This document shows positions 1-59,878 of a DNA stretch of 59,878 bases, one piece after another (within the stretch, counting starts at the first letter, position 1; every line of letters begins with the position of its first letter). The notes beneath the pieces were generated by a model. It ran no database searches and was not told where the DNA came from. It saw nothing but the letters and a program-made list of their open reading frames with translations. Both the position numbers and the translations under genes were made by a program. The DNA is from Acidobacteriota bacterium (GTDB lineage Bacteria; Acidobacteriota; Terriglobia; UBA7540), in assembly GCA_004298155.1 (NCBI GenBank), contig SCRD01000009.1, forward strand, positions 1 through 59,878, in the 5' to 3' direction.

Positions 1-255
1 GGAACCAACGCCCGTACCGGCGCCACCTATAACCTCCAGAACCTCTACGTCCACAACAACACCGTCACCCAGCAAACCGGCTACGCCGCAGGTATTGTGA
101 AGTCGTCAAAACTTGATAATTCAGTCTTTACTTCGTGGAACAATCGTTTTCTTAACAACACATACCATCTGGGATCGATGGCAGGGAAATTCTTTGAGTG
201 GCTGAATGCTGCGCAAACGCTTGCCGCATGGCAAGAACGCGGCGCTTCCAATTAA
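1..255 (+). CDS. Partial beta-helix-like surface protein (C-terminal end)
   Basis: The reading frame is open from the first base and ends at TAA 253-255, leaving the last 84 residues of a protein whose start lies outside the window. The text is rich in Asn, Thr and Ser with short repeating strands such as LYVHNNTV and SWNNRFLNNTY, which is the texture of a right-handed parallel beta-helix (pectate-lyase-like or surface repeat protein). It lies about 100 bases upstream of a polysaccharide deacetylase on the same strand, so it probably belongs to the exopolysaccharide cluster. The family assignment is an inference from composition only. Confidence 0.55.
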   Translation, partial: GTNARTGATYNLQNLYVHNNTVTQQTGYAAGIVKSSKLDNSVFTSWNNRFLNNTYHLGSMAGKFFEWLNAAQTLAAWQERGASN

Positions 256-361
256 TGTGGCCCTGCGTTGAAGGGAAAGTCCTTTTCATCCTCCCTGATT
301 GCGAATTCCGTGCCATTCGCCTACAGACAATCACTCTGTCAAGCCTGTTGAGAGGTTGGAT

Positions 362-1201
362 ATGATCACGTCAGCTAGAACCGTTGCCATTTCCCAGAAC
401 GTCGCAACACTTGACACTGGAAGCCCTATCCCCCGAATCGTCACAACGAGTTGGGACGACGGCGACCCCCGTGACTTCAGAGTGGCCGAATTACTCCATG
501 CGCACAACCTGCCGGCCACGTTTTATGTCCCAATCACCGGGCATCACGGAGCTCGCGCACTCGGGCGAACCGAATTAAAGACTCTCAATAACGAGGGTTT
601 TGAAATTGGCGGACACGGATTTTCACACCGCATCCTCCCTCAATGCCCGAGAAAGGTTGTCATTCAGGAAGTGGAAGCCTGCAAGCAGAGTCTCGAAGAC
701 ATTTTGGGAAAAGAAGTGCGAATGTTTGCTTACCCTCGGGGCCGTCACAGCAACGTAGCAGTCCGGTCTGTAAAACAGGCTGGGTATGCAGGCGCACGGA
801 CAACCGAGATGTTTTCCCTGGGGCTCCAGTTTGACCCCTACAGGATGCCCACTACCATCCACGTCTTCCCTCACTCCAAATCGGACTACATTCGGAATAT
901 GGCCAGAGCCGTTGATGTGGGGAGAGCGTGGAGATACCTGACCCAACTTTGGCAGGTCGAAAGCTGGGTCGAGCTGGCCAAAATCCTCTTTGATTCCATT
1001 CTTCGGGATAGTGGAGTCTTTCATCTTTATGGACATTCCTGGGAGATTGACGAATTGGGACTGTGGAAGGACCTCGAGGAACTTCTGAACTATGTTTCCA
1101 ATCGAAAAGACGTCCTCTATTTGTCGAATAGCGAAGCATTGGACTACCGAACTGCCAAGCACTTACTGCCTTTCAAGAATCGGTGCGCTCTGGAAGGATG
1201 A
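362..1201 (+). CDS. Polysaccharide deacetylase (NodB-homology, CE4 family)
   Basis: A 279-residue protein of the CE4 fold, which removes acetyl groups from N-acetylated sugars using a metal. The motifs appear in the usual order: TTSWDDGD (motif 1, Asp-Asp), GGHGFSHRIL (motif 2, the two metal-binding His), FAYPRGRHS (motif 3) and FHLYGHSWEID (motif 5, catalytic His). No signal peptide is seen, so it probably acts on a cytoplasmic or lipid-linked precursor. ATG 362 is preferred over the earlier start at 299 because AGAGG (351-355) sits 6 bases before it. The stop overlaps the start of the downstream glycosyltransferase as ATGA, which points to translational coupling. Confidence 0.88.
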   Translation: MITSARTVAISQNVATLDTGSPIPRIVTTSWDDGDPRDFRVAELLHAHNLPATFYVPITGHHGARALGRTELKTLNNEGFEIGGHGFSHRILPQCPRKVVIQEVEACKQSLEDILGKEVRMFAYPRGRHSNVAVRSVKQAGYAGARTTEMFSLGLQFDPYRMPTTIHVFPHSKSDYIRNMARAVDVGRAWRYLTQLWQVESWVELAKILFDSILRDSGVFHLYGHSWEIDELGLWKDLEELLNYVSNRKDVLYLSNSEALDYRTAKHLLPFKNRCALEG

Positions 1202-2457
1202 AAGTTCTTCTCGTACATAACGAGTATCAGCAGCCGGGCGGCGAAGATATTGTATTTCGGCTAGAGCGTCAGCTCCTCTCCAGCTTTGGACATCGCGTGC
1301 TGACGTATATGCGCTCCAATCAGGAAATCAAGTGTTATTCGAATCTTCAAAAATTGCTTCTGATCAGACAAATGATCTGGGCCAAGGATTCGCAACGAGA
1401 TATAGCCAGGATCATCAAGCTGGAGAAGCCTGACGTCGTGCATGTCCATAACACTTTTACGCAGATCTCACCCTCCATCTACGCCGAGTGCAGAAGAGCT
1501 GGAGTCCCAGTGGTACAAACCCTTCATAATTTTCGGTTGCTTTGCCCAGGCGCGACTTTTTACCGCAGCGGCCGCATTTGCGACGAATGTGTAACACACA
1601 GTCTGGGCCGCAGCATCTTGTACGGATGCTACCGAAACTCCCGGTTTGCGACAGCAGCCGTGGCCACCATGCTGGCGGCACATCGCGCACTTCAAACGTG
1701 GAGTCAAAACATTACAAGCTATATTGCCCTCACAGAATTTGCCCGGCAGCAGTTCATCAGAGGTGGACTTCCACCTGGGAAAATCCACGTGAAGCCCAAT
1801 TTCGCCGCTCCTGATCCAGGCCGGGGAACACACGGCGGTGGCTTTGCCATCTTTGTAGGGCGCTTGTCTCCGGAGAAAGGATTGCAAACGTTGCTCCACG
1901 CCTGGCGCCGCCTCAGGAATACGATTCCACTTCACATTGTGGGCGACGGCCCTTTGCGCGAGGAGTTGACGAAGTATGTCAAACAACAGGGCCTGTCGTC
2001 GGTCCGCTTCATGGGCCGCCTGGGCCGCGAGGAAACCCAGGAGGCCATCAAGGCGGCCCGTTTCCTCATTCTACCCAGCGTCTGCTTCGAGAATTTTCCG
2101 ATGACTATCGTGGAAGCTTTTGCCGCTGGGACACCCGTGATTTGCTCCCGCCTGGGCGCTATGCGTGAAATTGTGGCGCACCGGCACACCGGCCTTCATT
2201 TCGACCCGACCAGTGTCGAGCAACTCTCAGACACCGTTGCCTGGGGATGGGAGCACATTGCTCGCATGCAAGCAATGGGGAGAGCGGCGCGGCACGAGTT
2301 CGAACTTAAATATACGGCCGAAAAGAACTATTCGCTGCTGATGGATATTTACCGGCAAGCCTTGGAAAATCCGCCCAGAGAAGAGCATCGAGGCGATCAA
2401 GAAAACGAATTGCTTGCGGCGCCCAGCGCTCGCTCCCGTTCGGCCTGCACTTGCTAG
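1198..2457 (+). CDS. Glycosyltransferase family 4 (GT-B fold)
   Basis: A 419-residue GT-B retaining glycosyltransferase. The N-terminal half begins MKVLLVHNEYQQPGGED and contains VHVHNTFTQISPS. The C-terminal half carries the nucleotide-sugar binding signature FVGRLSPEKGLQTL and the GT4 ENFPMTIVEAFAAGTPVI segment with the E-x7-E pattern. A Cys-rich insertion (FRLLCPGATFYRSGRICDEC) is common in GT4 enzymes of exopolysaccharide clusters. ATG 1198 is chosen because it overlaps the deacetylase stop and opens with the canonical strand; a start at 1183 would add five residues. It probably adds one sugar to a lipid-linked oligosaccharide; donor and acceptor cannot be read from sequence. Confidence 0.9.
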   Translation: MKVLLVHNEYQQPGGEDIVFRLERQLLSSFGHRVLTYMRSNQEIKCYSNLQKLLLIRQMIWAKDSQRDIARIIKLEKPDVVHVHNTFTQISPSIYAECRRAGVPVVQTLHNFRLLCPGATFYRSGRICDECVTHSLGRSILYGCYRNSRFATAAVATMLAAHRALQTWSQNITSYIALTEFARQQFIRGGLPPGKIHVKPNFAAPDPGRGTHGGGFAIFVGRLSPEKGLQTLLHAWRRLRNTIPLHIVGDGPLREELTKYVKQQGLSSVRFMGRLGREETQEAIKAARFLILPSVCFENFPMTIVEAFAAGTPVICSRLGAMREIVAHRHTGLHFDPTSVEQLSDTVAWGWEHIARMQAMGRAARHEFELKYTAEKNYSLLMDIYRQALENPPREEHRGDQENELLAAPSARSRSACTC

Positions 2458-2486
2458 TCCCCACAACAACGGAGGCAAGAAACCAG

Positions 2487-3239
2487 ATGCCTGTCTTTCG
2501 TGTTCTTGGAGTTCCAGTCAACGCCATTCAAATTCCGGGAGTCATCGCGACCATGGAGGACTGGATCCGCAACAAGGGCGACACCCATTTTGTCGCGGTC
2601 ACAGGAATGCACGGTGTGGTAGAGGCACATCGTCACCCACCGTTCAAAAACATTTTGAACTCGGCAGACCTGGTAGTTCCTGACGGAATGCCGCTGGTAT
2701 GGATGGGGCGGTGGCACGGATTCATAATGCAGCGTCGCGTGTACGGCCCCGAGCTGATGGAAACATTCTTCAGGCAAACGGGCAACCGCTACAGCCACTT
2801 CTTCTATGGCGGAGCGAAAGGCGTGGCCGACGCACTGGCCCGCAAGATGCAGACCCAATACGGCATCAGAATCGCCGGCACGCTATCCCCGCCCTTCCGC
2901 AATTTGACCACGACAGAAGAGCTTGAAGTCGCAGGCAGAATTCAATCGGTCGCCCCCGACGTGCTTTGGGTGGGCCTGAGCACGCCCAAGCAGGAAAAGT
3001 GGATGTGGGCCTTTCATGACAAGGTCCGCGTACCCGTGATGGCGGGGGTTGGAGCCGCGTTTGATTTCCACACCGGAAGGGTCAGGCAAGCTCCTGTCTG
3101 GATGCGCGAACACGGCCTTGAGTGGTTCTTCAGGCTTGTCTCTGAGCCGCGCAGGCTCTGGCGGCGCTATCTGGTTTATGGATCGCAGTTTATCTGGAAC
3201 GTCAATCTTGAAATCCTCAAACTCAGAAAATTCAACTAG
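2487..3239 (+). CDS. WecG/TagA/CpsF-family glycosyltransferase (GT26)
   Basis: A 250-residue inverting glycosyltransferase of the WecG/TagA/CpsF family, which typically adds the second sugar (often ManNAc or a uronic acid derivative) to an undecaprenyl-diphosphate sugar. Family landmarks are VAVTGMHGVVEAHRHP, SADLVVPDGMPLVW (conserved Asp), LWVGLSTPKQEKW, GVGAAFDFHTG and the basic C-terminus beginning REHGLEWFFRL, which attaches to the membrane in this family. ATG 2487 is chosen because GGAGG (2471-2475) lies 11 bases upstream; an earlier in-frame TTG at 2451 would overlap the GT4 gene. The position between GT4 and the epimerase supports a role in repeat-unit assembly. Confidence 0.9.
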   Translation: MPVFRVLGVPVNAIQIPGVIATMEDWIRNKGDTHFVAVTGMHGVVEAHRHPPFKNILNSADLVVPDGMPLVWMGRWHGFIMQRRVYGPELMETFFRQTGNRYSHFFYGGAKGVADALARKMQTQYGIRIAGTLSPPFRNLTTTEELEVAGRIQSVAPDVLWVGLSTPKQEKWMWAFHDKVRVPVMAGVGAAFDFHTGRVRQAPVWMREHGLEWFFRLVSEPRRLWRRYLVYGSQFIWNVNLEILKLRKFN

Positions 3240-3257
3240 CCAACAAGGAGGCGCAAT

Positions 3258-4274
3258 ATGGACTGGAAAAAGTGTAATGTCTTGGTTACGGGTGGAGCTT
3301 CATTCATTGGCTCGACCCTGGTTGATGCCCTGCTAAAGAAGGGCGCAAGAGTCCGGGTGGTCGATGACTTGAGCAGCGGCAAGCTGGAAAACATCGCGAC
3401 CCACGTCATGAATCAGAAGGTAGATTTTATCGAAAACGACCTTCGTGAGCCCGGCGTTGCAGAAAAGGCCGTCAAAGGGACTGACGTCGTATTTCACCTT
3501 GCCGCAGACCATGGCGGCCGCGGCTACGTGGACCTGCATCAGGCGGCATGCGCGTCAAACCTTATGCTGGACGGCGTGATCTTCCGCGCCTGCCAGAAAG
3601 CGCATGTCGGCAAAGTGGTGTACGCTTCATCGGGTTGCGTATACCCCAACTACATCCAGACCGACCCGGACCAGGTCCTGTACCTTACCGAAGACATGGT
3701 CGGCCCCCCCTACGATGCGGACAATATGTACGGCTGGGCCAAGCTAATGGCTGAAATGACACTCCGCGCTTACTCCAGGGAATACGGTTTAAAGGCCGCA
3801 TCTTGCCGCTATTTCACGGTGTACGGCCCACGCGGCGTCGAAAATCATGCTGTCATTGCCATGATTGCGCGCGCCTTCGTCAAGCAAGACCCGTTTGTCG
3901 TTTGGGGCACCGGAGAGCAGATTCGAAACTGGACTTACATCGACGATATCGTCAACGGCACCATTCTGGCCGCTGAGAAAATTGACGACGGCACGGCCGT
4001 CAATCTCGGGACTATGGAGCGTATTCGCGTCATCGACGCAGCGAAAGAAATCCTGCGGTATATGGGACACGACGCCCGGGTTGAACCCCATCCGGAAATG
4101 CCGACAGGTCCCTACAATCGCGTGGCCGACAACTCCCTTGCCCGGAAACTGCTGGGATGGGAGCCCAAGGTGATGTTTATGGATGGCCTCCATCAGACGA
4201 TTGACTGGTACATTTCCGCCAGGGAGCAGGAACAGGTTGCCTCCACTTTGGAAGCGATGCTGACAGAAAGATAG
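3258..4274 (+). CDS. NAD-dependent sugar-nucleotide epimerase/dehydratase (extended SDR)
   Basis: A 338-residue extended short-chain dehydrogenase acting on nucleotide sugars. The Rossmann signature is LVTGGASFIGSTL (residues 9-21) followed by VDDLSSG. The active site shows YASSGCVYP (Ser at 124-125) and YGWAK (Tyr158, Lys162). The closest recognised style is UDP-glucose 4-epimerase or GDP-mannose 3,5-epimerase, but the substrate cannot be fixed. AAGGAGG at 3245-3251 is 6 bases from ATG 3258, a very strong ribosome site. It is the last recognised gene of the polysaccharide cluster in this window. Confidence 0.9.
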   Translation: MDWKKCNVLVTGGASFIGSTLVDALLKKGARVRVVDDLSSGKLENIATHVMNQKVDFIENDLREPGVAEKAVKGTDVVFHLAADHGGRGYVDLHQAACASNLMLDGVIFRACQKAHVGKVVYASSGCVYPNYIQTDPDQVLYLTEDMVGPPYDADNMYGWAKLMAEMTLRAYSREYGLKAASCRYFTVYGPRGVENHAVIAMIARAFVKQDPFVVWGTGEQIRNWTYIDDIVNGTILAAEKIDDGTAVNLGTMERIRVIDAAKEILRYMGHDARVEPHPEMPTGPYNRVADNSLARKLLGWEPKVMFMDGLHQTIDWYISAREQEQVASTLEAMLTER

Positions 4275-4289
4275 GTGGGCCCCATTGCT

Positions 4290-4318
4290 GGGAAGGTGGC
4301 GCCATAAGCCATCTTCCC
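4290..4318 (+). terminator. Hairpin after the epimerase gene, possible terminator
   Basis: GGGAAGGTGGC (4290-4300) and GCCATCTTCCC (4308-4318) can form an 11-bp stem with one G-U pair and a 7-base loop. It starts 16 bases after the epimerase stop, between two convergent genes. No T-run follows, so factor-independent termination is doubtful; it may only protect a 3' end. Confidence 0.4.
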
Positions 4319-4484
4319 TGGCTGATGGCATCGAACTTCCAGCTAGCCCTGGAGGTCGTTTCGTGTTTAACCTGAAGTGTGTTCCCTGCCTCTGTTTCGT
4401 ATCGCTCTTCAGTTCTTCCCGCCTAGGAATCCCGCCAACGTAACCCTCACCGACCTGTCACGTACACAACCCCCCAGCGTCCAC

Positions 4485-5936
4485 CTAATTGTGGATCAAC
4501 CGGATAGGGATAAATGACCCTCCTCCCGGACTGTTTACACCCGGAGGTGTCGACCCTGAACCGCCAGACCCACACCCTCCAACCTGCGCAATAACGGCAT
4601 TTATTGTGTCCACAGTAGAAGAGTGCAACGCATCTTGAACGAATATGCTCATATACCCCTGGACAGTCACCGTGCCTCCCCCCGAGGAGAGCGGCTGCCC
4701 ATCGTACAGCACGACGTTGACAAGTGAATCGCTCCCCGCCGAGGCTAAATCAAGCGTTTGGCCTGCGTTGTATCCGTATGGATTGTTGTAGCCCGCCACA
4801 AATGTGAAGGGCGATCCGGTAGTCGTGCAGGATGCCTGGGCCTGAGCGCCCGGCAGCGCGTACGGCGCGCAGAGATAATCCTGGCCATTGTTCAGGCCAT
4901 CGGGCAGGTTATTGACCACACCAGTGGCGGGACACTGGCCACTGCAACCACCCGTGCCGCAAGAGTGGATCAGGCAATCAATACCGGCGTCCGTGGGGCC
5001 AACCTTCTTGCCGTTCAGAGTATTGAGAGTACCCTGGCAGGCAACAGACCTTGGAGCACATTCTCTGATGTATTGGCTGTAATCCATGCCGCTCTGTGAG
5101 GTAAACGCAATTGTGTACCACTGGCTTGGCGCCCCACCATTGTCGTGAAGCACCCACGGCCCGCCGATATCACCACTCGTCGAGTCGCATTCTGTTCCGG
5201 TCCATACACAATCCTTCGGATGGACAGCTTCGCCCGTGCTGGGATCGACATAGTAGGACATATAATTGCCAGTGCCGAGCCCTCCCGCACAGTCGCCGTT
5301 TTGCAGGCCCGTCCCCGCGCACGGGCAGTTTGTGTTGGCTTCACCATTCCCCGAGGCAACTGGGAAGTTGGGGTCGCAGTTTGGGACAATGAAAGGCTTG
5401 ACGCAGCCCACGCCGACATTGGTACCGGTTCCCCCAGGGTTAAAAGCCTCTGCCGTGGCTGAGGCTGAAATGTTCATATAGTCGATACCGAAAATCTTGG
5501 CAAAAAATGTCGGCATGGCGTCAGTGTGGACTGAATCCCTGTAAACCGTGACAGTTATCTGTGGTTCCCCGCTCCCTCCGCTTGGAAGAACGTCGTGACT
5601 ATAATCAAATGTGGCGCCAACCGTCGTGGAGGCTGGGGCAAGCCCCATCACGGGATTTTGGGCTGCCACTGCAACGGCATTCTGCGTTGCCAGAGTCTCC
5701 GCCGGGCTGCCTGAAGCGCATCCGCCTGTGCTCGTGCAGCCGCTGTCACGAAACGCCTTCGCACCCGCCAGGGCTGCAGCATCTGCGGCGCGTTGGCATT
5801 GCACTCGCGCCAGATAACCTGCCACCAGGTCGATCGAGAGGGCGCACATTCCCAGCATCATCACCAGGGAAGCAGCGACGATAAGCAGCGTCACTCCCTT
5901 ATCATTTGAATCCAGTCTACTCATTCTGTGTTGCAT
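4485..5936 (-). CDS. TadG-like pilus-assembly protein, Cys-rich
   Basis: A 483-residue protein with an N-terminal Tad-type membrane segment (SLVMMLGMCALSIDLVAGYL, about residues 18-37) directly followed by QRAADAAALAGAKAF, the signature of TadE/TadG-like pseudopilins (PF13400 type). The rest is predicted to be extracytoplasmic, Gly/Ser/Thr-rich and unusually rich in Cys (for example VGCVKPFIVPNCDPNF and NCPCAG), suggesting disulfide stabilisation. No von Willebrand A motif was seen. It is the third gene of a minus-strand operon; only 18 bases separate it from the TadE-like gene upstream. It presumably works in tight-adherence (Flp) pilus assembly, but the main tad ATPase and secretin genes are not in the window. 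Confidence 0.82.
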   Translation of the reverse strand: MQHRMSRLDSNDKGVTLLIVAASLVMMLGMCALSIDLVAGYLARVQCQRAADAAALAGAKAFRDSGCTSTGGCASGSPAETLATQNAVAVAAQNPVMGLAPASTTVGATFDYSHDVLPSGGSGEPQITVTVYRDSVHTDAMPTFFAKIFGIDYMNISASATAEAFNPGGTGTNVGVGCVKPFIVPNCDPNFPVASGNGEANTNCPCAGTGLQNGDCAGGLGTGNYMSYYVDPSTGEAVHPKDCVWTGTECDSTSGDIGGPWVLHDNGGAPSQWYTIAFTSQSGMDYSQYIRECAPRSVACQGTLNTLNGKKVGPTDAGIDCLIHSCGTGGCSGQCPATGVVNNLPDGLNNGQDYLCAPYALPGAQAQASCTTTGSPFTFVAGYNNPYGYNAGQTLDLASAGSDSLVNVVLYDGQPLSSGGGTVTVQGYMSIFVQDALHSSTVDTINAVIAQVGGCGSGGSGSTPPGVNSPGGGSFIPIRLIHN

Positions 5937-5954
5937 CGTTTCCTCCCGGCAAAT

Positions 5955-6641
5955 CTACCGCGAGCTTGCGAGTGTAATGTTCTGCATGACGGCGTCGGAC
6001 GTAAATATGTACTGGCCGGTAGGGCCTGTCGCGCCCGGTAGCAGAAGGCCGATAATCCCGCCAAACATAAAATTGTACGGGTAAGAAAGGGTTACCTTTG
6101 TGCTTAGGATTGGGGAGGTTGCGTCATAGGGGTTCGGTGCCTGATATGCTTTGTAAATGACCAGCGTCACGTTATTGCACGAATACGTCCAAGTTAACAC
6201 GGGCGAGAACGTAGCTGTGGCTGTATTAAGGCATGCGCCCTGACTCAATCCGGCTGCTGACAGGTAATTCGCCACCGTGTTCGCCGTCGCCTGGACTGCG
6301 CATGGCGTCCCGCTGCCCGGAGAGTTAATGGTCCATGCAGTCGGGCAGCTTGAATCCGATAGGGGCGTGGAAGAAATGAGACGAGCGGCTTCTCGAGCAG
6401 CATTCGATGTTATGTGTGTGGTGTTGTAAGCACCGGCAAAATCAATAATACCCACAACTAGAACCAGCAGCAGAGGTAACGCCATGGCGAACTCAACAAG
6501 TTCTGAACCCTCTCTGTTCCGGAAGGTTGGCCGCAGGCGGCCATGGAGCGAAACTGCGCGCGCCGTGCGTCCCTCACCCGGTTCGGAAGCAACTGGTCGG
6601 TTATTCTTAATGATTTGCTGGCTCCAGGATGACCGTTTCAT
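5955..6641 (-). CDS. TadE-family pseudopilin
   Basis: A 228-residue protein with a positively charged leader (~45 residues), then GSELVEFAMALPLLLVLVVG and AGAYNTTHITSNAAREAARL, the TadE signature with the Glu of the pseudopilin N-terminus and the AAREAAR motif. A prepilin peptidase probably cuts near the Glu-containing segment. GAGGAG sits 8 bases before the ATG. It is the middle gene of the three-gene Tad operon: 36 bases after the first TadE gene and 18 before the TadG-like gene. It probably acts as a minor pseudopilin at the inner membrane. Confidence 0.88.
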   Translation of the reverse strand: MKRSSWSQQIIKNNRPVASEPGEGRTARAVSLHGRLRPTFRNREGSELVEFAMALPLLLVLVVGIIDFAGAYNTTHITSNAAREAARLISSTPLSDSSCPTAWTINSPGSGTPCAVQATANTVANYLSAAGLSQGACLNTATATFSPVLTWTYSCNNVTLVIYKAYQAPNPYDATSPILSTKVTLSYPYNFMFGGIIGLLLPGATGPTGQYIFTSDAVMQNITLASSR

Positions 6642-6677
6642 TTAGAAAGCTCCTCAAGCAGCCCTCAACCTCCAAGT

Positions 6678-7268
6678 TCAGGGGCAAGTCGGTTGGCCAG
6701 TCGAACCGTCGACAGGCTGATTTTCCATGCGCATCGTCACGCTCGTCGGAATGCTGATCGTGGAAGCGTTTAAGGACGTAAAGGGGATGGCGAGCTGGAG
6801 TGGGTACTCAAAGCTGACTTCTATTCCGCATTGCTGAGAGCTCGTGTCGCTCGTTGGATTCATCACCACAGCTTGCTGGCAAAAGGTCTGTTGAACCACA
6901 TTGTCGTTCGGGTCAAGATGCGATGCGAGAAGTGAGGGCGCAACGTAGTTTGTGAATTCGTAGGTAGGGTTTGAAATACAAGCCGGAGAACTGGTGGTTC
7001 CCGCAGAGGTATACGTCTCGGTCATCTGGTTTGCGGGGTTGCAGGTTGCGCAAGAGGGCAGAACAGCATAACGGGCCCCCTCTCGCGCGGCGCGTGTTAT
7101 TGTTTCGTAGACGTTGTAAGCCCGCCCCAGCCAGACAATCCCAAGGAGCAGCATCAGCAGTATCGGAATGACGAGAGCAGCTTCGATCAGTTCAGCGCCG
7201 GAATTCTCCCGACATTCTCTCATAAACCGGGTGTTGAGGCAGCCCGGGATGCCACGGAAAGCGACCAT
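6678..7268 (-). CDS. TadE-family pseudopilin (first gene of Tad operon)
   Basis: A 196-residue TadE-like pseudopilin. The N-terminus shows NSGAELIEAALVIPILLMLL followed by RAYNVYETITRAAREGARYA, the family's Glu-plus-hydrophobic helix and AAREGAR motif. The remainder is periplasmic and contains two Cys-containing loops (PSCATCNPAN and SPACISN). An AAGGGGAG stretch lies just before ATG 7268; a second in-frame ATG at 7223 lacks a ribosome site. It is first in the operon, and the nearest promoter-like sequence is about 500 bases upstream. Confidence 0.87.
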   Translation of the reverse strand: MVAFRGIPGCLNTRFMRECRENSGAELIEAALVIPILLMLLLGIVWLGRAYNVYETITRAAREGARYAVLPSCATCNPANQMTETYTSAGTTSSPACISNPTYEFTNYVAPSLLASHLDPNDNVVQQTFCQQAVVMNPTSDTSSQQCGIEVSFEYPLQLAIPFTSLNASTISIPTSVTMRMENQPVDGSTGQPTCP

Positions 7269-7778
7269 CTCCCCTTACCTTTCAGCTGGCCGGGAAGCAC
7301 GAAAAACAGGACTGATTTCGGGATGGCTAGTCTTAAAAACCACTCCCGAATGTGCAACCCAACTCGAGTGTCTCTGTTCGAGGCCTGGCGGAGAAAGAAG
7401 GAAAGGCGATAGCTCGCGATCATTATGAATAAAACGAGAGCGTGATGCTCGCACTTTCTCCGCTAAAAAGGCTCTCAACATTTTCGCCCTTACACGAACA
7501 AAGTCCTTATAAGAGCAATGATCAGATTCGCAACTCCAGGCGTTCTGCGGAACCGCAATGAACCTCAAAGGCTCACTTCGCTTCTTCGCATGAAAAACCA
7601 TCAGCCTGAGGCTACCTGGATCCACGAAGACACCTCCACACGCCAGGCGTCTCTGAGAAACTTGTTCGCGCCGACAAACCCCGCGGTCTGCCCCTGCAGG
7701 ACGTGAGTGGCTTGTGTACCCTTCTCGCAACGCAGCGGGCGGACACAATCCCAAATATATTTGAAGGTAGACACGCCC

Positions 7779-7806
7779 ACTATACATCTTGGTTTCCTTT
7801 CGTCAA
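7779..7806 (-). promoter_or_regulatory. Sigma-70-like promoter for the Tad operon
   Basis: Read on the minus strand: TTGACG (plus 7801-7806), a 16-base spacer, then TATAGT (plus 7779-7784). Both boxes are close to consensus. The expected start near 7772 would leave a roughly 500-base untranslated leader before the first TadE gene at 7268. Confidence 0.45.
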
Positions 7807-7821
7807 GTATTAATTTAATTG

Positions 7822-7837
7822 TTAACCGTTACGTTAA
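7822..7837. promoter_or_regulatory. Inverted repeat, candidate operator
   Basis: TTAAC (7822-7826) and GTTAA (7833-7837) form an inverted repeat in an AT-rich patch upstream of the Tad promoter and of the GH95-like gene. It contains the odd palindrome TAACCGTTA (7823-7831), which also occurs at 52862-52870. The style resembles LacI-family operators, but no cognate regulator is in the window. Confidence 0.25.
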
Positions 7838-8073
7838 TGACACCCAATCCTGATGGATCCAACCCTGTATTCTGTTTAGCCCGCACCGCCTCCGGAAGGA
7901 TGCATTCCAGCGGTTCCACATATTCATACATGTTTAGGGCAAGGGCATGGTGCCGCTCACCGCCCTAAGGGGTCCGAGTCCGCTCGACGTCATGCGGAGT
8001 CTCGTGCGGATCTGCTTCCGAATTGTCATTGCAGCGATACAGAAATTGCTGTATCTTTTTCCTTCCTTAACTC

Positions 8074-10341
8074 ATGATCTCTCTCGGCAAATTAGTCTTT
8101 CTGCAGGCCGTTGTGGGGCTAGTTTTGTTCGCCACCCCAGGTGCACCTGCGCAGGCTTCCACGGCCGGCGCGCCGTGGCAATTCACATTCCATCACGGTC
8201 TACCGCAGTGGAAGGACGGATTGCCGGTAGGCAATGGCACACTGGGGGCGCAGGCGTGGGGCATTGGCCCGGCCCTCTACCTCACACTGGATCGCGCGGA
8301 TGTATGGGATCTTCGCTACCAGCCTAACACGCGCCAGAATTTTAACTATGCCCATTTACAGGAACTGGTCCGCGAAGCGCGGCACGACCTGATCCAGCAG
8401 GAAATGTCGTCCGACGTTGGCCCGATGGCGGATACCGTACCTACGCGGTTAAGCGTGGGCAGGCTGAAGATTTCCCTGCCACCGGACACGAATGTGGAAC
8501 AGGCCACGCTCGACATGCAGCACGGCGAAGTGCGCTGGCTGCTAAGCGTCCTCGGCAAATCGGTGGAGTACCGCGTCCTCGCCAGCATAGATCCTGACGT
8601 CGTTCTGGTGACGCTAGATGGCGTCCAAGGCTGGACACCTGAAGTCAGTTTCTATCCAATTGGAGCGCTCGATCCGGCAGTGGCCAACAAACTCGGATAT
8701 CCGAAGCCGATTTCTGGGACGAGCGGTACATTTAACTGGTCAACGCAATCGCTGCTATCAAGCGGAGTTGTCACGACCGCGTGGATAACCAGGCAAAAAG
8801 GGAGTCAATGGTCTCTCCTGATCACAGTCCCGGCTCAGGACGATCCTTACGGCGTCGAAACGGCCCATCGAACATTAACCGCAGCGCTGGCCGAAGGAAC
8901 CTCGAAGCTTCTCACCAACCACCGTCAATGGTGGGATGAGCGCTGGTCTCGGTCACACGTCCAAATCCCCGACCCAGGGCTAGAGCGCCTTTGGATCAAC
9001 GGAATCTATAAGCTGGCCAGCAGTTCTTATCGGAGTGTGCCGGCAGGCCTCCAAGGGCTCTGGCCTCCCGACGGGGAGCTTCCTCCCTGGCGCGGCGACT
9101 ACCACATTGACATGAATATTCAGGAGACTTACTGGCCGGCCTACAGCAGCAATCAACTGGACCTGGCCGAACCACTCAACCGGTGGGTAACGAAAACGGT
9201 GGCGCCTGAAGCTGGAAAGATCACGCGAAAGTTTTTCGGAGTTCCTGGGGTCTGGGTTGGGGGTGCGCTCGATGTGAACGGCCGCCTGTTAGGAGGCCAG
9301 TCCAACTGGATGACCGTACAGTACTGGCTGGGAGGAGGCGCATGGCTGGCACAGCACCTTTGGTGGTATTACACATATAGCCAGGACAAAGAATTTCTAA
9401 AGCAGAACGCTTATCCTTTCCTGAAGCAGGTGGCACTGTTCTATCAGAGCATTCTGAAGCTCCGTGCGGACCAACGGTTGCATATTCCGCTCTCAGCTTC
9501 ACCCGAATATTTCAGTAACGACCTGAAGGCCTGGACGTCGGATCCCACTGAAGGCCTTTCGCTCGTGCGGCACCTGCTTGCTTACACGATCCAGGCCTCG
9601 AAAATCCTTGGGGTAGACCAGCAGGAGCGTGTGCAATGGCATGCAATGGAGCAGAAACTGGCTCCTTATCCTGTTGGGGAGTCTGGGCTTAAGGTCCAGC
9701 CCGATGCATCTTATGACCACTCCCACCGGCATCCCATGCATCTTTTTCCCATATTCCCAGGTGGAGATCTGAACGTGGAAGGCAGCCCCGAAGACCAGCG
9801 GTTGATTGCGAGATCGATTGAAAACTGGGTCTTACAGGGCACCGGGGAGTGGACAGGCTGGTCGTTCCCCTACGCCAGCCTGATAGCCTCGCGCGTACGC
9901 CGGCGGAATCAGGCGCTTAACGATCTGAGAATCTACGACCAGGCCTTCATATGGCCGAACGGCTTCCACGTGAACGGGGACTACCATAAGTATGGCTATT
10001 CCACCCATGAGTATCAGCCCTTCACCATGGAAGCCGAGTGCGCATTCACGGCCGCTGTCAATGAGATGTTGCTGCAGAGCTGGGGAGGCAAGATCAGGAT
10101 TTTCCCTTCTGTGCCGGAGGCGTGGAGGAACGTTTCGTTCAATGATTTGCGCGCCCAGGGGAGCTTCCTGATTTCAGCGGAAATGGTGAATGGCGAGATC
10201 ACCTCTGCGTCCATTGCGTCGCCCAAAGGCGGGGAGGCCAACGTCGTGTTTCCTCTCGGGTATGTCGCTCCGGGCCGGTCATTTACCGTGAAGACTTTCC
10301 ATTTGCAGCCTGGCACTCAAATCCAAATCCTTGCAAAATGA
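8074..10341 (+). CDS. Secreted GH95-like glycosidase (alpha-L-fucosidase/galactosidase type)
   Basis: A 755-residue exported glycoside hydrolase. Residues 1-28 form a signal peptide ending near APAQA. The N-terminal beta-sandwich carries LPVGNGTLGAQAWG (50-63). The (alpha/alpha)6 domain shows LQGLWPPDGELPPWRGDYH (326-344), GGAWLAQHLW (421-430), SASPEYF with Glu478, then HLFPIFPGGDLNV and GTGEWTGWSF, all at GH95 positions. The enzyme class removes fucose or L-galactose from glycans. In the family, two Asn in an N-x-N motif plus a Glu act in catalysis; here the motif reads D346-M-N348, so the first Asn is replaced by Asp. It stands convergently opposite a TonB-dependent receptor, suggesting linked glycan uptake. 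Confidence 0.82.
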   Translation: MISLGKLVFLQAVVGLVLFATPGAPAQASTAGAPWQFTFHHGLPQWKDGLPVGNGTLGAQAWGIGPALYLTLDRADVWDLRYQPNTRQNFNYAHLQELVREARHDLIQQEMSSDVGPMADTVPTRLSVGRLKISLPPDTNVEQATLDMQHGEVRWLLSVLGKSVEYRVLASIDPDVVLVTLDGVQGWTPEVSFYPIGALDPAVANKLGYPKPISGTSGTFNWSTQSLLSSGVVTTAWITRQKGSQWSLLITVPAQDDPYGVETAHRTLTAALAEGTSKLLTNHRQWWDERWSRSHVQIPDPGLERLWINGIYKLASSSYRSVPAGLQGLWPPDGELPPWRGDYHIDMNIQETYWPAYSSNQLDLAEPLNRWVTKTVAPEAGKITRKFFGVPGVWVGGALDVNGRLLGGQSNWMTVQYWLGGGAWLAQHLWWYYTYSQDKEFLKQNAYPFLKQVALFYQSILKLRADQRLHIPLSASPEYFSNDLKAWTSDPTEGLSLVRHLLAYTIQASKILGVDQQERVQWHAMEQKLAPYPVGESGLKVQPDASYDHSHRHPMHLFPIFPGGDLNVEGSPEDQRLIARSIENWVLQGTGEWTGWSFPYASLIASRVRRRNQALNDLRIYDQAFIWPNGFHVNGDYHKYGYSTHEYQPFTMEAECAFTAAVNEMLLQSWGGKIRIFPSVPEAWRNVSFNDLRAQGSFLISAEMVNGEITSASIASPKGGEANVVFPLGYVAPGRSFTVKTFHLQPGTQIQILAK

Positions 10342-10416
10342 ACTGCGCGGGCCGGCCGACGAGATCACTTAAGCCAGCCCTCAAAGGCAGTTCCTTAGAT
10401 CTCCGAATCACGCCTT

Positions 10417-13400
10417 TCAGAAGTACAATTGCAGCGACATCATGATGACGCGCGGGTTGTTCGACTGGTTGTTGTGCGGCGCATACTGGCCAAACGTCCC
10501 TGACGTGGCTACGTTGTTTACGCCGGTATAGGCCCAGTCAGGATGGTTGAACGCGTTTGTGAAATCAGCCCGAAATTGCAGCCGGTATTCTTCTTTAATG
10601 GTCGTATCTTTCGCCAGTGAGATATCCGTCTGGAAGCTGGCTGGGCCCCGCAAGTTGGGAAGGTACGGCGACCATTGAATAAGCTGGAAGCTTCGCAGAG
10701 ACCTCCAGGCCGGTGTTTCCCCGTTCGGGCAGTTCGTGGAGGATCCATTCGCCAGCACCGTGCATGTGTTGAACCAGTGGTTGAGGCTCTGGTCCTGCGC
10801 AAACACGGAACCTCCTGTTGGCGCAACGCCGCGAGGGAACGGAATGGGGAAGCCGGCCTGCCAGCGGGAGACTCCGCTGACCGACCACCCGCCAACGATC
10901 CGGCTCATGACAGGGTTGGTCCCGGTTGCAAAATCGCGGCCGGGGCCAAAGGGAAGTTGCCATACCCCGGAGAACTTAAGCTGTTCCGGAGCGTCATAGG
11001 CAGAGATGAACCACGACGGTTCCGGATCCGTAGGATTCAGGAAATTCACGTCCTGCATGGTCTTTGACCACGAGAAGTTGACGTCAAAGTCCAGGCCGTG
11101 AGACATGCGTTTTTGCATGTCCAACCAAAGCCCGTTGTATTTGGTTTTTCCGATGGGGACAAAGTTTTCAGTTACCTTGTCAACCGGGAACTGGGGATAT
11201 GGAACCAGCAACTGCTCTAACTTCACATTTCGCGCGTTCAGATAGGTCCCGTTCAGGATGTGCAGATAAGGAGCATTTTCAGGCTGGAACTGTGCCTGGT
11301 AAAGGGGATTAGAGGCTGAACCATTCAACGCGGATGCTCCCAGCGCCAAGGCCGAAAGTGGAAGATAATTCAGATCCCTGGAGACGGGCAGGCGGGTCAT
11401 GTAATTACCCACATAGGTCGCGCTCGCCAGAAAATTCTGTCCCAGTTGTCGCTGAATGCTCAGCGAGTACTGTTGAATCCGAGGGAGGTTCGTGTTCGGA
11501 TCAGTAAAGCTGATGCCCTGGCCAATCGCGGTTGCCAGGCCGCCGGAGCTGCCCACAGGAGTCAGAATCCCGTTCGGGAAAGGATTGGTAAGGTTCGTGG
11601 CAGGAATTCCTTCCTGCACAGGGGCCAGGATGTTGGTGGATTGGTCAAATCCAGGAGCAGCTCCAGGATTCTGCCACGCCTGAGCGTAGATCATGCCGTA
11701 TCCTCCGCGAACAACCATGTTGTTCCCAAAGCGATATGCAAAGCTGAAACGCGGACCAATGTTTCCATAATGGGGGTTAGTGATACCACGCGGATTGTCG
11801 CCGACTCCTACAAACTCCAGTCCACCGTGCAGGTTCATTCCAGGGACATTAATGGGGCTCGGGCAAGCTTCACAAAAGCCCCGTGTCAGAGCGTTGAAGC
11901 GGTCCGTCAACGGCCCCTGATATGCCCATTGCAAACCAGCCGTCAAGGTCAACCGTGAAGTGACGTGGATGTCATCCTGGGCAAACACTGACCAGAGGTG
12001 CATCATCAAAGCCGGAGCACTCGCTCGTTGGATATACCCTGCGCTTGGATAACCCAGCAGGAAATCAGCAATGGAGTTGCCGGAGGCCGAACTGGGCGAG
12101 CGCGGATCGGCCGTGGTGAAGTAGCCGTTAAAGGAGAAGTTGCCCGCGGAATATCCGGGCCTCTCAGTGTTTTCGCCAACTTCCATATTCTGGAAGCCAA
12201 ATTTCATATTGTGGTTGTTGAGGGTCTTTGCCAGGACCACCTCATTCGTAACGGTCAGATCGGAAGGATTGATTCCCGCCGGGCTGGCGCCCGCGCCCTC
12301 ATAATCGGCCCAGTTAAATACAGGAAACCACTTGTCCGCCTGCGCCACGAAGGTGGGAGAAAAATTCAGGCTGGAAACAGCAAAGCCCTCGCTGATGCTG
12401 CTGCCGTTGATGGACTTAAAGCGGTCGAGCCCGGTGCGGACCTGCAACACGGTTGTAGGATTGAAAGTGTGCGTTACCTGCAGCGTGAAGTCGTCGTTCT
12501 GCCGGCCAAAGGGCGAATTGCTGCTTGTCTCGGCTAGGTTGTAGGGTTCTCCGAGGAACGAATATCGGTAGCTGCGACTTTCCGCCAGTGAATTCCATCC
12601 ATAGCGGAAGAACATGTGGGTGTTGTCAGATACATTGTAATCAAGCCGGCCATCGTACTGCGGGAAGTCATCGATAAACTTCCTCTGCTTTGGGGTCGGG
12701 AACCAATTATTCAGGTGAGTATTGGGATCCCCGGCACCCGCAGGAGGGTCCGGAATGTAGCCCAGCACGGCCTTCGCCACCGGGCTAAGCCGATTGCTGG
12801 GAATAATGTTTCCCACAAAGGCCTGTCGGACGCACGGTCCGCTGCTGCAGTCCGTCGTCAGTGGATCGTAAATGGTTTGTAGCGTTCCGCCGCTGTTGCG
12901 CACGTCGGAGAAATCGCCATTCTTCTCAGCCGGCGTGGGAACGGATGTCGAAAAGTAATCTGGCTGCACCTGCAGGATCTTCTGGTAGGCAAAGAAGAAG
13001 AGCAATTTGTTTTTAACGATCGGTCCCCCGACGCTTCCGCCGAAATAGTTCTGATGCCAGTCTCCTTTGGGCTGATGGTTAAAATTCTCCTGCCAGGTTG
13101 CAGCATTGAGCATTGTGTTCTGGACGTATTCGTAAGCATGGCCGTGGTAGGAATTTGTGCCACCTTTGGTAATGGTATTGATGACGCCCCCTGAAGTCCA
13201 CCCGTATTGAGCATCATACATCGTGCTTTGTACGTGGACCTCCTGAACGGTATCCGAAATGGCGTTGTAACCCACCCCATAGGCATGCGTATTAGCAGAG
13301 ACTCCATCAACGAGGACCAGGTTGCCGCTGCCTCCGGCCTGTCCCGGCTGGTCGCCGAAACCGTCCGCACCGGAGAGACCGCCACCGATGCCCTCGCGCT

Positions 13401-13935
13401 GGCTTCCGGAGGTATCGAAGGGACGAAGGTTCCTGGCGCCCGAGGTCACCGTAACTCCGGGGGCGAACCAGGTACTCATGATAGTGTTCAGATTACGCAC
13501 CGGAATTGCCGCGACCCTTGTCGAGGAAATTGTCCAACTGTTCTCGCCGGATGCCGTCTCCAGAAGGGGAGCATTGGCAGTCACCTGAACGGTCTGCGTG
13601 ACTTGGCCGATTTTAAGTTTGAAATCCAGAGTAGCCCTCTGCTCAACACTCAGCGTGATCCCTTTCTGGACATACCGGCCAAAGCCCTGCTTCGACACCG
13701 TAAATTCATAATTACCGGGAATCAGGAACGGGAACTGATAGAGCCCGGTGGCGTTTGACGTTGTGTTGCTGGTTGTACCAGTCGAAGTCTGCTTTGCTGT
13801 AATGGTCGCCCGCGGGACTGGGGCGCCTGACGGGTCATAAACGTGGCCCGTAACGGCTGCGCTGTTGCGTTGCGCAATAAGAGGGAGAGGCAACAGCAAT
13901 AGAGCAGAAATGATCCCAAGAACCTTTGTTCGCAC
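10417..13935 (-). CDS. TonB-dependent receptor with carboxypeptidase-regulatory-like domain (Oar-like)
   Basis: A 1,172-residue outer-membrane receptor of the type abundant in Acidobacteriota. Order: signal peptide (VRTKVLGIISALLLLPLPL, cut near AQ), a carboxypeptidase-regulatory-like domain (AAVTGHVYDPSGAPVPRATI), a plug domain (RVAAIPVRNLNTIMSTWFAP, VLVDGVSANTHAYGVG) and a long beta-barrel ending in MMSLQLYF with the terminal Phe expected for barrel insertion. GTG 13935 is preferred over the upstream ATG at 13983 because AAGGAGA lies 7 bases before it and the signal peptide starts there. It imports an unknown large substrate, plausibly the glycan attacked by the neighbouring glycosidase. 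Energy from TonB/ExbBD would have to come from elsewhere. Confidence 0.92.
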   Translation of the reverse strand: MRTKVLGIISALLLLPLPLIAQRNSAAVTGHVYDPSGAPVPRATITAKQTSTGTTSNTTSNATGLYQFPFLIPGNYEFTVSKQGFGRYVQKGITLSVEQRATLDFKLKIGQVTQTVQVTANAPLLETASGENSWTISSTRVAAIPVRNLNTIMSTWFAPGVTVTSGARNLRPFDTSGSQREGIGGGLSGADGFGDQPGQAGGSGNLVLVDGVSANTHAYGVGYNAISDTVQEVHVQSTMYDAQYGWTSGGVINTITKGGTNSYHGHAYEYVQNTMLNAATWQENFNHQPKGDWHQNYFGGSVGGPIVKNKLLFFFAYQKILQVQPDYFSTSVPTPAEKNGDFSDVRNSGGTLQTIYDPLTTDCSSGPCVRQAFVGNIIPSNRLSPVAKAVLGYIPDPPAGAGDPNTHLNNWFPTPKQRKFIDDFPQYDGRLDYNVSDNTHMFFRYGWNSLAESRSYRYSFLGEPYNLAETSSNSPFGRQNDDFTLQVTHTFNPTTVLQVRTGLDRFKSINGSSISEGFAVSSLNFSPTFVAQADKWFPVFNWADYEGAGASPAGINPSDLTVTNEVVLAKTLNNHNMKFGFQNMEVGENTERPGYSAGNFSFNGYFTTADPRSPSSASGNSIADFLLGYPSAGYIQRASAPALMMHLWSVFAQDDIHVTSRLTLTAGLQWAYQGPLTDRFNALTRGFCEACPSPINVPGMNLHGGLEFVGVGDNPRGITNPHYGNIGPRFSFAYRFGNNMVVRGGYGMIYAQAWQNPGAAPGFDQSTNILAPVQEGIPATNLTNPFPNGILTPVGSSGGLATAIGQGISFTDPNTNLPRIQQYSLSIQRQLGQNFLASATYVGNYMTRLPVSRDLNYLPLSALALGASALNGSASNPLYQAQFQPENAPYLHILNGTYLNARNVKLEQLLVPYPQFPVDKVTENFVPIGKTKYNGLWLDMQKRMSHGLDFDVNFSWSKTMQDVNFLNPTDPEPSWFISAYDAPEQLKFSGVWQLPFGPGRDFATGTNPVMSRIVGGWSVSGVSRWQAGFPIPFPRGVAPTGGSVFAQDQSLNHWFNTCTVLANGSSTNCPNGETPAWRSLRSFQLIQWSPYLPNLRGPASFQTDISLAKDTTIKEEYRLQFRADFTNAFNHPDWAYTGVNNVATSGTFGQYAPHNNQSNNPRVIMMSLQLYF

Positions 13936-14170
13936 GATCGTTCTCCTTTCTAAAACCTCAGAGCTGAACCGGAACTCGTCCAAGGCGGCGCCACAAATAA
14001 CTTCTTATAACTAGAGGATTGCTTCCTGCCGTTATTACCCTGTGCCTGCACTCCTTCAGCTTTCGCTTGCCCGAGATGTTACGCATCCTGTGAACTGGTA
14101 GAGCTCAGGTTATCAGCCCCGAGGCGGTGGGACCCACGTTCCCACTGGTTGTGTCATGCCGACGGCAAAC

Positions 14171-14199
14171 GGTATAATCAAAAACGAAATAAAAGTCAA
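14171..14199 (-). promoter_or_regulatory. Sigma-70-like promoter for the TonB-dependent receptor
   Basis: On the minus strand: TTGACT (plus 14194-14199), a 17-base spacer, TATACC (plus 14171-14176). Spacing and boxes are good, and the only downstream gene in this orientation is the receptor. Confidence 0.45.
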
Positions 14200-14226
14200 C
14201 AATAAAGATATATGTTATTATATTTT

Positions 14227-14234
14227 AGAATTCT
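14227..14234. promoter_or_regulatory. AGAATTCT palindrome, candidate IclR operator
   Basis: A perfect 8-base palindrome within the AT-rich stretch, about 80 bases before the DapA-family gene. IclR regulators usually bind short AT-rich inverted repeats next to their own targets, and an iclR-type gene is encoded just downstream. The match is short, so this is only a candidate. Confidence 0.25.
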
Positions 14235-14316
14235 TTATGATATATAGAAATCGTCTTTTACATTACGCAATCTCAATTCGGCTTAAGCTATGAAATGGCC
14301 CCGGATAGCGTCAATC

Positions 14317-15234
14317 ATGGATAACCAGGTTGGATTTGCTCTTTCGGGTGTCTTTGTCGCGTTACCGGCTCCCTACCGGCCGGACGGCAGTCCGGATGCC
14401 GGAAAGCTCCATCGAATTTTGGATTTCCACCTCAGCCGCCACGTCACCGGATTTTGCATAGGAGGAGTCACCGGCGAATACGCTGCTTCCGGCTTGGAGG
14501 AGCGCCTGACGACGCTTCGGGATGCCGCGCGCTATCTCGACGGGCGGGCCGTTTTGATTTCAGGCATCGGCGGCGAGCATCGCGGGCAGGTGGACCGTCT
14601 GGCACGCACAGCTGCGGACATTGGCGCAATCGCCGCGTTGCTGCCTCCGCCGTTTTACTTCCAACATGATTCGCAGGACCTATTGGAGTATCTCCAGACC
14701 GTTGCGGCAGAACTACCCTTGCCCGTCCTTTTCTACAACATTCCCAAATTTACCAGTGAACTCAATATCGAGCATGTCTTGACGCTTATCGAGTCAGTTC
14801 CCAACGTCATAGGGATCAAGGACAGCTCCGGCCGGCCTGAAAATCTACCCCTGCTGCGTGAGGCCAAGGATTCCATGCCAATGGCCTTCCTGATTGGTAA
14901 TGACAAGCTTCTGCTCGATGCCCTTCAAAACGGCGCTGACGGGGCAATCTCCGGACTTGCAGCAGCGTGTCCGGAATTGATATTCGGACTCTATGGGGCA
15001 TTCCGGTCAGGCCTGTTTGAAAAGGCAAAGGAACTGCAAGTACTCGTCGACGAGCTGATCACTCATATTGATGGCTTTCCTCCGCCCTGGGCCATCAAGC
15101 TGGGGCTGGAGGCGCGCGGCCTTGAACTGGGAGCCAGGAGCTGGCCCTTGGGAAAACGCCTTCAAGTAAAAGCATGGGAGTTCCAGGCGTGGTTTCGGGA
15201 ATGGTTTCCCAAATGCGAAAATGCCTGTGAGTAA
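14317..15234 (+). CDS. DapA/NAL-family aldolase (dihydrodipicolinate synthase-like)
   Basis: A 305-residue class I aldolase of the DHDPS/N-acetylneuraminate lyase family, forming C-C bonds to, or cleaving them from, pyruvate via a Schiff base. Seen: GGVTGEYAAS (49-58, variant of GTTGE), FYNIPK with Tyr140, and IGIKDSSG with the Schiff-base Lys168. It is unlikely to be the lysine-pathway DapA: it sits with an IclR regulator and a glycan uptake system, which favours sugar-acid (KDG- or sialate-type) cleavage. ATG 14317 gives a family-typical N-terminus; ATG 14290 would add nine residues, and neither has a strong ribosome site. Confidence 0.85.
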   Translation: MDNQVGFALSGVFVALPAPYRPDGSPDAGKLHRILDFHLSRHVTGFCIGGVTGEYAASGLEERLTTLRDAARYLDGRAVLISGIGGEHRGQVDRLARTAADIGAIAALLPPPFYFQHDSQDLLEYLQTVAAELPLPVLFYNIPKFTSELNIEHVLTLIESVPNVIGIKDSSGRPENLPLLREAKDSMPMAFLIGNDKLLLDALQNGADGAISGLAAACPELIFGLYGAFRSGLFEKAKELQVLVDELITHIDGFPPPWAIKLGLEARGLELGARSWPLGKRLQVKAWEFQAWFREWFPKCENACE

Positions 15235-15326
15235 ACCACGTCTCTCTAGTCGTTCCCCGACGCACCAGCCGCAGCAGGTTTTATTTTCTGCACTTTAATT
15301 TCAGAAATGGCCAGAGGATCTGTAAA

Positions 15327-16118
15327 ATGGATTTGCCTGTTATGGACTCTGGGTCGTCACAGCACAATGCACGAGGTCTCACGCTCGGGCTGAATATCCT
15401 GGATTATCTCAGGAAACAGCGCAGGCACATCTCACTCACCGAGATCTCCGAGTTCCTGCGTCTCGGAAAACCTTCCACTCTGAGGCTTCTCCGCACCTTG
15501 GAAAATCTGGGGTACTTGTCACGCGATACCCAAAAGAACTACCAGCTTGCGGCAGGAGCGTATGTGACCGGAATGCAGGGGAACCTTGGCGCTCTCAGCG
15601 CCGCAGGGAGCAAATACTGCCTCGACCTCCGCAGCAAGTGCGGCGAAACAACCACGCTGGCCTGCCTGTTCAGCGACTGCATTCGCGTGGTTGACGTCTA
15701 CGAAAGCCCCCAGCACATCAAGATGACCAACTATGTTGGAAGGATCCTGCAGCCCTTCGCTTCATCGCTAGGCAAAGCCATTGCCGCATACCAGGCTGAT
15801 ACACTGCGGCAAACCCTGCTGGATGTCTGCGGCGTCTATCCGCTGACGAAACACACGCTGGTTGACGGGGCCGCGATCCTGAAGGATTTTGCTCTGGTCA
15901 GACAGCGCGGCTTCGCCGAAGACAAGGAAGAAACCGTGGAAGGCGGCTATTGCGTTGGCGCCCCCATTTACAGTCCCACCGGGGACGTTTTCGCCGCAAT
16001 CAGCGTCTCCTCTCCGAAGTTCCGTGTAACGCCACAGCTGATGAAGAAATTCCCTTCCATGGTCAAGGAAGCCGCGGCCGCCATTTCCGCCGAGCTCAAA
16101 GCAAAACGGCATTCCTGA
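15327..16118 (+). CDS. IclR-family transcriptional regulator
   Basis: A 263-residue regulator with an N-terminal winged helix (about residues 13-70; ISLTEISEFLRLGKPSTLR is the helix-turn-helix) and a C-terminal IclR effector domain (CLFSDCIRVVDVYES, ASSLGKAIAAY, YCVGAPIYSPTGDVFAAISV). Such proteins bind small carboxylates or sugar acids. AGAGG lies about 9 bases before ATG 15327. It follows the DapA-family gene by 92 bases in the same direction and probably controls it and perhaps the divergent receptor. Confidence 0.9.
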   Translation: MDLPVMDSGSSQHNARGLTLGLNILDYLRKQRRHISLTEISEFLRLGKPSTLRLLRTLENLGYLSRDTQKNYQLAAGAYVTGMQGNLGALSAAGSKYCLDLRSKCGETTTLACLFSDCIRVVDVYESPQHIKMTNYVGRILQPFASSLGKAIAAYQADTLRQTLLDVCGVYPLTKHTLVDGAAILKDFALVRQRGFAEDKEETVEGGYCVGAPIYSPTGDVFAAISVSSPKFRVTPQLMKKFPSMVKEAAAAISAELKAKRHS

Positions 16119-16178
16119 ATTCCCCTCCATCATATCGATGTTGATGTATCTAGCCTGATGAATTGCCCTGTTATGTCG

Positions 16179-16203
16179 GCGTCAGCACGGACATCGCTGA
16201 CGC
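16179..16203 (+). terminator. Hairpin between iclR-type gene and sigma-factor operon
   Basis: GCGTCAGC (16179-16186) and GCTGACGC (16196-16203) form a perfect 8-bp stem with a 9-base loop, 60 bases after the IclR stop. There is no T-run, so it may be a terminator of another kind or an operator before the sigma-factor gene. Confidence 0.35.
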
Positions 16204-16307
16204 AACCCATTGGTTCTGGTACAATTCCCACATTCAAAGTGTGGTCAAGGTAGGCGGTCGAAAACCTCACCTGCGGCCTGGCCATTGTCGGTCCCGGGAG
16301 AAATCCG

Positions 16308-16862
16308 TTGGACTCGGACTTGGAGCTGGTCAAACGCTGTCTCAAGGGAGAAGATGCGGCCTGGGAGGCGCTGCTACGGACCCATACCCATAAGATTTAC
16401 AATCTGTGTTACCGTTTCACCGGCCGTTCTGAGGACGCCGAAGACCTTACCCAGGAAGTTTTTATCAAAGTCTTTCGCACCCTCAATAGTTATGATCCGC
16501 TTCAGGCGAAATTTGTCACATGGGTTAATCGAATCGCACGGAACCACCTGGTGGACCACTATCGCCGGACACGGGGCGATCGTGTGACCTCGACACTCGA
16601 CGACCAGATGCCCATCGCCGACGGTTCCCCCCACAGGGACCCTGCGAGCAGCCTGGAATCACGGGAACGCAAGGAAAAGCTCCAGGCGGGACTTAGCAAG
16701 CTTTCGCCTGACCTGCGCGAAGCCGTTATCCTGCGAGACCTGCAGGATCTGGACTATGCCGAAATTGCGCAAGTCCTTGAAGTACCTGAAGGAACGGTAA
16801 AGTCTCGCATCAACCGCGGACGATTGGAACTAGCAAAGGCTTTAAAACGTATGGATAAGTGA
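16308..16862 (+). CDS. ECF-type RNA polymerase sigma factor (envelope-stress operon)
   Basis: A 184-residue ECF sigma factor. Region 2 is visible as YNLCYRFTGRSEDAEDLTQE and FVTWVNRIARNHLVDHYRR; region 4 as LSPDLREAVILRDLQDLDYA and VPEGTVKSRINRGR, the DNA-binding helix for the -35 box. It starts at TTG 16308, with GGGAG (16296-16300) 7 bases ahead. It is the first gene of a six-gene same-strand run (16308-20373) whose second gene is its probable membrane anti-sigma factor. It therefore probably activates this operon in response to envelope signals. Confidence 0.92.
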   Translation: MDSDLELVKRCLKGEDAAWEALLRTHTHKIYNLCYRFTGRSEDAEDLTQEVFIKVFRTLNSYDPLQAKFVTWVNRIARNHLVDHYRRTRGDRVTSTLDDQMPIADGSPHRDPASSLESRERKEKLQAGLSKLSPDLREAVILRDLQDLDYAEIAQVLEVPEGTVKSRINRGRLELAKALKRMDK

Positions 16863-16878
16863 AGGCTGAAGAGGCAAG

Positions 16879-17544
16879 ATGATGACACATCTGGAGCTCG
16901 AAAACCTGGCAAGTGATTACCTGGATGGGCACCTGGATATAGCCCGAAAGGCCGAGGTCGAGGAGCATCTGGCTGGTTGCAACTCTTGCCGGGGGGTCCT
17001 GTCCGATGTCCGTCTGGCCATTCAGGCTTGCCGGTCGGCCGGAGAAGTGACGCCGCCCCCGTGGCTTGTGTCCAGGATCAGGTTCGCAACCGTGGGTGAA
17101 AAGCGCACGGGTATCGTGGAACAGGTTACCGCGCTGCTCCAAACTATTCGGCAACCTCGCGTTGCGTATGCTACGGCCATGGCCCTTTTTTCCCTTTCGC
17201 TGATTATCAACGTCGCAGGCCTCAATCTCCGAAGCCTTAATATGGAGGACTTGAACCCTGCGACCTGGGTCTACCGTGCTAACCGGGCGGGACATATGCT
17301 TTACGCGCGGGCCGAAAAATTCTATGACGACCTGCGAATCGTTTATGAAATTGAATCCCGCTTCCGAAACGCTCAATCCGAAACCGACAACCAGGAGAAG
17401 CAGACCAGAAAGCCCGGTCCTTCGCAGGGGCGACCGTCAAGCACTGCGGAGCTAGGAGGCGAGCAAATGGCCTCGACGCATGCCAACGCTACCGGGCAAT
17501 ATGCTCAACTCGAGCCAGGAGCACAAATCCATGAAATGCGCTAA
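16879..17544 (+). CDS. Zinc-finger anti-sigma factor, single membrane span
   Basis: A 221-residue protein, 16 bases after the sigma gene. The N-terminus has a zf-HC2 anti-sigma domain with EEHLAGCNSCRGVL (His-x3-Cys-x2-Cys). A hydrophobic segment (VAYATAMALFSLSLIINVAG, about residues 95-114) would span the membrane, leaving a C-terminal charged tail. In this family the cytoplasmic zinc finger holds the sigma factor until a membrane signal releases it. The stop overlaps the next gene by 14 bases. Tail sequence after the membrane segment is not recognised. Confidence 0.85.
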   Translation: MMTHLELENLASDYLDGHLDIARKAEVEEHLAGCNSCRGVLSDVRLAIQACRSAGEVTPPPWLVSRIRFATVGEKRTGIVEQVTALLQTIRQPRVAYATAMALFSLSLIINVAGLNLRSLNMEDLNPATWVYRANRAGHMLYARAEKFYDDLRIVYEIESRFRNAQSETDNQEKQTRKPGPSQGRPSSTAELGGEQMASTHANATGQYAQLEPGAQIHEMR

Positions 17545-18202
17545 CCACCCCCTCAACGATTCCGTCGCTTATTGCGCAAACTGCGGCAGACCGCTTTGCG
17601 AAACCTGTCGGCGCGAAGTAAAAGGAACGTCCTATTGTGAGCCCTGTCTGGCTTTGCGGCTCCAGTCGCCTCTATGGAACATCGGCGGACAACTCGGGGC
17701 TGCTTCAAGTCCCGGTGTTGCCCTCGCTCTCGGTTTCATTCCAGGCGTCGGAGCTATTTATAACGGACAGATCGTAAAAGCTATGGTGCAGGTTTTGCTG
17801 TTCGGTTCGCTCATCGCTCTCGTCCACCGCGTGGGCGGTCCCCTGGGACCAATTTTCGGGCTGGTGGCTTTTGCTTTTTATTTCTATATGGTGATTGATT
17901 CTTACCAAACCGCGAAGGCTAGGCACCTTGGCCAGCCCACACCGGAATGGTTCGGCCTGAACGACTTGAAGTTGGACGCGCCGTTTGGGGCGGGTTTGCT
18001 GATCGTTCTGGGTCTTCTTTTTCTATTGGACAATTTCGGCATTCCGATTTTTTCTCAGATCGGAAAGTTCTGGCCTGTGCTCCTGATCGTGCTTGGTCTT
18101 GGCCTGCTTCAGAAACGCCTGGCGCACCATGATACCGTCGTGCCGCATAATTCAGGAACAGTTCAGACCGATCAAAAAAGCAACGAGCCTCCTGGTCAGT
18201 AA
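17531..18202 (+). CDS. B-box zinc-finger membrane protein with TM2-like and LiaF-type modules
   Basis: A 223-residue protein. Residues 1-42 form a Cys/His-rich B-box-like zinc finger (CANHPLNDSVAYCANCGRPL, CETC, YCEPC). Then come a TM2-like pair of helices with FIPGVGAIYNGQ and a C-terminal LiaI-LiaF-like module (LLFLLDNFGIPIF, FWPVLLIVLGLGLL). The same WPV-LI-G module returns in the genes at 18626 and 18898. ATG 17531 is chosen because AGGAG (17517-17521) lies 9 bases before it; it overlaps the anti-sigma stop. Function is unknown; location and sigma control suggest an inner-membrane stress protein. Confidence 0.8.
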   Translation: MKCANHPLNDSVAYCANCGRPLCETCRREVKGTSYCEPCLALRLQSPLWNIGGQLGAASSPGVALALGFIPGVGAIYNGQIVKAMVQVLLFGSLIALVHRVGGPLGPIFGLVAFAFYFYMVIDSYQTAKARHLGQPTPEWFGLNDLKLDAPFGAGLLIVLGLLFLLDNFGIPIFSQIGKFWPVLLIVLGLGLLQKRLAHHDTVVPHNSGTVQTDQKSNEPPGQ

Positions 18203-18300
18203 AGGTTATTGGAACTCTGGGAGGAAGGTAACAATCCAAGCCAAGAAGACCAATGCAAAACCCAGGTTGGAAGAGAGCGAAAGCGAGGAAGGACGCAAAA

Positions 18301-18522
18301 ATGGAGAATCTTCCCGGATTGGTTGCTGTTCTGCTGCCTGTTTCAGTGGTCCTCATGCCAATTGCGATCTTGTGGATTGTTTTCTGGTTCAAGGCGCGCC
18401 AACGTGAAATGGAATTACAGGAAAATCTTCGGTTGCGGGAATTCGAACATCTTCAACGGTTGAAGGAATTGGAGCTTGAAATCGAGAAAACGAGAGCTCG
18501 CGATCCTGGAAAGCCGGCTTGA
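18301..18522 (+). CDS. Small PspB-like membrane/coiled-coil protein
   Basis: A 73-residue protein: one N-terminal membrane helix (LVAVLLPVSVVLMPIAILWI, about residues 7-26), then a charged coiled coil (LQENLRLREFEHLQRLKELE). Size and layout match PspB of the phage-shock system, but sequence identity cannot be judged by eye. AGGAAGGA (18286-18293) is 7 bases before ATG 18301, which excludes the upstream in-frame ATG. It sits between two LiaF-module genes of the sigma-controlled operon. Confidence 0.72.
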   Translation: MENLPGLVAVLLPVSVVLMPIAILWIVFWFKARQREMELQENLRLREFEHLQRLKELELEIEKTRARDPGKPA

Positions 18523-18625
18523 ACATTCGCAGGCCTGGGGGAATGCATGGACGTCATCTCAGCCCGGCGGCTGAAGGTGAAATCAGCCGGAAGGCATCTA
18601 TTCCAATTAGGCAAGGTGACTCTTA

Positions 18626-18901
18626 ATGACAACCAACTTCAATCCTGCACAAGGCCGTGACGAACTCCGACGCTCACGCCGCACTCATAGAATCGGGCTG
18701 ACGGGTCCGATTCTGCTGGTTGCTTTAGGGGTTTTGTTCCTGGTGGGCCAATTTGTTCCGCATTGGGGGGTGGATAAAACGTGGCCGGTGATTCTAATTG
18801 TTATTGGCTTTACCAGATTGCTTGAGTCCGTGCGGACAGGAAGGTCAGCACCATCCAGTCAGCAGCTTCCACCACTTCCTGAAACGGAGGATCGAGCATG
18901 A
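18626..18901 (+). CDS. LiaI/LiaF-type two-helix membrane protein
   Basis: A 91-residue protein made almost entirely of one LiaI-LiaF-like membrane module: TGPILLVALGVLFLVGQFV, a short loop, then TWPVILIVIGFTRLLES. The tail is Pro/Ser-rich. AAGGTGAC precedes the ATG. Its stop overlaps the next start as ATGA (18898-18901), so the two products are made together. In Firmicutes the module belongs to the LiaFSR cell-envelope stress response; here no LiaSR pair is seen, and the ECF sigma seems to take that place. Confidence 0.78.
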   Translation: MTTNFNPAQGRDELRRSRRTHRIGLTGPILLVALGVLFLVGQFVPHWGVDKTWPVILIVIGFTRLLESVRTGRSAPSSQQLPPLPETEDRA

Positions 18902-20373
18902 GCATTTACCGTCACCATCGTGGGTCCATATTTTGGGCACTGACCCTGATCGCGATCGGCGCGATCTTTCTGTACCAGAATTTCAATCCTATCGTTCGCC
19001 CCTGGCACCTGATTGCAAAGTACTGGCCTGTTCTGATCATTTTCTGGGGACTGTCCAAACTGATTGATTACTTTCACGCCAGAAACCACCCCGAGGCACA
19101 ACCGCATTCGCTGCTTTCCGCCGGCGAGATTGTCCTGCTGATCGTTGTCCTCATCATTGGGACAGCCCTGTCAAAGGCGCTTCTGCGACCCTGGGGCGGC
19201 TGGCCTTCTGTGATGGGCATGAACGACCAGCAGTTTGCCGAGATATTTTTCAATTCCTACACCTTCACGCAGAGAGTGTCTCAGGACGTCGAAGGCAGCG
19301 CGCACCTGCTAGTGGTAAACCGCAGAGGTAACGTCGAAATTCGCGGTGCAGACCAGAAGAGCATAGGGGCGGTCATCCAGGAGACCGTGTGGGCTGAAAA
19401 TGAATCTGCTGCCAGAAAAATTGCCGACCGCTTGCAGTTTCAAATCGCCCAAAACGGCGGGCAGTACGAACTGACCTCCAACCTGGATTCCATTCTTTCC
19501 AGCGGACGCACCGTACGGCTGGATATGGCCATCCGTGTGCCTCAATCCACCACATCGGATGTTGCGGTTGACGACGGTGATGTAACCGTCAGAGGCCTGA
19601 AGGGCAACCAGACGCTTACCTCGCGCCGTGGAGATGTGCAAGCCAATGACATTGACGGCATCTTGCGAATTCACGAGTCGCGTGGGACAACTTCGGCCTC
19701 AAAGATCGACGGCAGCGTGGAAATTGAGGGTAGGGGGGAAGATGTCGGAGTTCGGGATGTGACAGGATCAGTGACGGTGGAGGGAAACTTCTCCGGCGCA
19801 ACACGCTTCGAGGCTGTCGCCCGGACGCTGCGCTACAATTCTTCCCGCACAAACCTGATGACGCAAAACCTTACCGGCAATCTCACGATGGATATGAGCA
19901 ACCTGACAGCCAATGGCGTTGGGGGACCTTTTGAGCTTTCAACACGAGACAAGGACATCCTGCTCGAAAACTTCAAGTTTAACGTGAAGATCGTCAACAG
20001 CAATGGAGCCGTCCACCTCCAGACAACGACCCCGCCTACACATCCGATTGACGTCGACCTCAAGAAGGGTGACATCACATTGTCACTGCCAGTCTCCTCA
20101 AATTTCCAGGTGGATGCCGTTTCCCACAACGGCGGGGTCAGCTGCGACTTCCCTGGGCTGAAGGTTTCAAAGGAACCACCCATGCCCGCCATCGAGGGGA
20201 CATACGGGAGTAACGGTCCCATGATCCGGCTTTCGTCAACCTACGGAGACATTCATCTTCTCCGCCTACAGACACCGCCACCGCCAGCAGCCCCTTCAAC
20301 TGCCAGCCTGACCGAAAATCGGCCCCGGCGGGAAGGCGCGCCGGGGTGCACCATTCGCCTTGCGGCTCGTTAG
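18898..20373 (+). CDS. LiaF-type membrane module fused to DUF4097 beta-helix-like domain
   Basis: A 491-residue protein. Residues 5-55 form a LiaI-LiaF-like module (ALTLIAIGAIFLYQNF, YWPVLIIFWGLSKLI). A further membrane helix follows (IVLLIVVLIIGTALSKALL). Residues ~130-460 are a repetitive extracytoplasmic domain with short paired strands (VNRRGNVEIRGADQ, VDDGDVTVRGLKGN, SRRGDVQANDIDG, EGRGEDVGVRDVTG), typical of DUF4097/putative adhesin domains. This is the LiaF-like architecture: membrane sensor plus beta-rich outer domain. It ends the sigma-factor operon and faces aroA across 40 bases. Confidence 0.85.
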   Translation: MSIYRHHRGSIFWALTLIAIGAIFLYQNFNPIVRPWHLIAKYWPVLIIFWGLSKLIDYFHARNHPEAQPHSLLSAGEIVLLIVVLIIGTALSKALLRPWGGWPSVMGMNDQQFAEIFFNSYTFTQRVSQDVEGSAHLLVVNRRGNVEIRGADQKSIGAVIQETVWAENESAARKIADRLQFQIAQNGGQYELTSNLDSILSSGRTVRLDMAIRVPQSTTSDVAVDDGDVTVRGLKGNQTLTSRRGDVQANDIDGILRIHESRGTTSASKIDGSVEIEGRGEDVGVRDVTGSVTVEGNFSGATRFEAVARTLRYNSSRTNLMTQNLTGNLTMDMSNLTANGVGGPFELSTRDKDILLENFKFNVKIVNSNGAVHLQTTTPPTHPIDVDLKKGDITLSLPVSSNFQVDAVSHNGGVSCDFPGLKVSKEPPMPAIEGTYGSNGPMIRLSSTYGDIHLLRLQTPPPPAAPSTASLTENRPRREGAPGCTIRLAAR

Positions 20374-20413
20374 CACGCTGTCAAACAAGTTATCTATCGA
20401 CACTGAAGCTGGG

Positions 20414-21706
20414 CTATCTCGACACGCGAGAAATCGTCTCAAAAAACGATGGGAAGGAAATCCGGACACAATCGCTGTCATCGATGATAGTCGTTCCATC
20501 AGCTACAAGTCCGGCGATGCTAAAGGCCATGGCGATTCGATGGTCACTGTAGCTTGCGATTTTCGCGCCGGCAAGACGTTGGTGGCCAGGAATCCGCAAT
20601 CCGTCAGGAAATTCCTCAACCTTAGCGCCCATGCGGCGAAGGTTGTCCGTTACAGCGGCGATGCGGTCGCTTTCCTTGACACGCAGCTCCTGCGCCCCTC
20701 GGAACACCAGACCATTCTCCGTCTGGGTCCCTAACACGGCCAGGACAGGCAATTCATCAATCAGTCCGGGGATGAGTTCCGCGGGGATATCTCCCCCATC
20801 GAGCGAGCCGGCTCTCACACGAACACTCCCTACCGGTTCTCCATTGCGGTTTTCACAATTCAAAACGCTGATATCCCCGCCGATGGACTTCAGAAAATCC
20901 AGAATCGCGGTACGGGTGGGATTCAGTCCAAGATTCTCGAAAGTAATTTCCGATTCCGGAACCAGAAGCCCCGCCACTACAAAGAAGGCTGCGGAAGAAA
21001 TATCGCCCGGTACCGTAAGGTCCTGCGCCTGAAGACGGCTGCGGCCTCGAACACTGATCGTGCGACCGCGGCTGCCGACCTCGACGCCAAACTGTCTGAG
21101 CGCGATTTCGCTGTGGTCACGCGTCAGGTGGGGCTCTACCACTTCCGTCATGCCCTCGGCATACAGACCCGCGAACAGTACAGCAGTCTTAACCTGGGCG
21201 CTCGGGACAGGCAGATCATAGTGAATAGGAACAAGGTTTCCACCCTTGATCGTGAGCGGAGGCAGACTACCTTCAGAGGATTGGATGTGCGCGCCCATTC
21301 GTGTGAGCGGTTCAATGATGCGCTTCATCGGCCGCCGCGAGAGCGATGCGTCGCCCCCAATGGCGGTCCGGAATGGTTGGCCGGCAAGGATTCCAGAGAG
21401 CATGCGGATGGTGGAACCGGAGTTGCCGGCGTCAAGCGCATCTGCCGAGGCTCGCAGGCCATTAAGCCCAACGCCCTTGACCGCCACATCGTTTCCCTGC
21501 CGGTCGATTCTAACTCCCAGCCTTTTCAGGCAATCGAGCGTGCTCTGGCAATCCACACTTTCCGCAAAGGAATGGAGATGACTGGTGCCCTCGGCGATAG
21601 CAGCCAACATCGCATAGCGATGGGAGATAGATTTGTCACCGGGCATGGAAATCGCGCCGGACAGGCGCTTTGCGCACGTAATGGTTCTCGTGGATGTGAG
21701 GCTCAA
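20414..21706 (-). CDS. aroA: 3-phosphoshikimate 1-carboxyvinyltransferase (EPSP synthase)
   Basis: A 430-residue EPSP synthase, joining shikimate 3-phosphate and phosphoenolpyruvate in aromatic amino-acid synthesis. Family motifs: PGDKSISHRYAMLAA (PEP/S3P binding), LDAGNSGSTIRML, SLSRRPMKRI, KESDRIAAVTDNLR and SYSDHRIAMAFS. Length is normal. It starts at TTG 21706, after GGAAGAG. The motif LDAGNSGST with Ala-Gly-Asn resembles class II/III enzymes rather than the E. coli type, but the class is not certain from motifs alone. It is isolated from other shikimate genes in the window. Confidence 0.95.
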   Translation of the reverse strand: MSLTSTRTITCAKRLSGAISMPGDKSISHRYAMLAAIAEGTSHLHSFAESVDCQSTLDCLKRLGVRIDRQGNDVAVKGVGLNGLRASADALDAGNSGSTIRMLSGILAGQPFRTAIGGDASLSRRPMKRIIEPLTRMGAHIQSSEGSLPPLTIKGGNLVPIHYDLPVPSAQVKTAVLFAGLYAEGMTEVVEPHLTRDHSEIALRQFGVEVGSRGRTISVRGRSRLQAQDLTVPGDISSAAFFVVAGLLVPESEITFENLGLNPTRTAILDFLKSIGGDISVLNCENRNGEPVGSVRVRAGSLDGGDIPAELIPGLIDELPVLAVLGTQTENGLVFRGAQELRVKESDRIAAVTDNLRRMGAKVEEFPDGLRIPGHQRLAGAKIASYSDHRIAMAFSIAGLVADGTTIIDDSDCVRISFPSFFETISRVSR

Positions 21707-22092
21707 CGAACTCTTCCTTTTATGTTAATTAAGTCTCAATCGATTCCCTGCAATCGCCAGTGTGCCAGCAACATTCCCGGCAACCACATGAATGCGGATC
21801 GTGCCCTTATTGAAGGCCATCGTTCGCCTCTCCGCGTCCCGGTATAATAGAATCTCTGGACTCCTAATCTCACGAAATTTCATTATTTTCAAGATGTTAA
21901 GAGGTAGATCCTAACAAAGCTTTAAATCCCCTGAAAGCCTTTTTCCGTCAACGCGCGTTGTAAAGCGAAGCCTAATTTCATGAGTAGTATAGCAGGAACT
22001 TCAGGCGCTTCTGACAGCCTTTCTAAGTCCATCGTCATTTCTGCCCTTTTCGCCCTGACCGCCACCAACAACGATGATAGAATTCTGCAGGG
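21707..22092. other. 386-bp divergent intergenic region
   Basis: The region separates aroA (-) from the GT2 gene (+). A perfect TATAAT (21843-21848) lies on the plus strand but has no good -35 partner. A 46-codon frame from ATG 21980 is probably chance. Nothing else was recognised. Confidence 0.45.
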
Positions 22093-23151
22093 GTGCCAGC
22101 CGGAGAGGAAAAAACCTTAAAGCAAATATCCGAAAGCACCGCAGTGCATCTGATCGACTTTACAGTGGAGAACTCGAACAGTGCAAATACCGTGGAGCGT
22201 CCCGTTGTTTCAATAATCGTGTGTACAAACGGCCTCAGGTCCACACTCGCAAAGTGCCTGGAAAGACTCACCGCTCAAGCCCGCCAATACCATGATTGTG
22301 AAATCATTGTCGTCCTGAACGGACCGGAAGATGCTGCATTCGCCAAGGCGGTTTCACGGTTTCCGATCCGACTGCTCAACGAGCCGCGCCCCGGAGTCTC
22401 CGCTGCTCGTAATCATGCCGTACACCGCGCCAAGGGCGACATCCTCATCTTTGTGGATGACGATGTCCTGATGAGCCCCGGCTGGCTGGAGGAAGTGGTC
22501 AGTGGGTTTGTTGATCCCAATGTCTGTTGCGTAACAGGACGCGTAATTCCGGCGGGGCTGCTCTCGCTCGCCTCTGAACGCTCGAACAGATACTACTCAA
22601 GCCAGCGTGCTCTTTCCGCGTGGACTCTCGATGCTTCAAACCCCAACTGGTACCAATATATTCTTGGTGAACCCGTAGGCTTTGGCTGCAACATGGCATT
22701 CCGCAAAAATTTTCTACAGAATTATTCACTCTTTCCACCAGACCTTGGTGCGGGATCACTGATCGGTGGAGGCGATGAGTTCTACATGTATATCCAGGTG
22801 CTGAAGCACGGCTTTAAAATTCGTCACAACCCGGCGGCGGCGGTCACGCACTACTATGACGATAACATCCAGAAACAGAAAGCCCGCGCCGCCCAGCTTT
22901 ACGCGGGAAGTGTTGCGTTTGCCTTGAAACTCATTTTCGAAGAAAAAGACCTGCGCTTGGCAACCCTCAAGTGGCTGCTTTCTGCTTTGAAGAGGCGCGC
23001 TCGCCATATCTGGAAGCAAAGGACAATCACTTCAGAGCCTCAGGAACTTCTCTCGACCGGCGAAAAGGTCGGTGCCTATCTGCGCGGGCTGGGCATCTAC
23101 TGGAAATCTCGGCGGATAGGCGTTTCAGCAACAACAACTGAGGACATCTGA
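22093..23151 (+). CDS. Glycosyltransferase family 2
   Basis: A 352-residue GT-A inverting glycosyltransferase. Residues ~37-140 hold the catalytic core: VVSIIVCTNGLRSTLAKCLE, NEPRPGVSAARNHAVH and LIFVDDDVLMSPGWLEE with the metal-binding DDD. GGGDEFYMYIQ, an acceptor-side motif common in GT2, follows. No membrane helices are seen. The frame has no start before GTG 22093 after the in-frame stop at 22078; the ribosome site is weak. It stands alone between aroA and an HD-domain gene, so its glycan is unknown. Confidence 0.85.
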   Translation: MPAGEEKTLKQISESTAVHLIDFTVENSNSANTVERPVVSIIVCTNGLRSTLAKCLERLTAQARQYHDCEIIVVLNGPEDAAFAKAVSRFPIRLLNEPRPGVSAARNHAVHRAKGDILIFVDDDVLMSPGWLEEVVSGFVDPNVCCVTGRVIPAGLLSLASERSNRYYSSQRALSAWTLDASNPNWYQYILGEPVGFGCNMAFRKNFLQNYSLFPPDLGAGSLIGGGDEFYMYIQVLKHGFKIRHNPAAAVTHYYDDNIQKQKARAAQLYAGSVAFALKLIFEEKDLRLATLKWLLSALKRRARHIWKQRTITSEPQELLSTGEKVGAYLRGLGIYWKSRRIGVSATTTEDI

Positions 23152-23292
23152 CGCCGCAAAGCGGGATTGCCGCCTCACAAAGACCATCTTGTTCTTCATC
23201 TTCCTCGATTCACTGTTGTTTCTCCTGCCTTAGAATGGCCAATAGTCGCTCATCGCCTGTTGTAAAATGTTGAGAAGGCGGGAGGGTACAAC

Positions 23293-23850
23293 ATGGATCG
23301 CGAAGAGGCATGGAAGCTTCTCTGTGAATATACCAAGAGCGAGAATCTGCGGCGGCACGGGCTGGCAGTTGAAGCCTGTATGCGTACGTACGCCCGCAAA
23401 TTCGGCGAAGACGAGAACAAGTGGGCCATCGTAGGGCTCATCCATGACTTTGATTATGAGCTTTACCCGAATGCGCCGGATCACCCATTGAAAGGAACCG
23501 AGATTCTGAGCAAACTGGGATATCCAGTAGACGTTCGCCGCGCAATACTCAGCCATGCAGACTACACCGGCGTACCCCGCGACACATTGATGGCAAAATC
23601 TCTGTTCGCGTGCGATGAGCTTGCAGGCTTTATCACAGCATGTGCGCTGGTGAGGCCGGACCGAATTCAAAGCCTCGAACCCAAGTCGGTACAAAAACGG
23701 ATGAAGGACAAAGCCTTCGCGCGCGCAGTTCGACGCGAAGACATTATCGCAGGCGCCGGGGAACTTGGTATCGACCCTCACGAACACATCGAGTTATGCA
23801 TCAGGGCCATGCAGGGCATCAGCGGCCAGCTTGGACTCAACCCCGCCTGA
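23293..23850 (+). CDS. HD-domain (HDIG-like) phosphohydrolase
   Basis: A 185-residue protein with the HD-domain metal ligands: RRHGLAVE (His22), LIHDFDYE (His51-Asp52), then DHPLKG and LSHADY as further candidate ligands. Proteins of this small-HD type are metal-dependent phosphohydrolases of uncertain substrate. GGGAGG lies about 7 bases before the ATG. There is no attached sensor or cyclase domain, so signal-nucleotide turnover is only one possibility. Confidence 0.8.
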   Translation: MDREEAWKLLCEYTKSENLRRHGLAVEACMRTYARKFGEDENKWAIVGLIHDFDYELYPNAPDHPLKGTEILSKLGYPVDVRRAILSHADYTGVPRDTLMAKSLFACDELAGFITACALVRPDRIQSLEPKSVQKRMKDKAFARAVRREDIIAGAGELGIDPHEHIELCIRAMQGISGQLGLNPA

Positions 23851-23974
23851 CAATGAACCCGCAGCGATACCAGGACAAAGTGCACAGCCCTGGCCTTTAA
23901 TTTTCTAACCTTATGCTCGAACAACAAGGCGGGTAAATTAAAAGCAAAAACCAAAAGTGACCGCAGCACACAAA

Positions 23975-25837
23975 TCACCCTCTGCCGCTGCCCATGACCG
24001 GATTTGTTCGGGTCATACCTTCTGTCGGGTCCTTTGCTCGTCCGGCATCTGCGGTGGAACGCTCAGATATGGAAAGAAGGCTTGCGGCCTGTGCCAGACG
24101 GCCCTGCAAATCTCCAATCCTGTCCTGAATCGTCATCCTCTGGTCTTCCAGGAGGGTATTGGTGAATTCCGCCACCTGGCGCTTGTAGGACTCCAAAGAT
24201 TCTTTTATCGAAGCCTCGGCCCATGTCGTTGTTTGGTGGGCCCATTGGTTTAACAGTGTCGTGGCCGTGTTCACTTCCTTGTTTACCTTGCCCGAGAGGT
24301 CCTGAACAACCTGCCCCGAACTAGCCCTAATTTTATCGACCGCCGTGGAGGAAGCCTCCGCAACCTGCCGCTGGACTTCCTCTCCCATCGCTCGTCGCTG
24401 CTCTTCCATAAACTGGCGCAGTTGAACTTCGTAGTCGGCTGCCATCCTTGTCTGCAGCCCCGAAAGAGACTTTTGGATTTCACTAACCTGCATACCAGCA
24501 ATCTGCTTGATGTTTTGTGCTTGCTGCTCAAGTGTCTGCCTGCTCAGGTTGGTCATGCTTTCAACCATGGCTGTAATCCGCTGCTTCTCAGCGGTCTTCA
24601 ACTCTTCGCCCAGGTTCTTGAGGTTGTCGGAAAGGCGCGTCGCGTCGCCAGCCAGTGAATCCCGGGCCGACAGAGCAAAGTCGCTCATCTGCTTGCGAAC
24701 GTCCTCAGCCATTGTTCCCATGGTGGATTTTAGCTCACCCTTCGACTGGGTAAGGGTTTCTTCCAACCGCTGCCTTACCTCACCCAGAGAAGCACCCAAA
24801 GCATCTTGAGAGGCTTTCTGAACATTGGCCATGATCTCTGCCGCGCTCCGCTGCCGCAACTCCTGGGCGGCGGAAATCAGCTTTTCGTTAAACCCTTTCA
24901 ATTGAGTATCGAGGTTAGACTGGAATTCCGTTCTGGAAGCAGCCGAAATCCCGTCCAGGTGAGACTTCAGGCTATTAATACCCTCGTCGGTCCTGGCCCG
25001 ACTGGTTGCCTCAATCTGCCTGGAAGCTTCCTGCGCCGCGGCACCAAGCCGGTTGTTAAAATCCTTAATCGCAGTTTCGGTGCTTTGAGAATAGGCAGAC
25101 CTCGCCTGATCTGCCAGCCCGGCTGTCAAATTGTGGACTTCATTCTTGATAGCCTCAACCTTGCCTTGGACTACCTTCTCAGACTCCATCATCACAATGT
25201 TAAGCTGCTGTTGAAAACCGTTCTTTAACCGGTCCTTCACCTGCTCGATATGGGGCTCAAGCGACTTCTGAACTTCTGCCGGAATAGATGCCACAGACCC
25301 CTGGGTCATTAAATTGATCCATTCAGCGAAATCTCTCATCTTGGCTTGCAGAATCTCTTCAGCCTGCGCCTTGACATGCTTTGCCAACTGGTCCTGTTCC
25401 GCGTCCAGGCGCGACTTCAACTTTCCGCGAAACTCCTCCGCCAGGCTGTCCATCCGCGATTGTATTTCCTTTTCCAGCGGCTCAAGCACAACGGCGCTCT
25501 TGCCATGAACATTTTTCGCAGCCTCTGCGGCGGACTTTGAAGCAAATCCTTCTAACTCATTACGAATCCGGTCCTTAAGCGTTTTGAAACCCAGGCGGAG
25601 CGATCCTTCCCCATCCTTTTGTGCGCCAATCGCCATTCCCGGAAGCTCTACCCCTGACAGTTCTGCTACAGATGACAGCAAGTCATGGAGCAGATTCTGA
25701 GCTTGATTCAACTGTTCCTGCCACTCGCGGCGGGCCTCGCGAATTTCAGAAAGTAGACTTTCCAGATCGGACTGGCTATGCTTCTGCCCTCCCCTGATTC
25801 CTCGCAACTCCTGCACGAGAGACAGCGGCGTATTCAT
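23975..25837 (-). CDS. Large amphipathic coiled-coil protein of unknown function
   Basis: A 620-residue protein that I do not recognise. Nearly the whole length is predicted helix: long runs rich in Glu, Lys, Gln, Ala and Leu with heptad spacing, in units such as LKSRLDAEQDQLAKHVKA, LKNGFQQQLNIVMMESEK, SLKSHLDGISAASRTEF and VRQRLEETLTQSKGELK. No signal peptide, membrane helix or enzymatic motif was seen. The pattern resembles apolipoprotein-like or methyl-accepting-protein-like helical repeats, without the conserved chemotaxis hairpin tip. GGAGGG precedes the ATG. It could be a cytoplasmic filament or membrane-surface scaffold. Confidence 0.75.
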   Translation of the reverse strand: MNTPLSLVQELRGIRGGQKHSQSDLESLLSEIREARREWQEQLNQAQNLLHDLLSSVAELSGVELPGMAIGAQKDGEGSLRLGFKTLKDRIRNELEGFASKSAAEAAKNVHGKSAVVLEPLEKEIQSRMDSLAEEFRGKLKSRLDAEQDQLAKHVKAQAEEILQAKMRDFAEWINLMTQGSVASIPAEVQKSLEPHIEQVKDRLKNGFQQQLNIVMMESEKVVQGKVEAIKNEVHNLTAGLADQARSAYSQSTETAIKDFNNRLGAAAQEASRQIEATSRARTDEGINSLKSHLDGISAASRTEFQSNLDTQLKGFNEKLISAAQELRQRSAAEIMANVQKASQDALGASLGEVRQRLEETLTQSKGELKSTMGTMAEDVRKQMSDFALSARDSLAGDATRLSDNLKNLGEELKTAEKQRITAMVESMTNLSRQTLEQQAQNIKQIAGMQVSEIQKSLSGLQTRMAADYEVQLRQFMEEQRRAMGEEVQRQVAEASSTAVDKIRASSGQVVQDLSGKVNKEVNTATTLLNQWAHQTTTWAEASIKESLESYKRQVAEFTNTLLEDQRMTIQDRIGDLQGRLAQAASLLSISERSTADAGRAKDPTEGMTRTNPVMGSGRG

Positions 25838-26333
25838 CTTCCCTCCAGTAAAACTCCTACGTTAGGTTCTTGATGTGAAACGAGATAGGATGGATCAGGA
25901 GCGTTGGAAAGCAGGCATGGGCGGGTCAACAAACGTACCGACCGAGTGGATTCCAGCCCTGTGAATGGTCTTGTCATCAGGAACCATGCCTTCCCCCTCC
26001 CGGCTGGCGCTCTGGCGACGATTTAATATTGCATCAATAACTCTGGACTCACTTCGACTCTAAGACCCTACCATCTCCTGTACAACTGTACCAAAGGACA
26101 GTTTTTGGGCAGGTCCATTATCTTACTAGTCATCGTCATCCTTCTCAAACCCCCAGCCAATTATACACAGGAAATGAAATTTGAAAAGAATTTATTTGCC
26201 TGCGCGCCTGGCTCCTTGAAGGTCGTCCGGTATTCCCCAAAGGATCTCGAACGGCGCTTGCTAGTTGTATGCACTATCACGGAGAGAACAAAGGGGAACT
26301 GTCGGGTTGGAATTGGAGGCTTTCCGTTTAAGC
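25838..26333. other. 496-bp intergenic region, locally AT-rich
   Basis: It lies upstream of the coiled-coil gene and downstream of the MBL-fold gene, both on the minus strand. A short plus-strand frame from ATG 26174 to 26347 runs into the end of the MBL gene and has no family features. No terminator with a T-run was seen. Confidence 0.45.
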
Positions 26334-27725
26334 TCAATCCAGGATGACTTTTTGGATATATGATGGAACTTCTGCATGCCATCCCAGGGCTCCTGCCATT
26401 CTCTCCTGAAGGGCTATTGCGGCTTGAAGTTCACCATGGGTTACAAAGGTTTTTTGCGGCGCCTTTGGAAACTTTTCGAGCCAGCCGATAATTTCGCGAT
26501 AGTCCGCATGTCCACTAAGGTTTTCAATAGTTTCTATGTGGGCGCGGACAGGAATTTGCTGACCGTGGATCTTGATTGATTCCGCCCCTGCTTGTATGGC
26601 TTGGCCTCGAGTTCCCGAGGCTTGAAAGCCCACAAAAAGAATCGTGTTACGATGGTCAGGTAGGCATCGCTCGAGGTGATGGAGTACTCGGCCCCCGGTC
26701 GCCATTCCACTAGCCGAAATAATGATGGTGGGAAAGTGGCACTCATTTAAGGCTTTTGACTCATCCACCGAGCGGTCAAAGTGCACGTTTGGCTGGGCGA
26801 AAAGCCTGTGCCCCCCAGCCTCGAGTTCGTCGGTCTGCACGTTATGGTCCTCGTGGTGTTTGCGATAGAGGTCCGTGGCGTCAATGGCCATGGGGCTGTC
26901 GACATGAATGGGCACTTCGTGCATCAGGTTCTGCTGGATCAACTGCCGGAACAAATAGAGCAACTCCTGAGTGCGACCTATTGCAAACGCAGGAATGATG
27001 ACGGAGCCACCTCGAGCCACTGTGTTTTCTACAATTTGCGCAAGACGCGTGTGGAAGTCGTCCGTTGGATGGAGGCGATCGCCATAGGTAGATTCACATA
27101 CCAGGTAATCGACCGTACCCGGGTTGGCAGGTTCCCGGATGATCAATTGTGGGAACCTGCCTATGTCTCCTGAAAACAGAATCTTTAAGGATCTTTCTGC
27201 CTCAGTAATGGTCACCTCGACCATGCGCGCGCCCAAGATGTGACCAGCCCGGATAAATCTCACGCTGAATCGAGGCGAAAGCTCAAGGGGTTTTGACTCG
27301 TCGGCCGCCCGGAGCAGTTCGAGAGACTTAACCGCTTCATCGTAGGTGTAAAGCGGGAGGGCTGGTTTGTGCTTGCTGAAGCCCTTCTTGTTCGCATAGG
27401 AGGCGTCTTCTTCCTGGAGATGTCCGGAATCCGGAAGGGTCAGGCGCAAGAGGTCGACCGTGGCTGAAGAGGCCCAAACCTGGCCGTGAAATCCCTCCTT
27501 GACAAGGCGCGGGAGGTAGCCGGTGTGGTCAAGATGGGCGTGCGTCAGGACAATCCAATGAATACTGCCCGGGTCAACTGGAAACGGGCTCCAATTGCGC
27601 AACCGGAGCTCCTTAGCGCCCTGAAAAAGCCCACAATCGATCATGAGCCGCTCGCCCGCAGCTTCCAGCAAGTACTTCGAACCAGTTACGGTTTGCGTTG
27701 CTCCGAGAAAGGTCAAGCTGGGCAT
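26334..27725 (-). CDS. MBL-fold beta-CASP nuclease (CPSF-like)
   Basis: A 463-residue metallo-beta-lactamase-fold protein of the beta-CASP/RMMBL type, related to CPSF73 and bacterial RNA exonucleases. Zinc motif THAHLDHTGY places His62, His64, Asp66 and His67; later landmarks are ILFSGDIGRFP, CESTYGDRLHP, AFAIGRTQELLYLFR, SASGMATGGRVLHHLERC and LSGHADYREI. These residues and the length fit an RNA-processing enzyme. Its ATG shares one base with the stop of the mutase gene upstream (TGATG), so the two are translationally coupled. Confidence 0.9.
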   Translation of the reverse strand: MPSLTFLGATQTVTGSKYLLEAAGERLMIDCGLFQGAKELRLRNWSPFPVDPGSIHWIVLTHAHLDHTGYLPRLVKEGFHGQVWASSATVDLLRLTLPDSGHLQEEDASYANKKGFSKHKPALPLYTYDEAVKSLELLRAADESKPLELSPRFSVRFIRAGHILGARMVEVTITEAERSLKILFSGDIGRFPQLIIREPANPGTVDYLVCESTYGDRLHPTDDFHTRLAQIVENTVARGGSVIIPAFAIGRTQELLYLFRQLIQQNLMHEVPIHVDSPMAIDATDLYRKHHEDHNVQTDELEAGGHRLFAQPNVHFDRSVDESKALNECHFPTIIISASGMATGGRVLHHLERCLPDHRNTILFVGFQASGTRGQAIQAGAESIKIHGQQIPVRAHIETIENLSGHADYREIIGWLEKFPKAPQKTFVTHGELQAAIALQERMAGALGWHAEVPSYIQKVILD

Positions 27726-29338
27726 CAGATAATCACCGCCTCCTGGTAATGGCCAAAAACTTCAGCCAATATGCCTGAGATTTCACCCACTGTTGCGTAG
27801 GACTTTACTGCCTGAAGGATTACGGGCATCAAGTTGTGCTCACTTCGGGCTGCCTCCTCCAAGTCCCGCAGCATAGCATCCACCCGGCGTTGATCGCGGC
27901 GTGCGCGCAACCTTTTCAACCTGTTCGCCTGCTGCCGCTCGATTTCAGGATTGATCTTCAGGATCGGGATTTCTTGCTCGGAATCTTCCCGGTAGCGGTT
28001 GACGCCCACAATCACCTGGGATCCTTTTTCAATCTTCCCCTGGTACTCATAGGCGGCCTGCTGGATCTCACGCTGCACGAATCCCCTCTCGATTGCCTCC
28101 AGCATTCCACCCATAGCTTCAATCTTCTCCAAGTATTCTTCGGCGGCATGTTGAATTTCGTTCGTAAGCTTTTCAATGGTATACGAGCCCCCGACAGGGT
28201 CAACGGTATTGGTGACACCACTTTCGCAGGCGATGATCTGCTGGGTGCGCAGAGCAAGCAACGCCGACGCTTCCGTAGGCAGGGCCATCGCCTCATCGCG
28301 CGAATTTGAGTGGAGCGATTGAGTTCCGCCCAGCACAGCGGCAAGTGTCTGCAGGGCCACGCGAACGATGTTCGTATCCGGCTGCTGCGCGGTAAGGGTT
28401 GATCCGCCCGTTTGCGTATGGAAGCGGAACACCCACGAACGCTGGTCACGAGCTTTGAAGCGCTCGCGCATAATGCGCGCCCACATCCGGCGAGCTGCGC
28501 GAAATTTGGAAACCTCTTCCAGGAAGTTGTTGTGTGCGTTCAGGAAAAACGAAAACCGGGGCGCCACCTCGTCCACAGCGAGGCCGCGGTCCAGCGCTGC
28601 CGACATGTAGGCCATGCCGTTCCCAAGAGTAAAGGCAATCTCCTGAGCTGCAGTGGACCCAGCTTCGCGAATGTGGTAGCCGCTTACTGAGATGATGTTC
28701 CACTCGGGCATGCACTCGCGGCAAAAGGCGAAGATGTCGGTCGCCAGGCGCAACGCCGGCTTAGCCGGATAGATGTAGGTTCCACGCGCGATGTATTCCT
28801 TCAGAATGTCGTTCTGGACGGTCCCTGAAAGGCTCCTGAGGTCCGCGCCCTGCTTTTCCGCTGTAGCGAAATAGAGTGCCAGCAGGATCGGGGCCGTGGC
28901 ATTGATGGTCATGGACGTAGAAACCCGGTCGAGCGGGATGCCTTCAAACAAGGCTTCCATGTCCTCGAGAGAGTCAATCGCCACGCCGACGCGACCCACT
29001 TCACCCTGGGCCAGGGGATGGTCTGAATCCAGGCCAATTTGCGTTGGCAGGTCAAACGCAATCGAAAGCCCGGTTGTCCCTTTCGACATCAAATACCGGA
29101 ACCGCTGGTTTGACTCTTGGGCCGAGCCAAAACCTGCATACTGGCGCGCAGTCCAGAGGCGGCTTCGGTACTGGTCCGGATAAATACCACGGGTGTAGGG
29201 GTAACTGCCGGGGACACCGAGATCCCGGCTGGGATCGAAACCGGCCAGGTCTTCTGGGCAATGGAAGTGGCACTCTGAAGTTCCCGCAATTTCAGGACGC
29301 GAGCCCGGTGTTTTTTTAATGCCTCGAAAACCACTCAT
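27725..29338 (-). CDS. Methylmalonyl-CoA/acyl-CoA mutase large (catalytic) subunit
   Basis: A 537-residue coenzyme-B12-dependent acyl-CoA mutase catalytic domain. Seen: [92 protein letters not shown] and [19 protein letters not shown]. It stops where the B12-binding domain would start in single-chain enzymes, so it must pair with a separate small subunit, not present here. The [15 protein letters not shown] segment resembles isobutyryl-CoA mutase or related mutases as much as methylmalonyl-CoA mutase, so substrate is left open. No clear ribosome site precedes the ATG. Confidence 0.92.
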
Positions 29339-29404
29339 CTGGATGAATGAAATGCGCGGACGCCCTCAACCACCGTAGGAGACACAAGCGCCGGCGCTTA
29401 GAGA

Positions 29405-29653
29405 TCATCGCACGCTTCTGGCTTTCACAAAAGAATAAAGGCAAAAAATCAGCAGCAGGACAGTGAAGCTCGCGACCATGCCAAACCCCCAGACGCCCTG
29501 GCTGGGAATTTTCTGATATTCCTGCCACAATTTTAACGAAACTGAAACTCCGGCCAAGGTCAAAAACAGAAACAAGAGCGCTACCAACAGGTGGAACATT
29601 TGCCGCACCCGACAAAACAGGCGTCCCGAAAACGATGTTGAGTTTGTTGGCAT
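29405..29653 (-). CDS. Small membrane protein, two helices
   Basis: An 82-residue protein starting MPTNSTSFSGRLF. Two hydrophobic helices are clear: MFHLLVALLFLFLTLAGVSV (about 19-38) and GVWGFGMVASFTVLLLIFCL (about 53-72), with a short basic tail. AGAGG lies 11 bases before the ATG at 29653; the same frame extends upstream to 29731 but that part looks non-coding. It reads towards the mutase gene 66 bases away. No family recognised. Confidence 0.55.
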   Translation of the reverse strand: MPTNSTSFSGRLFCRVRQMFHLLVALLFLFLTLAGVSVSLKLWQEYQKIPSQGVWGFGMVASFTVLLLIFCLYSFVKARSVR

Positions 29654-29774
29654 GATCTTGACGGCCTCTTGCGAAGGAAAATGTCCAACACTTCGATGGT
29701 AAGGCGAACCCTTTCCGCCGTCAATGTACACTCACCACAGGCTGCCTTGACACTGATGCAAGCGGAAACATAGA

Positions 29775-30113
29775 ATGCAAAGAGAAATAAAAATTAGAAA
29801 GAAGGGCGCCTTTTTGGAGCTTGACGACAACTTCAAACACCTGATCAAGGAGCTCGGCCAGGCGATTAATGAATCGCTGGCGGACTCTGCTAACATTTCT
29901 GAAGTAATGGGCCGTATCCGGGCCGCGGGCTACGACCTTTTTCTGGTTTTGGAAGTCACGATCGGGTTCAACAAACAGGGCGACAAAGGCACTGTCCACA
30001 GCCAGAACATGCCAGCAGAAACAACCTCGAACGGGCCGGATTTCCTCCTGACCACTGAAGACGCGCAATTTCTGCGGTCACTCAAAATCGTAGTCGAAAA
30101 AGAGAGCGAATAG
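29775..30113 (+). CDS. Conserved-looking hypothetical protein
   Basis: A 112-residue soluble protein with a charged N-terminus (QREIKIRKKGAFLELDDNFK), a helical middle (LIKELGQAINESLADSANIS) and a beta-rich end (YDLFLVLEVTIGFN). No motif was recognised and it has no signal peptide. An AGCGGA stretch precedes the ATG. Its start is close to, and divergent from, the small membrane protein. Amino-acid composition looks like a genuine cytoplasmic protein. Confidence 0.6.
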   Translation: MQREIKIRKKGAFLELDDNFKHLIKELGQAINESLADSANISEVMGRIRAAGYDLFLVLEVTIGFNKQGDKGTVHSQNMPAETTSNGPDFLLTTEDAQFLRSLKIVVEKESE

Positions 30114-30206
30114 GCTCATTCGAGCCCCCTGCAAATGCTGCCTTGGGTCAAACCGAACTAAGAGTACCACCGAGTTCGCCGGCAACGAATGTGCTTTTGA
30201 GCTCCC

Positions 30207-30236
30207 TTGACAACCCTCTTTGTGCGCGCCTAGGAT
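30207..30236 (+). promoter_or_regulatory. Consensus promoter predicting a leaderless mRNA
   Basis: TTGACA (30207-30212), an 18-base spacer and TAGGAT (30231-30236). Transcription would begin about 7 bases downstream, at or next to ATG 30243 of the MEMO1-family gene, leaving no room for a ribosome site. TAGGA could alternatively act as a weak ribosome site for a transcript from further upstream. Confidence 0.5.
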
Positions 30237-30242
30237 TTGCCT

Positions 30243-31070
30243 ATGGAGCCCACCTTAGTGCGTTCCCCCGCCGTGGCCGGCCGCTTCTACCCTCATAAAC
30301 GTGAAGCCCTTCTGCGCGACGTTGATCATTATCTGGAATACGAAACAGACGATGAAAAGACCTACGAGTCGGCTATCGCCTGTGTCGTGCCTCACGCCGG
30401 GTACATGTACTCTGGGCATGTTGCCGGGGCGGTTTTCCGCCTGTTGCCGGCACATTCGCACTACGTTATCATGGGACCCAACCACTCTGCCCGCGGCGCC
30501 CCGCTGGCTGTGATGTCGCGGGGAAGCTGGCTCACTCCGCTGGGCCATGTGGAACTGGACACCGAGCTTGCCGGTTACATCCGTGAAAAATGCGCCATGC
30601 TGGCCGAAGATGCCGAGGCACACGCCAGCGAGCACTCGCTCGAAGTCCAGCTTCCGTTCCTGCAACGGTTGTCTGGAACGCTCACATTTGTTCCCATCGC
30701 CATTGCAATCGCCGATTATACGACGCTTCTGCATCTGGGTTGGGCCGTCGCAGACGCAGTACGACGTTTAAAGGAACCTGTAATGATCGTCGCATCGAGT
30801 GACATGAACCACTACGAACCGGACAGCGTCACTCGCGAGAAAGACGATAACGCCATTGAGAAGATCCTTCAGCTTGATCCCGCAGGGTTGATGGAAGTGA
30901 TTCGCGAAATGGATATTTCAATGTGCGGCTACGCGCCGACAATAGCCGTGTTGGCTGCGGCAAAAAAACTGGGCGCCAGCAGGGCGCGATTGATCAGGCA
31001 TGCAACCTCGGCGGACGCAACCGGAGACACGGACTCAGTGGTAGGTTATGCAGGAATTATCGTCTACTAG
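30243..31070 (+). CDS. MEMO1-family protein (AmmeMemoRadiSam system protein B)
   Basis: A 275-residue protein of the MEMO1 family, related in fold to class III extradiol dioxygenases. Landmarks: SPAVAGRFYPHKREALL, CVVPHAGYMYSGHVAGAVF with the family His, VIMGPNHSARGAPL, SEHSLEVQLPFLQ, VASSDMNHYEPDS and CGYAPTIAVL. In many bacteria it is associated with an AMMECR1 protein and a radical-SAM enzyme; neither partner is in the window. ATG 30243 is preferred over TTG 30237. Biochemical role remains uncertain in the family. Confidence 0.9.
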   Translation: MEPTLVRSPAVAGRFYPHKREALLRDVDHYLEYETDDEKTYESAIACVVPHAGYMYSGHVAGAVFRLLPAHSHYVIMGPNHSARGAPLAVMSRGSWLTPLGHVELDTELAGYIREKCAMLAEDAEAHASEHSLEVQLPFLQRLSGTLTFVPIAIAIADYTTLLHLGWAVADAVRRLKEPVMIVASSDMNHYEPDSVTREKDDNAIEKILQLDPAGLMEVIREMDISMCGYAPTIAVLAAAKKLGASRARLIRHATSADATGDTDSVVGYAGIIVY

Positions 31071-31117
31071 CCCTCAGCAAGCAGCGCTACTATCCTGAAG
31101 GCCAGCGGTTGTCATCA

Positions 31118-33037
31118 TCACCGGGGCGGGCCGTGCTGGCCGCTACCGCCGCCACCAGAAGGCATTCCACCACCGCCCATGCCGCTACTGCGCATTCCGC
31201 CGCCCGTATCACTGCTTCGCATACCCCCGCCCATCTGGCCGGAGGACCGCTCCATGCTCCGACTCTGGCTGCCACCGAAATCACCTGAAGATCGGCCGGA
31301 AGAGGGAGATCTGTTCATCCTCTGCTGGGAATTGCGCGAAGCCCTGGTCATCTCCTCCATCTGCCTGCGTGCCTGAGTATTCTCCTTCTTCTGTTCTCTT
31401 CTCAGCATTCTTTCATCACGAAAGTCCGGCATGCGCGGTTGCTGGATAACATGCATCCCTGCCGCATTTCCGGCCGGCTGGGCTGAGGGGAGAAACGAAT
31501 TCGCGCGCCGCATAACATCCCCGCGGGAGCCCAGGTCCGAGATGGGAATTGCTGTCAACTGTCTGGCGTTATTTCCGGGATTTGAGCCTCTCCGGCTTCG
31601 GAGAAGCATATCATTGTTTATCGCAGGTCCGGAGCCGTTCACAAAGCGGTGTGTCTGCTGGTCAAAGGAGGCGGGGGCATGAGCCTGTACATCCCATGCT
31701 GCGCCAACCGTGCTCTGAGAAAACACTCTGGCTGGCGCCACGATGGTACGGCGAACGCGAACTCCTGAACCCGCGCCCGCTTCTGTGGCGGAGATCGTAG
31801 TGGAACGATCAATTGGGGGCCCCGACAATCTCAGGCTGCGCGTGAGCGGCACCGTCGGTGAACCAACCTGTCGTCCGTTGAAAGGATGGATCCGGATTAC
31901 ATCTCCCGGTGATATTGGCCGCCCCCCCTGGAATGTGTTGCTGCTTACCACGACAGAGCAATTCTCGCCGCCTGGACAACTTACAGGCTTGCTGAAGCTG
32001 CCCGAATAGGCCCTGGGAGCCCAACTGACCCACCCAGGCCCCTCATACCACGTCACGAGCGCCGGTGACCAGGTAGAGAAATCACCCGGGAGCCAGCACC
32101 AACCCTGACCCGCCGGGTAGATCCAACTGCCGTAGTGGAAAGGCAACCACCCCCAGGAAAGCCCGGAAATCCAGGTATATCCAAAGCCGGGATACCAGGA
32201 CCAGCGTCCGACCGAATAGGGTGACCAACCTGATCCCATCATCGGCGACCAGCAGTTTCCGAACTCAGGCAGATAGTTCCACGCACCGAAATACGAAAGG
32301 TCGTTCCAGCCGTAAAGTGAGCTACCTGCGTAAAGGGCGCCATCTTCCGGCCCGGCCTTGTTGCTGGCCACCGTTGCTGCACCCTGACGCTTATCCACCC
32401 ATTGGTCCCAGGCGTCTTCCGTGACGCCCTCCGTCACCCGGAAAGCGTTGGCGCTGCCCGGCGTAATTTCAAGAACATGGTTCGCTGCTACAGTTCCGGA
32501 ACCTTGAGGGCACTGGACTGTGACGTTGCCTTTGAAAACCTTCATCCGCTGGCCACGCTCATCCATATCAAGGCGGAACGCCACCTTGGAACTGGCATCA
32601 TAGGTTGAGCCCGCGGCAAGGACTTCGTACACATCGCCCCGTTCCGGCGTAACCTCAAAGGTAGCGTAACCCTGCGCAAGGGAAAGATGATTGATCTTTG
32701 CGCCTTCAGGAGACAAAGCGAGCCTGGTAAAATCAACCTCGCTCGACTGGCCCAGGCGGACTGTGGATCCGTTCTCAAACTCGACTTCCGCAAAACTATT
32801 GGCGTCCGTAGCAATTTTAAAGCCCTGCTGAATGGGCGTGTTGACAAAGGCCCTCGCCCACTGGTCAACATCGGGACGGTACATGGTAACGGTGCCATCC
32901 ACAAAACTGAGGCGGACGATTCGGACCTGAGGATTAGCCTGGGCTGCGGCGGGAGCAGGAATCAGCGTTAAAGTTATGAGTAGTGCAGCAGGCAGGATTA
33001 ACAGCCAGTAACCCCTGGGCGACCGGTCGTTTTTCAT
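31118..33037 (-). CDS. Secreted FecR-domain protein with W/Y/G-rich repeats
   Basis: A 639-residue exported protein. Signal peptide at 1-33 (LLILPAALLITLTLIPAPAA). Residues ~40-200 are a FecR-like domain (VDGTVTMYRPDVDQWARA, GFKIATDANSFAEVEFENG, TVRLGQSSEVDF). Residues ~235-345 hold aromatic repeats such as YGWNDLSYFGAWNYLPEFG, VGRWSWYPGFGYTWISG and WGWLPFHYGSWIYPAG, a DUF6600-like surface module. The C-terminus is charged, then a Gly/Ser/Met-rich tail (MGGGMRSSDTGGGMRSSGM). It probably sits on the cell surface or in the periplasm; no FecI/FecA partner is adjacent. Confidence 0.82.
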   Translation of the reverse strand: MKNDRSPRGYWLLILPAALLITLTLIPAPAAAQANPQVRIVRLSFVDGTVTMYRPDVDQWARAFVNTPIQQGFKIATDANSFAEVEFENGSTVRLGQSSEVDFTRLALSPEGAKINHLSLAQGYATFEVTPERGDVYEVLAAGSTYDASSKVAFRLDMDERGQRMKVFKGNVTVQCPQGSGTVAANHVLEITPGSANAFRVTEGVTEDAWDQWVDKRQGAATVASNKAGPEDGALYAGSSLYGWNDLSYFGAWNYLPEFGNCWSPMMGSGWSPYSVGRWSWYPGFGYTWISGLSWGWLPFHYGSWIYPAGQGWCWLPGDFSTWSPALVTWYEGPGWVSWAPRAYSGSFSKPVSCPGGENCSVVVSSNTFQGGRPISPGDVIRIHPFNGRQVGSPTVPLTRSLRLSGPPIDRSTTISATEAGAGSGVRVRRTIVAPARVFSQSTVGAAWDVQAHAPASFDQQTHRFVNGSGPAINNDMLLRSRRGSNPGNNARQLTAIPISDLGSRGDVMRRANSFLPSAQPAGNAAGMHVIQQPRMPDFRDERMLRREQKKENTQARRQMEEMTRASRNSQQRMNRSPSSGRSSGDFGGSQSRSMERSSGQMGGGMRSSDTGGGMRSSGMGGGGMPSGGGGSGQHGPPR

Positions 33038-33138
33038 GGCACACCTCCGCGGCTGGCGTCAGGAACCTGTCTTCATGATACATCAGGCCGGGAAAGGTTA
33101 ATACCAGAATCAGATATTCCTTCGGAGCTGCCCCGGTA

Positions 33139-33879
33139 TCAGCGACGCTCCATCTTGTTCGAGGAGTAACCATCCTGAATTCGGCGAAGAATATCCGCCG
33201 CACGCACCTGGGCGATGTGGAGGTACTGCGAATCGCCGGCGATCTTCTTCAGGATCGGTACCATCAACTGGGGATCAACCAATTCCTTGCTGTCGAGGTC
33301 AATCTCAATTCGGGTCAGTGCGGAGGGCAGGCCAAGAACATCATATTTGGACGAATACTCCAGAGTCCCGATGTGTTGTTCGACATCCGCGATGCCATCA
33401 AAAACTCCCAGAAGTCCCTGCGCGCGCTTGTTATTCGTGTAGTTGAACTGCACCTTGTTTTCCCGGCCATTACAGCGGTAGATAAAGGTTTTCAAGCCCA
33501 GGTTGGCGACATTCCTGTTGCTTTCGAGTTTCAATGATTGAAAATCGTCGAGCGCGGTCGCCATCTGGAACAATGTCTGTGTTGTCTCGCCAGAGAGCTT
33601 AAGTGCACGGGGCTTGGGCGGTTCGCTCAGTTGCCGGCCGTCATAGGTGCCGTCGCCATTCGAGTCCACTGTCAGCGATAAATATTCCGGGATGCTTCCT
33701 TTCATCACCTTGGTATAAGTCAGTGTCGCAGTGCTCCCTGCCTCTTGCCCTAGAAGGTTCGGATTGAAAAAAAGTCCCAGCGCAAGAAGGCAGAGGCTGA
33801 AGGGCAATACGCACCGCCAAAGCCCACAACGAAGAATTGATACGATAGAGCCCCGCTCCATAGCGAAAACAAGGGTCAT
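33139..33879 (-). CDS. Exported hypothetical protein
   Basis: A 246-residue protein with an N-terminal hydrophobic segment (LWRCVLPFSLCLLALGLFFN) that looks like a signal peptide or anchor ending near GQEAGS. The mature part is mixed alpha/beta with YLSLTVDSNGDGTYDG, an Asp-rich calcium-loop-like stretch, and VRAADILRRIQDGY at the end. No family recognised. Start is uncertain (ATG 33879 or 33861) because neither has a strong ribosome site. It lies 101 bases upstream of the FecR-domain gene on the same strand. Confidence 0.65.
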   Translation of the reverse strand: MTLVFAMERGSIVSILRCGLWRCVLPFSLCLLALGLFFNPNLLGQEAGSTATLTYTKVMKGSIPEYLSLTVDSNGDGTYDGRQLSEPPKPRALKLSGETTQTLFQMATALDDFQSLKLESNRNVANLGLKTFIYRCNGRENKVQFNYTNNKRAQGLLGVFDGIADVEQHIGTLEYSSKYDVLGLPSALTRIEIDLDSKELVDPQLMVPILKKIAGDSQYLHIAQVRAADILRRIQDGYSSNKMERR

Positions 33880-34011
33880 CGGAGATTATGTCCCAGAGCA
33901 GCGCTCCTCAGAGCCGTGAGCTTCCTTTTGCGAAAGCCCCACAGCTGCCCGTAATGTCGACGTAGCAAAAAGCTGAGCAAAAACCGCTGATGCCGGTCCT
34001 GCACTGCCCTT

Positions 34012-34770
34012 TCAGCCACTCTGCTGAGCCAGTGACTGCAGTTCCGCGTCCTCGATGTCAAAGTTGGCGTAGACGTGCTGAACATCTTCGTGTTCATCTA
34101 GCTCATCCATCAGGCGCAGCACCTGGTCGGCTGGCTTCCCGGAGACTTTCACCTGGGTCTGGGGGACCATTGAAAGCTCCGCTACAACTGGCTTAATGCC
34201 TGCTTTGTTGAGGGCGTCAACGACTTGCGGGAGCTTCTCTACCGGGCAAAGGATTTCCCAGTTCTCGCCGTCTTCTGTCATGTCGTCAGCGCCAGCCTCG
34301 GTAATCAGTTCCAGCAGAGCATCTTCTTCAGCCTTGGATTTTTCAACTACAATGTATCCTCGCTTGCTGAAGATCCAGGTCACGCAACCTGTTTCGCCCA
34401 GGTTTCCGCCATGCTTTGAAAGAATGTGTCGCAGATCTGCAAGCGTCCGGTTACGATTGTCAGTAGCGACTTCCAAGATGAGTGCAACGCCGCTCGGCCC
34501 GTATCCCTCATACACAATTTCTTCATATTGCACGCCTGGAAGTTCGCCGGTACCCCTCTGGATGGCCCGCTTGATGTTGTCGGCAGGCATATTTACAGCC
34601 TTGGCGTCACCAATTGCGGCCCTTAGACGAGGATTCGCATCGGGATCGCCGCCTCCAATGCGGGCCGCCACGGCGATTTCCTTGATCAGCTTGGTAAAAA
34701 GTTTGCCTCTCTTGGCATCAGCTGCGCCCTTCTTATGCTTGATCGTTGCCCATTTTGAATGGCCCGACAT
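34012..34770 (-). CDS. yebC: YebC/PmpR-family protein
   Basis: A 252-residue member of the universal YebC/TACO1 family. Signature: SGHSKWATIKHKKGAADAKR at the N-terminus, then NMPADNIKRAIQRGTGEL, YEGYGPSGVALILEVATDN and LGETGCVTWIFSKRG. Family members have been described as transcription regulators and, more recently, as factors that help ribosomes pass difficult stretches. Length matches the family norm. The ruvC gene often found next to yebC is not present here. Confidence 0.95.
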   Translation of the reverse strand: MSGHSKWATIKHKKGAADAKRGKLFTKLIKEIAVAARIGGGDPDANPRLRAAIGDAKAVNMPADNIKRAIQRGTGELPGVQYEEIVYEGYGPSGVALILEVATDNRNRTLADLRHILSKHGGNLGETGCVTWIFSKRGYIVVEKSKAEEDALLELITEAGADDMTEDGENWEILCPVEKLPQVVDALNKAGIKPVVAELSMVPQTQVKVSGKPADQVLRLMDELDEHEDVQHVYANFDIEDAELQSLAQQSG

Positions 34771-34975
34771 GTGATTTCTCTTTCTCTGTCCACCTACTGC
34801 CAGCGCGAAAACCGATGAGGGCGACCGGCAGTTGACTATAAAGTTTTCCTATTTTCAACATCGAAATCTTAGCATATTGCTGATCTTCTAGCCACGGCCC
34901 GGTATCACACAGGGCACAGGCAATCTCCCCTGTTGCCAAGGCGAGCATTCCTTCCGCCGAGTCACAATTCACCAT

Positions 34976-35359
34976 TCATTTTGCCGCTTCCTCCATGATG
35001 GCAAAAATCGTCGCCTCGACTTCCTTAGCAACGGGCTCCAACCCGGAAGTTTTAAAAAGTGCCAACATGGCGGTCGGCTTAATGGTTGCCAGAACAACCG
35101 CATCCCCCTCGCAGTAGACAGAAATGCGGCACGGCAGCGCGGTTGAGATCCCAGCATTCTTTTCCAGAACTTTCTTTGCCTGTTGTGGATTGCAAACCTC
35201 AACAATCAGGCACTCGCGGTCGAACTCGACTCCCTTTTCCTTCATTTTGGCTTTCAAATCGTAGGTTCCCATGATCCCGAACTTGTGCCGCTGTGTCGCC
35301 GCCTCAAGGTCGCGAGTAACCTCAGGAAGAGCTTTCTTCGATTTCACCGTGTAAATCAT
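34976..35359 (-). CDS. DUF302 family protein
   Basis: A 127-residue protein of the DUF302 family: FGIMGTYDLKAKMKEKGVEF, LIVEVCNPQQAKKVLE, ALPCRISVYCEG and LALFKTSGLEPVAKEVEATI. The family has a small alpha/beta fold; its conserved Cys (CNP, LPC) are present and may bind a ligand or metal. No signal peptide. It stands between yebC and the M48 protease on the same strand with gaps of 205 and 103 bases. Confidence 0.85.
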   Translation of the reverse strand: MIYTVKSKKALPEVTRDLEAATQRHKFGIMGTYDLKAKMKEKGVEFDRECLIVEVCNPQQAKKVLEKNAGISTALPCRISVYCEGDAVVLATIKPTAMLALFKTSGLEPVAKEVEATIFAIMEEAAK

Positions 35360-35462
35360 ACTGTTTACCTACCATCCAGACTTTTCAAGCTTATCGGACA
35401 AGACTCAAAGGAAATTGAACGGTTGCCATCGTCAATAACTTCAACGCAGCCTTTCACGGGTC

Positions 35463-36359
35463 TCATCGCGCCTTTGGTTGCGGCGCCGGCTTCGGAGCAG
35501 GAGGCATCCTTTCTAGCCGCTCCTTCACGGCTTGAAATGCAGGGCTATCCGTCTTCCAATCCTTTTTTGGACCCAGCCTGGGAATTTCCTCGTCAACATT
35601 CTGGATGCGATTTCCGGGATTCGGGTGATCAGAAAAGAACTGGATCGTCCGCTGAGGGTATTTCTGCTGAATGATTCCGAAGAACTGCGCCATGGCGCCG
35701 GGATCATATCCCGCCTGGTAAAGGATGTAAGTGCCGACCTCATCGGCCTGCGATTCCGCGCTGCGGGAATTCCGCAGAAGGACCGAATTCAAACCAAAGG
35801 CCAACCCAAGCTGTGCCAGCTGGCTTGAGAGACTCGAGCTCTGGCCAAGCAACCCTGTCAGAATAGAAAGCGGCGCCTGTGCCAGCACCATTTCAGACGC
35901 CTGGTGAGTGCCGTGCCGCATCACCACATGGCCTTCCTCATGGGCAATTACGCCTGCGATCTGGGCCTCATTCTGCGCGGCTTCTATGGCGCCGCGGTTC
36001 ACATAAATATATCCGCCGGGCAGGGCAAAGGCATTGATCTCCAGACTGTTCACCACATTGAACGTCCACGCGTATTTTGTCTCACGCGATTGGTTGGGAG
36101 CGACCCTTGCAAGCCTCTTCCCCAGGTCGCTTACATAGCCAGTCACCTGCGAATCGTTGACCAACGGAAGCTGCTTGTCCACATCCTGAGATGCCTTTTG
36201 TCCCACTTCAACATCTTGCGCGGGAGAAAACAGGTTAAAGCCAGGCCGAAAGCTCAGGCCTTCAACCGCCAGCAAAAGGACGGGCGATAGCACAACCAGC
36301 GCCACTGTCAACAGTCCCGCGAATTCCCTTCTTCCCGATTTGAATTTGAGACATCTCAT
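35463..36359 (-). CDS. M48-family membrane-anchored zinc metalloprotease
   Basis: A 298-residue protease. An N-terminal hydrophobic segment (LLTVALVVLSPVLLLAVEGL, ~16-35) anchors or exports it. Zinc site: IAHEEGHVVMRHGTH (HExxH) with a third ligand in ESQADEVGTYILY; QFFSDHPNPGNRIQNVDEEI is also typical of M48 enzymes such as BepA. It probably works in outer-membrane protein quality control in the periplasm. The C-terminal tail is Pro/Lys-rich. No TPR domain follows, unlike BepA. Confidence 0.9.
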   Translation of the reverse strand: MRCLKFKSGRREFAGLLTVALVVLSPVLLLAVEGLSFRPGFNLFSPAQDVEVGQKASQDVDKQLPLVNDSQVTGYVSDLGKRLARVAPNQSRETKYAWTFNVVNSLEINAFALPGGYIYVNRGAIEAAQNEAQIAGVIAHEEGHVVMRHGTHQASEMVLAQAPLSILTGLLGQSSSLSSQLAQLGLAFGLNSVLLRNSRSAESQADEVGTYILYQAGYDPGAMAQFFGIIQQKYPQRTIQFFSDHPNPGNRIQNVDEEIPRLGPKKDWKTDSPAFQAVKERLERMPPAPKPAPQPKAR

Positions 36360-36470
36360 TCGAAGCTCTCACTCGCGATCCAGCGGACGCCTGCTTTGGC
36401 ACCCGAAAGCCGGATTGTTTGCTCGCCCTTGCGCGCACGCTTATTAGAAGCGCGAACCATGCTAAAACGC

Positions 36471-37811
36471 CTAGTTATTTGCTCTCCGCTCTCTGTTCTT
36501 ATAGTGCCACGAACCGGCATTTGCCTCAAGAACAGCAGCAAAAACTTTCTCGCCCCGATACACTGCGTGAGAACCCAATTCCTGCTCAATGCGAACGAGA
36601 CGGTTGTATTTGGCAAGACGTTCGGAACGCGTGATGGCGCCAACCTTGATGAGCGATGCTCCCGCCGCCACGGCCAGGTCTGCGATAAAATCATCCTCGG
36701 TTTCCCCGGAGCGTGCGCTGATCACAGGCTGGTAACCATTGCGGCGCGCCAGGCTGACCACGTCCAACGTCTCGGTCAAAGTTCCGATCTGATTAATCTT
36801 CACCAGAACGGCGTTGGCGATTCCCTGTTCGATCCCGCGCTCAAGGCGGTCCGCGTTGGTCACAAAAAGATCATCACCAATCAATAGGCAACGGTCACCC
36901 AGCCGGCCCGTGAGGGCCAACCAGCCATCCCAGTCATCCTCATCCAGTCCGTCTTCGATGGAAAGGATCGGGTAGCGGTCCACGCTGCTCGCCAGTCTTT
37001 CCACCAGCCCGTCCGCACTCAGTTCTTCGTCCGGGACCTGAAGGTGGTACCTCCCTCGCTCGCAAAAGTGGCTGGCCGCAACGTCCACGGCGATGGCGGC
37101 GTCACGGCCCGGTTCGAGCCCTGCGCGCTCGATGGCTTCAACCATGATGCTGAAACCCGATTCATTGCTTTCCAAAGCCGGGGCGTATCCGCCCTCATCG
37201 GCCACTCCGGCACGATAGACGCCTCCGTCTCTCAGGACCTCCTTAGCCGCCCGGTACACCGCGTTCACGTCCGCCAGCGCCGCCGAGTAAGTTTTCGCTC
37301 GCAACGGAATCATCATAAAATCCTGGAAGTCAATGTTGCCGCCTCCGTGGATCCCGCCACTTATGATGTTCACCAGGGGGACCGGTAATTCGTTCGCCGC
37401 TGCTCCTCCGAGGTACCGGTAGAGCGGCAGCCTTGCGGAATTCGCCGCCGCGCGCGCCACTGCTATTGAAACGCCCAGGATCGCGTTTGCTCCCAGGCGG
37501 CGCTTGTTAGGGGTCCGGTCAAATTGAATCAAGGTTTGGTCCACAAGCGTCTGGTTAGATGCTTCCAATCCAACCAGCACCTGGGGGATTTCCCACTCAA
37601 CGTTCTTGACCGCCCTGGTGACTCCCTTGCCGTGGTAGCGGTTTAGTTCGCCATCGCGAAGCTCAGCCGCCTCGTGCGTGCCTGTTGAAGCTCCGGCTGG
37701 AACGATTGCAACCCCGCTGCACCCGTCTTCAAGCGCCACTTGAACTTCCAAAGTGGGATTGCCACGCGAATCAAAAACTTCACGGGCGTTTGTTCGGAGA
37801 ATTCGTGCCAT
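36471..37811 (-). CDS. eno: Enolase
   Basis: A 446-residue enolase, converting 2-phosphoglycerate to phosphoenolpyruvate in glycolysis. Seen: REVFDSRGNPTLEVQVAL, VPAGASTGTHEA, FQDFMMIPL, VADEGGYAPAL (catalytic Glu), LSIEDGLDEDDWDGW, LIGDDLFVTN, LVKINQIGTLTETL (catalytic Lys) and ISARSGETEDDFIADLAVA. The start is ATG 37811, 5 bases after AGGAG; an in-frame ATG at 37826 lacks one. It overlaps the 3' end of the kinase gene upstream by 32 bases. IKVGAITRSER replaces the commoner IKTGAPCRSER, a mild variant. Confidence 0.96.
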   Translation of the reverse strand: MARILRTNAREVFDSRGNPTLEVQVALEDGCSGVAIVPAGASTGTHEAAELRDGELNRYHGKGVTRAVKNVEWEIPQVLVGLEASNQTLVDQTLIQFDRTPNKRRLGANAILGVSIAVARAAANSARLPLYRYLGGAAANELPVPLVNIISGGIHGGGNIDFQDFMMIPLRAKTYSAALADVNAVYRAAKEVLRDGGVYRAGVADEGGYAPALESNESGFSIMVEAIERAGLEPGRDAAIAVDVAASHFCERGRYHLQVPDEELSADGLVERLASSVDRYPILSIEDGLDEDDWDGWLALTGRLGDRCLLIGDDLFVTNADRLERGIEQGIANAVLVKINQIGTLTETLDVVSLARRNGYQPVISARSGETEDDFIADLAVAAGASLIKVGAITRSERLAKYNRLVRIEQELGSHAVYRGEKVFAAVLEANAGSWHYKNRERRANN

Positions 37812-38850
37812 CGATGCTCCTGTCACTCCAGTCGATTGATGCTTCCACTATGCTTGGCGCCATCAGCTCCAGCGCCGCCCTGAATGACTCTGGCCGCTCC
37901 GTGAGAAGGCGTATGGCTGCACGCCGCACGCGGGACTTAACGCCCTCGTCACTGATGTATTCCACCGGCGACTTCCCGTCCATCCGGGCCAGCATCAACC
38001 CTCCGAGATGCCGAACTGTCATGGCCTCAAAATCCACTGTTTGTACGCCGCTGAGCCCGGCAGTCAGCGCCTGCCAGAATGCGCGTGCAGCTTCAAAATA
38101 AAGCTCTGCGTATTGGGGTTGATGAAACGCCTTTAGCATCAGGTGACTCAACAGAAACCCGGAATCGAAAGCCGGGTCGCCCCAATGAACAACCTCAAAA
38201 TCGATCAGGAAGATATTGCCGGCACTCACCAGCATGTTCTTCGGGCTGAAGTCGCCATGGACAAGTGATCTTTGAATCTTCAACGAGTCTTCAATCAGTT
38301 GTCTCAGTGCTTCGTGTGCCACTGGACAGCGAGCTGCCGCCGTGCGGTAATAAGGATCGATCCTAAGCTCGTCAAACACCGTCCGATCGCTGAAATGTTC
38401 CCGGAAGGCCGTCCCCTGCTGACCGGCCTTGACCATGGCGGCCAGCAACCGGCCCGCCGCTTTCGCCACTTCCATCCTGACCTGTCCATCCAGCAGCGAC
38501 TTCTTCCAGACCACCGCGCCCTCCGGGGCGGCGGTCATCACGAACAGAAAATTTTCGCGGTCCACGTGGACCACCTGCGGCACGGCGCCATCCAGAATGG
38601 GACCGAGCGACTCGATGGCGGCCGCCTCGCGGAAGATCCTTTCCCGCTGCGAGGTCCAATTGTCTTTCACTCTTAATTTGCCGAGCGATTGCTTCGCCAC
38701 CCAGCGGATGCCAGGCCCTTCAATGAGTGAAACAAAGTTCGAAACGCCGCCGCCAAGTTCTCGAATGGAGAGCTCAGCCGGATCATTGGCCAGCCCGCGG
38801 TGGGCAAGGTAGTGGCCAAGGGTTTCCGGTGTCAGTCGAAATTCAGCCAT
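37780..38850 (-). CDS. APH/methylthioribose-kinase-like small-molecule kinase
   Basis: A 356-residue aminoglycoside-phosphotransferase-fold kinase. Seen: GGGVSNFVSLIEG (glycine loop), WVAKQSLGKL (catalytic-fold Lys), SLVHGDFSPKNMLV (catalytic loop, HGD) and FLIDFEVVHWGDPAFDSGFL (metal-binding DFE). The last motif and the length are closest to 5-methylthioribose kinase, but I would not name the substrate. No other methionine-salvage gene is in the window. It overlaps enolase by 32 bases and is preceded by a small zinc-ribbon gene, so the three probably form one operon. Confidence 0.85.
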   Translation of the reverse strand: MAEFRLTPETLGHYLAHRGLANDPAELSIRELGGGVSNFVSLIEGPGIRWVAKQSLGKLRVKDNWTSQRERIFREAAAIESLGPILDGAVPQVVHVDRENFLFVMTAAPEGAVVWKKSLLDGQVRMEVAKAAGRLLAAMVKAGQQGTAFREHFSDRTVFDELRIDPYYRTAAARCPVAHEALRQLIEDSLKIQRSLVHGDFSPKNMLVSAGNIFLIDFEVVHWGDPAFDSGFLLSHLMLKAFHQPQYAELYFEAARAFWQALTAGLSGVQTVDFEAMTVRHLGGLMLARMDGKSPVEYISDEGVKSRVRRAAIRLLTERPESFRAALELMAPSIVEASIDWSDRSIDGTNSPNKRP

Positions 38851-38886
38851 AACAATAAGAAACCAACCAGTGCCAGGAGTATCACG

Positions 38887-39120
38887 TCAAACACGGTTCG
38901 CGGCCTGCCCCATGGGATCCAGCCGGTCGAGCAGGCGGTAGCGAGCGCCGCACTTCAAACATTGTACTTCACGCTGCGCGGCTGGCCCTTCCACGGCTTT
39001 GCTGCCGGACAGACTGCCCAGTCCGAAATGGCCGTCGGGCGATGCGTAATATTCGAACATCATGTGGTTGCACCGAGAACAGAACTGCCATCGGTGGATG
39101 ACGCGTGGAACTTCGTTCAT
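38887..39120 (-). CDS. Small zinc-ribbon-like protein
   Basis: A 77-residue protein with two CxxC knuckles: FCSRCNHMMFEY (~13-24) and VQCLKCGARYRLL (~52-64), about 40 residues apart, as expected for a structural zinc ribbon. A GGAGGGAGGG stretch just before the ATG is a very strong ribosome site, supporting a real gene. It lies 36 bases upstream of the kinase gene on the same strand, so it may be the first gene of the kinase-enolase operon. Function unknown. Confidence 0.72.
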   Translation of the reverse strand: MNEVPRVIHRWQFCSRCNHMMFEYYASPDGHFGLGSLSGSKAVEGPAAQREVQCLKCGARYRLLDRLDPMGQAANRV

Positions 39121-39337
39121 CGCCCTCCCTCCTCAACAAAATCAGCCACATTTAACTCCGACCCGAGCCGGCCTCGCAAGATCACTTTTAGATTGATGTT
39201 ACAACCGCTCACCCTTAGCATTGTCACAGGCACCAGCCAACTGCCGGGATTTGAGGGGAATTGTTCAGGCGAGACCCCGGCCCTTCGCGATATCATAAAG
39301 CTTCGGGGCTGTGACCAACATCTCATGAGATAGCATC

Positions 39338-40354
39338 ATGGAACGGCGAACTTTAATTATCGGTGCAGTTGCAGGGGGCATCGGGCTCGTGGAATACGCC
39401 TTCACCTCCCGCTGGATGAACGGCATGCGCGATCCCACCGCGCTCTCCGTTAAGGCCTATGAGCGTTTTGGCAGCAAGGCCGCGCTGATGGCCATTACGC
39501 CAAACGACGAGTTCTACCTCACCTCCAAAGGCGCAACGCCCACAATCGACCGTGACAAGTGGCAACTTAAGTTTGAAGGCCTGGTCGGGCATCCCTTCGC
39601 TCTCAACTACCAGGATCTGCTGAAGCTGCCAAAAATCGAGAAGACCTATACGCTCGAATGCATCTCCGATACCGCGGGCGGCACGGCCATCGGCAACGCC
39701 CAATGGACGGGCACCCCGCTGAAGCCGCTCATCGCGCGCGCAACTCCTTCCGGCGACGCCACCCATGCCGCCATCCACGCAGCCGACGGGTTCTCCACAG
39801 GCCACACGCTCGAACGCCTCTGGAATGAAGAAAACTTCATCGCCTGGCAGATGAACGGGGAAGATCTCCCACCCATCCATGGGTATCCGGTCAGGATCTT
39901 CATTCCCGGCAAGTACGGCATGAAGCAGCCCAAGTGGGTAACACGCATCGAGATGCTGAAGCAGCCCCACCTGGGGTACTGGGAAAGCCAGGGATGGTCC
40001 GACGACTGTGAGCGCTGGGCGCACGCGCGTTTTACCGATCTGAAAGACGGCTCCAGAATCTCGGCGCGCAATTTCGAGTTTGCAGGGTACGCCGTCGGCA
40101 ACCTGAACGGCATCCGGTCGGTTGAAATCAGCTTCGACGACGGCAAGACCTGGCAGCCCACCACGATCTTCAGCGACCCTTCACCCATCGTGTGGACCTT
40201 CTGGAAGTACGCCTGGGTCAATCCCAGGCGCGGCGAGTACCGCATCCGCGTGCGCGCGGTCGATGGGAGGGGTCGCGTACAGGGCCCCCGGCCCACATCC
40301 AGCTTCCCCGATGGCGCCACCGGCCAACAGATCCTGACCGTCACAGTCGCCTGA
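39338..40354 (+). CDS. Sulfite-oxidase-family molybdopterin oxidoreductase
   Basis: A 338-residue molybdenum enzyme. The N-terminus (LIIGAVAGGIGLVEYAF) is a membrane anchor or signal. The oxidoreductase domain carries YTLECISDTAGGTAIGNAQW, where Cys108 should bind molybdenum, then DGFSTGHTLERLW and GYPVRIFIPGKYGMKQPKW. The C-terminal dimerisation domain is seen as YAVGNLNGIRSVEISFDDG. Fold and domains fit SuoX/YedY-like enzymes; the natural substrate is not predictable. No cytochrome or YedZ partner is adjacent. Confidence 0.9.
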   Translation: MERRTLIIGAVAGGIGLVEYAFTSRWMNGMRDPTALSVKAYERFGSKAALMAITPNDEFYLTSKGATPTIDRDKWQLKFEGLVGHPFALNYQDLLKLPKIEKTYTLECISDTAGGTAIGNAQWTGTPLKPLIARATPSGDATHAAIHAADGFSTGHTLERLWNEENFIAWQMNGEDLPPIHGYPVRIFIPGKYGMKQPKWVTRIEMLKQPHLGYWESQGWSDDCERWAHARFTDLKDGSRISARNFEFAGYAVGNLNGIRSVEISFDDGKTWQPTTIFSDPSPIVWTFWKYAWVNPRRGEYRIRVRAVDGRGRVQGPRPTSSFPDGATGQQILTVTVA

Positions 40355-40386
40355 AAGTTGCGGCCGCGCCTGCACTCATCTCTCCG

Positions 40387-40536
40387 CTACTTGCCCAGGT
40401 ACTTCTCCGGTTCTTTGTCGAACTTCGTCTTGCATCCGGGCGCACAGAAGTAGATGGTCTGGCCTTTGTACTGGCTGGTCGCGGCTGCCTTTTCCGAGTC
40501 AATCGTCATCTTGCAAACAGGATCCACGACTTTCAT
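40387..40536 (-). CDS. YHS-domain mini-protein
   Basis: A 49-residue protein, short but well supported. It starts MKVVDPVCKMTID and contains YKGQTIYFCAPGCKTKF and KEPEKYLGK, the YHS/TRASH-type pattern DPVCKM ... YFC...C..F that binds metal through three Cys. AAAGGAG lies 4-5 bases before the ATG at 40536. YHS domains are usually attached to metal transporters or reductases; here it stands alone, convergent with the molybdenum enzyme gene. Confidence 0.85.
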   Translation of the reverse strand: MKVVDPVCKMTIDSEKAAATSQYKGQTIYFCAPGCKTKFDKEPEKYLGK

Positions 40537-40820
40537 AAAGCTCCTTTCAACCGGAAAGCATGATTATGCATGATTGCACCTTCAAGAATAGACGATTGGG
40601 GGAGGCCGAATTCAGCGCCTATGTTTCAAGCCGTGTATCGAGGCAAACAAGAGAAGGCCGGGCGGAAGGGATATGTTAGATGGCTTCGAAACCGGGGCAA
40701 GTATCCTCCGGCAGAGTCGGGGGCCTCCTAAGGGGCGCCAGGCCTTATAAACCAGGTCACTAGGACCGTATCGAATAGCCACCATCCGCTGACCAGGACC
40801 TTACAGCACCCACTGGCTCG
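40537..40820. other. 284-bp gap between YHS and cupin genes
   Basis: No gene, terminator or promoter could be supported. A 37-codon basic frame starting at about 40621 shows no family motif. Confidence 0.4.
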
Positions 40821-41099
40821 TCAGTGTTTCAGCTCGATCTGGATCAGCTCGAATTGCTTCATGCTGCGGCTCTCGGGCAAATGCTCGGTCGCCTCGAAAA
40901 ACATTGTCTGCCCAGCTTTGACGTTAAAGTCTTCGGACTTACCATCAGGATACGTGAAGTGTCCCTGACAGTCAGTGAGAAATACGGTCACGCTCTTTGG
41001 ATGCCCGTGCATCTTGGATTTCTCTCCGGGCGCATACCGGATGCGAAGCACGCGCACGTCGTCGTTTTCAAATTCTACTTTGTAGTGCTTGCTGTCCAC
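40821..41099 (-). CDS. Cupin-domain protein with a nonsense codon near its natural start
   Basis: A 92-residue single-cupin protein when read from GTG 41099: YAPGEKSKMHGHPKSVTVFL with the metal-binding His pair, then FNVKAGQTMFFEATEHLPE. The natural start seems to be ATG 41118-41120: AAGGAG (plus 41127-41132) sits 6 bases ahead of it and the same frame reads Met-Ala-stop-Asp-Pro-Val-Lys-Val. The TAG (plus 41112-41114) is one C-to-T change from CAG, which would give the family-like start MAQDPVKVDSKHYKV. Either the gene is broken, it restarts at GTG 41099 without a ribosome site, or the sequence has an error. Function of these cupins is unknown. Confidence 0.75.
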   Translation of the reverse strand: MDSKHYKVEFENDDVRVLRIRYAPGEKSKMHGHPKSVTVFLTDCQGHFTYPDGKSEDFNVKAGQTMFFEATEHLPESRSMKQFELIQIELKH

Positions 41100-41111
41100 T
41101 TTTACCGGGTC

Positions 41112-41132
41112 CTATGCCATCGGTGTCTCCTT
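41112..41132 (-). promoter_or_regulatory. Ribosome site and start followed by amber codon
   Basis: On the minus strand, AAGGAG is followed after 6 bases by ATG GCA TAG. The stop codon is the third codon of the cupin frame. This is the best ribosome site available to the cupin gene and argues the true start is 41120. Confidence 0.7.
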
Positions 41133-41287
41133 TCCGTCTCAGGTTGGGCTATTTGTGGGGCAAGTATACAATGGCGCCCCGAGGGGTGCAATATATGAAA
41201 CCGGCGCTGAAGTGCCAGGAAAGCGAATGCCAGGTTTATCGAGCTGGCGGGAAGACGAAATCGAATTTTTCGGCCCCGAATGCGGTG

Positions 41288-41293
41288 TATAAT
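41288..41293 (+). promoter_or_regulatory. TATAAT box just before the Ser/Thr kinase gene
   Basis: A perfect -10 box ends 11 bases before ATG 41305, implying a 5' leader of only a few bases and no ribosome site. The -35 region is poor (T-rich). Confidence 0.4.
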
Positions 41294-41304
41294 TCACTCA
41301 AAAC

Positions 41305-43983
41305 ATGACGCTCAATGCGGGGACGCGACTCGGAGCTTATGAAATCCTCTCGGTGCTGGGCGCGGGCGGAATGGGGGAAGTGTACCGCGCGCGCGACACG
41401 AGGCTTGACCGCACGGTAGCCATTAAGGTCCTTCCCCAGGACCTTTCCAACGACCCCACCCGGCGACAACGGTTTGAGCGCGAAGCTCGCGCCATCGCCG
41501 CCCTGAATCATCCTCACATTTGCGTGCTGCATGACATCGGCCGTGAAGGCCAGGTGGATTATCTGGTGCTGGAATACCTGGAAGGCGAAACCCTTGCCAG
41601 GCATCTCGAGCGGGGCCCGCTGCCGACCTCAGACCTGCTGCGCGTGGGCATCGAGATTTCCGAAGGGCTGGAAAGAGCGCACCGCCACGGCCTCGTCCAT
41701 CGTGATCTGAAGCCAGGCAACATCATGCTGACGAAAATGGGCTCCAAGCTGCTGGACTTTGGGCTGGCCAAAGCCGTGGAAGCAGAGCCGGCGGCTGAGG
41801 GGGTTGCGGACGTGGCCACAGCCAGCGCCGGCAAACCGCTCACCGCCCGCGGCGCCGTCATGGGGACCTACCACTACATGGCCCCGGAACAACTGGAGGG
41901 CCGCGGAGTAGACGTCCGCTCGGATATCTTTTCCTTCGCCGCCGTACTCTACGAGATGGCAACAGGCCAGAAGGCATTTGAAGGCAAGTCGGCGGCTAGC
42001 ATAATCGCCGCTGTTCTCCACGACGATCCCGTACCGATCACCGATCTTCAGCCGATGAGACCTCCAGCGCTCGATCGGCTGGTGAGGGCCTGCCTGGCCA
42101 AGGACCCTGATGACCGCTATCAGAGCGCGCACGATGTAAGGCTGCAACTGGAGTGTATCCGGGATGACAGGGCGCGGGCAGGCGTAGCCGCGCCACTCGC
42201 TGAACGCCGAAAAACGCGGCAACGGCTGGCCTGGGGCGTTGCCGCAGCGTGCCTTGCGCTCGCCGTGGGTTTTGCCTATGCATGGTTCGGCGGGCGCCCC
42301 GCGCAGGTGCAACCCGTTCGTTCACTGATCGCGGCGCCGGAAAAATATTCTTTTGCATTCAACGGACCCTTCGGCGCTCCCGTACTGTCGCCCGACGGCA
42401 AGCTGCTGGTGTTCCCCGCTGCCGACGCTTCCGGCAAAGAATCGCTTTGGGTTCGTCCGCTCAACTCGCTTACCGCGCAGCAGTTGCAGGGAACGGAAAA
42501 CGCCTCGTTTCCCTTTTGGGCGCCGGACAGTCGGCAACTTGGCTTCTTCCAGGACCAAAAATTCAAGAAAATTGACGTTACCAGCGGGCCTCCTACCACA
42601 GTCTGCGACGCTCCCAGCGGACGCGGCGGCGCATGGAGCAAGGATGGCATCATCATCATGTCGCCGGAGACTTCAGGCGGCCTTTCGAGTGTGCCGGTGG
42701 CAGGCGGAACGCCAATTCCTATTGCAAGCGGCGAGGACCCGAGGCAAGCTACCACCGGCCGCTGGCCTGCCTTGCTTCCGGACGGGCGCCATTTTGTTTT
42801 CCTGAGCGGTGACCTCACGGCGCCAGGGACAGCGAGGCTCGGAATCTACCTCGGCGAGATCGGTTCAAGCGAGCGGCGGTTTCTGTTCCAGGCCGATTCG
42901 GGAGCGCTTTATGTGCCTCCAGGCTACCTGCTTTTCCTGCGCGGCGACACACTGACTGCCCAACGGTTCGATGCCGATGGACAGAACCTCAGGGGTGGGG
43001 CTTTTCCAGTCGCCCTGCACGTGCCCTCGCCGCTGCAGTATCGGTTGGGCCTTTTCAGCGTTTCACAAACAGGAACGCTGATTTATGCCACCGGCACCGG
43101 CGAGAGCGGCGGGCAGCTCGTCTGGGTAAATACAAAAGGAATCGAAACGGGAAAGGTGGGTGAGCCGGGGCCCACACGGCCCAGGCTTTCTCCGGATGGG
43201 CAGAGGGTGGCTTATGTCACCCGCAATCCGGAAGGAATAAATTCGGATATCTGGCTTATGGACCTTGCTCGAGGCGTGCAAACAAGGTTTACCTTCGGAC
43301 CGGGCAATAACAGCGGCCCTCTGTGGTCACCCGACGGTGCGCGGATTGCGTATGCTTCGTGGGAGAGTAATAGCCTGAACATATTTATAAAGAACACTTC
43401 AGGGGCTGGCGACGGGGAACCGCTTCTCAGGAACGAAGACGACAAGACCCCAACCGATTGGTCTCGCGATGGGAAGTATATCCTTTACACTTCCGTTGCG
43501 CCCAAAGGAAAGGCCAATCCAGACGTATGGGTGCTCCCGCTTTTTGGCGATCGCAAGCCTTTCCCTTACCTTCAAACAAGGTTCATTGAACTGGGCGCCG
43601 TTTTTTCTCCCGACAGCGGATGGGTGGCTTACGTTTCCGACGAGTCCGGGAAGCCCGAGGTCTATGTCTCTCCCTTTCCTTTGGGTCAACGAAAGTGGCA
43701 GGTTTCGCAAGGCGGCGGCGTGCTGCCTGAGTGGAGCCACGACGGCGGCACACTCTTCTATGTTGCCAATGCTGCTCCGGTGTCAAAACTTATGGAAGCC
43801 AGGGTCAAACGTACGAGGTTGACAGTTGAGATCAGCGCGCCACGTGAGGTCTTTCATGCGACCGGTACCCTGGAATTTTCCGTGGCTCCCGACGGAAGGC
43901 GCTTTCTGGTAAGCAAGTCAGAACAGGCTGAGCCACCACCGCTGACACTGGTCACCTACTGGACGTCGGAATTGAATGAATAA
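41305..43983 (+). CDS. Ser/Thr protein kinase fused to PD40/TolB-like propeller
   Basis: An 892-residue membrane receptor kinase. Residues 1-290 are a Hanks-type kinase: LGAGGMGEVYRARD (P-loop), VAIKVL (Lys41), VHRDLKPGNIM (Asp134), LLDFGLAKAV (DFG 151-153) and MAPEQLEGR. A membrane helix follows at ~308-328 (LAWGVAAACLALAVGFAYAW). The outer part is a beta-propeller of PD40 repeats: PVLSPDGKLLVFPA, PRLSPDGQRVAYVTR, LWSPDGARIAYASW, DWSRDGKYILYTS, VFSPDSGWVAYVSD. All kinase residues are intact, so it should be active. This architecture is common in Acidobacteriota. Confidence 0.95.
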   Translation: MTLNAGTRLGAYEILSVLGAGGMGEVYRARDTRLDRTVAIKVLPQDLSNDPTRRQRFEREARAIAALNHPHICVLHDIGREGQVDYLVLEYLEGETLARHLERGPLPTSDLLRVGIEISEGLERAHRHGLVHRDLKPGNIMLTKMGSKLLDFGLAKAVEAEPAAEGVADVATASAGKPLTARGAVMGTYHYMAPEQLEGRGVDVRSDIFSFAAVLYEMATGQKAFEGKSAASIIAAVLHDDPVPITDLQPMRPPALDRLVRACLAKDPDDRYQSAHDVRLQLECIRDDRARAGVAAPLAERRKTRQRLAWGVAAACLALAVGFAYAWFGGRPAQVQPVRSLIAAPEKYSFAFNGPFGAPVLSPDGKLLVFPAADASGKESLWVRPLNSLTAQQLQGTENASFPFWAPDSRQLGFFQDQKFKKIDVTSGPPTTVCDAPSGRGGAWSKDGIIIMSPETSGGLSSVPVAGGTPIPIASGEDPRQATTGRWPALLPDGRHFVFLSGDLTAPGTARLGIYLGEIGSSERRFLFQADSGALYVPPGYLLFLRGDTLTAQRFDADGQNLRGGAFPVALHVPSPLQYRLGLFSVSQTGTLIYATGTGESGGQLVWVNTKGIETGKVGEPGPTRPRLSPDGQRVAYVTRNPEGINSDIWLMDLARGVQTRFTFGPGNNSGPLWSPDGARIAYASWESNSLNIFIKNTSGAGDGEPLLRNEDDKTPTDWSRDGKYILYTSVAPKGKANPDVWVLPLFGDRKPFPYLQTRFIELGAVFSPDSGWVAYVSDESGKPEVYVSPFPLGQRKWQVSQGGGVLPEWSHDGGTLFYVANAAPVSKLMEARVKRTRLTVEISAPREVFHATGTLEFSVAPDGRRFLVSKSEQAEPPPLTLVTYWTSELNE

Positions 43984-44138
43984 CCAGCCATTTCGTTTGA
44001 AATTACTGAGCCCACCGGCCCGAACATTCTCGCTTTAATTTCAATTTTGAGGTCGTGACAGTTGATAAGCTTGCCTGGTTCCCGGTCCGTCGTTATAAAT
44101 TTCGGCCCCACACTTAAGATCTGAAAGCCCATCTGCCG

Positions 44139-44523
44139 TTCGTCGTGCGTCGGCGCTTCCCCAAAAACAAAAAATGCTTTAAGGCCGCCGCTACGCAATC
44201 TGGATCGGGGGGAGCTCTCAGCCATCATGCTCCCGGCGGGAAGATACGCAGCCACTCTGTTGCTCGCTGGCGATTCCGGCTTTAACCTGTTTGCAACTAC
44301 CCTATGGTGGGCCGCCTGCAGTGAGATCACGCCCAACTTTTCCGGCTCGCTTTCCGGACTGATGAACGTGTCTGGAAATCTTGGCGGGTGGCTTTAGCCG
44401 ATTCTCACAGCCGCAATCTTCACGCGTTTCGGCTGGAACATGGCCTTAAACTTTGCCGGATTAATGACTCTCATATCAGGGCTGTTGCGGGCCCTGGTGA
44501 GAGCAGATGAAACGCTCGAATGC
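44139..44523 (+). pseudogene. Decayed MFS-transporter gene (C-terminal remnant)
   Basis: From about 44221 one frame reads like the C-terminal third of a major-facilitator transporter: ATTLWWAACSEITPNFSGSL, SGLMNVSGNLGGWL, then a TAG (44395-44397), then PILTAAIFTRFGWNMALNF and AGLMTLISGLLRALVRADE. The part before the stop and the part after it join as a normal transporter sequence, with the TAG one base from TCG (Ser). A possible earlier piece (VVRRRFPKNKK, 44142-44174) is in another frame, suggesting a frameshift too. It lacks the N-terminal half. A dead ACS-like sugar-acid permease is the likely origin. Confidence 0.65.
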
Positions 44524-44585
44524 AGGCTCTTAAAGCCAGGCAGAGAAGCGCCGCAGATGAACTCCGGCAATAGAGATAGCGAAGT

Positions 44586-45128
44586 TCAATGCAACCAGGC
44601 GGAGCTGATCACCACCAGGAGTCCGGCGATTGCCAGCACCGAGCCCATTCCCCAGAACAACTGCTTGCGGGTGATCAGCGTGATAGAGGTAATCACCAGC
44701 GCCGCCTCCAGTAAAACCTCACCCAGGTCAAGGCGGGCGGCTTTGGTCTCATGGACTAACGCATCGGCCTCAAAATCCTCCGCGCGCTTCCGTGTCGCGT
44801 CCAGGCTCTTCTCATAGCGCTCGACGTCGGTGGCATATTTCTCCTCAAGCTTTGCAGCCTCGGCGCCGTTTTTGACGACCATGATGGAGTAAAGGTCGAT
44901 GAAGAGTTGGTCGTTGTGGCGCCGGATGTTTCGGGCCTGGTATTCGGCCCATGTGTCCGCTGCCTTGGTCTGGTCAAGCAGGGTGCTGGTGTGGGCACGG
45001 TGGCCAAGCACCGAAATGACGGCAACTAACACGGCCAGCACTGACATGGTGAACGTGGCACCCACCAGGTGTGATTCCTCGCGCGCCTTCTCGGCGTGCT
45101 CGTGCAATTCGTGGATCGGCTCGGTCAT
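44586..45128 (-). CDS. DUF4337-family membrane protein
   Basis: A 180-residue protein. TEPIHELHEHAEKAREE starts it, then a first membrane helix (TMSVLAVLVAVISVLG), a long charged helical domain (~60-130; YATDVERYEKSLDATRKRAE) and two C-terminal helices (VLLEAALVITSITLITR, FWGMGSVLAIAGLLVVIS). The layout and EYQARNIRRHNDQLFIDLY segment match DUF4337. ATG 45128 is chosen for the GAGG 9 bases before it. Function unknown; probably an inner-membrane protein. Confidence 0.82.
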   Translation of the reverse strand: MTEPIHELHEHAEKAREESHLVGATFTMSVLAVLVAVISVLGHRAHTSTLLDQTKAADTWAEYQARNIRRHNDQLFIDLYSIMVVKNGAEAAKLEEKYATDVERYEKSLDATRKRAEDFEADALVHETKAARLDLGEVLLEAALVITSITLITRKQLFWGMGSVLAIAGLLVVISSAWLH

Positions 45129-45281
45129 GGCAGTGAACCTCAGTGTGGGGAATGATTCCAAATTCCCAATTCAACTTACGAGTTGCTCATTAAAATACAC
45201 TGGAGTCGTTCTCAAGGCAACTTACCGGCGGGCAGAAACCTTAGACGTTGGGCGCGGTACAGGGAGAACCAGCGGCCAATA

Positions 45282-45473
45282 ATGATGATGAGCCAGGACC
45301 TCCGGGACGGCATCAATCGACTATGCGGCATCCAGCTCGCCGCCAACCGGAGGTTCAAAGCGCAGATCCAGGGACTTGCCCGCAAGTTGCACCAGCTGGG
45401 CGACCTGGAAGAAATATTCCGAGACGCAGGCTGGAGAGGCGGTGAGAACCCTGTCCGCAATTCCACTCCCTGA
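45282..45473 (+). CDS. Possible small helical protein
   Basis: A 63-codon frame beginning with three ATGs (45282, 45285, 45288) and reading QDLRDGINRLCGIQLAANRR and FKAQIQGLARKLHQLGDLEE, an amphipathic helical composition with GC-rich third positions. There is no ribosome site or recognised family, so it may be chance. Confidence 0.28.
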   Translation: MMMSQDLRDGINRLCGIQLAANRRFKAQIQGLARKLHQLGDLEEIFRDAGWRGGENPVRNSTP

Positions 45474-45595
45474 CCGCAGCCTCTGCTGACAATCGCGAAA
45501 TCCAGCTGGCCATGAAGCTCGTTTTCCCGGACATGCTACGAGGCGATGTCTATAATTAACAGGGCTTATCGTGTGAAGTATGCCAAGGAGTGGAA

Positions 45596-47086
45596 ATGGA
45601 CCGGAGAACATTTGTGAAGACAGTGGCGGGCACACTGGCCGCGCCCACCGTTGGCTCGATATCTGCGCAGGCCCAGACCTCATCTGAAGGTGCAGGACCA
45701 AAAAAGCGTCCACCCAATGTCATCATCATGATCTGTGACGATCTTGGCTCAGGCGATCTCCACTGTTATGGGTCGTCGCTAAAAACTCCCAACCTGAATC
45801 GGATGGCATCAGAAGGAGTTCGCTTTACCCGATTCAACACAGCCCATCCCATCTGCTCGGCTTCACGGGCCGCGCTCCTTACTGGAAGATACGCCAGTCG
45901 AAGCCACACCGCCGGCGCCTACGGACCCTCGTCGCCCGACGGCATGGACCTGGATGAAAAGACGCTGGCAGACATTCTGAAAACCTCCGGGCACAAATCC
46001 ATGTGTATTGGTAAATGGCATCTGGGTTACCCGCCGCAGTACCTGCCCACCAGCAGGGGGTTTGATTCGTTCTTCGGTGTGCCGTGGAGCGTGGACATGA
46101 ATCCATTTCCCCTGCTCAGGGACACAACCGTGATCGAGGAGCTTCCCGACCGCCAAATACTTACCCCCCGTTACACCGAGCAGGCTGTAAAGTTTATTGA
46201 TTCCTCGGCGGACGGCCCATTCTTTTTATACGTTGCCTATTCGTACCCGCACGATCCGCCAAGGTCGTCTCCGCGCTTCCGCGGTCATTCCGGGCTCGGC
46301 CATCAGGCGGATGCAATCGAAGAAATCGATTGGAGCGTCGGAGAAATTCTGGCGGCGGTCCATCGCAACGGGCTGGACCAGGATACTCTGATCTTCTTCA
46401 CAAGCGACCACGGCCCATGGTTCCAGGGGTGCCCCGGACCTCGGCGCGGGCGAAAAGCCACCACCTTCGAGGGTGGCACACGCATTCCTTTTATCGCGCG
46501 ATGGGCCGGAACGGTCCCGGCAGGCAGAGTCATCGATGAATGGGGTTCCAACCTGGATGTGGTACCTACAGTCGCGTCGTTTTGTGGAGCTGAACTACCT
46601 CCAAATCCTCTCGATGGCGTAGATCTCTCCAAACTCCTCAGCGGCGAGTGCGCGCATATTAATAGGGGTACTATCCTCTACTTTGCGGTTTCACACAGCC
46701 AGGAAGTGCTGGAGTGCGCAAGAAAGGGCAACTGGAAACTCCGCATCGCTCAAGGGAACGGAGAAATTTACATCAACGACTGGCTCGGCGGATCATGTGC
46801 GCCGAAGAAGCATTTGATGCTTCCGCAGCCTGAACTCTACAACCTGGAACTGGACCCTGCTGAAAGCTATGACGCAGCGATTGACCATCCCGATAAGGTC
46901 AAAGAAATCCAGCAGGACATCGACGCCCTGGTCCCAACATTCCCCGAAAATGTTCAGAAGGCCTACGCGGAATTGAAGGCCAATCCAGGAAGCTCCATGA
47001 CGCCCCCAGGTGCAGCCACGCGTCCTGGCAATCTGGTTGCTCCGCAATGGATCTGGGTCCCCGATTCGCGCCGCGTTAAGAGCTGA
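45596..47086 (+). CDS. Tat-exported arylsulfatase
   Basis: A 496-residue sulfatase. The N-terminus MDRRTFVKTVAGTLAAPTVG is a Tat signal (RRTFVK). The metal-binding NVIIMICDDLGSGDLHCYG holds Asp48-Asp49; active-site ICSASRAALLTGR holds Cys87 for oxidation to formylglycine (C-x-A-x-R). LIFFTSDHGPW and LDPAES complete the family features. AAGGAG (45585-45590) is 5 bases before ATG 45596, excluding the GTG at 45590. It probably removes sulfate from glycans in the periplasm; a formylglycine-generating enzyme is not in the window. Confidence 0.93.
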   Translation: MDRRTFVKTVAGTLAAPTVGSISAQAQTSSEGAGPKKRPPNVIIMICDDLGSGDLHCYGSSLKTPNLNRMASEGVRFTRFNTAHPICSASRAALLTGRYASRSHTAGAYGPSSPDGMDLDEKTLADILKTSGHKSMCIGKWHLGYPPQYLPTSRGFDSFFGVPWSVDMNPFPLLRDTTVIEELPDRQILTPRYTEQAVKFIDSSADGPFFLYVAYSYPHDPPRSSPRFRGHSGLGHQADAIEEIDWSVGEILAAVHRNGLDQDTLIFFTSDHGPWFQGCPGPRRGRKATTFEGGTRIPFIARWAGTVPAGRVIDEWGSNLDVVPTVASFCGAELPPNPLDGVDLSKLLSGECAHINRGTILYFAVSHSQEVLECARKGNWKLRIAQGNGEIYINDWLGGSCAPKKHLMLPQPELYNLELDPAESYDAAIDHPDKVKEIQQDIDALVPTFPENVQKAYAELKANPGSSMTPPGAATRPGNLVAPQWIWVPDSRRVKS

Positions 47087-47353
47087 TGACCAATTACGAC
47101 TATTGGGCCTTACTGTCTGTAGATTAAGATGCTTATCCGTCTGGGTATGGGGAAAACATCAATCATGATTCGATAGAGCCGCATTCCCCTATTGCGGCAA
47201 ATAGGGCGAAAGAGCGATAATAGGGGTCGAACTAGAAAATGACTTGGCGCCTGTGGAGCGGGTAAAGACTCTGTCTGTACTTAGGAGACAAGAGGGCCTT
47301 CCAGTCTGTCGCCCATCGTCTCCTTGAATCTGCGGTTTCACCCGGAGGCAACG
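47087..47353. other. 267-bp gap upstream of second ECF sigma gene
   Basis: Contains an inverted repeat CCCTATT (47187-47193) / AATAGGG (47200-47206) and a further AATAGGGG at 47219-47226. The repeats could be binding sites for a regulator of the sigma gene. No gene was found. Confidence 0.4.
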
Positions 47354-47995
47354 ATGGGGACCCTTGAGACCACAGCGAAAGCGAACCCTCCTGCTTCGCC
47401 AGCTAACCTGCTGGAAGCTGCGAAGGCCGGCGATGCCGAGGCGTTCCAGGTGCTGACTCAGCGCGCAGTTCCCATAATTTTCCGCCGAGCATTAAAAATC
47501 ACCTCCAACCACCACGACGCAGAAGACGTCCTCCAGGAAACTCTGCTGAAAGGGTTTACTCACATTTCACAATTCCGGGGCGACTCACAGTTGTCCACCT
47601 GGCTGGTGAGGATTGGCCTGAATGAAGCCATCATGATCATGCGGAGGCGGCGCCACGACGCTCCATTGGTCACTGAATCGGGGACATCCGGAAAGGCTGA
47701 AGGACCGCCGGAAGTATTTCAGAGCGTGAAGTCGGGGAATGACAGCCCGATTGTCCGGACTGAAGTGGGTGGGCTGGTGCACAAGGCCCTGCTCCGCCTG
47801 CCGGCACGGGCGAGGCAGGTGCTGCACCTGCGGTACCTCGAAGGTTATTCCATTGAAGAAACGGCCAACCGGTTGAAGCTGAGCCGCGGTTCCGTAAAGG
47901 CTTATGCCTGCCGGTCGCGCGCAAGGCTGCGTAAGGAGCTCCGCAGGTTGCTCATGCCTCGGCACAGGCCCTCTCAGCACGCACGCCCTGAATAA
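47354..47995 (+). CDS. ECF-type RNA polymerase sigma factor
   Basis: A 213-residue ECF sigma factor. Region 2: VPIIFRRALKITSNHHDAED, VLQETLLKGFTHISQFRG and STWLVRIGLNEAIMIMRRRR. Region 4: LPARARQVLHLRYLEGYSIE and LSRGSVKAYACRSRARLRKE. ATG 47354 is preferred because GGAGG (47344-47348) is 5 bases before it; 47324 is an upstream in-frame start. No anti-sigma gene is adjacent; the next gene is a degenerate receiver 540 bases on. The regulon is unknown. Confidence 0.92.
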   Translation: MGTLETTAKANPPASPANLLEAAKAGDAEAFQVLTQRAVPIIFRRALKITSNHHDAEDVLQETLLKGFTHISQFRGDSQLSTWLVRIGLNEAIMIMRRRRHDAPLVTESGTSGKAEGPPEVFQSVKSGNDSPIVRTEVGGLVHKALLRLPARARQVLHLRYLEGYSIEETANRLKLSRGSVKAYACRSRARLRKELRRLLMPRHRPSQHARPE

Positions 47996-48534
47996 TCGCA
48001 CACGAATGTTCGCCCAGGGACAACCTGCTTCATTCGGCCATCGCGTAAGATCACTGCTCATCCGCTGAAACCCCACAACTTAAGGCCTCCTTTCCGAGGC
48101 AGTGCGACCGCCAGCCAGGCAAGGTCCGCGCCTGACAGGAACCGAATTGCATAATTTTGATAAGACGTTGCACATTTCGTACATCCTTCGGCTTGGCCGG
48201 TGAGTCTAAAGGTTTGTAGGCAGGACTGGTTTTTTGAATGTAGTCCTCTGATCGAGTAAAGAGTTGCGGACGAAGACGGGTCTAAAATGCACAACCATTC
48301 TCCTCAGCCTTCTCGAAGGCACTCCGTAAAGACTACGGTTTGACCCACCCGGTGTTTTTAGTACGTGACTGCGTCTGACCATTTCAAAGCAGTCAAACGG
48401 CAATGAAAAATTTCCCCGGGAACGCTTCTCACTCCCGGGAAGGACAAGGGTCTTGAAACCGCCATCATTCAGGAGTCGAATGACTTCCGAAGAGTCACAA
48501 ACCAAGTCCACAATCAGCCGGAAAGGGGTTGGAC
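47996..48534. other. 539-bp region with several hairpins, upstream of receiver gene
   Basis: No protein gene was seen. Short stems include CCGTA/TACGG near 48330 and a bulged TTCCCCGGGA/TCCCGGGAA pair near 48412-48440. The sequence is a possible long leader for the receiver gene. I recognise no riboswitch class. Confidence 0.4.
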
Positions 48535-48963
48535 ATGCAGGCAATCAGAACGCAAAAGGGCGTACGCGAACTGAACCTTCAGATTCATCGATCCAGAATC
48601 CTTCTGGTCGATGAAGACCCAGGAGATCGTGACCGTTATTACCAGATGCTGCACGACAACGGGTTTAAGGTAAAAGCCTGTTCGGATTTTGAAGCAGGTG
48701 CGCGCATGCTGGGAACGGTAAAATTCGACTGCGCAGTTGTCAGCCAGGGGGGTCCGGGTTTTGAGGGCAGGCTGGTGCTGGAGCAATCGATGGCCAAGGA
48801 CCGCTACCGGCCCGTCGTCATCCTTTCTCGCTATCATGATGTGGGGTGCTATCTGGAAGCAATGCAGTTAGGGGCTGTTGACTACCTCGAAAAGCCACTT
48901 TCCGCCGTTGAGATTGTGCGCGCCGTGACAACCCACCTTCAACCCAGAAACGCCGCAGCCTGA
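48535..48963 (+). CDS. Atypical receiver-domain protein lacking the phospho-acceptor Asp
   Basis: A 142-residue stand-alone receiver. RILLVDEDPGDRDRYYQML holds the acidic pocket (Asp26-Glu27-Asp28), LEKPLS the conserved Lys120, and VVILSR the Ser/Thr position. At the usual phospho-acceptor site, where a family member would read LLD, it reads CAVVSQGG with Ser70. So it probably cannot be phosphorylated normally. It might bind another protein constitutively. ATG 48535 follows AAGGGG by 6 bases; TTG 48529 touches it. It has no output domain. Confidence 0.8.
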   Translation: MQAIRTQKGVRELNLQIHRSRILLVDEDPGDRDRYYQMLHDNGFKVKACSDFEAGARMLGTVKFDCAVVSQGGPGFEGRLVLEQSMAKDRYRPVVILSRYHDVGCYLEAMQLGAVDYLEKPLSAVEIVRAVTTHLQPRNAAA

Positions 48964-49071
48964 AGACTTCCTGTGGAGTGCGCATCAGCAGGTTCGATGC
49001 GTTTTATGGCATCCACGGATGGAGCACGCCGGGTTTCCGACAGGCCTGGCGCACTCGCATCCCTTCATTTG

Positions 49072-50460
49072 CTACTTGCGCAACGTTGCACGAGGTCCGC
49101 TCGGGGTATCGCTCACCCGCAAGGTTACCGAACTGGCCGTCTTGCCTTCCGTGCCCGCGTTGAAGCGGATCTCCTGCCACTCCGGCCGATTACCCTCGGG
49201 AGCCACAAACGTTGCCTCGACGGGATATCTGCCGTGTGCGTCAACAGGATAGACAGCGGACCCTGACTCCTCTTTCCATCCTGAAGGAATTTCTGCCGTC
49301 AGGCTGATTTTCTGTGCGGAGTCCGTATCATTGCGGAGGATGATTGGAACGCTCACTTCCATCCCAGGACCTACGCCGGCTTCCGGCGGATAAAGCGATG
49401 CAATGTGGTCCAGACCGTGGGCCTTCCAGAATCGGCTGTAAAAAAGGTAGGGGCCGCCAAGCTCAATCGACACGCCTTCATGGCTTTCGGCCTGGTACAT
49501 GGGCATCCCGTGGTACGGAATGGGCCCAGGAGTGATGCCCTCGAAAATATCACCCGTACGGGAACCGCCCACCAGCGACTTGCCCAGGATAAACTGGACA
49601 GGGTGTTTGAAGTAGTTCACCGCAGCTTTGTAGACGGCTTCCCTTCCTTCAGGCCCCGCATCTTCCTGGGTCTGGTGGTAACTGAGTTCCGTAGCCCCAA
49701 GCTCGTAGTAAGGGACATGCTTCGAGGGAGAAACGGTCGTGCTCGGGTACACTGGCCCCTGCCCTTCAAGCCAGTCGTGGTGCCGGGCATTGGTGAAGAA
49801 ATAGATCTTTTTGGGCTGCCAGGGCCTTAGTCCTTCCGTGAGATTGCCGATCAACTTGTAATTGTAGGGCGCCGCAATCTGCTCCGGGAAAACGAGAGGG
49901 TTGCCTGCCAGGTCGAAAGCCTCGTTGGCGATTACAGACGCGGCCTGGTGGTCGCCGTGGTTTTCGCCATCCGCGTAGGCGGGCAGCCAGGTCATAATGA
50001 CTTCCGGCTGGGTGAGACGAACATAGCGCACGGCCCGCTCGAGCGCCGCGCCATGGTTCCAGGTTTCAAGCGAGATCAGAGGACTCTGGCTGGCCGTGTC
50101 TTCGCCGCCCAGAAACCACACGTTCATAATCCCAAGCGATTCGAGCGCCCGCCGCACTTCAATTTGCCGCACCGCGCAGAGCGAGGCGGCCTGTTCGTAT
50201 CCAACCGTGTTGCCTCCGGCGTTGCCGCAGGTCCCGAAAGTGACGGCAATCCGTTTGTGCCCGTCAAAAGCCTCGCGGGCCAGGTAGCTTGCGATCAGGC
50301 TCTCGTCATCCGGATGCGCCACCATCACCAGAATGTCGGCCTTGTAACGCGCATCGGGGCCCGGGCTCGGCGGAGCCTCCGGCAGTTGCGCGAAACAAAA
50401 GCTGCTCAATAGAAATAAACAAGAAAGCAAATAGCCAAACTTTGTCCCCATCTTTTTCAC
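49072..50460 (-). CDS. Exported PIG-L (LmbE-like) deacetylase with C-terminal beta domain
   Basis: A 462-residue protein. Residues 1-24 are a signal peptide (LLSCLFLLSSFCFAQ). The PIG-L zinc site is MVAHPDDESLIASYL (His49, Asp51, Asp52) and a second His motif is GENHGDHQAAS. The last ~100 residues (VSVPIILRNDTDSAQKISLT) look like an immunoglobulin-like NEW3-type domain. It probably removes acetyl groups from N-acetyl sugars in the periplasm. The start is GTG 50460 or ATG 50451. It converges on the receiver gene. Confidence 0.88.
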   Translation of the reverse strand: MKKMGTKFGYLLSCLFLLSSFCFAQLPEAPPSPGPDARYKADILVMVAHPDDESLIASYLAREAFDGHKRIAVTFGTCGNAGGNTVGYEQAASLCAVRQIEVRRALESLGIMNVWFLGGEDTASQSPLISLETWNHGAALERAVRYVRLTQPEVIMTWLPAYADGENHGDHQAASVIANEAFDLAGNPLVFPEQIAAPYNYKLIGNLTEGLRPWQPKKIYFFTNARHHDWLEGQGPVYPSTTVSPSKHVPYYELGATELSYHQTQEDAGPEGREAVYKAAVNYFKHPVQFILGKSLVGGSRTGDIFEGITPGPIPYHGMPMYQAESHEGVSIELGGPYLFYSRFWKAHGLDHIASLYPPEAGVGPGMEVSVPIILRNDTDSAQKISLTAEIPSGWKEESGSAVYPVDAHGRYPVEATFVAPEGNRPEWQEIRFNAGTEGKTASSVTLRVSDTPSGPRATLRK

Positions 50461-50659
50461 GACCTGCTACCCCCTCTCCGATTTACTTCCGGTGAACCAT
50501 TTCCTGATTGGTTGAGCAGGCATCATACACTGGAAGGCGTGATTTGTCTCGCAATTTGGAGGCTGCGAGAATGCGGCAAATGCGACTTAAAATCTGCGAT
50601 AAGGATTTCGGTATCGGATGCGGCCGCATTGTCCGCTAATGCTCTAGCCCCCTGAAAAG

Positions 50660-50890
50660 CTCCGGTTTGTCTTCGGTTCGTTATTTTGGCCCGCTAATGT
50701 TTTCAACAAGATCGGTAGCTTCGTTTTCGGTTCGTTTTTTCCACGGCTACCTGTTTTCAACAACTTCCCCGCTTCGTTTTTCGGTTCGTTCCGGTTCGTT
50801 TTTGGGCCCGATCCTTTGTTTTCAACAACCTCTCCGGTTCGTTTTTCAAAAAACGAATTTTTTTGTCCCATTCGTCCCATTTGTCCCACA
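50660..50890. repeat. Degenerate tandem repeat (GGTTCGTT/GTTTTCAACAA) and GTCCCA microrepeat
   Basis: About three imperfect units of 54-66 bases, each with one or two GGTTCGTT boxes and one GTTTTCAACAA box (near 50697, 50753 and 50818). They end with three GTCCCA repeats spaced 9 bases at about 50867-50890. The minus strand reads as NEPK-rich peptide repeats, which look non-functional. It is probably a non-coding repeat family; copies elsewhere would confirm it. Confidence 0.7.
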
Positions 50891-50964
50891 AATTACTGCC
50901 CTCTGACACTGGAAGAAGGCTACCATGCTAGGCCAGTGCTTGTCAAGCAAATTCGCTCGGTTTG

Positions 50965-50995
50965 GTAGCCACGGACAACGCTTTCCTGTCCGTGG
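50965..50995 (+). repeat. REP-like element 1, GTAG-headed hairpin
   Basis: GTAG (50965-50968) is followed directly by CCACGGACA (50969-50977), a 9-base loop and TGTCCGTGG (50987-50995), a perfect 9-bp stem. A GTAG tetranucleotide next to a hairpin is the hallmark of REP sequences mobilised by RAYT transposases. Confidence 0.7.
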
Positions 50996-51014
50996 GTAAT
51001 TTCCCTTGCGAAGC

Positions 51015-51048
51015 AAGTAGCGAGGACCTCCGGTTTTGAGGTCCGCGG
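51015..51048 (+). repeat. REP-like element 2, GTAG-headed hairpin
   Basis: GTAG (51017-51020) precedes a hairpin GGACCTC (51024-51030)/GAGGTCC (51038-51044) extended outward by two pairs around one mismatch. The whole 34 bases recur exactly, inverted, at 51245-51278. Confidence 0.75.
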
Positions 51049-51071
51049 GTGTTTGTTCGTTCAGCAAAAAC

Positions 51072-51102
51072 CGCAGACCGCACGAACGGCGGTCTGCGCT
51101 AC
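51072..51102 (-). repeat. REP-like element 3, inverted
   Basis: CGCAGACCGC (51072-51081)/GCGGTCTGCG (51089-51098) is a perfect 10-bp stem with a 7-base loop. On the minus strand GTAG (plus 51099-51102) heads it, as in elements 1 and 2. Confidence 0.75.
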
Positions 51103-51244
51103 CACTGTCATTTCGTAACGAGCGGTTCTAGCTCCCTTTCAGCAGACGCACGGTGAGGAAGAAATAACGGTGGGAAAGAAAGGGACGACGGAGCCGCGGC
51201 ATGGCGGTAGAATACAACACCGCGAGCGACAGTCACTGGAAAAT

Positions 51245-51278
51245 CCGCGGACCTCAAAACCGGAGGTCCTCGCTACTT
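51245..51278 (-). repeat. REP-like element 4, exact inverted copy of element 2
   Basis: All 34 bases are the reverse complement of 51015-51048, including GTAG (plus 51273-51276). The TAG stop of the doxX-like gene lies inside this element. Confidence 0.78.
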
Positions 51279-51782
51279 ACTCTTCGAGAGCAGCGCATCC
51301 AGGCTCCAAGGGAAGGCGGCGACGGAGGCCAGAAGGAATGAAGCGGCCGACGCCGTGAAGACTGAGGCGTCGAGCGGCGCTTTGATTCCCAGCCCGAAAG
51401 CCATCCCCAGCGCAAACGCGAGTAAGAGCAGCCCGCTCAGGAATGCCGCCAATCGAGCGCGAAAACCCAGAATGAGGACAATTCCCAAGCCGACCTCGCA
51501 AACTGTGGCCATCCAGCCGATGGCGGGAACCCAACTCGCAGGGAACCAGGGATTGAGCTTCGCCGCATAGAGCAGGAAGTTGTGAAAATTGCCCCAGGCG
51601 ATGCGCGGAGCGCCTGCACGCCCCCAGATGCCGAAACGGTCGGCCACCGCGGATAGAAAGGCCGTGCCGAGAGCAAGCCTGAGATAGATCGCCGCGTACC
51701 CCGGCCATCGTGTGGGCTGGGGTTTCGGGGACGCTGCAACCGCGTCGGACCTGCCTTCTTGACTATTCGCAAATTCTGACAT
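51273..51782 (-). CDS. DoxX-family membrane protein
   Basis: A 169-residue protein of the DoxX family with four membrane helices. Seen: YAAIYLRLALGTAFLSAVAD, WVPAIGWMATVCEVGLGIVL, LAAFLSGLLLLAFALGMAFG and the C-terminal SASFLLASVAAFPWSL. GIWGRAG and WGNFHNFLLYAAKLNPW fall in the first loop. ATG 51782 is chosen because GGAGG lies 7 bases before it, shortening the open frame from 51866. The last two codons and stop are inside REP-like element 4. Function of the family (redox or thiosulfate-related) is not settled. Confidence 0.88.
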   Translation of the reverse strand: MSEFANSQEGRSDAVAASPKPQPTRWPGYAAIYLRLALGTAFLSAVADRFGIWGRAGAPRIAWGNFHNFLLYAAKLNPWFPASWVPAIGWMATVCEVGLGIVLILGFRARLAAFLSGLLLLAFALGMAFGLGIKAPLDASVFTASAASFLLASVAAFPWSLDALLSKSK

Positions 51783-51970
51783 GCTGGTTCCTCCGTGTTG
51801 CGCCGCGCTCGATTCCGCGGCCCGGTACATTCTACAAAAATTCCCCACCCGCGAGCGGCCCCGCACACACCCCTGACTGCTTCGCCTTCAACCCAGGCAT
51901 CTCAGAGTCCATTCCTGATGTTGCTTCCAACGAAATCCTGAGATATTTTCACAGATTCAGCCGGCGACGG

Positions 51971-52003
51971 GGCTGGCGCAGACGTTCGTTTTCGATGTCT
52001 GCG
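51971..52003 (+). repeat. Hairpin element A
   Basis: Contains CGCAGAC (51977-51983) and GTCTGCG (51997-52003) around a TCGTTTT-containing loop, preceded by GGCTGG. A near-identical inverted partner lies at 52125-52158. Confidence 0.6.
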
Positions 52004-52124
52004 GTCAGCGAAGCTAAGTGCGGTTAGAATGGGGCGGCGTGATGATCGCGTTACGGCAAGTTCGTTTGTGAACTGCAATGGACTGCGCGCATCAGTTTCA
52101 AGAAGGGCCTCTCGCTCCGCGAGA

Positions 52125-52158
52125 CGCAGACACTACAAAACGAGCGTCTGCGCCAGCC
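52125..52158 (-). repeat. Hairpin element B, inverted near-copy of A
   Basis: CGCAGAC (52125-52131) and GTCTGCG (52146-52152) with CCAGCC following. Read on the minus strand it matches element A at the first 14 bases, the TCGTTTT loop and the final stem, differing mainly between loop and stem. Confidence 0.6.
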
Positions 52159-52190
52159 GCGATTTTTGATAGGAGGCCTCCTTTGAGGCG

Positions 52191-52805
52191 CTAGGGCTTT
52201 GCCGGGGCGGCCGTCCGATTCGGATCTCCTCCCTGGCCCATAGACTGCCGTAGCCTGAGATACTTGCCGATCAGCAGCGTGGCCGGATAAAGGATTTGCT
52301 CTTCGTTCTGCGCGTGCTGCATCAGCCCCTCGGCAAAAGCGAGCGGCTCCTGCTTGTGTTCCTTTCGCGCCGCCGACGCCAAGGCTTCCAGTGCTGCATG
52401 GATTTCCTGGTGTTCATGGATCATCTGGCCGTAGTGAGCTCGGAGTTGGTCGGCCATCTTGATTGCCTCCCGTGTCTGCTCGCCGCTCAACGGCTGATTT
52501 TGCGCAATGGCTTCCAACAGTCCCAAGGGCGGCATGGCATAGGCTTCCTCCGCCTCGAAGTGAGGCAGGAGCACGTTTGCCACTGCCTTGGCGCTAGCTG
52601 CGGTCTCTCCACCGTACGCGAGCGCTTGATCAAGCTGGTGATGGAGGTGTTTATGTTCCTCCTGGATGGATGAAGGCACGGCCAGCGTTGGCTTGGCCGT
52701 AGATGCCTGCATTGATTTACCATGCTCTTGATGTTGAGCTGAAGGGCTCCCCATAGCGGACCCGAGGATAAACATGCACACGGTGGCGATGCGAATTCGT
52801 TTCAT
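52191..52805 (-). CDS. Exported hemerythrin-like (HHE) protein
   Basis: A 204-residue protein. Residues 1-24 are a signal peptide (MKRIRIATVCMFILGSAMGS). The mature part is a four-helix HHE-type domain with His/Glu ligands in EEHKHLHHQLDQAL, LLPHFEAEEAYAMPP, MIHEHQEIHAALEAL and LMQHAQNEEQILYPA, consistent with a di-iron site for oxygen or nitric oxide. ATG 52805 has AAGGAG 7 bases before it; the longer open frame upstream is not a signal peptide. It is divergent from the polysaccharide export gene. Confidence 0.87.
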   Translation of the reverse strand: MKRIRIATVCMFILGSAMGSPSAQHQEHGKSMQASTAKPTLAVPSSIQEEHKHLHHQLDQALAYGGETAASAKAVANVLLPHFEAEEAYAMPPLGLLEAIAQNQPLSGEQTREAIKMADQLRAHYGQMIHEHQEIHAALEALASAARKEHKQEPLAFAEGLMQHAQNEEQILYPATLLIGKYLRLRQSMGQGGDPNRTAAPAKP

Positions 52806-53120
52806 GGAAGGCTCCTTGCGCGATGGCGTCTTAACAGGGATTTCCTTTTTAGATTCTCCGCTAACCGTTAGCATATGCCTCACCACCTCTGAGTGCAATG
52901 TCCGGAACTCGTCAGTAGTGTCTCGCCGTGAATTGCGCTTCTGTAAGGCCCTCGCGGCTGGCGCGTGTGCCCGCCATGACGGGGGCGATTTACGGCTTGG
53001 TTGACAGTCCGAAATGGGCTTTGATAGGCTTGGAATTTGCAGGTCAAGGCTTGCCGGAACCCCGCCAGGAGCGCAAACAGCGCACCGGCTTCGGATGCCT
53101 GAACCGGCAGGAGGGGTACC
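52806..53120. other. 315-bp divergent intergenic region with palindrome
   Basis: Holds a 13-base odd palindrome GCTAACCGTTAGC (52860-52872) 55 bases upstream of the hemerythrin-like gene, a candidate operator. It shares TAACCGTTA with the site at 7823-7831. No gene was found. Confidence 0.45.
52860..52872. promoter_or_regulatory. GCTAACCGTTAGC palindrome, candidate operator
   Basis: A perfect inverted repeat with one central base, lying between the divergent hemerythrin-like and export genes. Size and symmetry suit a dimeric regulator. Confidence 0.35.
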
Positions 53121-54191
53121 ATGAAACATTACTCCAAAGCCTGCGCAGCGGCCGCTTTCGTATTTGCTTTTTCACTGGCGGTGGCGGGAACCGCGCGCCT
53201 GTTCGGGCAGGACCTGGAAAGGGCAGACCCCATCCAGCCTTCAACTGCAACTGAGGCCCGCGAGGAACAAGCTCAGCCCACAACACAGAACACCGCCAAC
53301 GCCACGAGCGGCGCACCGTCCGATTATGTGATTGGGCCCGAAGATGTGCTGGATATAACGGTGTTCGACGTTCCGGACCTCAATCAAACCGTGCGCGTTG
53401 CCAATGACGGAACGATAGGCCTGCCATTGCTTGGCCGCATCGCGGCCTCCGGATTAACCGTTGACCAGTTGCGAGACCGCCTGGAAACCGCCATGGGAAA
53501 GAGCCTTGTTCAGAATCCCCAGGTCAGCGTTTTCGTCAAGCAGTTTCAGGCGCGCCCCGTCTCCATCATGGGCGCGGTTGAAAAACCCGGACTTTACCAG
53601 ATTACGGGGCCGCGCACGCTGATCGAGATGCTGTCCGTTGCAGGAGGCCTGGCCAAGCGCAGCACGGCGCCGGCCGGCAAGACCGTCTATGTCAGCAGGC
53701 CCGGAGGTTTCAAGAACCTGAACGTCGTGCCCGGCATGGAGCAAGTCGGGCCAGACAAGATTGCCATCGATCTGAAGGACTTGCTTTACACCCAGGCGAA
53801 GGGCTTGAATATTCCGATCGAACCGCACGACATTATCGCCGTATCCAAAGCCGACGTCATATATGTTGCCGGCAGCGGAGTGCGCAGGCCGGGAGGTTTT
53901 ATACTCGAGGACCGCGACTCGGTCACAGTTGTGCAGGCGCTGGCTTTGGCACAGGGGCTGGATCCTAACGCCGCCAAGCACAAGGCACGGATCATCCACA
54001 CAAAAGCTGACGGCACACGGGTTGAAATTCCAGTAGATCTCGACAAGATCGTTAACGAGAAGGCCGCTGACCCGGAAATGTCAGCCAACGACATCTTGTA
54101 CGTACCCAACAGCAGGAGCAAAGCGGCGGCGAAGAAGACCGCAGAGACGATTGTTCAAACGGTCAGCGGGTTCCTGATTTTCCACCCGTGA
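53121..54191 (+). CDS. Wza-type polysaccharide export protein (SLBB domains)
   Basis: A 356-residue exported protein with signal peptide at 1-30 (AAAFVFAFSLAVAGTARLFG). Residues ~70-150 form a Poly-export domain (YVIGPEDVLDITVFDVPDLN, VANDGTIGLPLLGRI). SLBB-like domains follow (VSIMGAVEKPGLYQIT, TLIEMLSVAGGLAKRS; IYVAGSGVRRPGGFIL, VTVVQALALAQGLDPN). A C-terminal amphipathic helix of the kind that forms the outer-membrane pore may be the last 25 residues. No lipobox Cys is seen. GGAGGGG precedes the ATG. It opens a probable channel for a surface polysaccharide. Confidence 0.9.
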   Translation: MKHYSKACAAAAFVFAFSLAVAGTARLFGQDLERADPIQPSTATEAREEQAQPTTQNTANATSGAPSDYVIGPEDVLDITVFDVPDLNQTVRVANDGTIGLPLLGRIAASGLTVDQLRDRLETAMGKSLVQNPQVSVFVKQFQARPVSIMGAVEKPGLYQITGPRTLIEMLSVAGGLAKRSTAPAGKTVYVSRPGGFKNLNVVPGMEQVGPDKIAIDLKDLLYTQAKGLNIPIEPHDIIAVSKADVIYVAGSGVRRPGGFILEDRDSVTVVQALALAQGLDPNAAKHKARIIHTKADGTRVEIPVDLDKIVNEKAADPEMSANDILYVPNSRSKAAAKKTAETIVQTVSGFLIFHP

Positions 54192-54523
54192 CCGGGATTC
54201 CGGGCGGAAGCCGCTCACGAGGGCGCCTGGGAATAGATACTCTTGGGAACCAGGCAGGGGAACATCGGTCGCCGGCGGTCCGTGGCCGGATGGTTATTTC
54301 TCCATCCCACGCCGGGGCAATTCGAGGGTAGAATGTCTCGACTGCACGCAAAGCCGTGCACACTATGTGAAGGTTTGTTCCTTAAAACACTCTCAGTTTG
54401 TTGCCATATGTTTCAAAGAAGTGACACTTCGATAGAACGGGCGATGGGAGTTTTCCCTCCAAGTTATAGAACTGACTGATTATTAAGCCGTCAGCAATCA
54501 TTTGATAACGAACGGAACTTGAG
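54192..54523. other. 332-bp gap between export gene and TonB-like gene
   Basis: No gene was found. A TGCACG/CGTGCA hairpin lies at about 54341-54358 and contains the string ACGCAAAGCC, found in c-di-GMP-I riboswitches. The rest of that motif is absent. The last 140 bases are AT-richer and may hold the promoter for the TonB-like gene. Confidence 0.4.
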
Positions 54524-56509
54524 TTGCAAGATAAAAAAGCCGCTGGTGCGGGAGGGGGGCCCTACGAGCGTGCACAGCCGGACCAGATAAAATCAACTGG
54601 GGTTTACGGAAAAATGGCGCAAGAAAGAGCGCCACAGATCCAGCTATTGTCGCACGAGCCTCGCCGCCAGGCGCTACGGGGTGGTCTCGCTACTCTCTTC
54701 AGCAGGGTTCCTGCCGCCAAAAAGACACCTTTGAATGGCAACGGCGCCATTTACAAACCACCTCAAATCAATCTCTTGGCGCACGAACCTCGCCGCAAGG
54801 TCATTACCGGCGGATTGGTTACCTTGCTCCGCAAGTATCCAATGCTTCCGGCTGTTCTGCACCAGGGCGCCTCGAAGAACGGCCACCATATACCAGGATT
54901 CAAGCTTCTGGCGCACGAGCCGCGCCGGCAGGCAATCCGCAGCGGTTTTAAGTTACTGTTCTTGAAAGACCCGCCACCTCAGCCCTTGATAGTTGGCCGC
55001 GAGGAGGTTGGGGCGAAAGGCGGCCCAAAATTTACTGCTTTTCTCACCTCCTGCCTGATGCATTTCTCGATTGTACTTTTCCTGCTGGAGGTGCCTTTCT
55101 TTTTCTTAATGCCGCGCTCCGCTCAGACCTTCCGTCTGCCTCAAATTGTTTATGAGTTTCATGAGATTGAGCTGCCAAGAGACCTCCCGTCGGTGAAACC
55201 GCCGGGCCCGGGCGGCCAACCCGGAAAAGGGACCCACCCGGAGAAAGCTCCAATGAAGGGGAGCAGCGCTTTCCACCACAGCGCAACAGTGGTTTCAAAT
55301 CCGCCTAACCCCGACAATAATTTCCAGACGATCATTCAGCCGCATGTGAATCCGGCTCAAAAGCTCGACATCAAGCTTAAGCTTCGTCTGCCCAACGTGG
55401 TGCTCGGCGGATCAGTGCCGGTTCCCGGCCCTCCGGCTGTACCGCCTCCGCCTCCGATGAAGCTCACGGTACCGCCGGCGCTGAAGTCTTTGACCATCCC
55501 CAAAACTACGGTGGTTGCAGTCAAGCCGCCCGACTTGACCATCCCGGCGTCAGACATGCCCAATATGCCGGCGATCCCCGTCCCTCCGCCTCCGCTGCCG
55601 CCCCTCCAGCAGCGAAAGGATACGCCAAAAAATTTGGACCTTACTGCCATCGCAACCCAGGGGATGCAAGCCACATCAAATGGTTCGGTAACCAGCCTGC
55701 TGTCGCTCAGTCTGAATCCCGGTCCGCCAACTGACCAGTTGAAAATCCCTGCCGGAAACCGTTATGGGGCCTTCACTATTTCTCCTGAAGGCAACCATCC
55801 CGGATCACCTGGAGGGAATTCCGGCGGCAGCACGACGGGCGGTTCCGGAGGTCCGGGTAGCGGAGGCGATGCCAGCACCGGCGTGGGATCCGGCACAATG
55901 GGTGGCGGCGGTGGCGGCGCAGGGGTGAATGGACTTGGGGCTTCAACAACCGGAAATCCTGGCACCGCGGGCGCGGCTGGCGATGCGACCCTGCCCGCAA
56001 CGGCGCTGGCAAAACTTATTTTCCCGATCCTGCACGCCCCGCTAAAGAACCGCTTTGCCATGGTTGTGACCGCTGGACCGCAGGGCGGCGGCGGGCTGCA
56101 TGTTTTCGGGGTCCTAAAGGGCGGAAAGATCTATACTATTTTTCTGCCGATGCCGCAGAGGAACTGGATCCTTCAATATTCCACGATCGAGAATTCGAAC
56201 GCGCATCAAGAGGCCCAAAAGAATGGCGTCACGCTTCAGGTAGACTTTGGCGTCGTGCCGCCGGCCGTAGAAACGCGCTTTGATTTCCACCGCCCGACCC
56301 TAACGCCCGAACAGAAGCGAAAAATGATTATCCTGCACGGATTCATCGGCGCGGATGGCTCAGTGGAAAAGGTCACAGTTTATCGCGGAGTTGAAAATCT
56401 CGCCGACCAGGCTGCCCGGGCGGCATTCCAGAAGTGGAAGTTCCAGCCCGCCGTACGCAGCGGCAAGCCCGTCCCTGTTGAAATTCTGCTGGGCATTCCT
56501 TTGAGCTAG
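54524..56509 (+). CDS. TonB-like protein with three N-terminal LLxHEPRR repeats
   Basis: A 661-residue protein. Before the membrane come three repeats: QLLSHEPRRQALRGGLATLF (His44), NLLAHEPRRKVITGGLVTLL (His87) and KLLAHEPRRQAIRSGFKLLF (His131), 43-44 residues apart. A membrane helix follows (FTAFLTSCLMHFSIVLFLLE, ~172-191), then a long Pro/Gly-rich periplasmic linker (~210-480, with PPPPM and GGGGGG runs) and a C-terminal TonB domain (GADGSVEKVTVYRGVENLAD, QAARAAFQKWKFQPAV). The start is uncertain: TTG 54524 or ATG 54614, both upstream of repeat 1. The linker and end fit TonB; a cytoplasmic repeat domain does not. It follows the export gene by 332 bases. Confidence 0.82.
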   Translation: MQDKKAAGAGGGPYERAQPDQIKSTGVYGKMAQERAPQIQLLSHEPRRQALRGGLATLFSRVPAAKKTPLNGNGAIYKPPQINLLAHEPRRKVITGGLVTLLRKYPMLPAVLHQGASKNGHHIPGFKLLAHEPRRQAIRSGFKLLFLKDPPPQPLIVGREEVGAKGGPKFTAFLTSCLMHFSIVLFLLEVPFFFLMPRSAQTFRLPQIVYEFHEIELPRDLPSVKPPGPGGQPGKGTHPEKAPMKGSSAFHHSATVVSNPPNPDNNFQTIIQPHVNPAQKLDIKLKLRLPNVVLGGSVPVPGPPAVPPPPPMKLTVPPALKSLTIPKTTVVAVKPPDLTIPASDMPNMPAIPVPPPPLPPLQQRKDTPKNLDLTAIATQGMQATSNGSVTSLLSLSLNPGPPTDQLKIPAGNRYGAFTISPEGNHPGSPGGNSGGSTTGGSGGPGSGGDASTGVGSGTMGGGGGGAGVNGLGASTTGNPGTAGAAGDATLPATALAKLIFPILHAPLKNRFAMVVTAGPQGGGGLHVFGVLKGGKIYTIFLPMPQRNWILQYSTIENSNAHQEAQKNGVTLQVDFGVVPPAVETRFDFHRPTLTPEQKRKMIILHGFIGADGSVEKVTVYRGVENLADQAARAAFQKWKFQPAVRSGKPVPVEILLGIPLS

Positions 56510-56710
56510 TGAGCGGCTAAATCCCAATATTCCCTGCCCGCATGATCGTGGCCTCAAATAGCGCTGTTCTCCCCTCCGCACAACAATACGTTGTCGCAGA
56601 TTGAGAGGCAAACCATCCCGTTCGCATTGGAGAAAATTGAAAACCCAGGCAAGCCTGTGGACCATGGCCGCTGCCTCCGCATTTTGCGCAATTGACAATT
56701 TGCCGGCGGA

Positions 56711-57775
56711 CTAATCCCGATTGGCGCTCCATGCTGTGGTGAAGAAGCGCACCCAGTTGGAGTGCATCACGCCTTCGATATCGTTTTCCGAGTATCCCTT
56801 TTCCTCCAACATCGCAGGAATCTGCTGAAGGTCGGCGATGGTTTCAAGGTCGCTGGGAGATTGTTCTTTGCCGAAGCCGCCGTCCAGATCGCTGCCAATG
56901 GCGATGTGCGAGGCGTTCCCTGCCAGTTGGCAGATATGGTCCATGTGGTCTGTCACCATTCTGAGCTTGATCTGGCTGTTGTCCGTCTCCCCGGGAACGT
57001 AACCCGGCCACAGCATCCAGGAGTCAAGCACTCCGCCGATGACGGCGCCGCGCGCAATCAGCGCCTTGATCTGTTCATCGGAGAATTGACGGTCGCCGGG
57101 AACGAGTGCACGGCAGTTATTGTGGCTGGCCAGGACCTTGCCGCCGAAGGATTCCATCACCTGCCAGAACCCTTTGTCCGTCAAGTGAGTGGTGTCCACA
57201 ATCATCCCCAGTTGTTCGAACGCCTTTAACAGCTCAAAGCCTTTGGAGGTCAGGCCGTCCTTCCCCGATGTTCCGTGGCCGTAAATGCCGGACCCATAGT
57301 GGGTCAAGCCAACCACGCGCAAGCCTTTCTCCCACCAGTTTGCAGCATCGTCGGGCGAGAGGATCGGGTCCGCGCCTTCCATGCTCAGAATGTACCCAAT
57401 GGCATTCCGCGAGCCATCACACCATGCATCGAGGTGCTCCTGGATGTCATCCGGATTGCGGAGCATCCGCATCTGGTCCCGCTCTTCCATAATCTGGTAG
57501 TAGGTCCGCTGGCCATGGGCCATGGCGGATGCGATTTCCTGGCTCCGCCAGTCGAGCAGCGCTTCATGGGTGCTTGTGCAACGCGCCAGCACGGTTGCCA
57601 GGCAGATTGCCGCGTCACCCCGGCGCATTTCCGGGAAGCAGACTGTATTGGCTCCGCGGCGGTATTCGGCAATGCCGGCCTCGACGCGCCGGATTTCCTT
57701 TATAGGCAGCGTCAAGTCGCGGTTCCAGTTCAGAGCATTCCAGGCCAAGTCAAGGTGCGAATCAACAACAATCAT
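56711..57775 (-). CDS. Membrane dipeptidase (peptidase family M19)
   Basis: A 354-residue zinc dipeptidase of the renal-dipeptidase family. Metal ligands: VVDSHLDLAWN (His7, Asp9), LSMEGADPIL (Glu), and His in LASHNNCRAL; IAIGSDLDGGFG and IVDTTHLTDKGF are further family signatures. No signal peptide is seen, so it is probably cytoplasmic. GGAGGG precedes the ATG. It probably cleaves dipeptides, including D-containing ones. Confidence 0.92.
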   Translation of the reverse strand: MIVVDSHLDLAWNALNWNRDLTLPIKEIRRVEAGIAEYRRGANTVCFPEMRRGDAAICLATVLARCTSTHEALLDWRSQEIASAMAHGQRTYYQIMEERDQMRMLRNPDDIQEHLDAWCDGSRNAIGYILSMEGADPILSPDDAANWWEKGLRVVGLTHYGSGIYGHGTSGKDGLTSKGFELLKAFEQLGMIVDTTHLTDKGFWQVMESFGGKVLASHNNCRALVPGDRQFSDEQIKALIARGAVIGGVLDSWMLWPGYVPGETDNSQIKLRMVTDHMDHICQLAGNASHIAIGSDLDGGFGKEQSPSDLETIADLQQIPAMLEEKGYSENDIEGVMHSNWVRFFTTAWSANRD

Positions 57776-58187
57776 TTCTGCCCTCCATTCTTTCTTGCGA
57801 ATTCAACAAAGCAGTTTCAGTCCGCCGCCTATTCCGTTTTATAACGCTCATCGGACCCAACGGGTGCTTCAATTCCAGCTTCGGAATATCATAGTTGAAT
57901 TTCAGCAAGACTTCCTATCGCCGTTTTGTCTGAAGCGGCATATTTCAGCACAATGCAATATCCTCCAGGCAAACCCCCACCGTAGCTCCTGCCGGATTCA
58001 ACGGGCGTTCTCGCCTGCGATTAACCCTACGCTCCTGCGACACAACCCGGGTGTTGACATATCAGTCGGACCGGAATATTTTCTCAAAGTGCAATTTCAA
58101 CTGTAATTGCGAGGGAGCGCGGTTTTTCAGTTGCAGGAAAAAATCGCCTTTGGTAATTGTGCCAGAATTCATAACCGGAGAAGACCA
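57776..58187. other. 412-bp divergent region before second sulfatase
   Basis: Contains a strong promoter for the sulfatase (58054-58082) and no gene. The first 80 bases, just upstream of the M19 dipeptidase start, are AT-richer than the rest. Confidence 0.5.
58054..58082 (+). promoter_or_regulatory. Sigma-70-like promoter for the second sulfatase
   Basis: TTGACA (58054-58059), a 17-base spacer and TATTTT (58077-58082). The expected start near 58089 gives a leader of about 100 bases to ATG 58188. Confidence 0.55.
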
Positions 58188-59735
58188 ATGGAGCAGGACA
58201 ATAGCGGCAGCAGGCAGAGCAGGAGAGAATTTCTAAAAGCAGGCGCCGGAGCGCTGGGCGCATTCGGGGTCGCCGGCAATTCCCTGGAAACCGTCCTCGG
58301 GCAATCCTCCACAGATCATCCAAAGCCCAATTTTGTTTTCTTTCTGTGTGAAGGAGTGCGGCCGGATGAATTCAGCGCAAGCACGCTTCAGGGCTGGAAC
58401 GGAAACGGCCTCAGCGCCACGGGCAGCAAAATCATTTCAACCCCGAACCAGGACCGCATCATCCGCGAAGGCGCCACTTTCCGCAATGCGTTTGTGACTT
58501 ACGCCCTGTGCCTGCCTTCCCGCACGTCAATCCTCACCGGCCTCTATCCTCATAGCACCGGTGCTATCGACAACCAGGGCCGCACGATTCCGGAAGGCGT
58601 CCCCACCATTGCAGACATGCTCCGCGACGCTGGTTACGATGTGGCCTTTTTTGGCAAGGCCCACATCCATGACCTGAGCAAGCAGAATTGGGAAACCTTC
58701 TTTGGGGTTGAAGCGGCCGGTGCAGACTACTACAGGCCGGTCCTGATTGAGAGCCACCACGGGGTTGTTCAGTCCCGTAAGGAGTATCAAGGTTACGTTG
58801 ATACCATCATCACCGAGCGCGCGCTCGAATGGTTGGGCCGGAGAGGCGACAAGCCATTCTGCCTGTTCTTCTGGTTTGTAGCGCCGCACGCTCCTTTCTA
58901 CCGGCCTCGCCACCTGCTCGACCTCTATAACGGAGTGCCCATCCCCAAACCGTTAACCTTTGACGAAGACCTGAAAGGTTATCCTGGCAAGCCAATGGCC
59001 TTTAAGAATGCGTGTAACAAGATCGGGACTACTGTTCTCGGCAATGATGATCCACGATCACTCGAAGAGCTGGTCAAGGACCATTTCGCCGGCGTGGTGA
59101 ACAACGATGACAATGTGGGCAAGATCATGGGGCTTCTTGAGAAAGCAGGCAAACTGGATGACACTGCGGTCATTCTAAGCTCCGACCACGGCTTCTTCCT
59201 TGGAGAATGGCGCTTTTATGACAAGCGCTTTATGCACGAACCTTCTATTCGCGTGCCCCTCTCAATCCGTTATCCTCGCCTGCTGAAATCCGGCATCGTC
59301 CGCGATGAAATGGCCCTCAACATCGACATTCCTCCCACCATCCTCGAGCTTGCCGGCATCAAGGAACCAAACTGGAAGGACTGGGTGCAGGGCCGAAGCC
59401 TCGTTCCGTTTATGAAAGGAACTCCGCCCACCGACTGGCGCAAGGATTGGCTCTACGAATACTACGAATACCCGGCGGATGAACAGGTCCGGCCGCACCG
59501 GGGAGTTCGTACAGAGCGCTACAAGCTCATCCACTATTTCCTGCCGCCGCAGGAATTTGAGCTTTACGATCTTCAGGAAGATCCCGGTGAGCTCCATAAC
59601 CTCTACGGCGATCCCCGCTATGCGAAACTTGCGGCAGATCTCCGCAACCGCATCGACCAGCTCCGAAAAGAAACCGGCGACGAGTATGAGTATCAGATGC
59701 CCAACGCTTTTGAATACGAGCACCAGAAATTGTAA
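58188..59735 (+). CDS. Tat-exported sulfatase with altered metal-binding motif
   Basis: A 515-residue sulfatase. Tat signal: SRREFLKAGAGALGAFGVAG. Active site LCLPSRTSILTGL has Cys108 in C-x-P-x-R for formylglycine. At the first metal site, where sulfatases usually read an Asp-Asp pair, it reads FVFFLCEGVRPDEF (Glu55-Gly56). The second metal site, VILSSDHGFFLGE, is intact. ATG 58188 is chosen over 58107 because GGAG lies 8 bases before it and the Tat signal starts there. Such enzymes may still bind metal with Glu. It is divergent from the dipeptidase. Confidence 0.92.
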   Translation: MEQDNSGSRQSRREFLKAGAGALGAFGVAGNSLETVLGQSSTDHPKPNFVFFLCEGVRPDEFSASTLQGWNGNGLSATGSKIISTPNQDRIIREGATFRNAFVTYALCLPSRTSILTGLYPHSTGAIDNQGRTIPEGVPTIADMLRDAGYDVAFFGKAHIHDLSKQNWETFFGVEAAGADYYRPVLIESHHGVVQSRKEYQGYVDTIITERALEWLGRRGDKPFCLFFWFVAPHAPFYRPRHLLDLYNGVPIPKPLTFDEDLKGYPGKPMAFKNACNKIGTTVLGNDDPRSLEELVKDHFAGVVNNDDNVGKIMGLLEKAGKLDDTAVILSSDHGFFLGEWRFYDKRFMHEPSIRVPLSIRYPRLLKSGIVRDEMALNIDIPPTILELAGIKEPNWKDWVQGRSLVPFMKGTPPTDWRKDWLYEYYEYPADEQVRPHRGVRTERYKLIHYFLPPQEFELYDLQEDPGELHNLYGDPRYAKLAADLRNRIDQLRKETGDEYEYQMPNAFEYEHQKL

Positions 59736-59757
59736 GGGTTCACAGGTGAAAAGGGAT

Positions 59758-59878
59758 TTATCTTGGGGTGGCGTCGGGGAGGCCGCCGTCGACGGGCAGG
59801 GTGGCGCCGGTGGTGGGGGTCTGGCGGGTGGCGAAGAATAAGACGGCGCGCGCCACGTCCTGGCCCGTCACTCTGACT
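59758..59878 (-). CDS. Partial short-chain dehydrogenase (C-terminal end)
   Basis: The minus-strand frame enters from the right edge and stops at 59758. The 39 residues seen contain DVARAVLFFATRQTPTTGAT and LPVDGGLPDATPR, the C-terminal signature of classical SDRs (helix, then TTG...VDGG). The ending DATPR resembles aldolase/dehydrogenase fusions acting on sugar phosphates. The rest lies outside the window. Confidence 0.75.
   Translation of the reverse strand, partial: VRVTGQDVARAVLFFATRQTPTTGATLPVDGGLPDATPR

What the first reader, a model, noticed from the sequence alone, without database searches (positions are those of the whole stretch)
16308..20373. ECF-sigma operon of LiaF/PspB-like membrane proteins
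An ECF sigma factor, a zinc-finger anti-sigma and four membrane proteins share one strand with overlapping or short junctions. Three of the four carry the same WPV-x-L-I-x-x-G LiaF-type module (B-box protein, 91-aa protein, DUF4097 protein) and the fourth looks like PspB. I know of no named system with exactly this set: sigma control replacing LiaRS, plus a B-box zinc-finger module. It may be a stress system that monitors the inner membrane.
Basis: partly seen in the sequence, partly recalled or inferred. Interest (0 to 1): 0.62.

Follow-up and report, generated by a model that had tools for sequence, protein, structure and literature searches.

The report
Sigma-controlled membrane stress operon of Acidobacteriota
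Soil bacteria of the phylum Acidobacteriota carry a conserved gene cluster in which a gene switch (a sigma factor and its inhibitor) sits with a set of membrane proteins that probably watch over and repair the cell membrane, and in this lineage the switch's own start signal appears to have moved inside the switch gene, which would change how the response shuts itself off.

Summary
In detail: six same-strand genes (ECF sigma, zinc anti-sigma, B-box/LiaF, PspB-like, LiaI-like, LiaF-TM/Toastrack) at 16308-20373; Pfam supports the labels except PspB, with the B-box just under its cut-off. The cluster is not local: 40 of 45 Toastrack loci have sigma and anti-sigma upstream, 272 of 299 class genomes match the B-box protein, and it occurs in other classes of the phylum.

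New here: (1) 46 of 55 scored loci without PspB-like genes have an ECF-type motif, GAAC-N17-CGT, upstream of sigma. (2) The window's family lacks it there (0 of 28 PspB-bearing loci) and mostly has an extended -10 housekeeping promoter; the motif lies instead inside the end of sigma (31 of 31), where its codons are the strongest synonymous-site outlier, placed to drive the anti-sigma and membrane genes. (3) The motif also precedes a zinc-ribbon PspC gene (11 of 13 family genomes, 6 of 9 others).

Best reading: an envelope-stress ECF system with RsiW-like anti-sigma and a LiaF/Toastrack/PspC membrane arm; no PspA was found in this genome. The kind was partly foreseen (Ravi 2024; sigma-W/yvl). 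All is sequence inference; nothing was measured.

The parts
16214..16225 (+). Predicted housekeeping (sigma-70 type, extended -10) promoter TTCTGGTACAAT of the sigma gene
   Evidence: TGNTANRAT upstream of sigma in 26 of 28 PspB-bearing loci (10 of 55 others), none on the reverse strand; profile tTCTGnTAcAATgCc of 25 loci without a -35 box; sequence
16308..16862 (+). ECF sigma factor, 184 aa, TTG start
   Evidence: Pfam Sigma70_r2/r4_2, NCBIfam sigma70-ECF; alignment of homologues
16826..16852 (+). Predicted ECF promoter inside the 3' end of the sigma gene (GGAAC 16826-16830, CGT 16848-16850)
   Evidence: GAAC-N17-CGT in 31 of 31 distinct family sigma genes; strongest synonymous-site outlier of 100 columns; exact place
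16879..17544 (+). Membrane anti-sigma factor: zf-HC2 domain, one predicted TM helix, conserved segment outside, variable tail
   Evidence: Pfam zf-HC2; H30, C34, C37 invariant in 28 sequences; profile matches RsiW in PDB, E 5.6e-8; TM by inspection of the alignment
17531..18202 (+). B-box zinc-finger protein with about four TM helices, the last two a LiaI-LiaF module
18301..18522 (+). PspB-like small protein: one TM helix plus charged helix; 1 copy here, up to 4 in tandem in relatives
18626..18901 (+). LiaI-like two-TM protein, 91 aa
   Evidence: Pfam LiaI-LiaF-like_TM1 33.1 bits
18898..20373 (+). LiaF-TM plus Toastrack (DUF4097) protein: three TM helices (10-29, 35-63, 75-96), then a beta solenoid 119-457
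   Evidence: Pfam, AlphaFold2 mean pLDDT 85.6, TM part about 59-76, Foldseek 4qrk E 6.7e-9

Best explanation
This is a self-contained envelope-stress response. In the resting cell the ECF sigma factor is held at the inner membrane by an RsiW-like anti-sigma factor (zinc-binding domain in the cytoplasm, one membrane helix, a conserved segment outside). The B-box/LiaF, LiaI-like, PspB-like and Toastrack proteins form a membrane assembly; the Toastrack domain is predicted to lie outside the inner membrane, on the same side as the conserved anti-sigma segment, so the assembly could set how tightly the anti-sigma holds sigma according to the state of the membrane. On membrane damage sigma is freed and transcribes from GGAACT-N16-CGT(A/T)-type promoters: the membrane genes themselves and a zinc-ribbon PspC gene elsewhere in the genome. 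In most Acidobacteriota loci examined this promoter stands in front of sigma (self-amplifying switch). In the window's family it is missing there and the motif is found inside the end of the sigma gene: sigma would be made constitutively from a housekeeping promoter while freed sigma raises its own inhibitor and the membrane arm (negative feedback). Shown by sequence: gene set, conservation, motif positions, synonymous-site constraint. Inferred: promoter activity, sigma-promoter pairing, topology, protein contacts, the inducing signal.
For: Conserved order sigma>anti-sigma>B-box>LiaI>Toastrack; B-box-protein profile matched in 272 of 299 class genomes. ECF motif upstream of sigma at one exact spacing: 46 of 55 loci without PspB-like genes, 0-1 at the ten other spacings tested, 0 at that spacing on the reverse strand; 12 of 18 sigma ORFs in out-of-class loci, there without a spacing control. 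In PspB-bearing loci 0 of 28 upstream; in the window's family 31 of 31 inside sigma's end, with the Arg CGT column the top outlier of 100 (G 133, next 58) and the TTG, CTT/CTA and GAA columns among the top five. Same motif before PspC. Anti-sigma profile matches RsiW; sigma-W controls yvlABCD of B. subtilis, whose YvlB has DUF4097 and YvlC is a PspC homologue. N-terminus of the Toastrack protein +2.2/-0.2 charges, stretch after TM3 +1.1/-2.8, three TM helices in the model. The anti-sigma's most conserved region is the outside segment 131-166 (0.68 against 0.63 for residues 1-40).
Against: No expression data. The motif is of a general ECF type and the genome has 8 zf-HC2 loci, so another sigma could read the PspC promoter; outside the window's family the operon promoter mostly ends CGTT (37 of 46, CGTA 9) and the PspC one CGTA, so they do not match letter for letter. 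The CGTT form is not enriched genome-wide (39 sites against 42 in the control; 15 against 20 in the own genome), so any regulon is small. The TM2-TM3 loop of the Toastrack protein, inside by this topology, is not positive (+1.5/-1.8), and Ravi et al. place Toastrack in the cytoplasm. No PspA was found in this genome, so the usual effector of such systems is missing. Nine of 55 loci lack the upstream motif, 10 of 55 have the extended -10, and 9 of 56 loci outside the family also have the internal motif. One Toastrack locus with 6.5 kb held upstream (L059) has none of the partner genes.
Confidence: 0.7

Rival explanations
1. The membrane proteins are only effectors: the anti-sigma senses stress by itself and is cut by proteases (regulated intramembrane proteolysis, as recalled for RsiW), and the LiaF/Toastrack/PspB-like/PspC proteins merely shore up the membrane once induced.
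For: Anti-sigma belongs with RsiW by profile. One family locus (L073, same as L117) shows neither LiaI-like nor PspB-like gene although sigma, anti-sigma, B-box and Toastrack remain.
Against: The Toastrack gene rarely leaves the operon (70 of 80 loci, most misses at the end of the held stretch), and the outside segment of the anti-sigma is unusually conserved, which suggests a binding partner.
Confidence: 0.35
2. The motif inside sigma's end is a coding or translation constraint (conserved ELxxxxxR residues, or coupling to the anti-sigma start), not a promoter.
For: It lies in a conserved protein stretch, its GAAC beginning 32-74 nt before the anti-sigma ORF start.
Against: Protein conservation does not fix codons: CGT 31 of 31 where its use is 0.117, and GAA 31 of 31; spacing equals that of the upstream promoters of sister families; a second clade (6 rows) has the internal motif as well as the upstream one.
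Confidence: 0.12
3. A metal or redox system: the B-box and zinc-ribbon proteins sense zinc or thiol state and the membrane proteins are transport or storage partners.
For: Zinc-finger domains in the B-box, anti-sigma and PspC proteins.
Against: No transporter or metal enzyme among the six genes; four out-of-class relatives (L231, L232, L235, L237) lack the zinc finger but keep the place behind sigma and anti-sigma; the other domains are of membrane-stress types.
Confidence: 0.08

Closest known systems
Bacillus subtilis sigma-W/RsiW with the yvlABCD operon
   Same: ECF sigma with RsiW-type anti-sigma (profile E 5.6e-8); sigma-W drives yvlA-yvlB-yvlC-yvlD (passages), YvlB has a DUF4097 domain and YvlC is a PspC homologue (passages)
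   Different: There sigma and membrane genes are in separate loci (recalled) in a Gram-positive; here one operon, with LiaF-type modules and a B-box, and an ECF motif inside sigma
LiaFSR / LiaIH system of Bacillota
   Same: LiaI-LiaF TM modules and a Toastrack protein beside a regulator
   Different: No LiaR/LiaS among the neighbours; regulator is sigma/anti-sigma; three TM helices before Toastrack in the model instead of the four given for LiaI-LiaF-TM
Toastrack-centred neighbourhoods of Ravi et al. 2024 (PMC11237479)
   Different: 'Acidobacteria' has 0 hits in the main text and 'ECF' 0; no promoter, anti-sigma anatomy or regulon in the passages seen; supplements not read
sigH-rshA of Corynebacterium glutamicum (PMC3489674)
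   Same: Same wiring as proposed for the window's family: sigma from housekeeping promoters, anti-sigma also from a promoter read by that sigma (abstract)
   Different: Oxidative and heat stress response; no membrane-protein arm named in the abstract
Proteobacterial Psp (PspABC)
   Same: PspC gene shares the motif; PspB-like small protein
   Different: No PspA (PF04012) found in this genome; PspB label not met; PspF not looked for

Membership tests
ECF sigma factors | Sigma regions 2 and 4 only | tested here: met
Class I zinc anti-sigma factors (RsiW type) | H-x3-C-x2-C zinc domain, followed by a TM helix | tested here: met
   H30, C34, C37 invariant in 28 sequences; RsiW match over residues 4-69; TM read from the alignment
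Class I zinc anti-sigma factors (RsiW type) | Binds and holds its sigma | not testable with these tools
   no binding data
LiaF | LiaF TM domain | tested here: met
   LiaI-LiaF-like_TM1 over cut-off in three proteins; LiaF-TM over cut-off in two, under it (23.6 against 27) in the 91-aa protein
LiaF | Partner two-component system LiaSR in the neighbourhood | tested here: not met
   annotated neighbours are dapA-like, IclR, sigma, anti-sigma and aroA
Toastrack (DUF4097) | Toastrack beta-solenoid fold | tested here: met
   DUF4097 54.2 bits; Foldseek 4qrk E 6.7e-9, though TM-scores are low (0.15/0.29)
PspB | Match to the PspB profile over its cut-off | tested here: not met
   15.5 bits against 25.6; 4 of 37 homologues at E<=0.1
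B-box zinc finger | C/H zinc ligands | tested here: met
   C3, H6, C15, C18, C23, C26, C36, C39 invariant in 21 sequences
B-box zinc finger | B-box profile over its cut-off | tested here: inconclusive
   window copy 22.9 bits against 24.1; 20 of 21 relatives at E<=0.01, best 1.5e-6
Psp system | PspA/IM30 effector | tested here: not met
   no PF04012 match at E<=0.001 in the window's genome, 97.6% complete
Psp system | PspC | tested here: inconclusive
   one PspC gene in the genome, elsewhere, with the ECF motif upstream; functional link not shown

The most novel reading that the evidence does not exclude
In one acidobacterial family an envelope-stress ECF sigma has lost the autoregulatory promoter that its relatives carry in front of the gene and has a functional copy written into its own last codons, turning a self-amplifying switch into a constitutive sigma whose activity raises its inhibitor, a Toastrack/LiaF/PspB-like membrane arm and a distant PspC gene: a Psp-like response rebuilt around sigma control without PspA.
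Probability: 0.6. Interest if true: 0.75.

Novelty: new variant of a known kind. Interest (0 to 1): 0.68.

Why it matters
Acidobacteriota are among the commonest soil bacteria and little is known of how they sense envelope damage; this is a near-universal candidate in one class, with a testable promoter motif and a small predicted regulon. It gives LiaF, Toastrack and PspC proteins a candidate regulatory partner, and offers a natural experiment in which a feedback loop seems to have been rewired by moving a promoter into coding sequence.

Tried and rejected
Simple sigma-70/terminator scan: listed the extended -10 (16197-16225) among 2 promoter-like sites, no excess over shuffles (2.3 expected). 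A first, loose guess at the ECF motif gave only scattered hits, several of them in the other families; anchoring on the sigma start showed the pattern. The idea that the motif had moved to the gap before the PspB-like genes was dropped: no fixed motif was seen there by eye, and in many relatives the gap holds an extra small ORF (checked for L105, 73 aa). A broad regulon with the CGTT form was rejected. B-box model against PDB gave only weak LIM/RING matches, E>=1.1. Rfam: nothing over gathering scores. PHROGs: nothing for two of the proteins. The ECF reclassification paper (Casas-Pastor 2021, recalled) is not held, so the ECF group number is unknown. PMC3174227 passages held nothing relevant. 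Independent-pairs test of internal against upstream motif: too few pairs to mean anything; the loss upstream and the gain inside in the window's family coincide with one clade, so they count as one event.

Rows dropped or not scored: 7 sigma genes without an anchor, and loci with under 100 nt upstream; L303, cut at a contig end, not scored for the PspC motif; the second sigma locus of L078 and the stray sigma of L062 left out of sigma counts; sigma genes without an N-R/S-G-R match (such as L084, L085, which do show the internal motif) left out. Loci L102-L181 partly repeat the species of L042-L068; identical stretches were removed before counts, but searches are counted separately and overlap.
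Full report
What is there. The window is a whole 59,878-base contig of a 5.2-Mb genome, 97.6% complete. Six same-strand genes lie between an IclR regulator gene and aroA on the other strand: an ECF sigma factor (16308-16862), a zf-HC2 anti-sigma (16879-17544), a B-box/LiaF protein (17531-18202), a PspB-like protein (18301-18522), a LiaI-like protein (18626-18901) and a LiaF-TM/Toastrack protein (18898-20373). Pfam supports the names over its cut-offs except PspB (15.5 bits against 25.6) and the B-box (22.9 against 24.1). PspB is met at E<=0.1 by only 4 of 37 homologues; the B-box by 20 of 21 at E<=0.01. The three LiaI-LiaF modules of the operon are the only ones found in the genome.

How widely it occurs. 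The Toastrack protein has matches in 49 of 61 searched genomes. Of 45 fetched loci, 40 have sigma, anti-sigma and Toastrack on one strand; four of the other five run off a contig end and one, L059, has about 6.5 kb held upstream without the partner genes. A scan of a public genome collection with the B-box protein alignment found 360 relatives among 426 candidates; the best 80 were kept. Of these, 77 show sigma, 80 anti-sigma and 70 a Toastrack ORF of over 330 aa; of the ten without, eight appear to run into the end of the held stretch and two (L152, L159) have it in pieces. 79 of the 80 record titles name Acidobacteriota or groups within it, one a 'Bacillota' MAG whose sequence falls among the acidobacterial ones. 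With the profile, 272 of 299 genomes of the class (270 of 296 at least 90% complete and at most 5% contaminated) and 92 of 149 genomes drawn from the phylum have a match. Of 20 loci fetched from other classes, 8 carry sigma, anti-sigma, B-box protein and Toastrack in that order, and a ninth (L237) the same without the zinc finger. The PspB-like genes, 1 to 4 in tandem, were found only in the window's family among the loci examined. Two PspB-bearing records are titled gp13 (L120, L122).

Promoters. Upstream of sigma, 46 of 55 distinct loci without PspB-like genes have GAAC-N17-CGT; the ten other spacings tested gave 0 or 1 and the reverse strand none at that spacing. Of the 46, 34 read GAACTT, 37 CGTT and 9 CGTA, 15 the full GGAACTT-N15-CGTT. 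Two of the nine misses (L073, L108) belong to the window's family. 12 of 18 sigma ORFs in the out-of-class loci have the motif too, there without a spacing control. In PspB-bearing loci it is absent (0 of 28); 26 of 28 have an extended -10 (TGNTANRAT) with no -35 box instead, a form also seen in 10 of the 55 others. In the window this is TTCTGGTACAAT at 16214-16225.

The intragenic motif. All 31 distinct sigma genes scored in the window's family carry GAAC-N17-CGT in their last codons, GAAC beginning 32-74 nt before the anti-sigma ORF start, 52 in the window; there GGAAC is 16826-16830 and CGT 16848-16850. The residues are conserved, but codons need not be: among 100 residue-conserved degenerate codon columns the CGT column is the strongest outlier (31 of 31, general use 0.117, G 133), and the TTG (G 58), CTT/CTA (45) and GAA (31 of 31, 42) columns are in the top five. 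In 59 other sigma genes the Glu and Leu columns are not outliers and the Arg column is not conserved enough to be tested; 9 of 56 others do have the motif. Within the operons of L042-L086 and the window the 17-nt spacing gives 44 sites in the family against 5-11 at other spacings, and 26 against 2-8 elsewhere. On a tree of 80 rows, built without the sigma C-terminus, the window's family is one clade of 26 rows (SH-aLRT 100), all with the internal motif, and none of the 25 scored with the upstream one; a separate clade of 6 rows and one further row (L080) have both. So the loss upstream is tied to one lineage, while the internal motif arose at least twice.

Regulon. The CGTT pattern is not enriched genome-wide in 14 class genomes (39 sites against 42 for the reversed pattern) or in the own genome with 14-17 nt spacers (15 against 20). 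The form seen inside sigma, GGAACT-N16-CGTAT, gives 45 sites in 12 family genomes against 10 for the control. Thirteen are in the sigma operon and eight lie just upstream of a zinc-ribbon PspC gene (G000, G001, G002, G003, G004, G005, G008, G015); of the other 24 many are inside long ORFs. In the own genome the site is at C19:46255-46281 and the PspC match at 46421-46594, the only PspC there. A test starting from PspC itself, with looser letters, found the 17-nt spacing in 11 of 13 family genomes (other spacings 0-2) and, in other families, at the expected place in 6 of 9 genomes scored (G040, G045, G048, G053, G055, G056; G041 has one far upstream, G049 and G038 none). Eight of the 13 family genomes had prompted the idea; the other five give 3 hits. 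Seven of the 30 genomes have no PspC match. Background: in the window's two strands the spacing occurs 6 times in 119,756 bases, other spacings 2-11. Further candidates: HlyD-type adaptors in G008 and G015, with a like protein in G005, a PadR gene in G015 and a like one in G018, and a zinc-ribbon membrane protein in G001 and G000 (the G005, G018 and G000 proteins were judged by eye). None of the other seven zf-HC2 loci of the genome has the motif upstream on the right strand; L008 has one at the match itself and L006 one on the other strand.

Protein anatomy. The anti-sigma has an invariant H-C-C zinc motif, matches RsiW in solved structures (E 5.6e-8), then one membrane helix and a segment (residues 131-166) more conserved than the zinc-domain part (0.68 against 0.63 and 0.57). 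The Toastrack model has three membrane helices, at moderate confidence, and a confident beta solenoid (mean pLDDT 85.6); a positive N-terminus and a negative stretch after the third helix put the solenoid outside, though the loop between helices 2 and 3 is not positive. Popp et al. 2022 call the DUF4097 domain of LiaG extracellular (passage); Ravi et al. 2024 predict Toastrack to be intracellular (passage). The B-box model is confident only for the zinc finger.

Comparison. The nearest characterised case is sigma-W/RsiW: sigma-W drives the yvlABCD operon with a DUF4097 and a PspC protein (passages). Ravi et al. 2024 foresaw Toastrack contexts with an operonically linked sigma factor (passages). 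The wiring proposed for the window's family equals that of sigH-rshA in Corynebacterium (abstract). In the listings of the paper searches, of which I saw titles and abstract starts, none describes this acidobacterial operon, its promoter or a PspC link; supplements and subscription journals were not searched. That RsiW is cut by proteases and that sigma-W answers membrane-active compounds is recalled.

Verdict. A real, phylum-wide, sigma-controlled membrane-protein operon; very probably an envelope-stress system; a new variant of a known kind, with an unusual, testable promoter relocation.

Noticed in passing
window 16227-16244: Short inverted repeat CCACA...TGTGG directly after the -10 of the sigma promoter, also (imperfectly) in the two same-genus relatives L042 and L043; possible operator of an unknown regulator.
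   Followed up: no
L105:3593-3814, and by eye L110, L112, L114, L115, L118, L122-L125, between B-box and first PspB-like gene: An extra small glycine-rich membrane ORF (73 aa in L105) that the window lacks; a further operon member in many family loci.
   Followed up: partly
L176: A MAG titled Bacillota carries a complete operon that groups with acidobacterial sequences; probably mis-binned, else a transfer.
   Followed up: no
class genomes: Many genomes, often in family f10, have two B-box-protein matches; some are two pieces of one protein (as one search shows for G060, G065), others may be a second copy of the system.
   Followed up: no
L044, L052, L053, L055, L057, L058, end of the last PspB-like gene: A further GAAC-N17-CGT 74-103 nt before the LiaI-like gene; second internal promoter or coding effect.
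   Followed up: no
G000:C6:23237-23263 (L270) and G001:C37:4141-4167 (L280): ECF-type site shortly before an intact zinc-ribbon membrane protein in both genomes; a likely third target of this sigma.
   Followed up: partly
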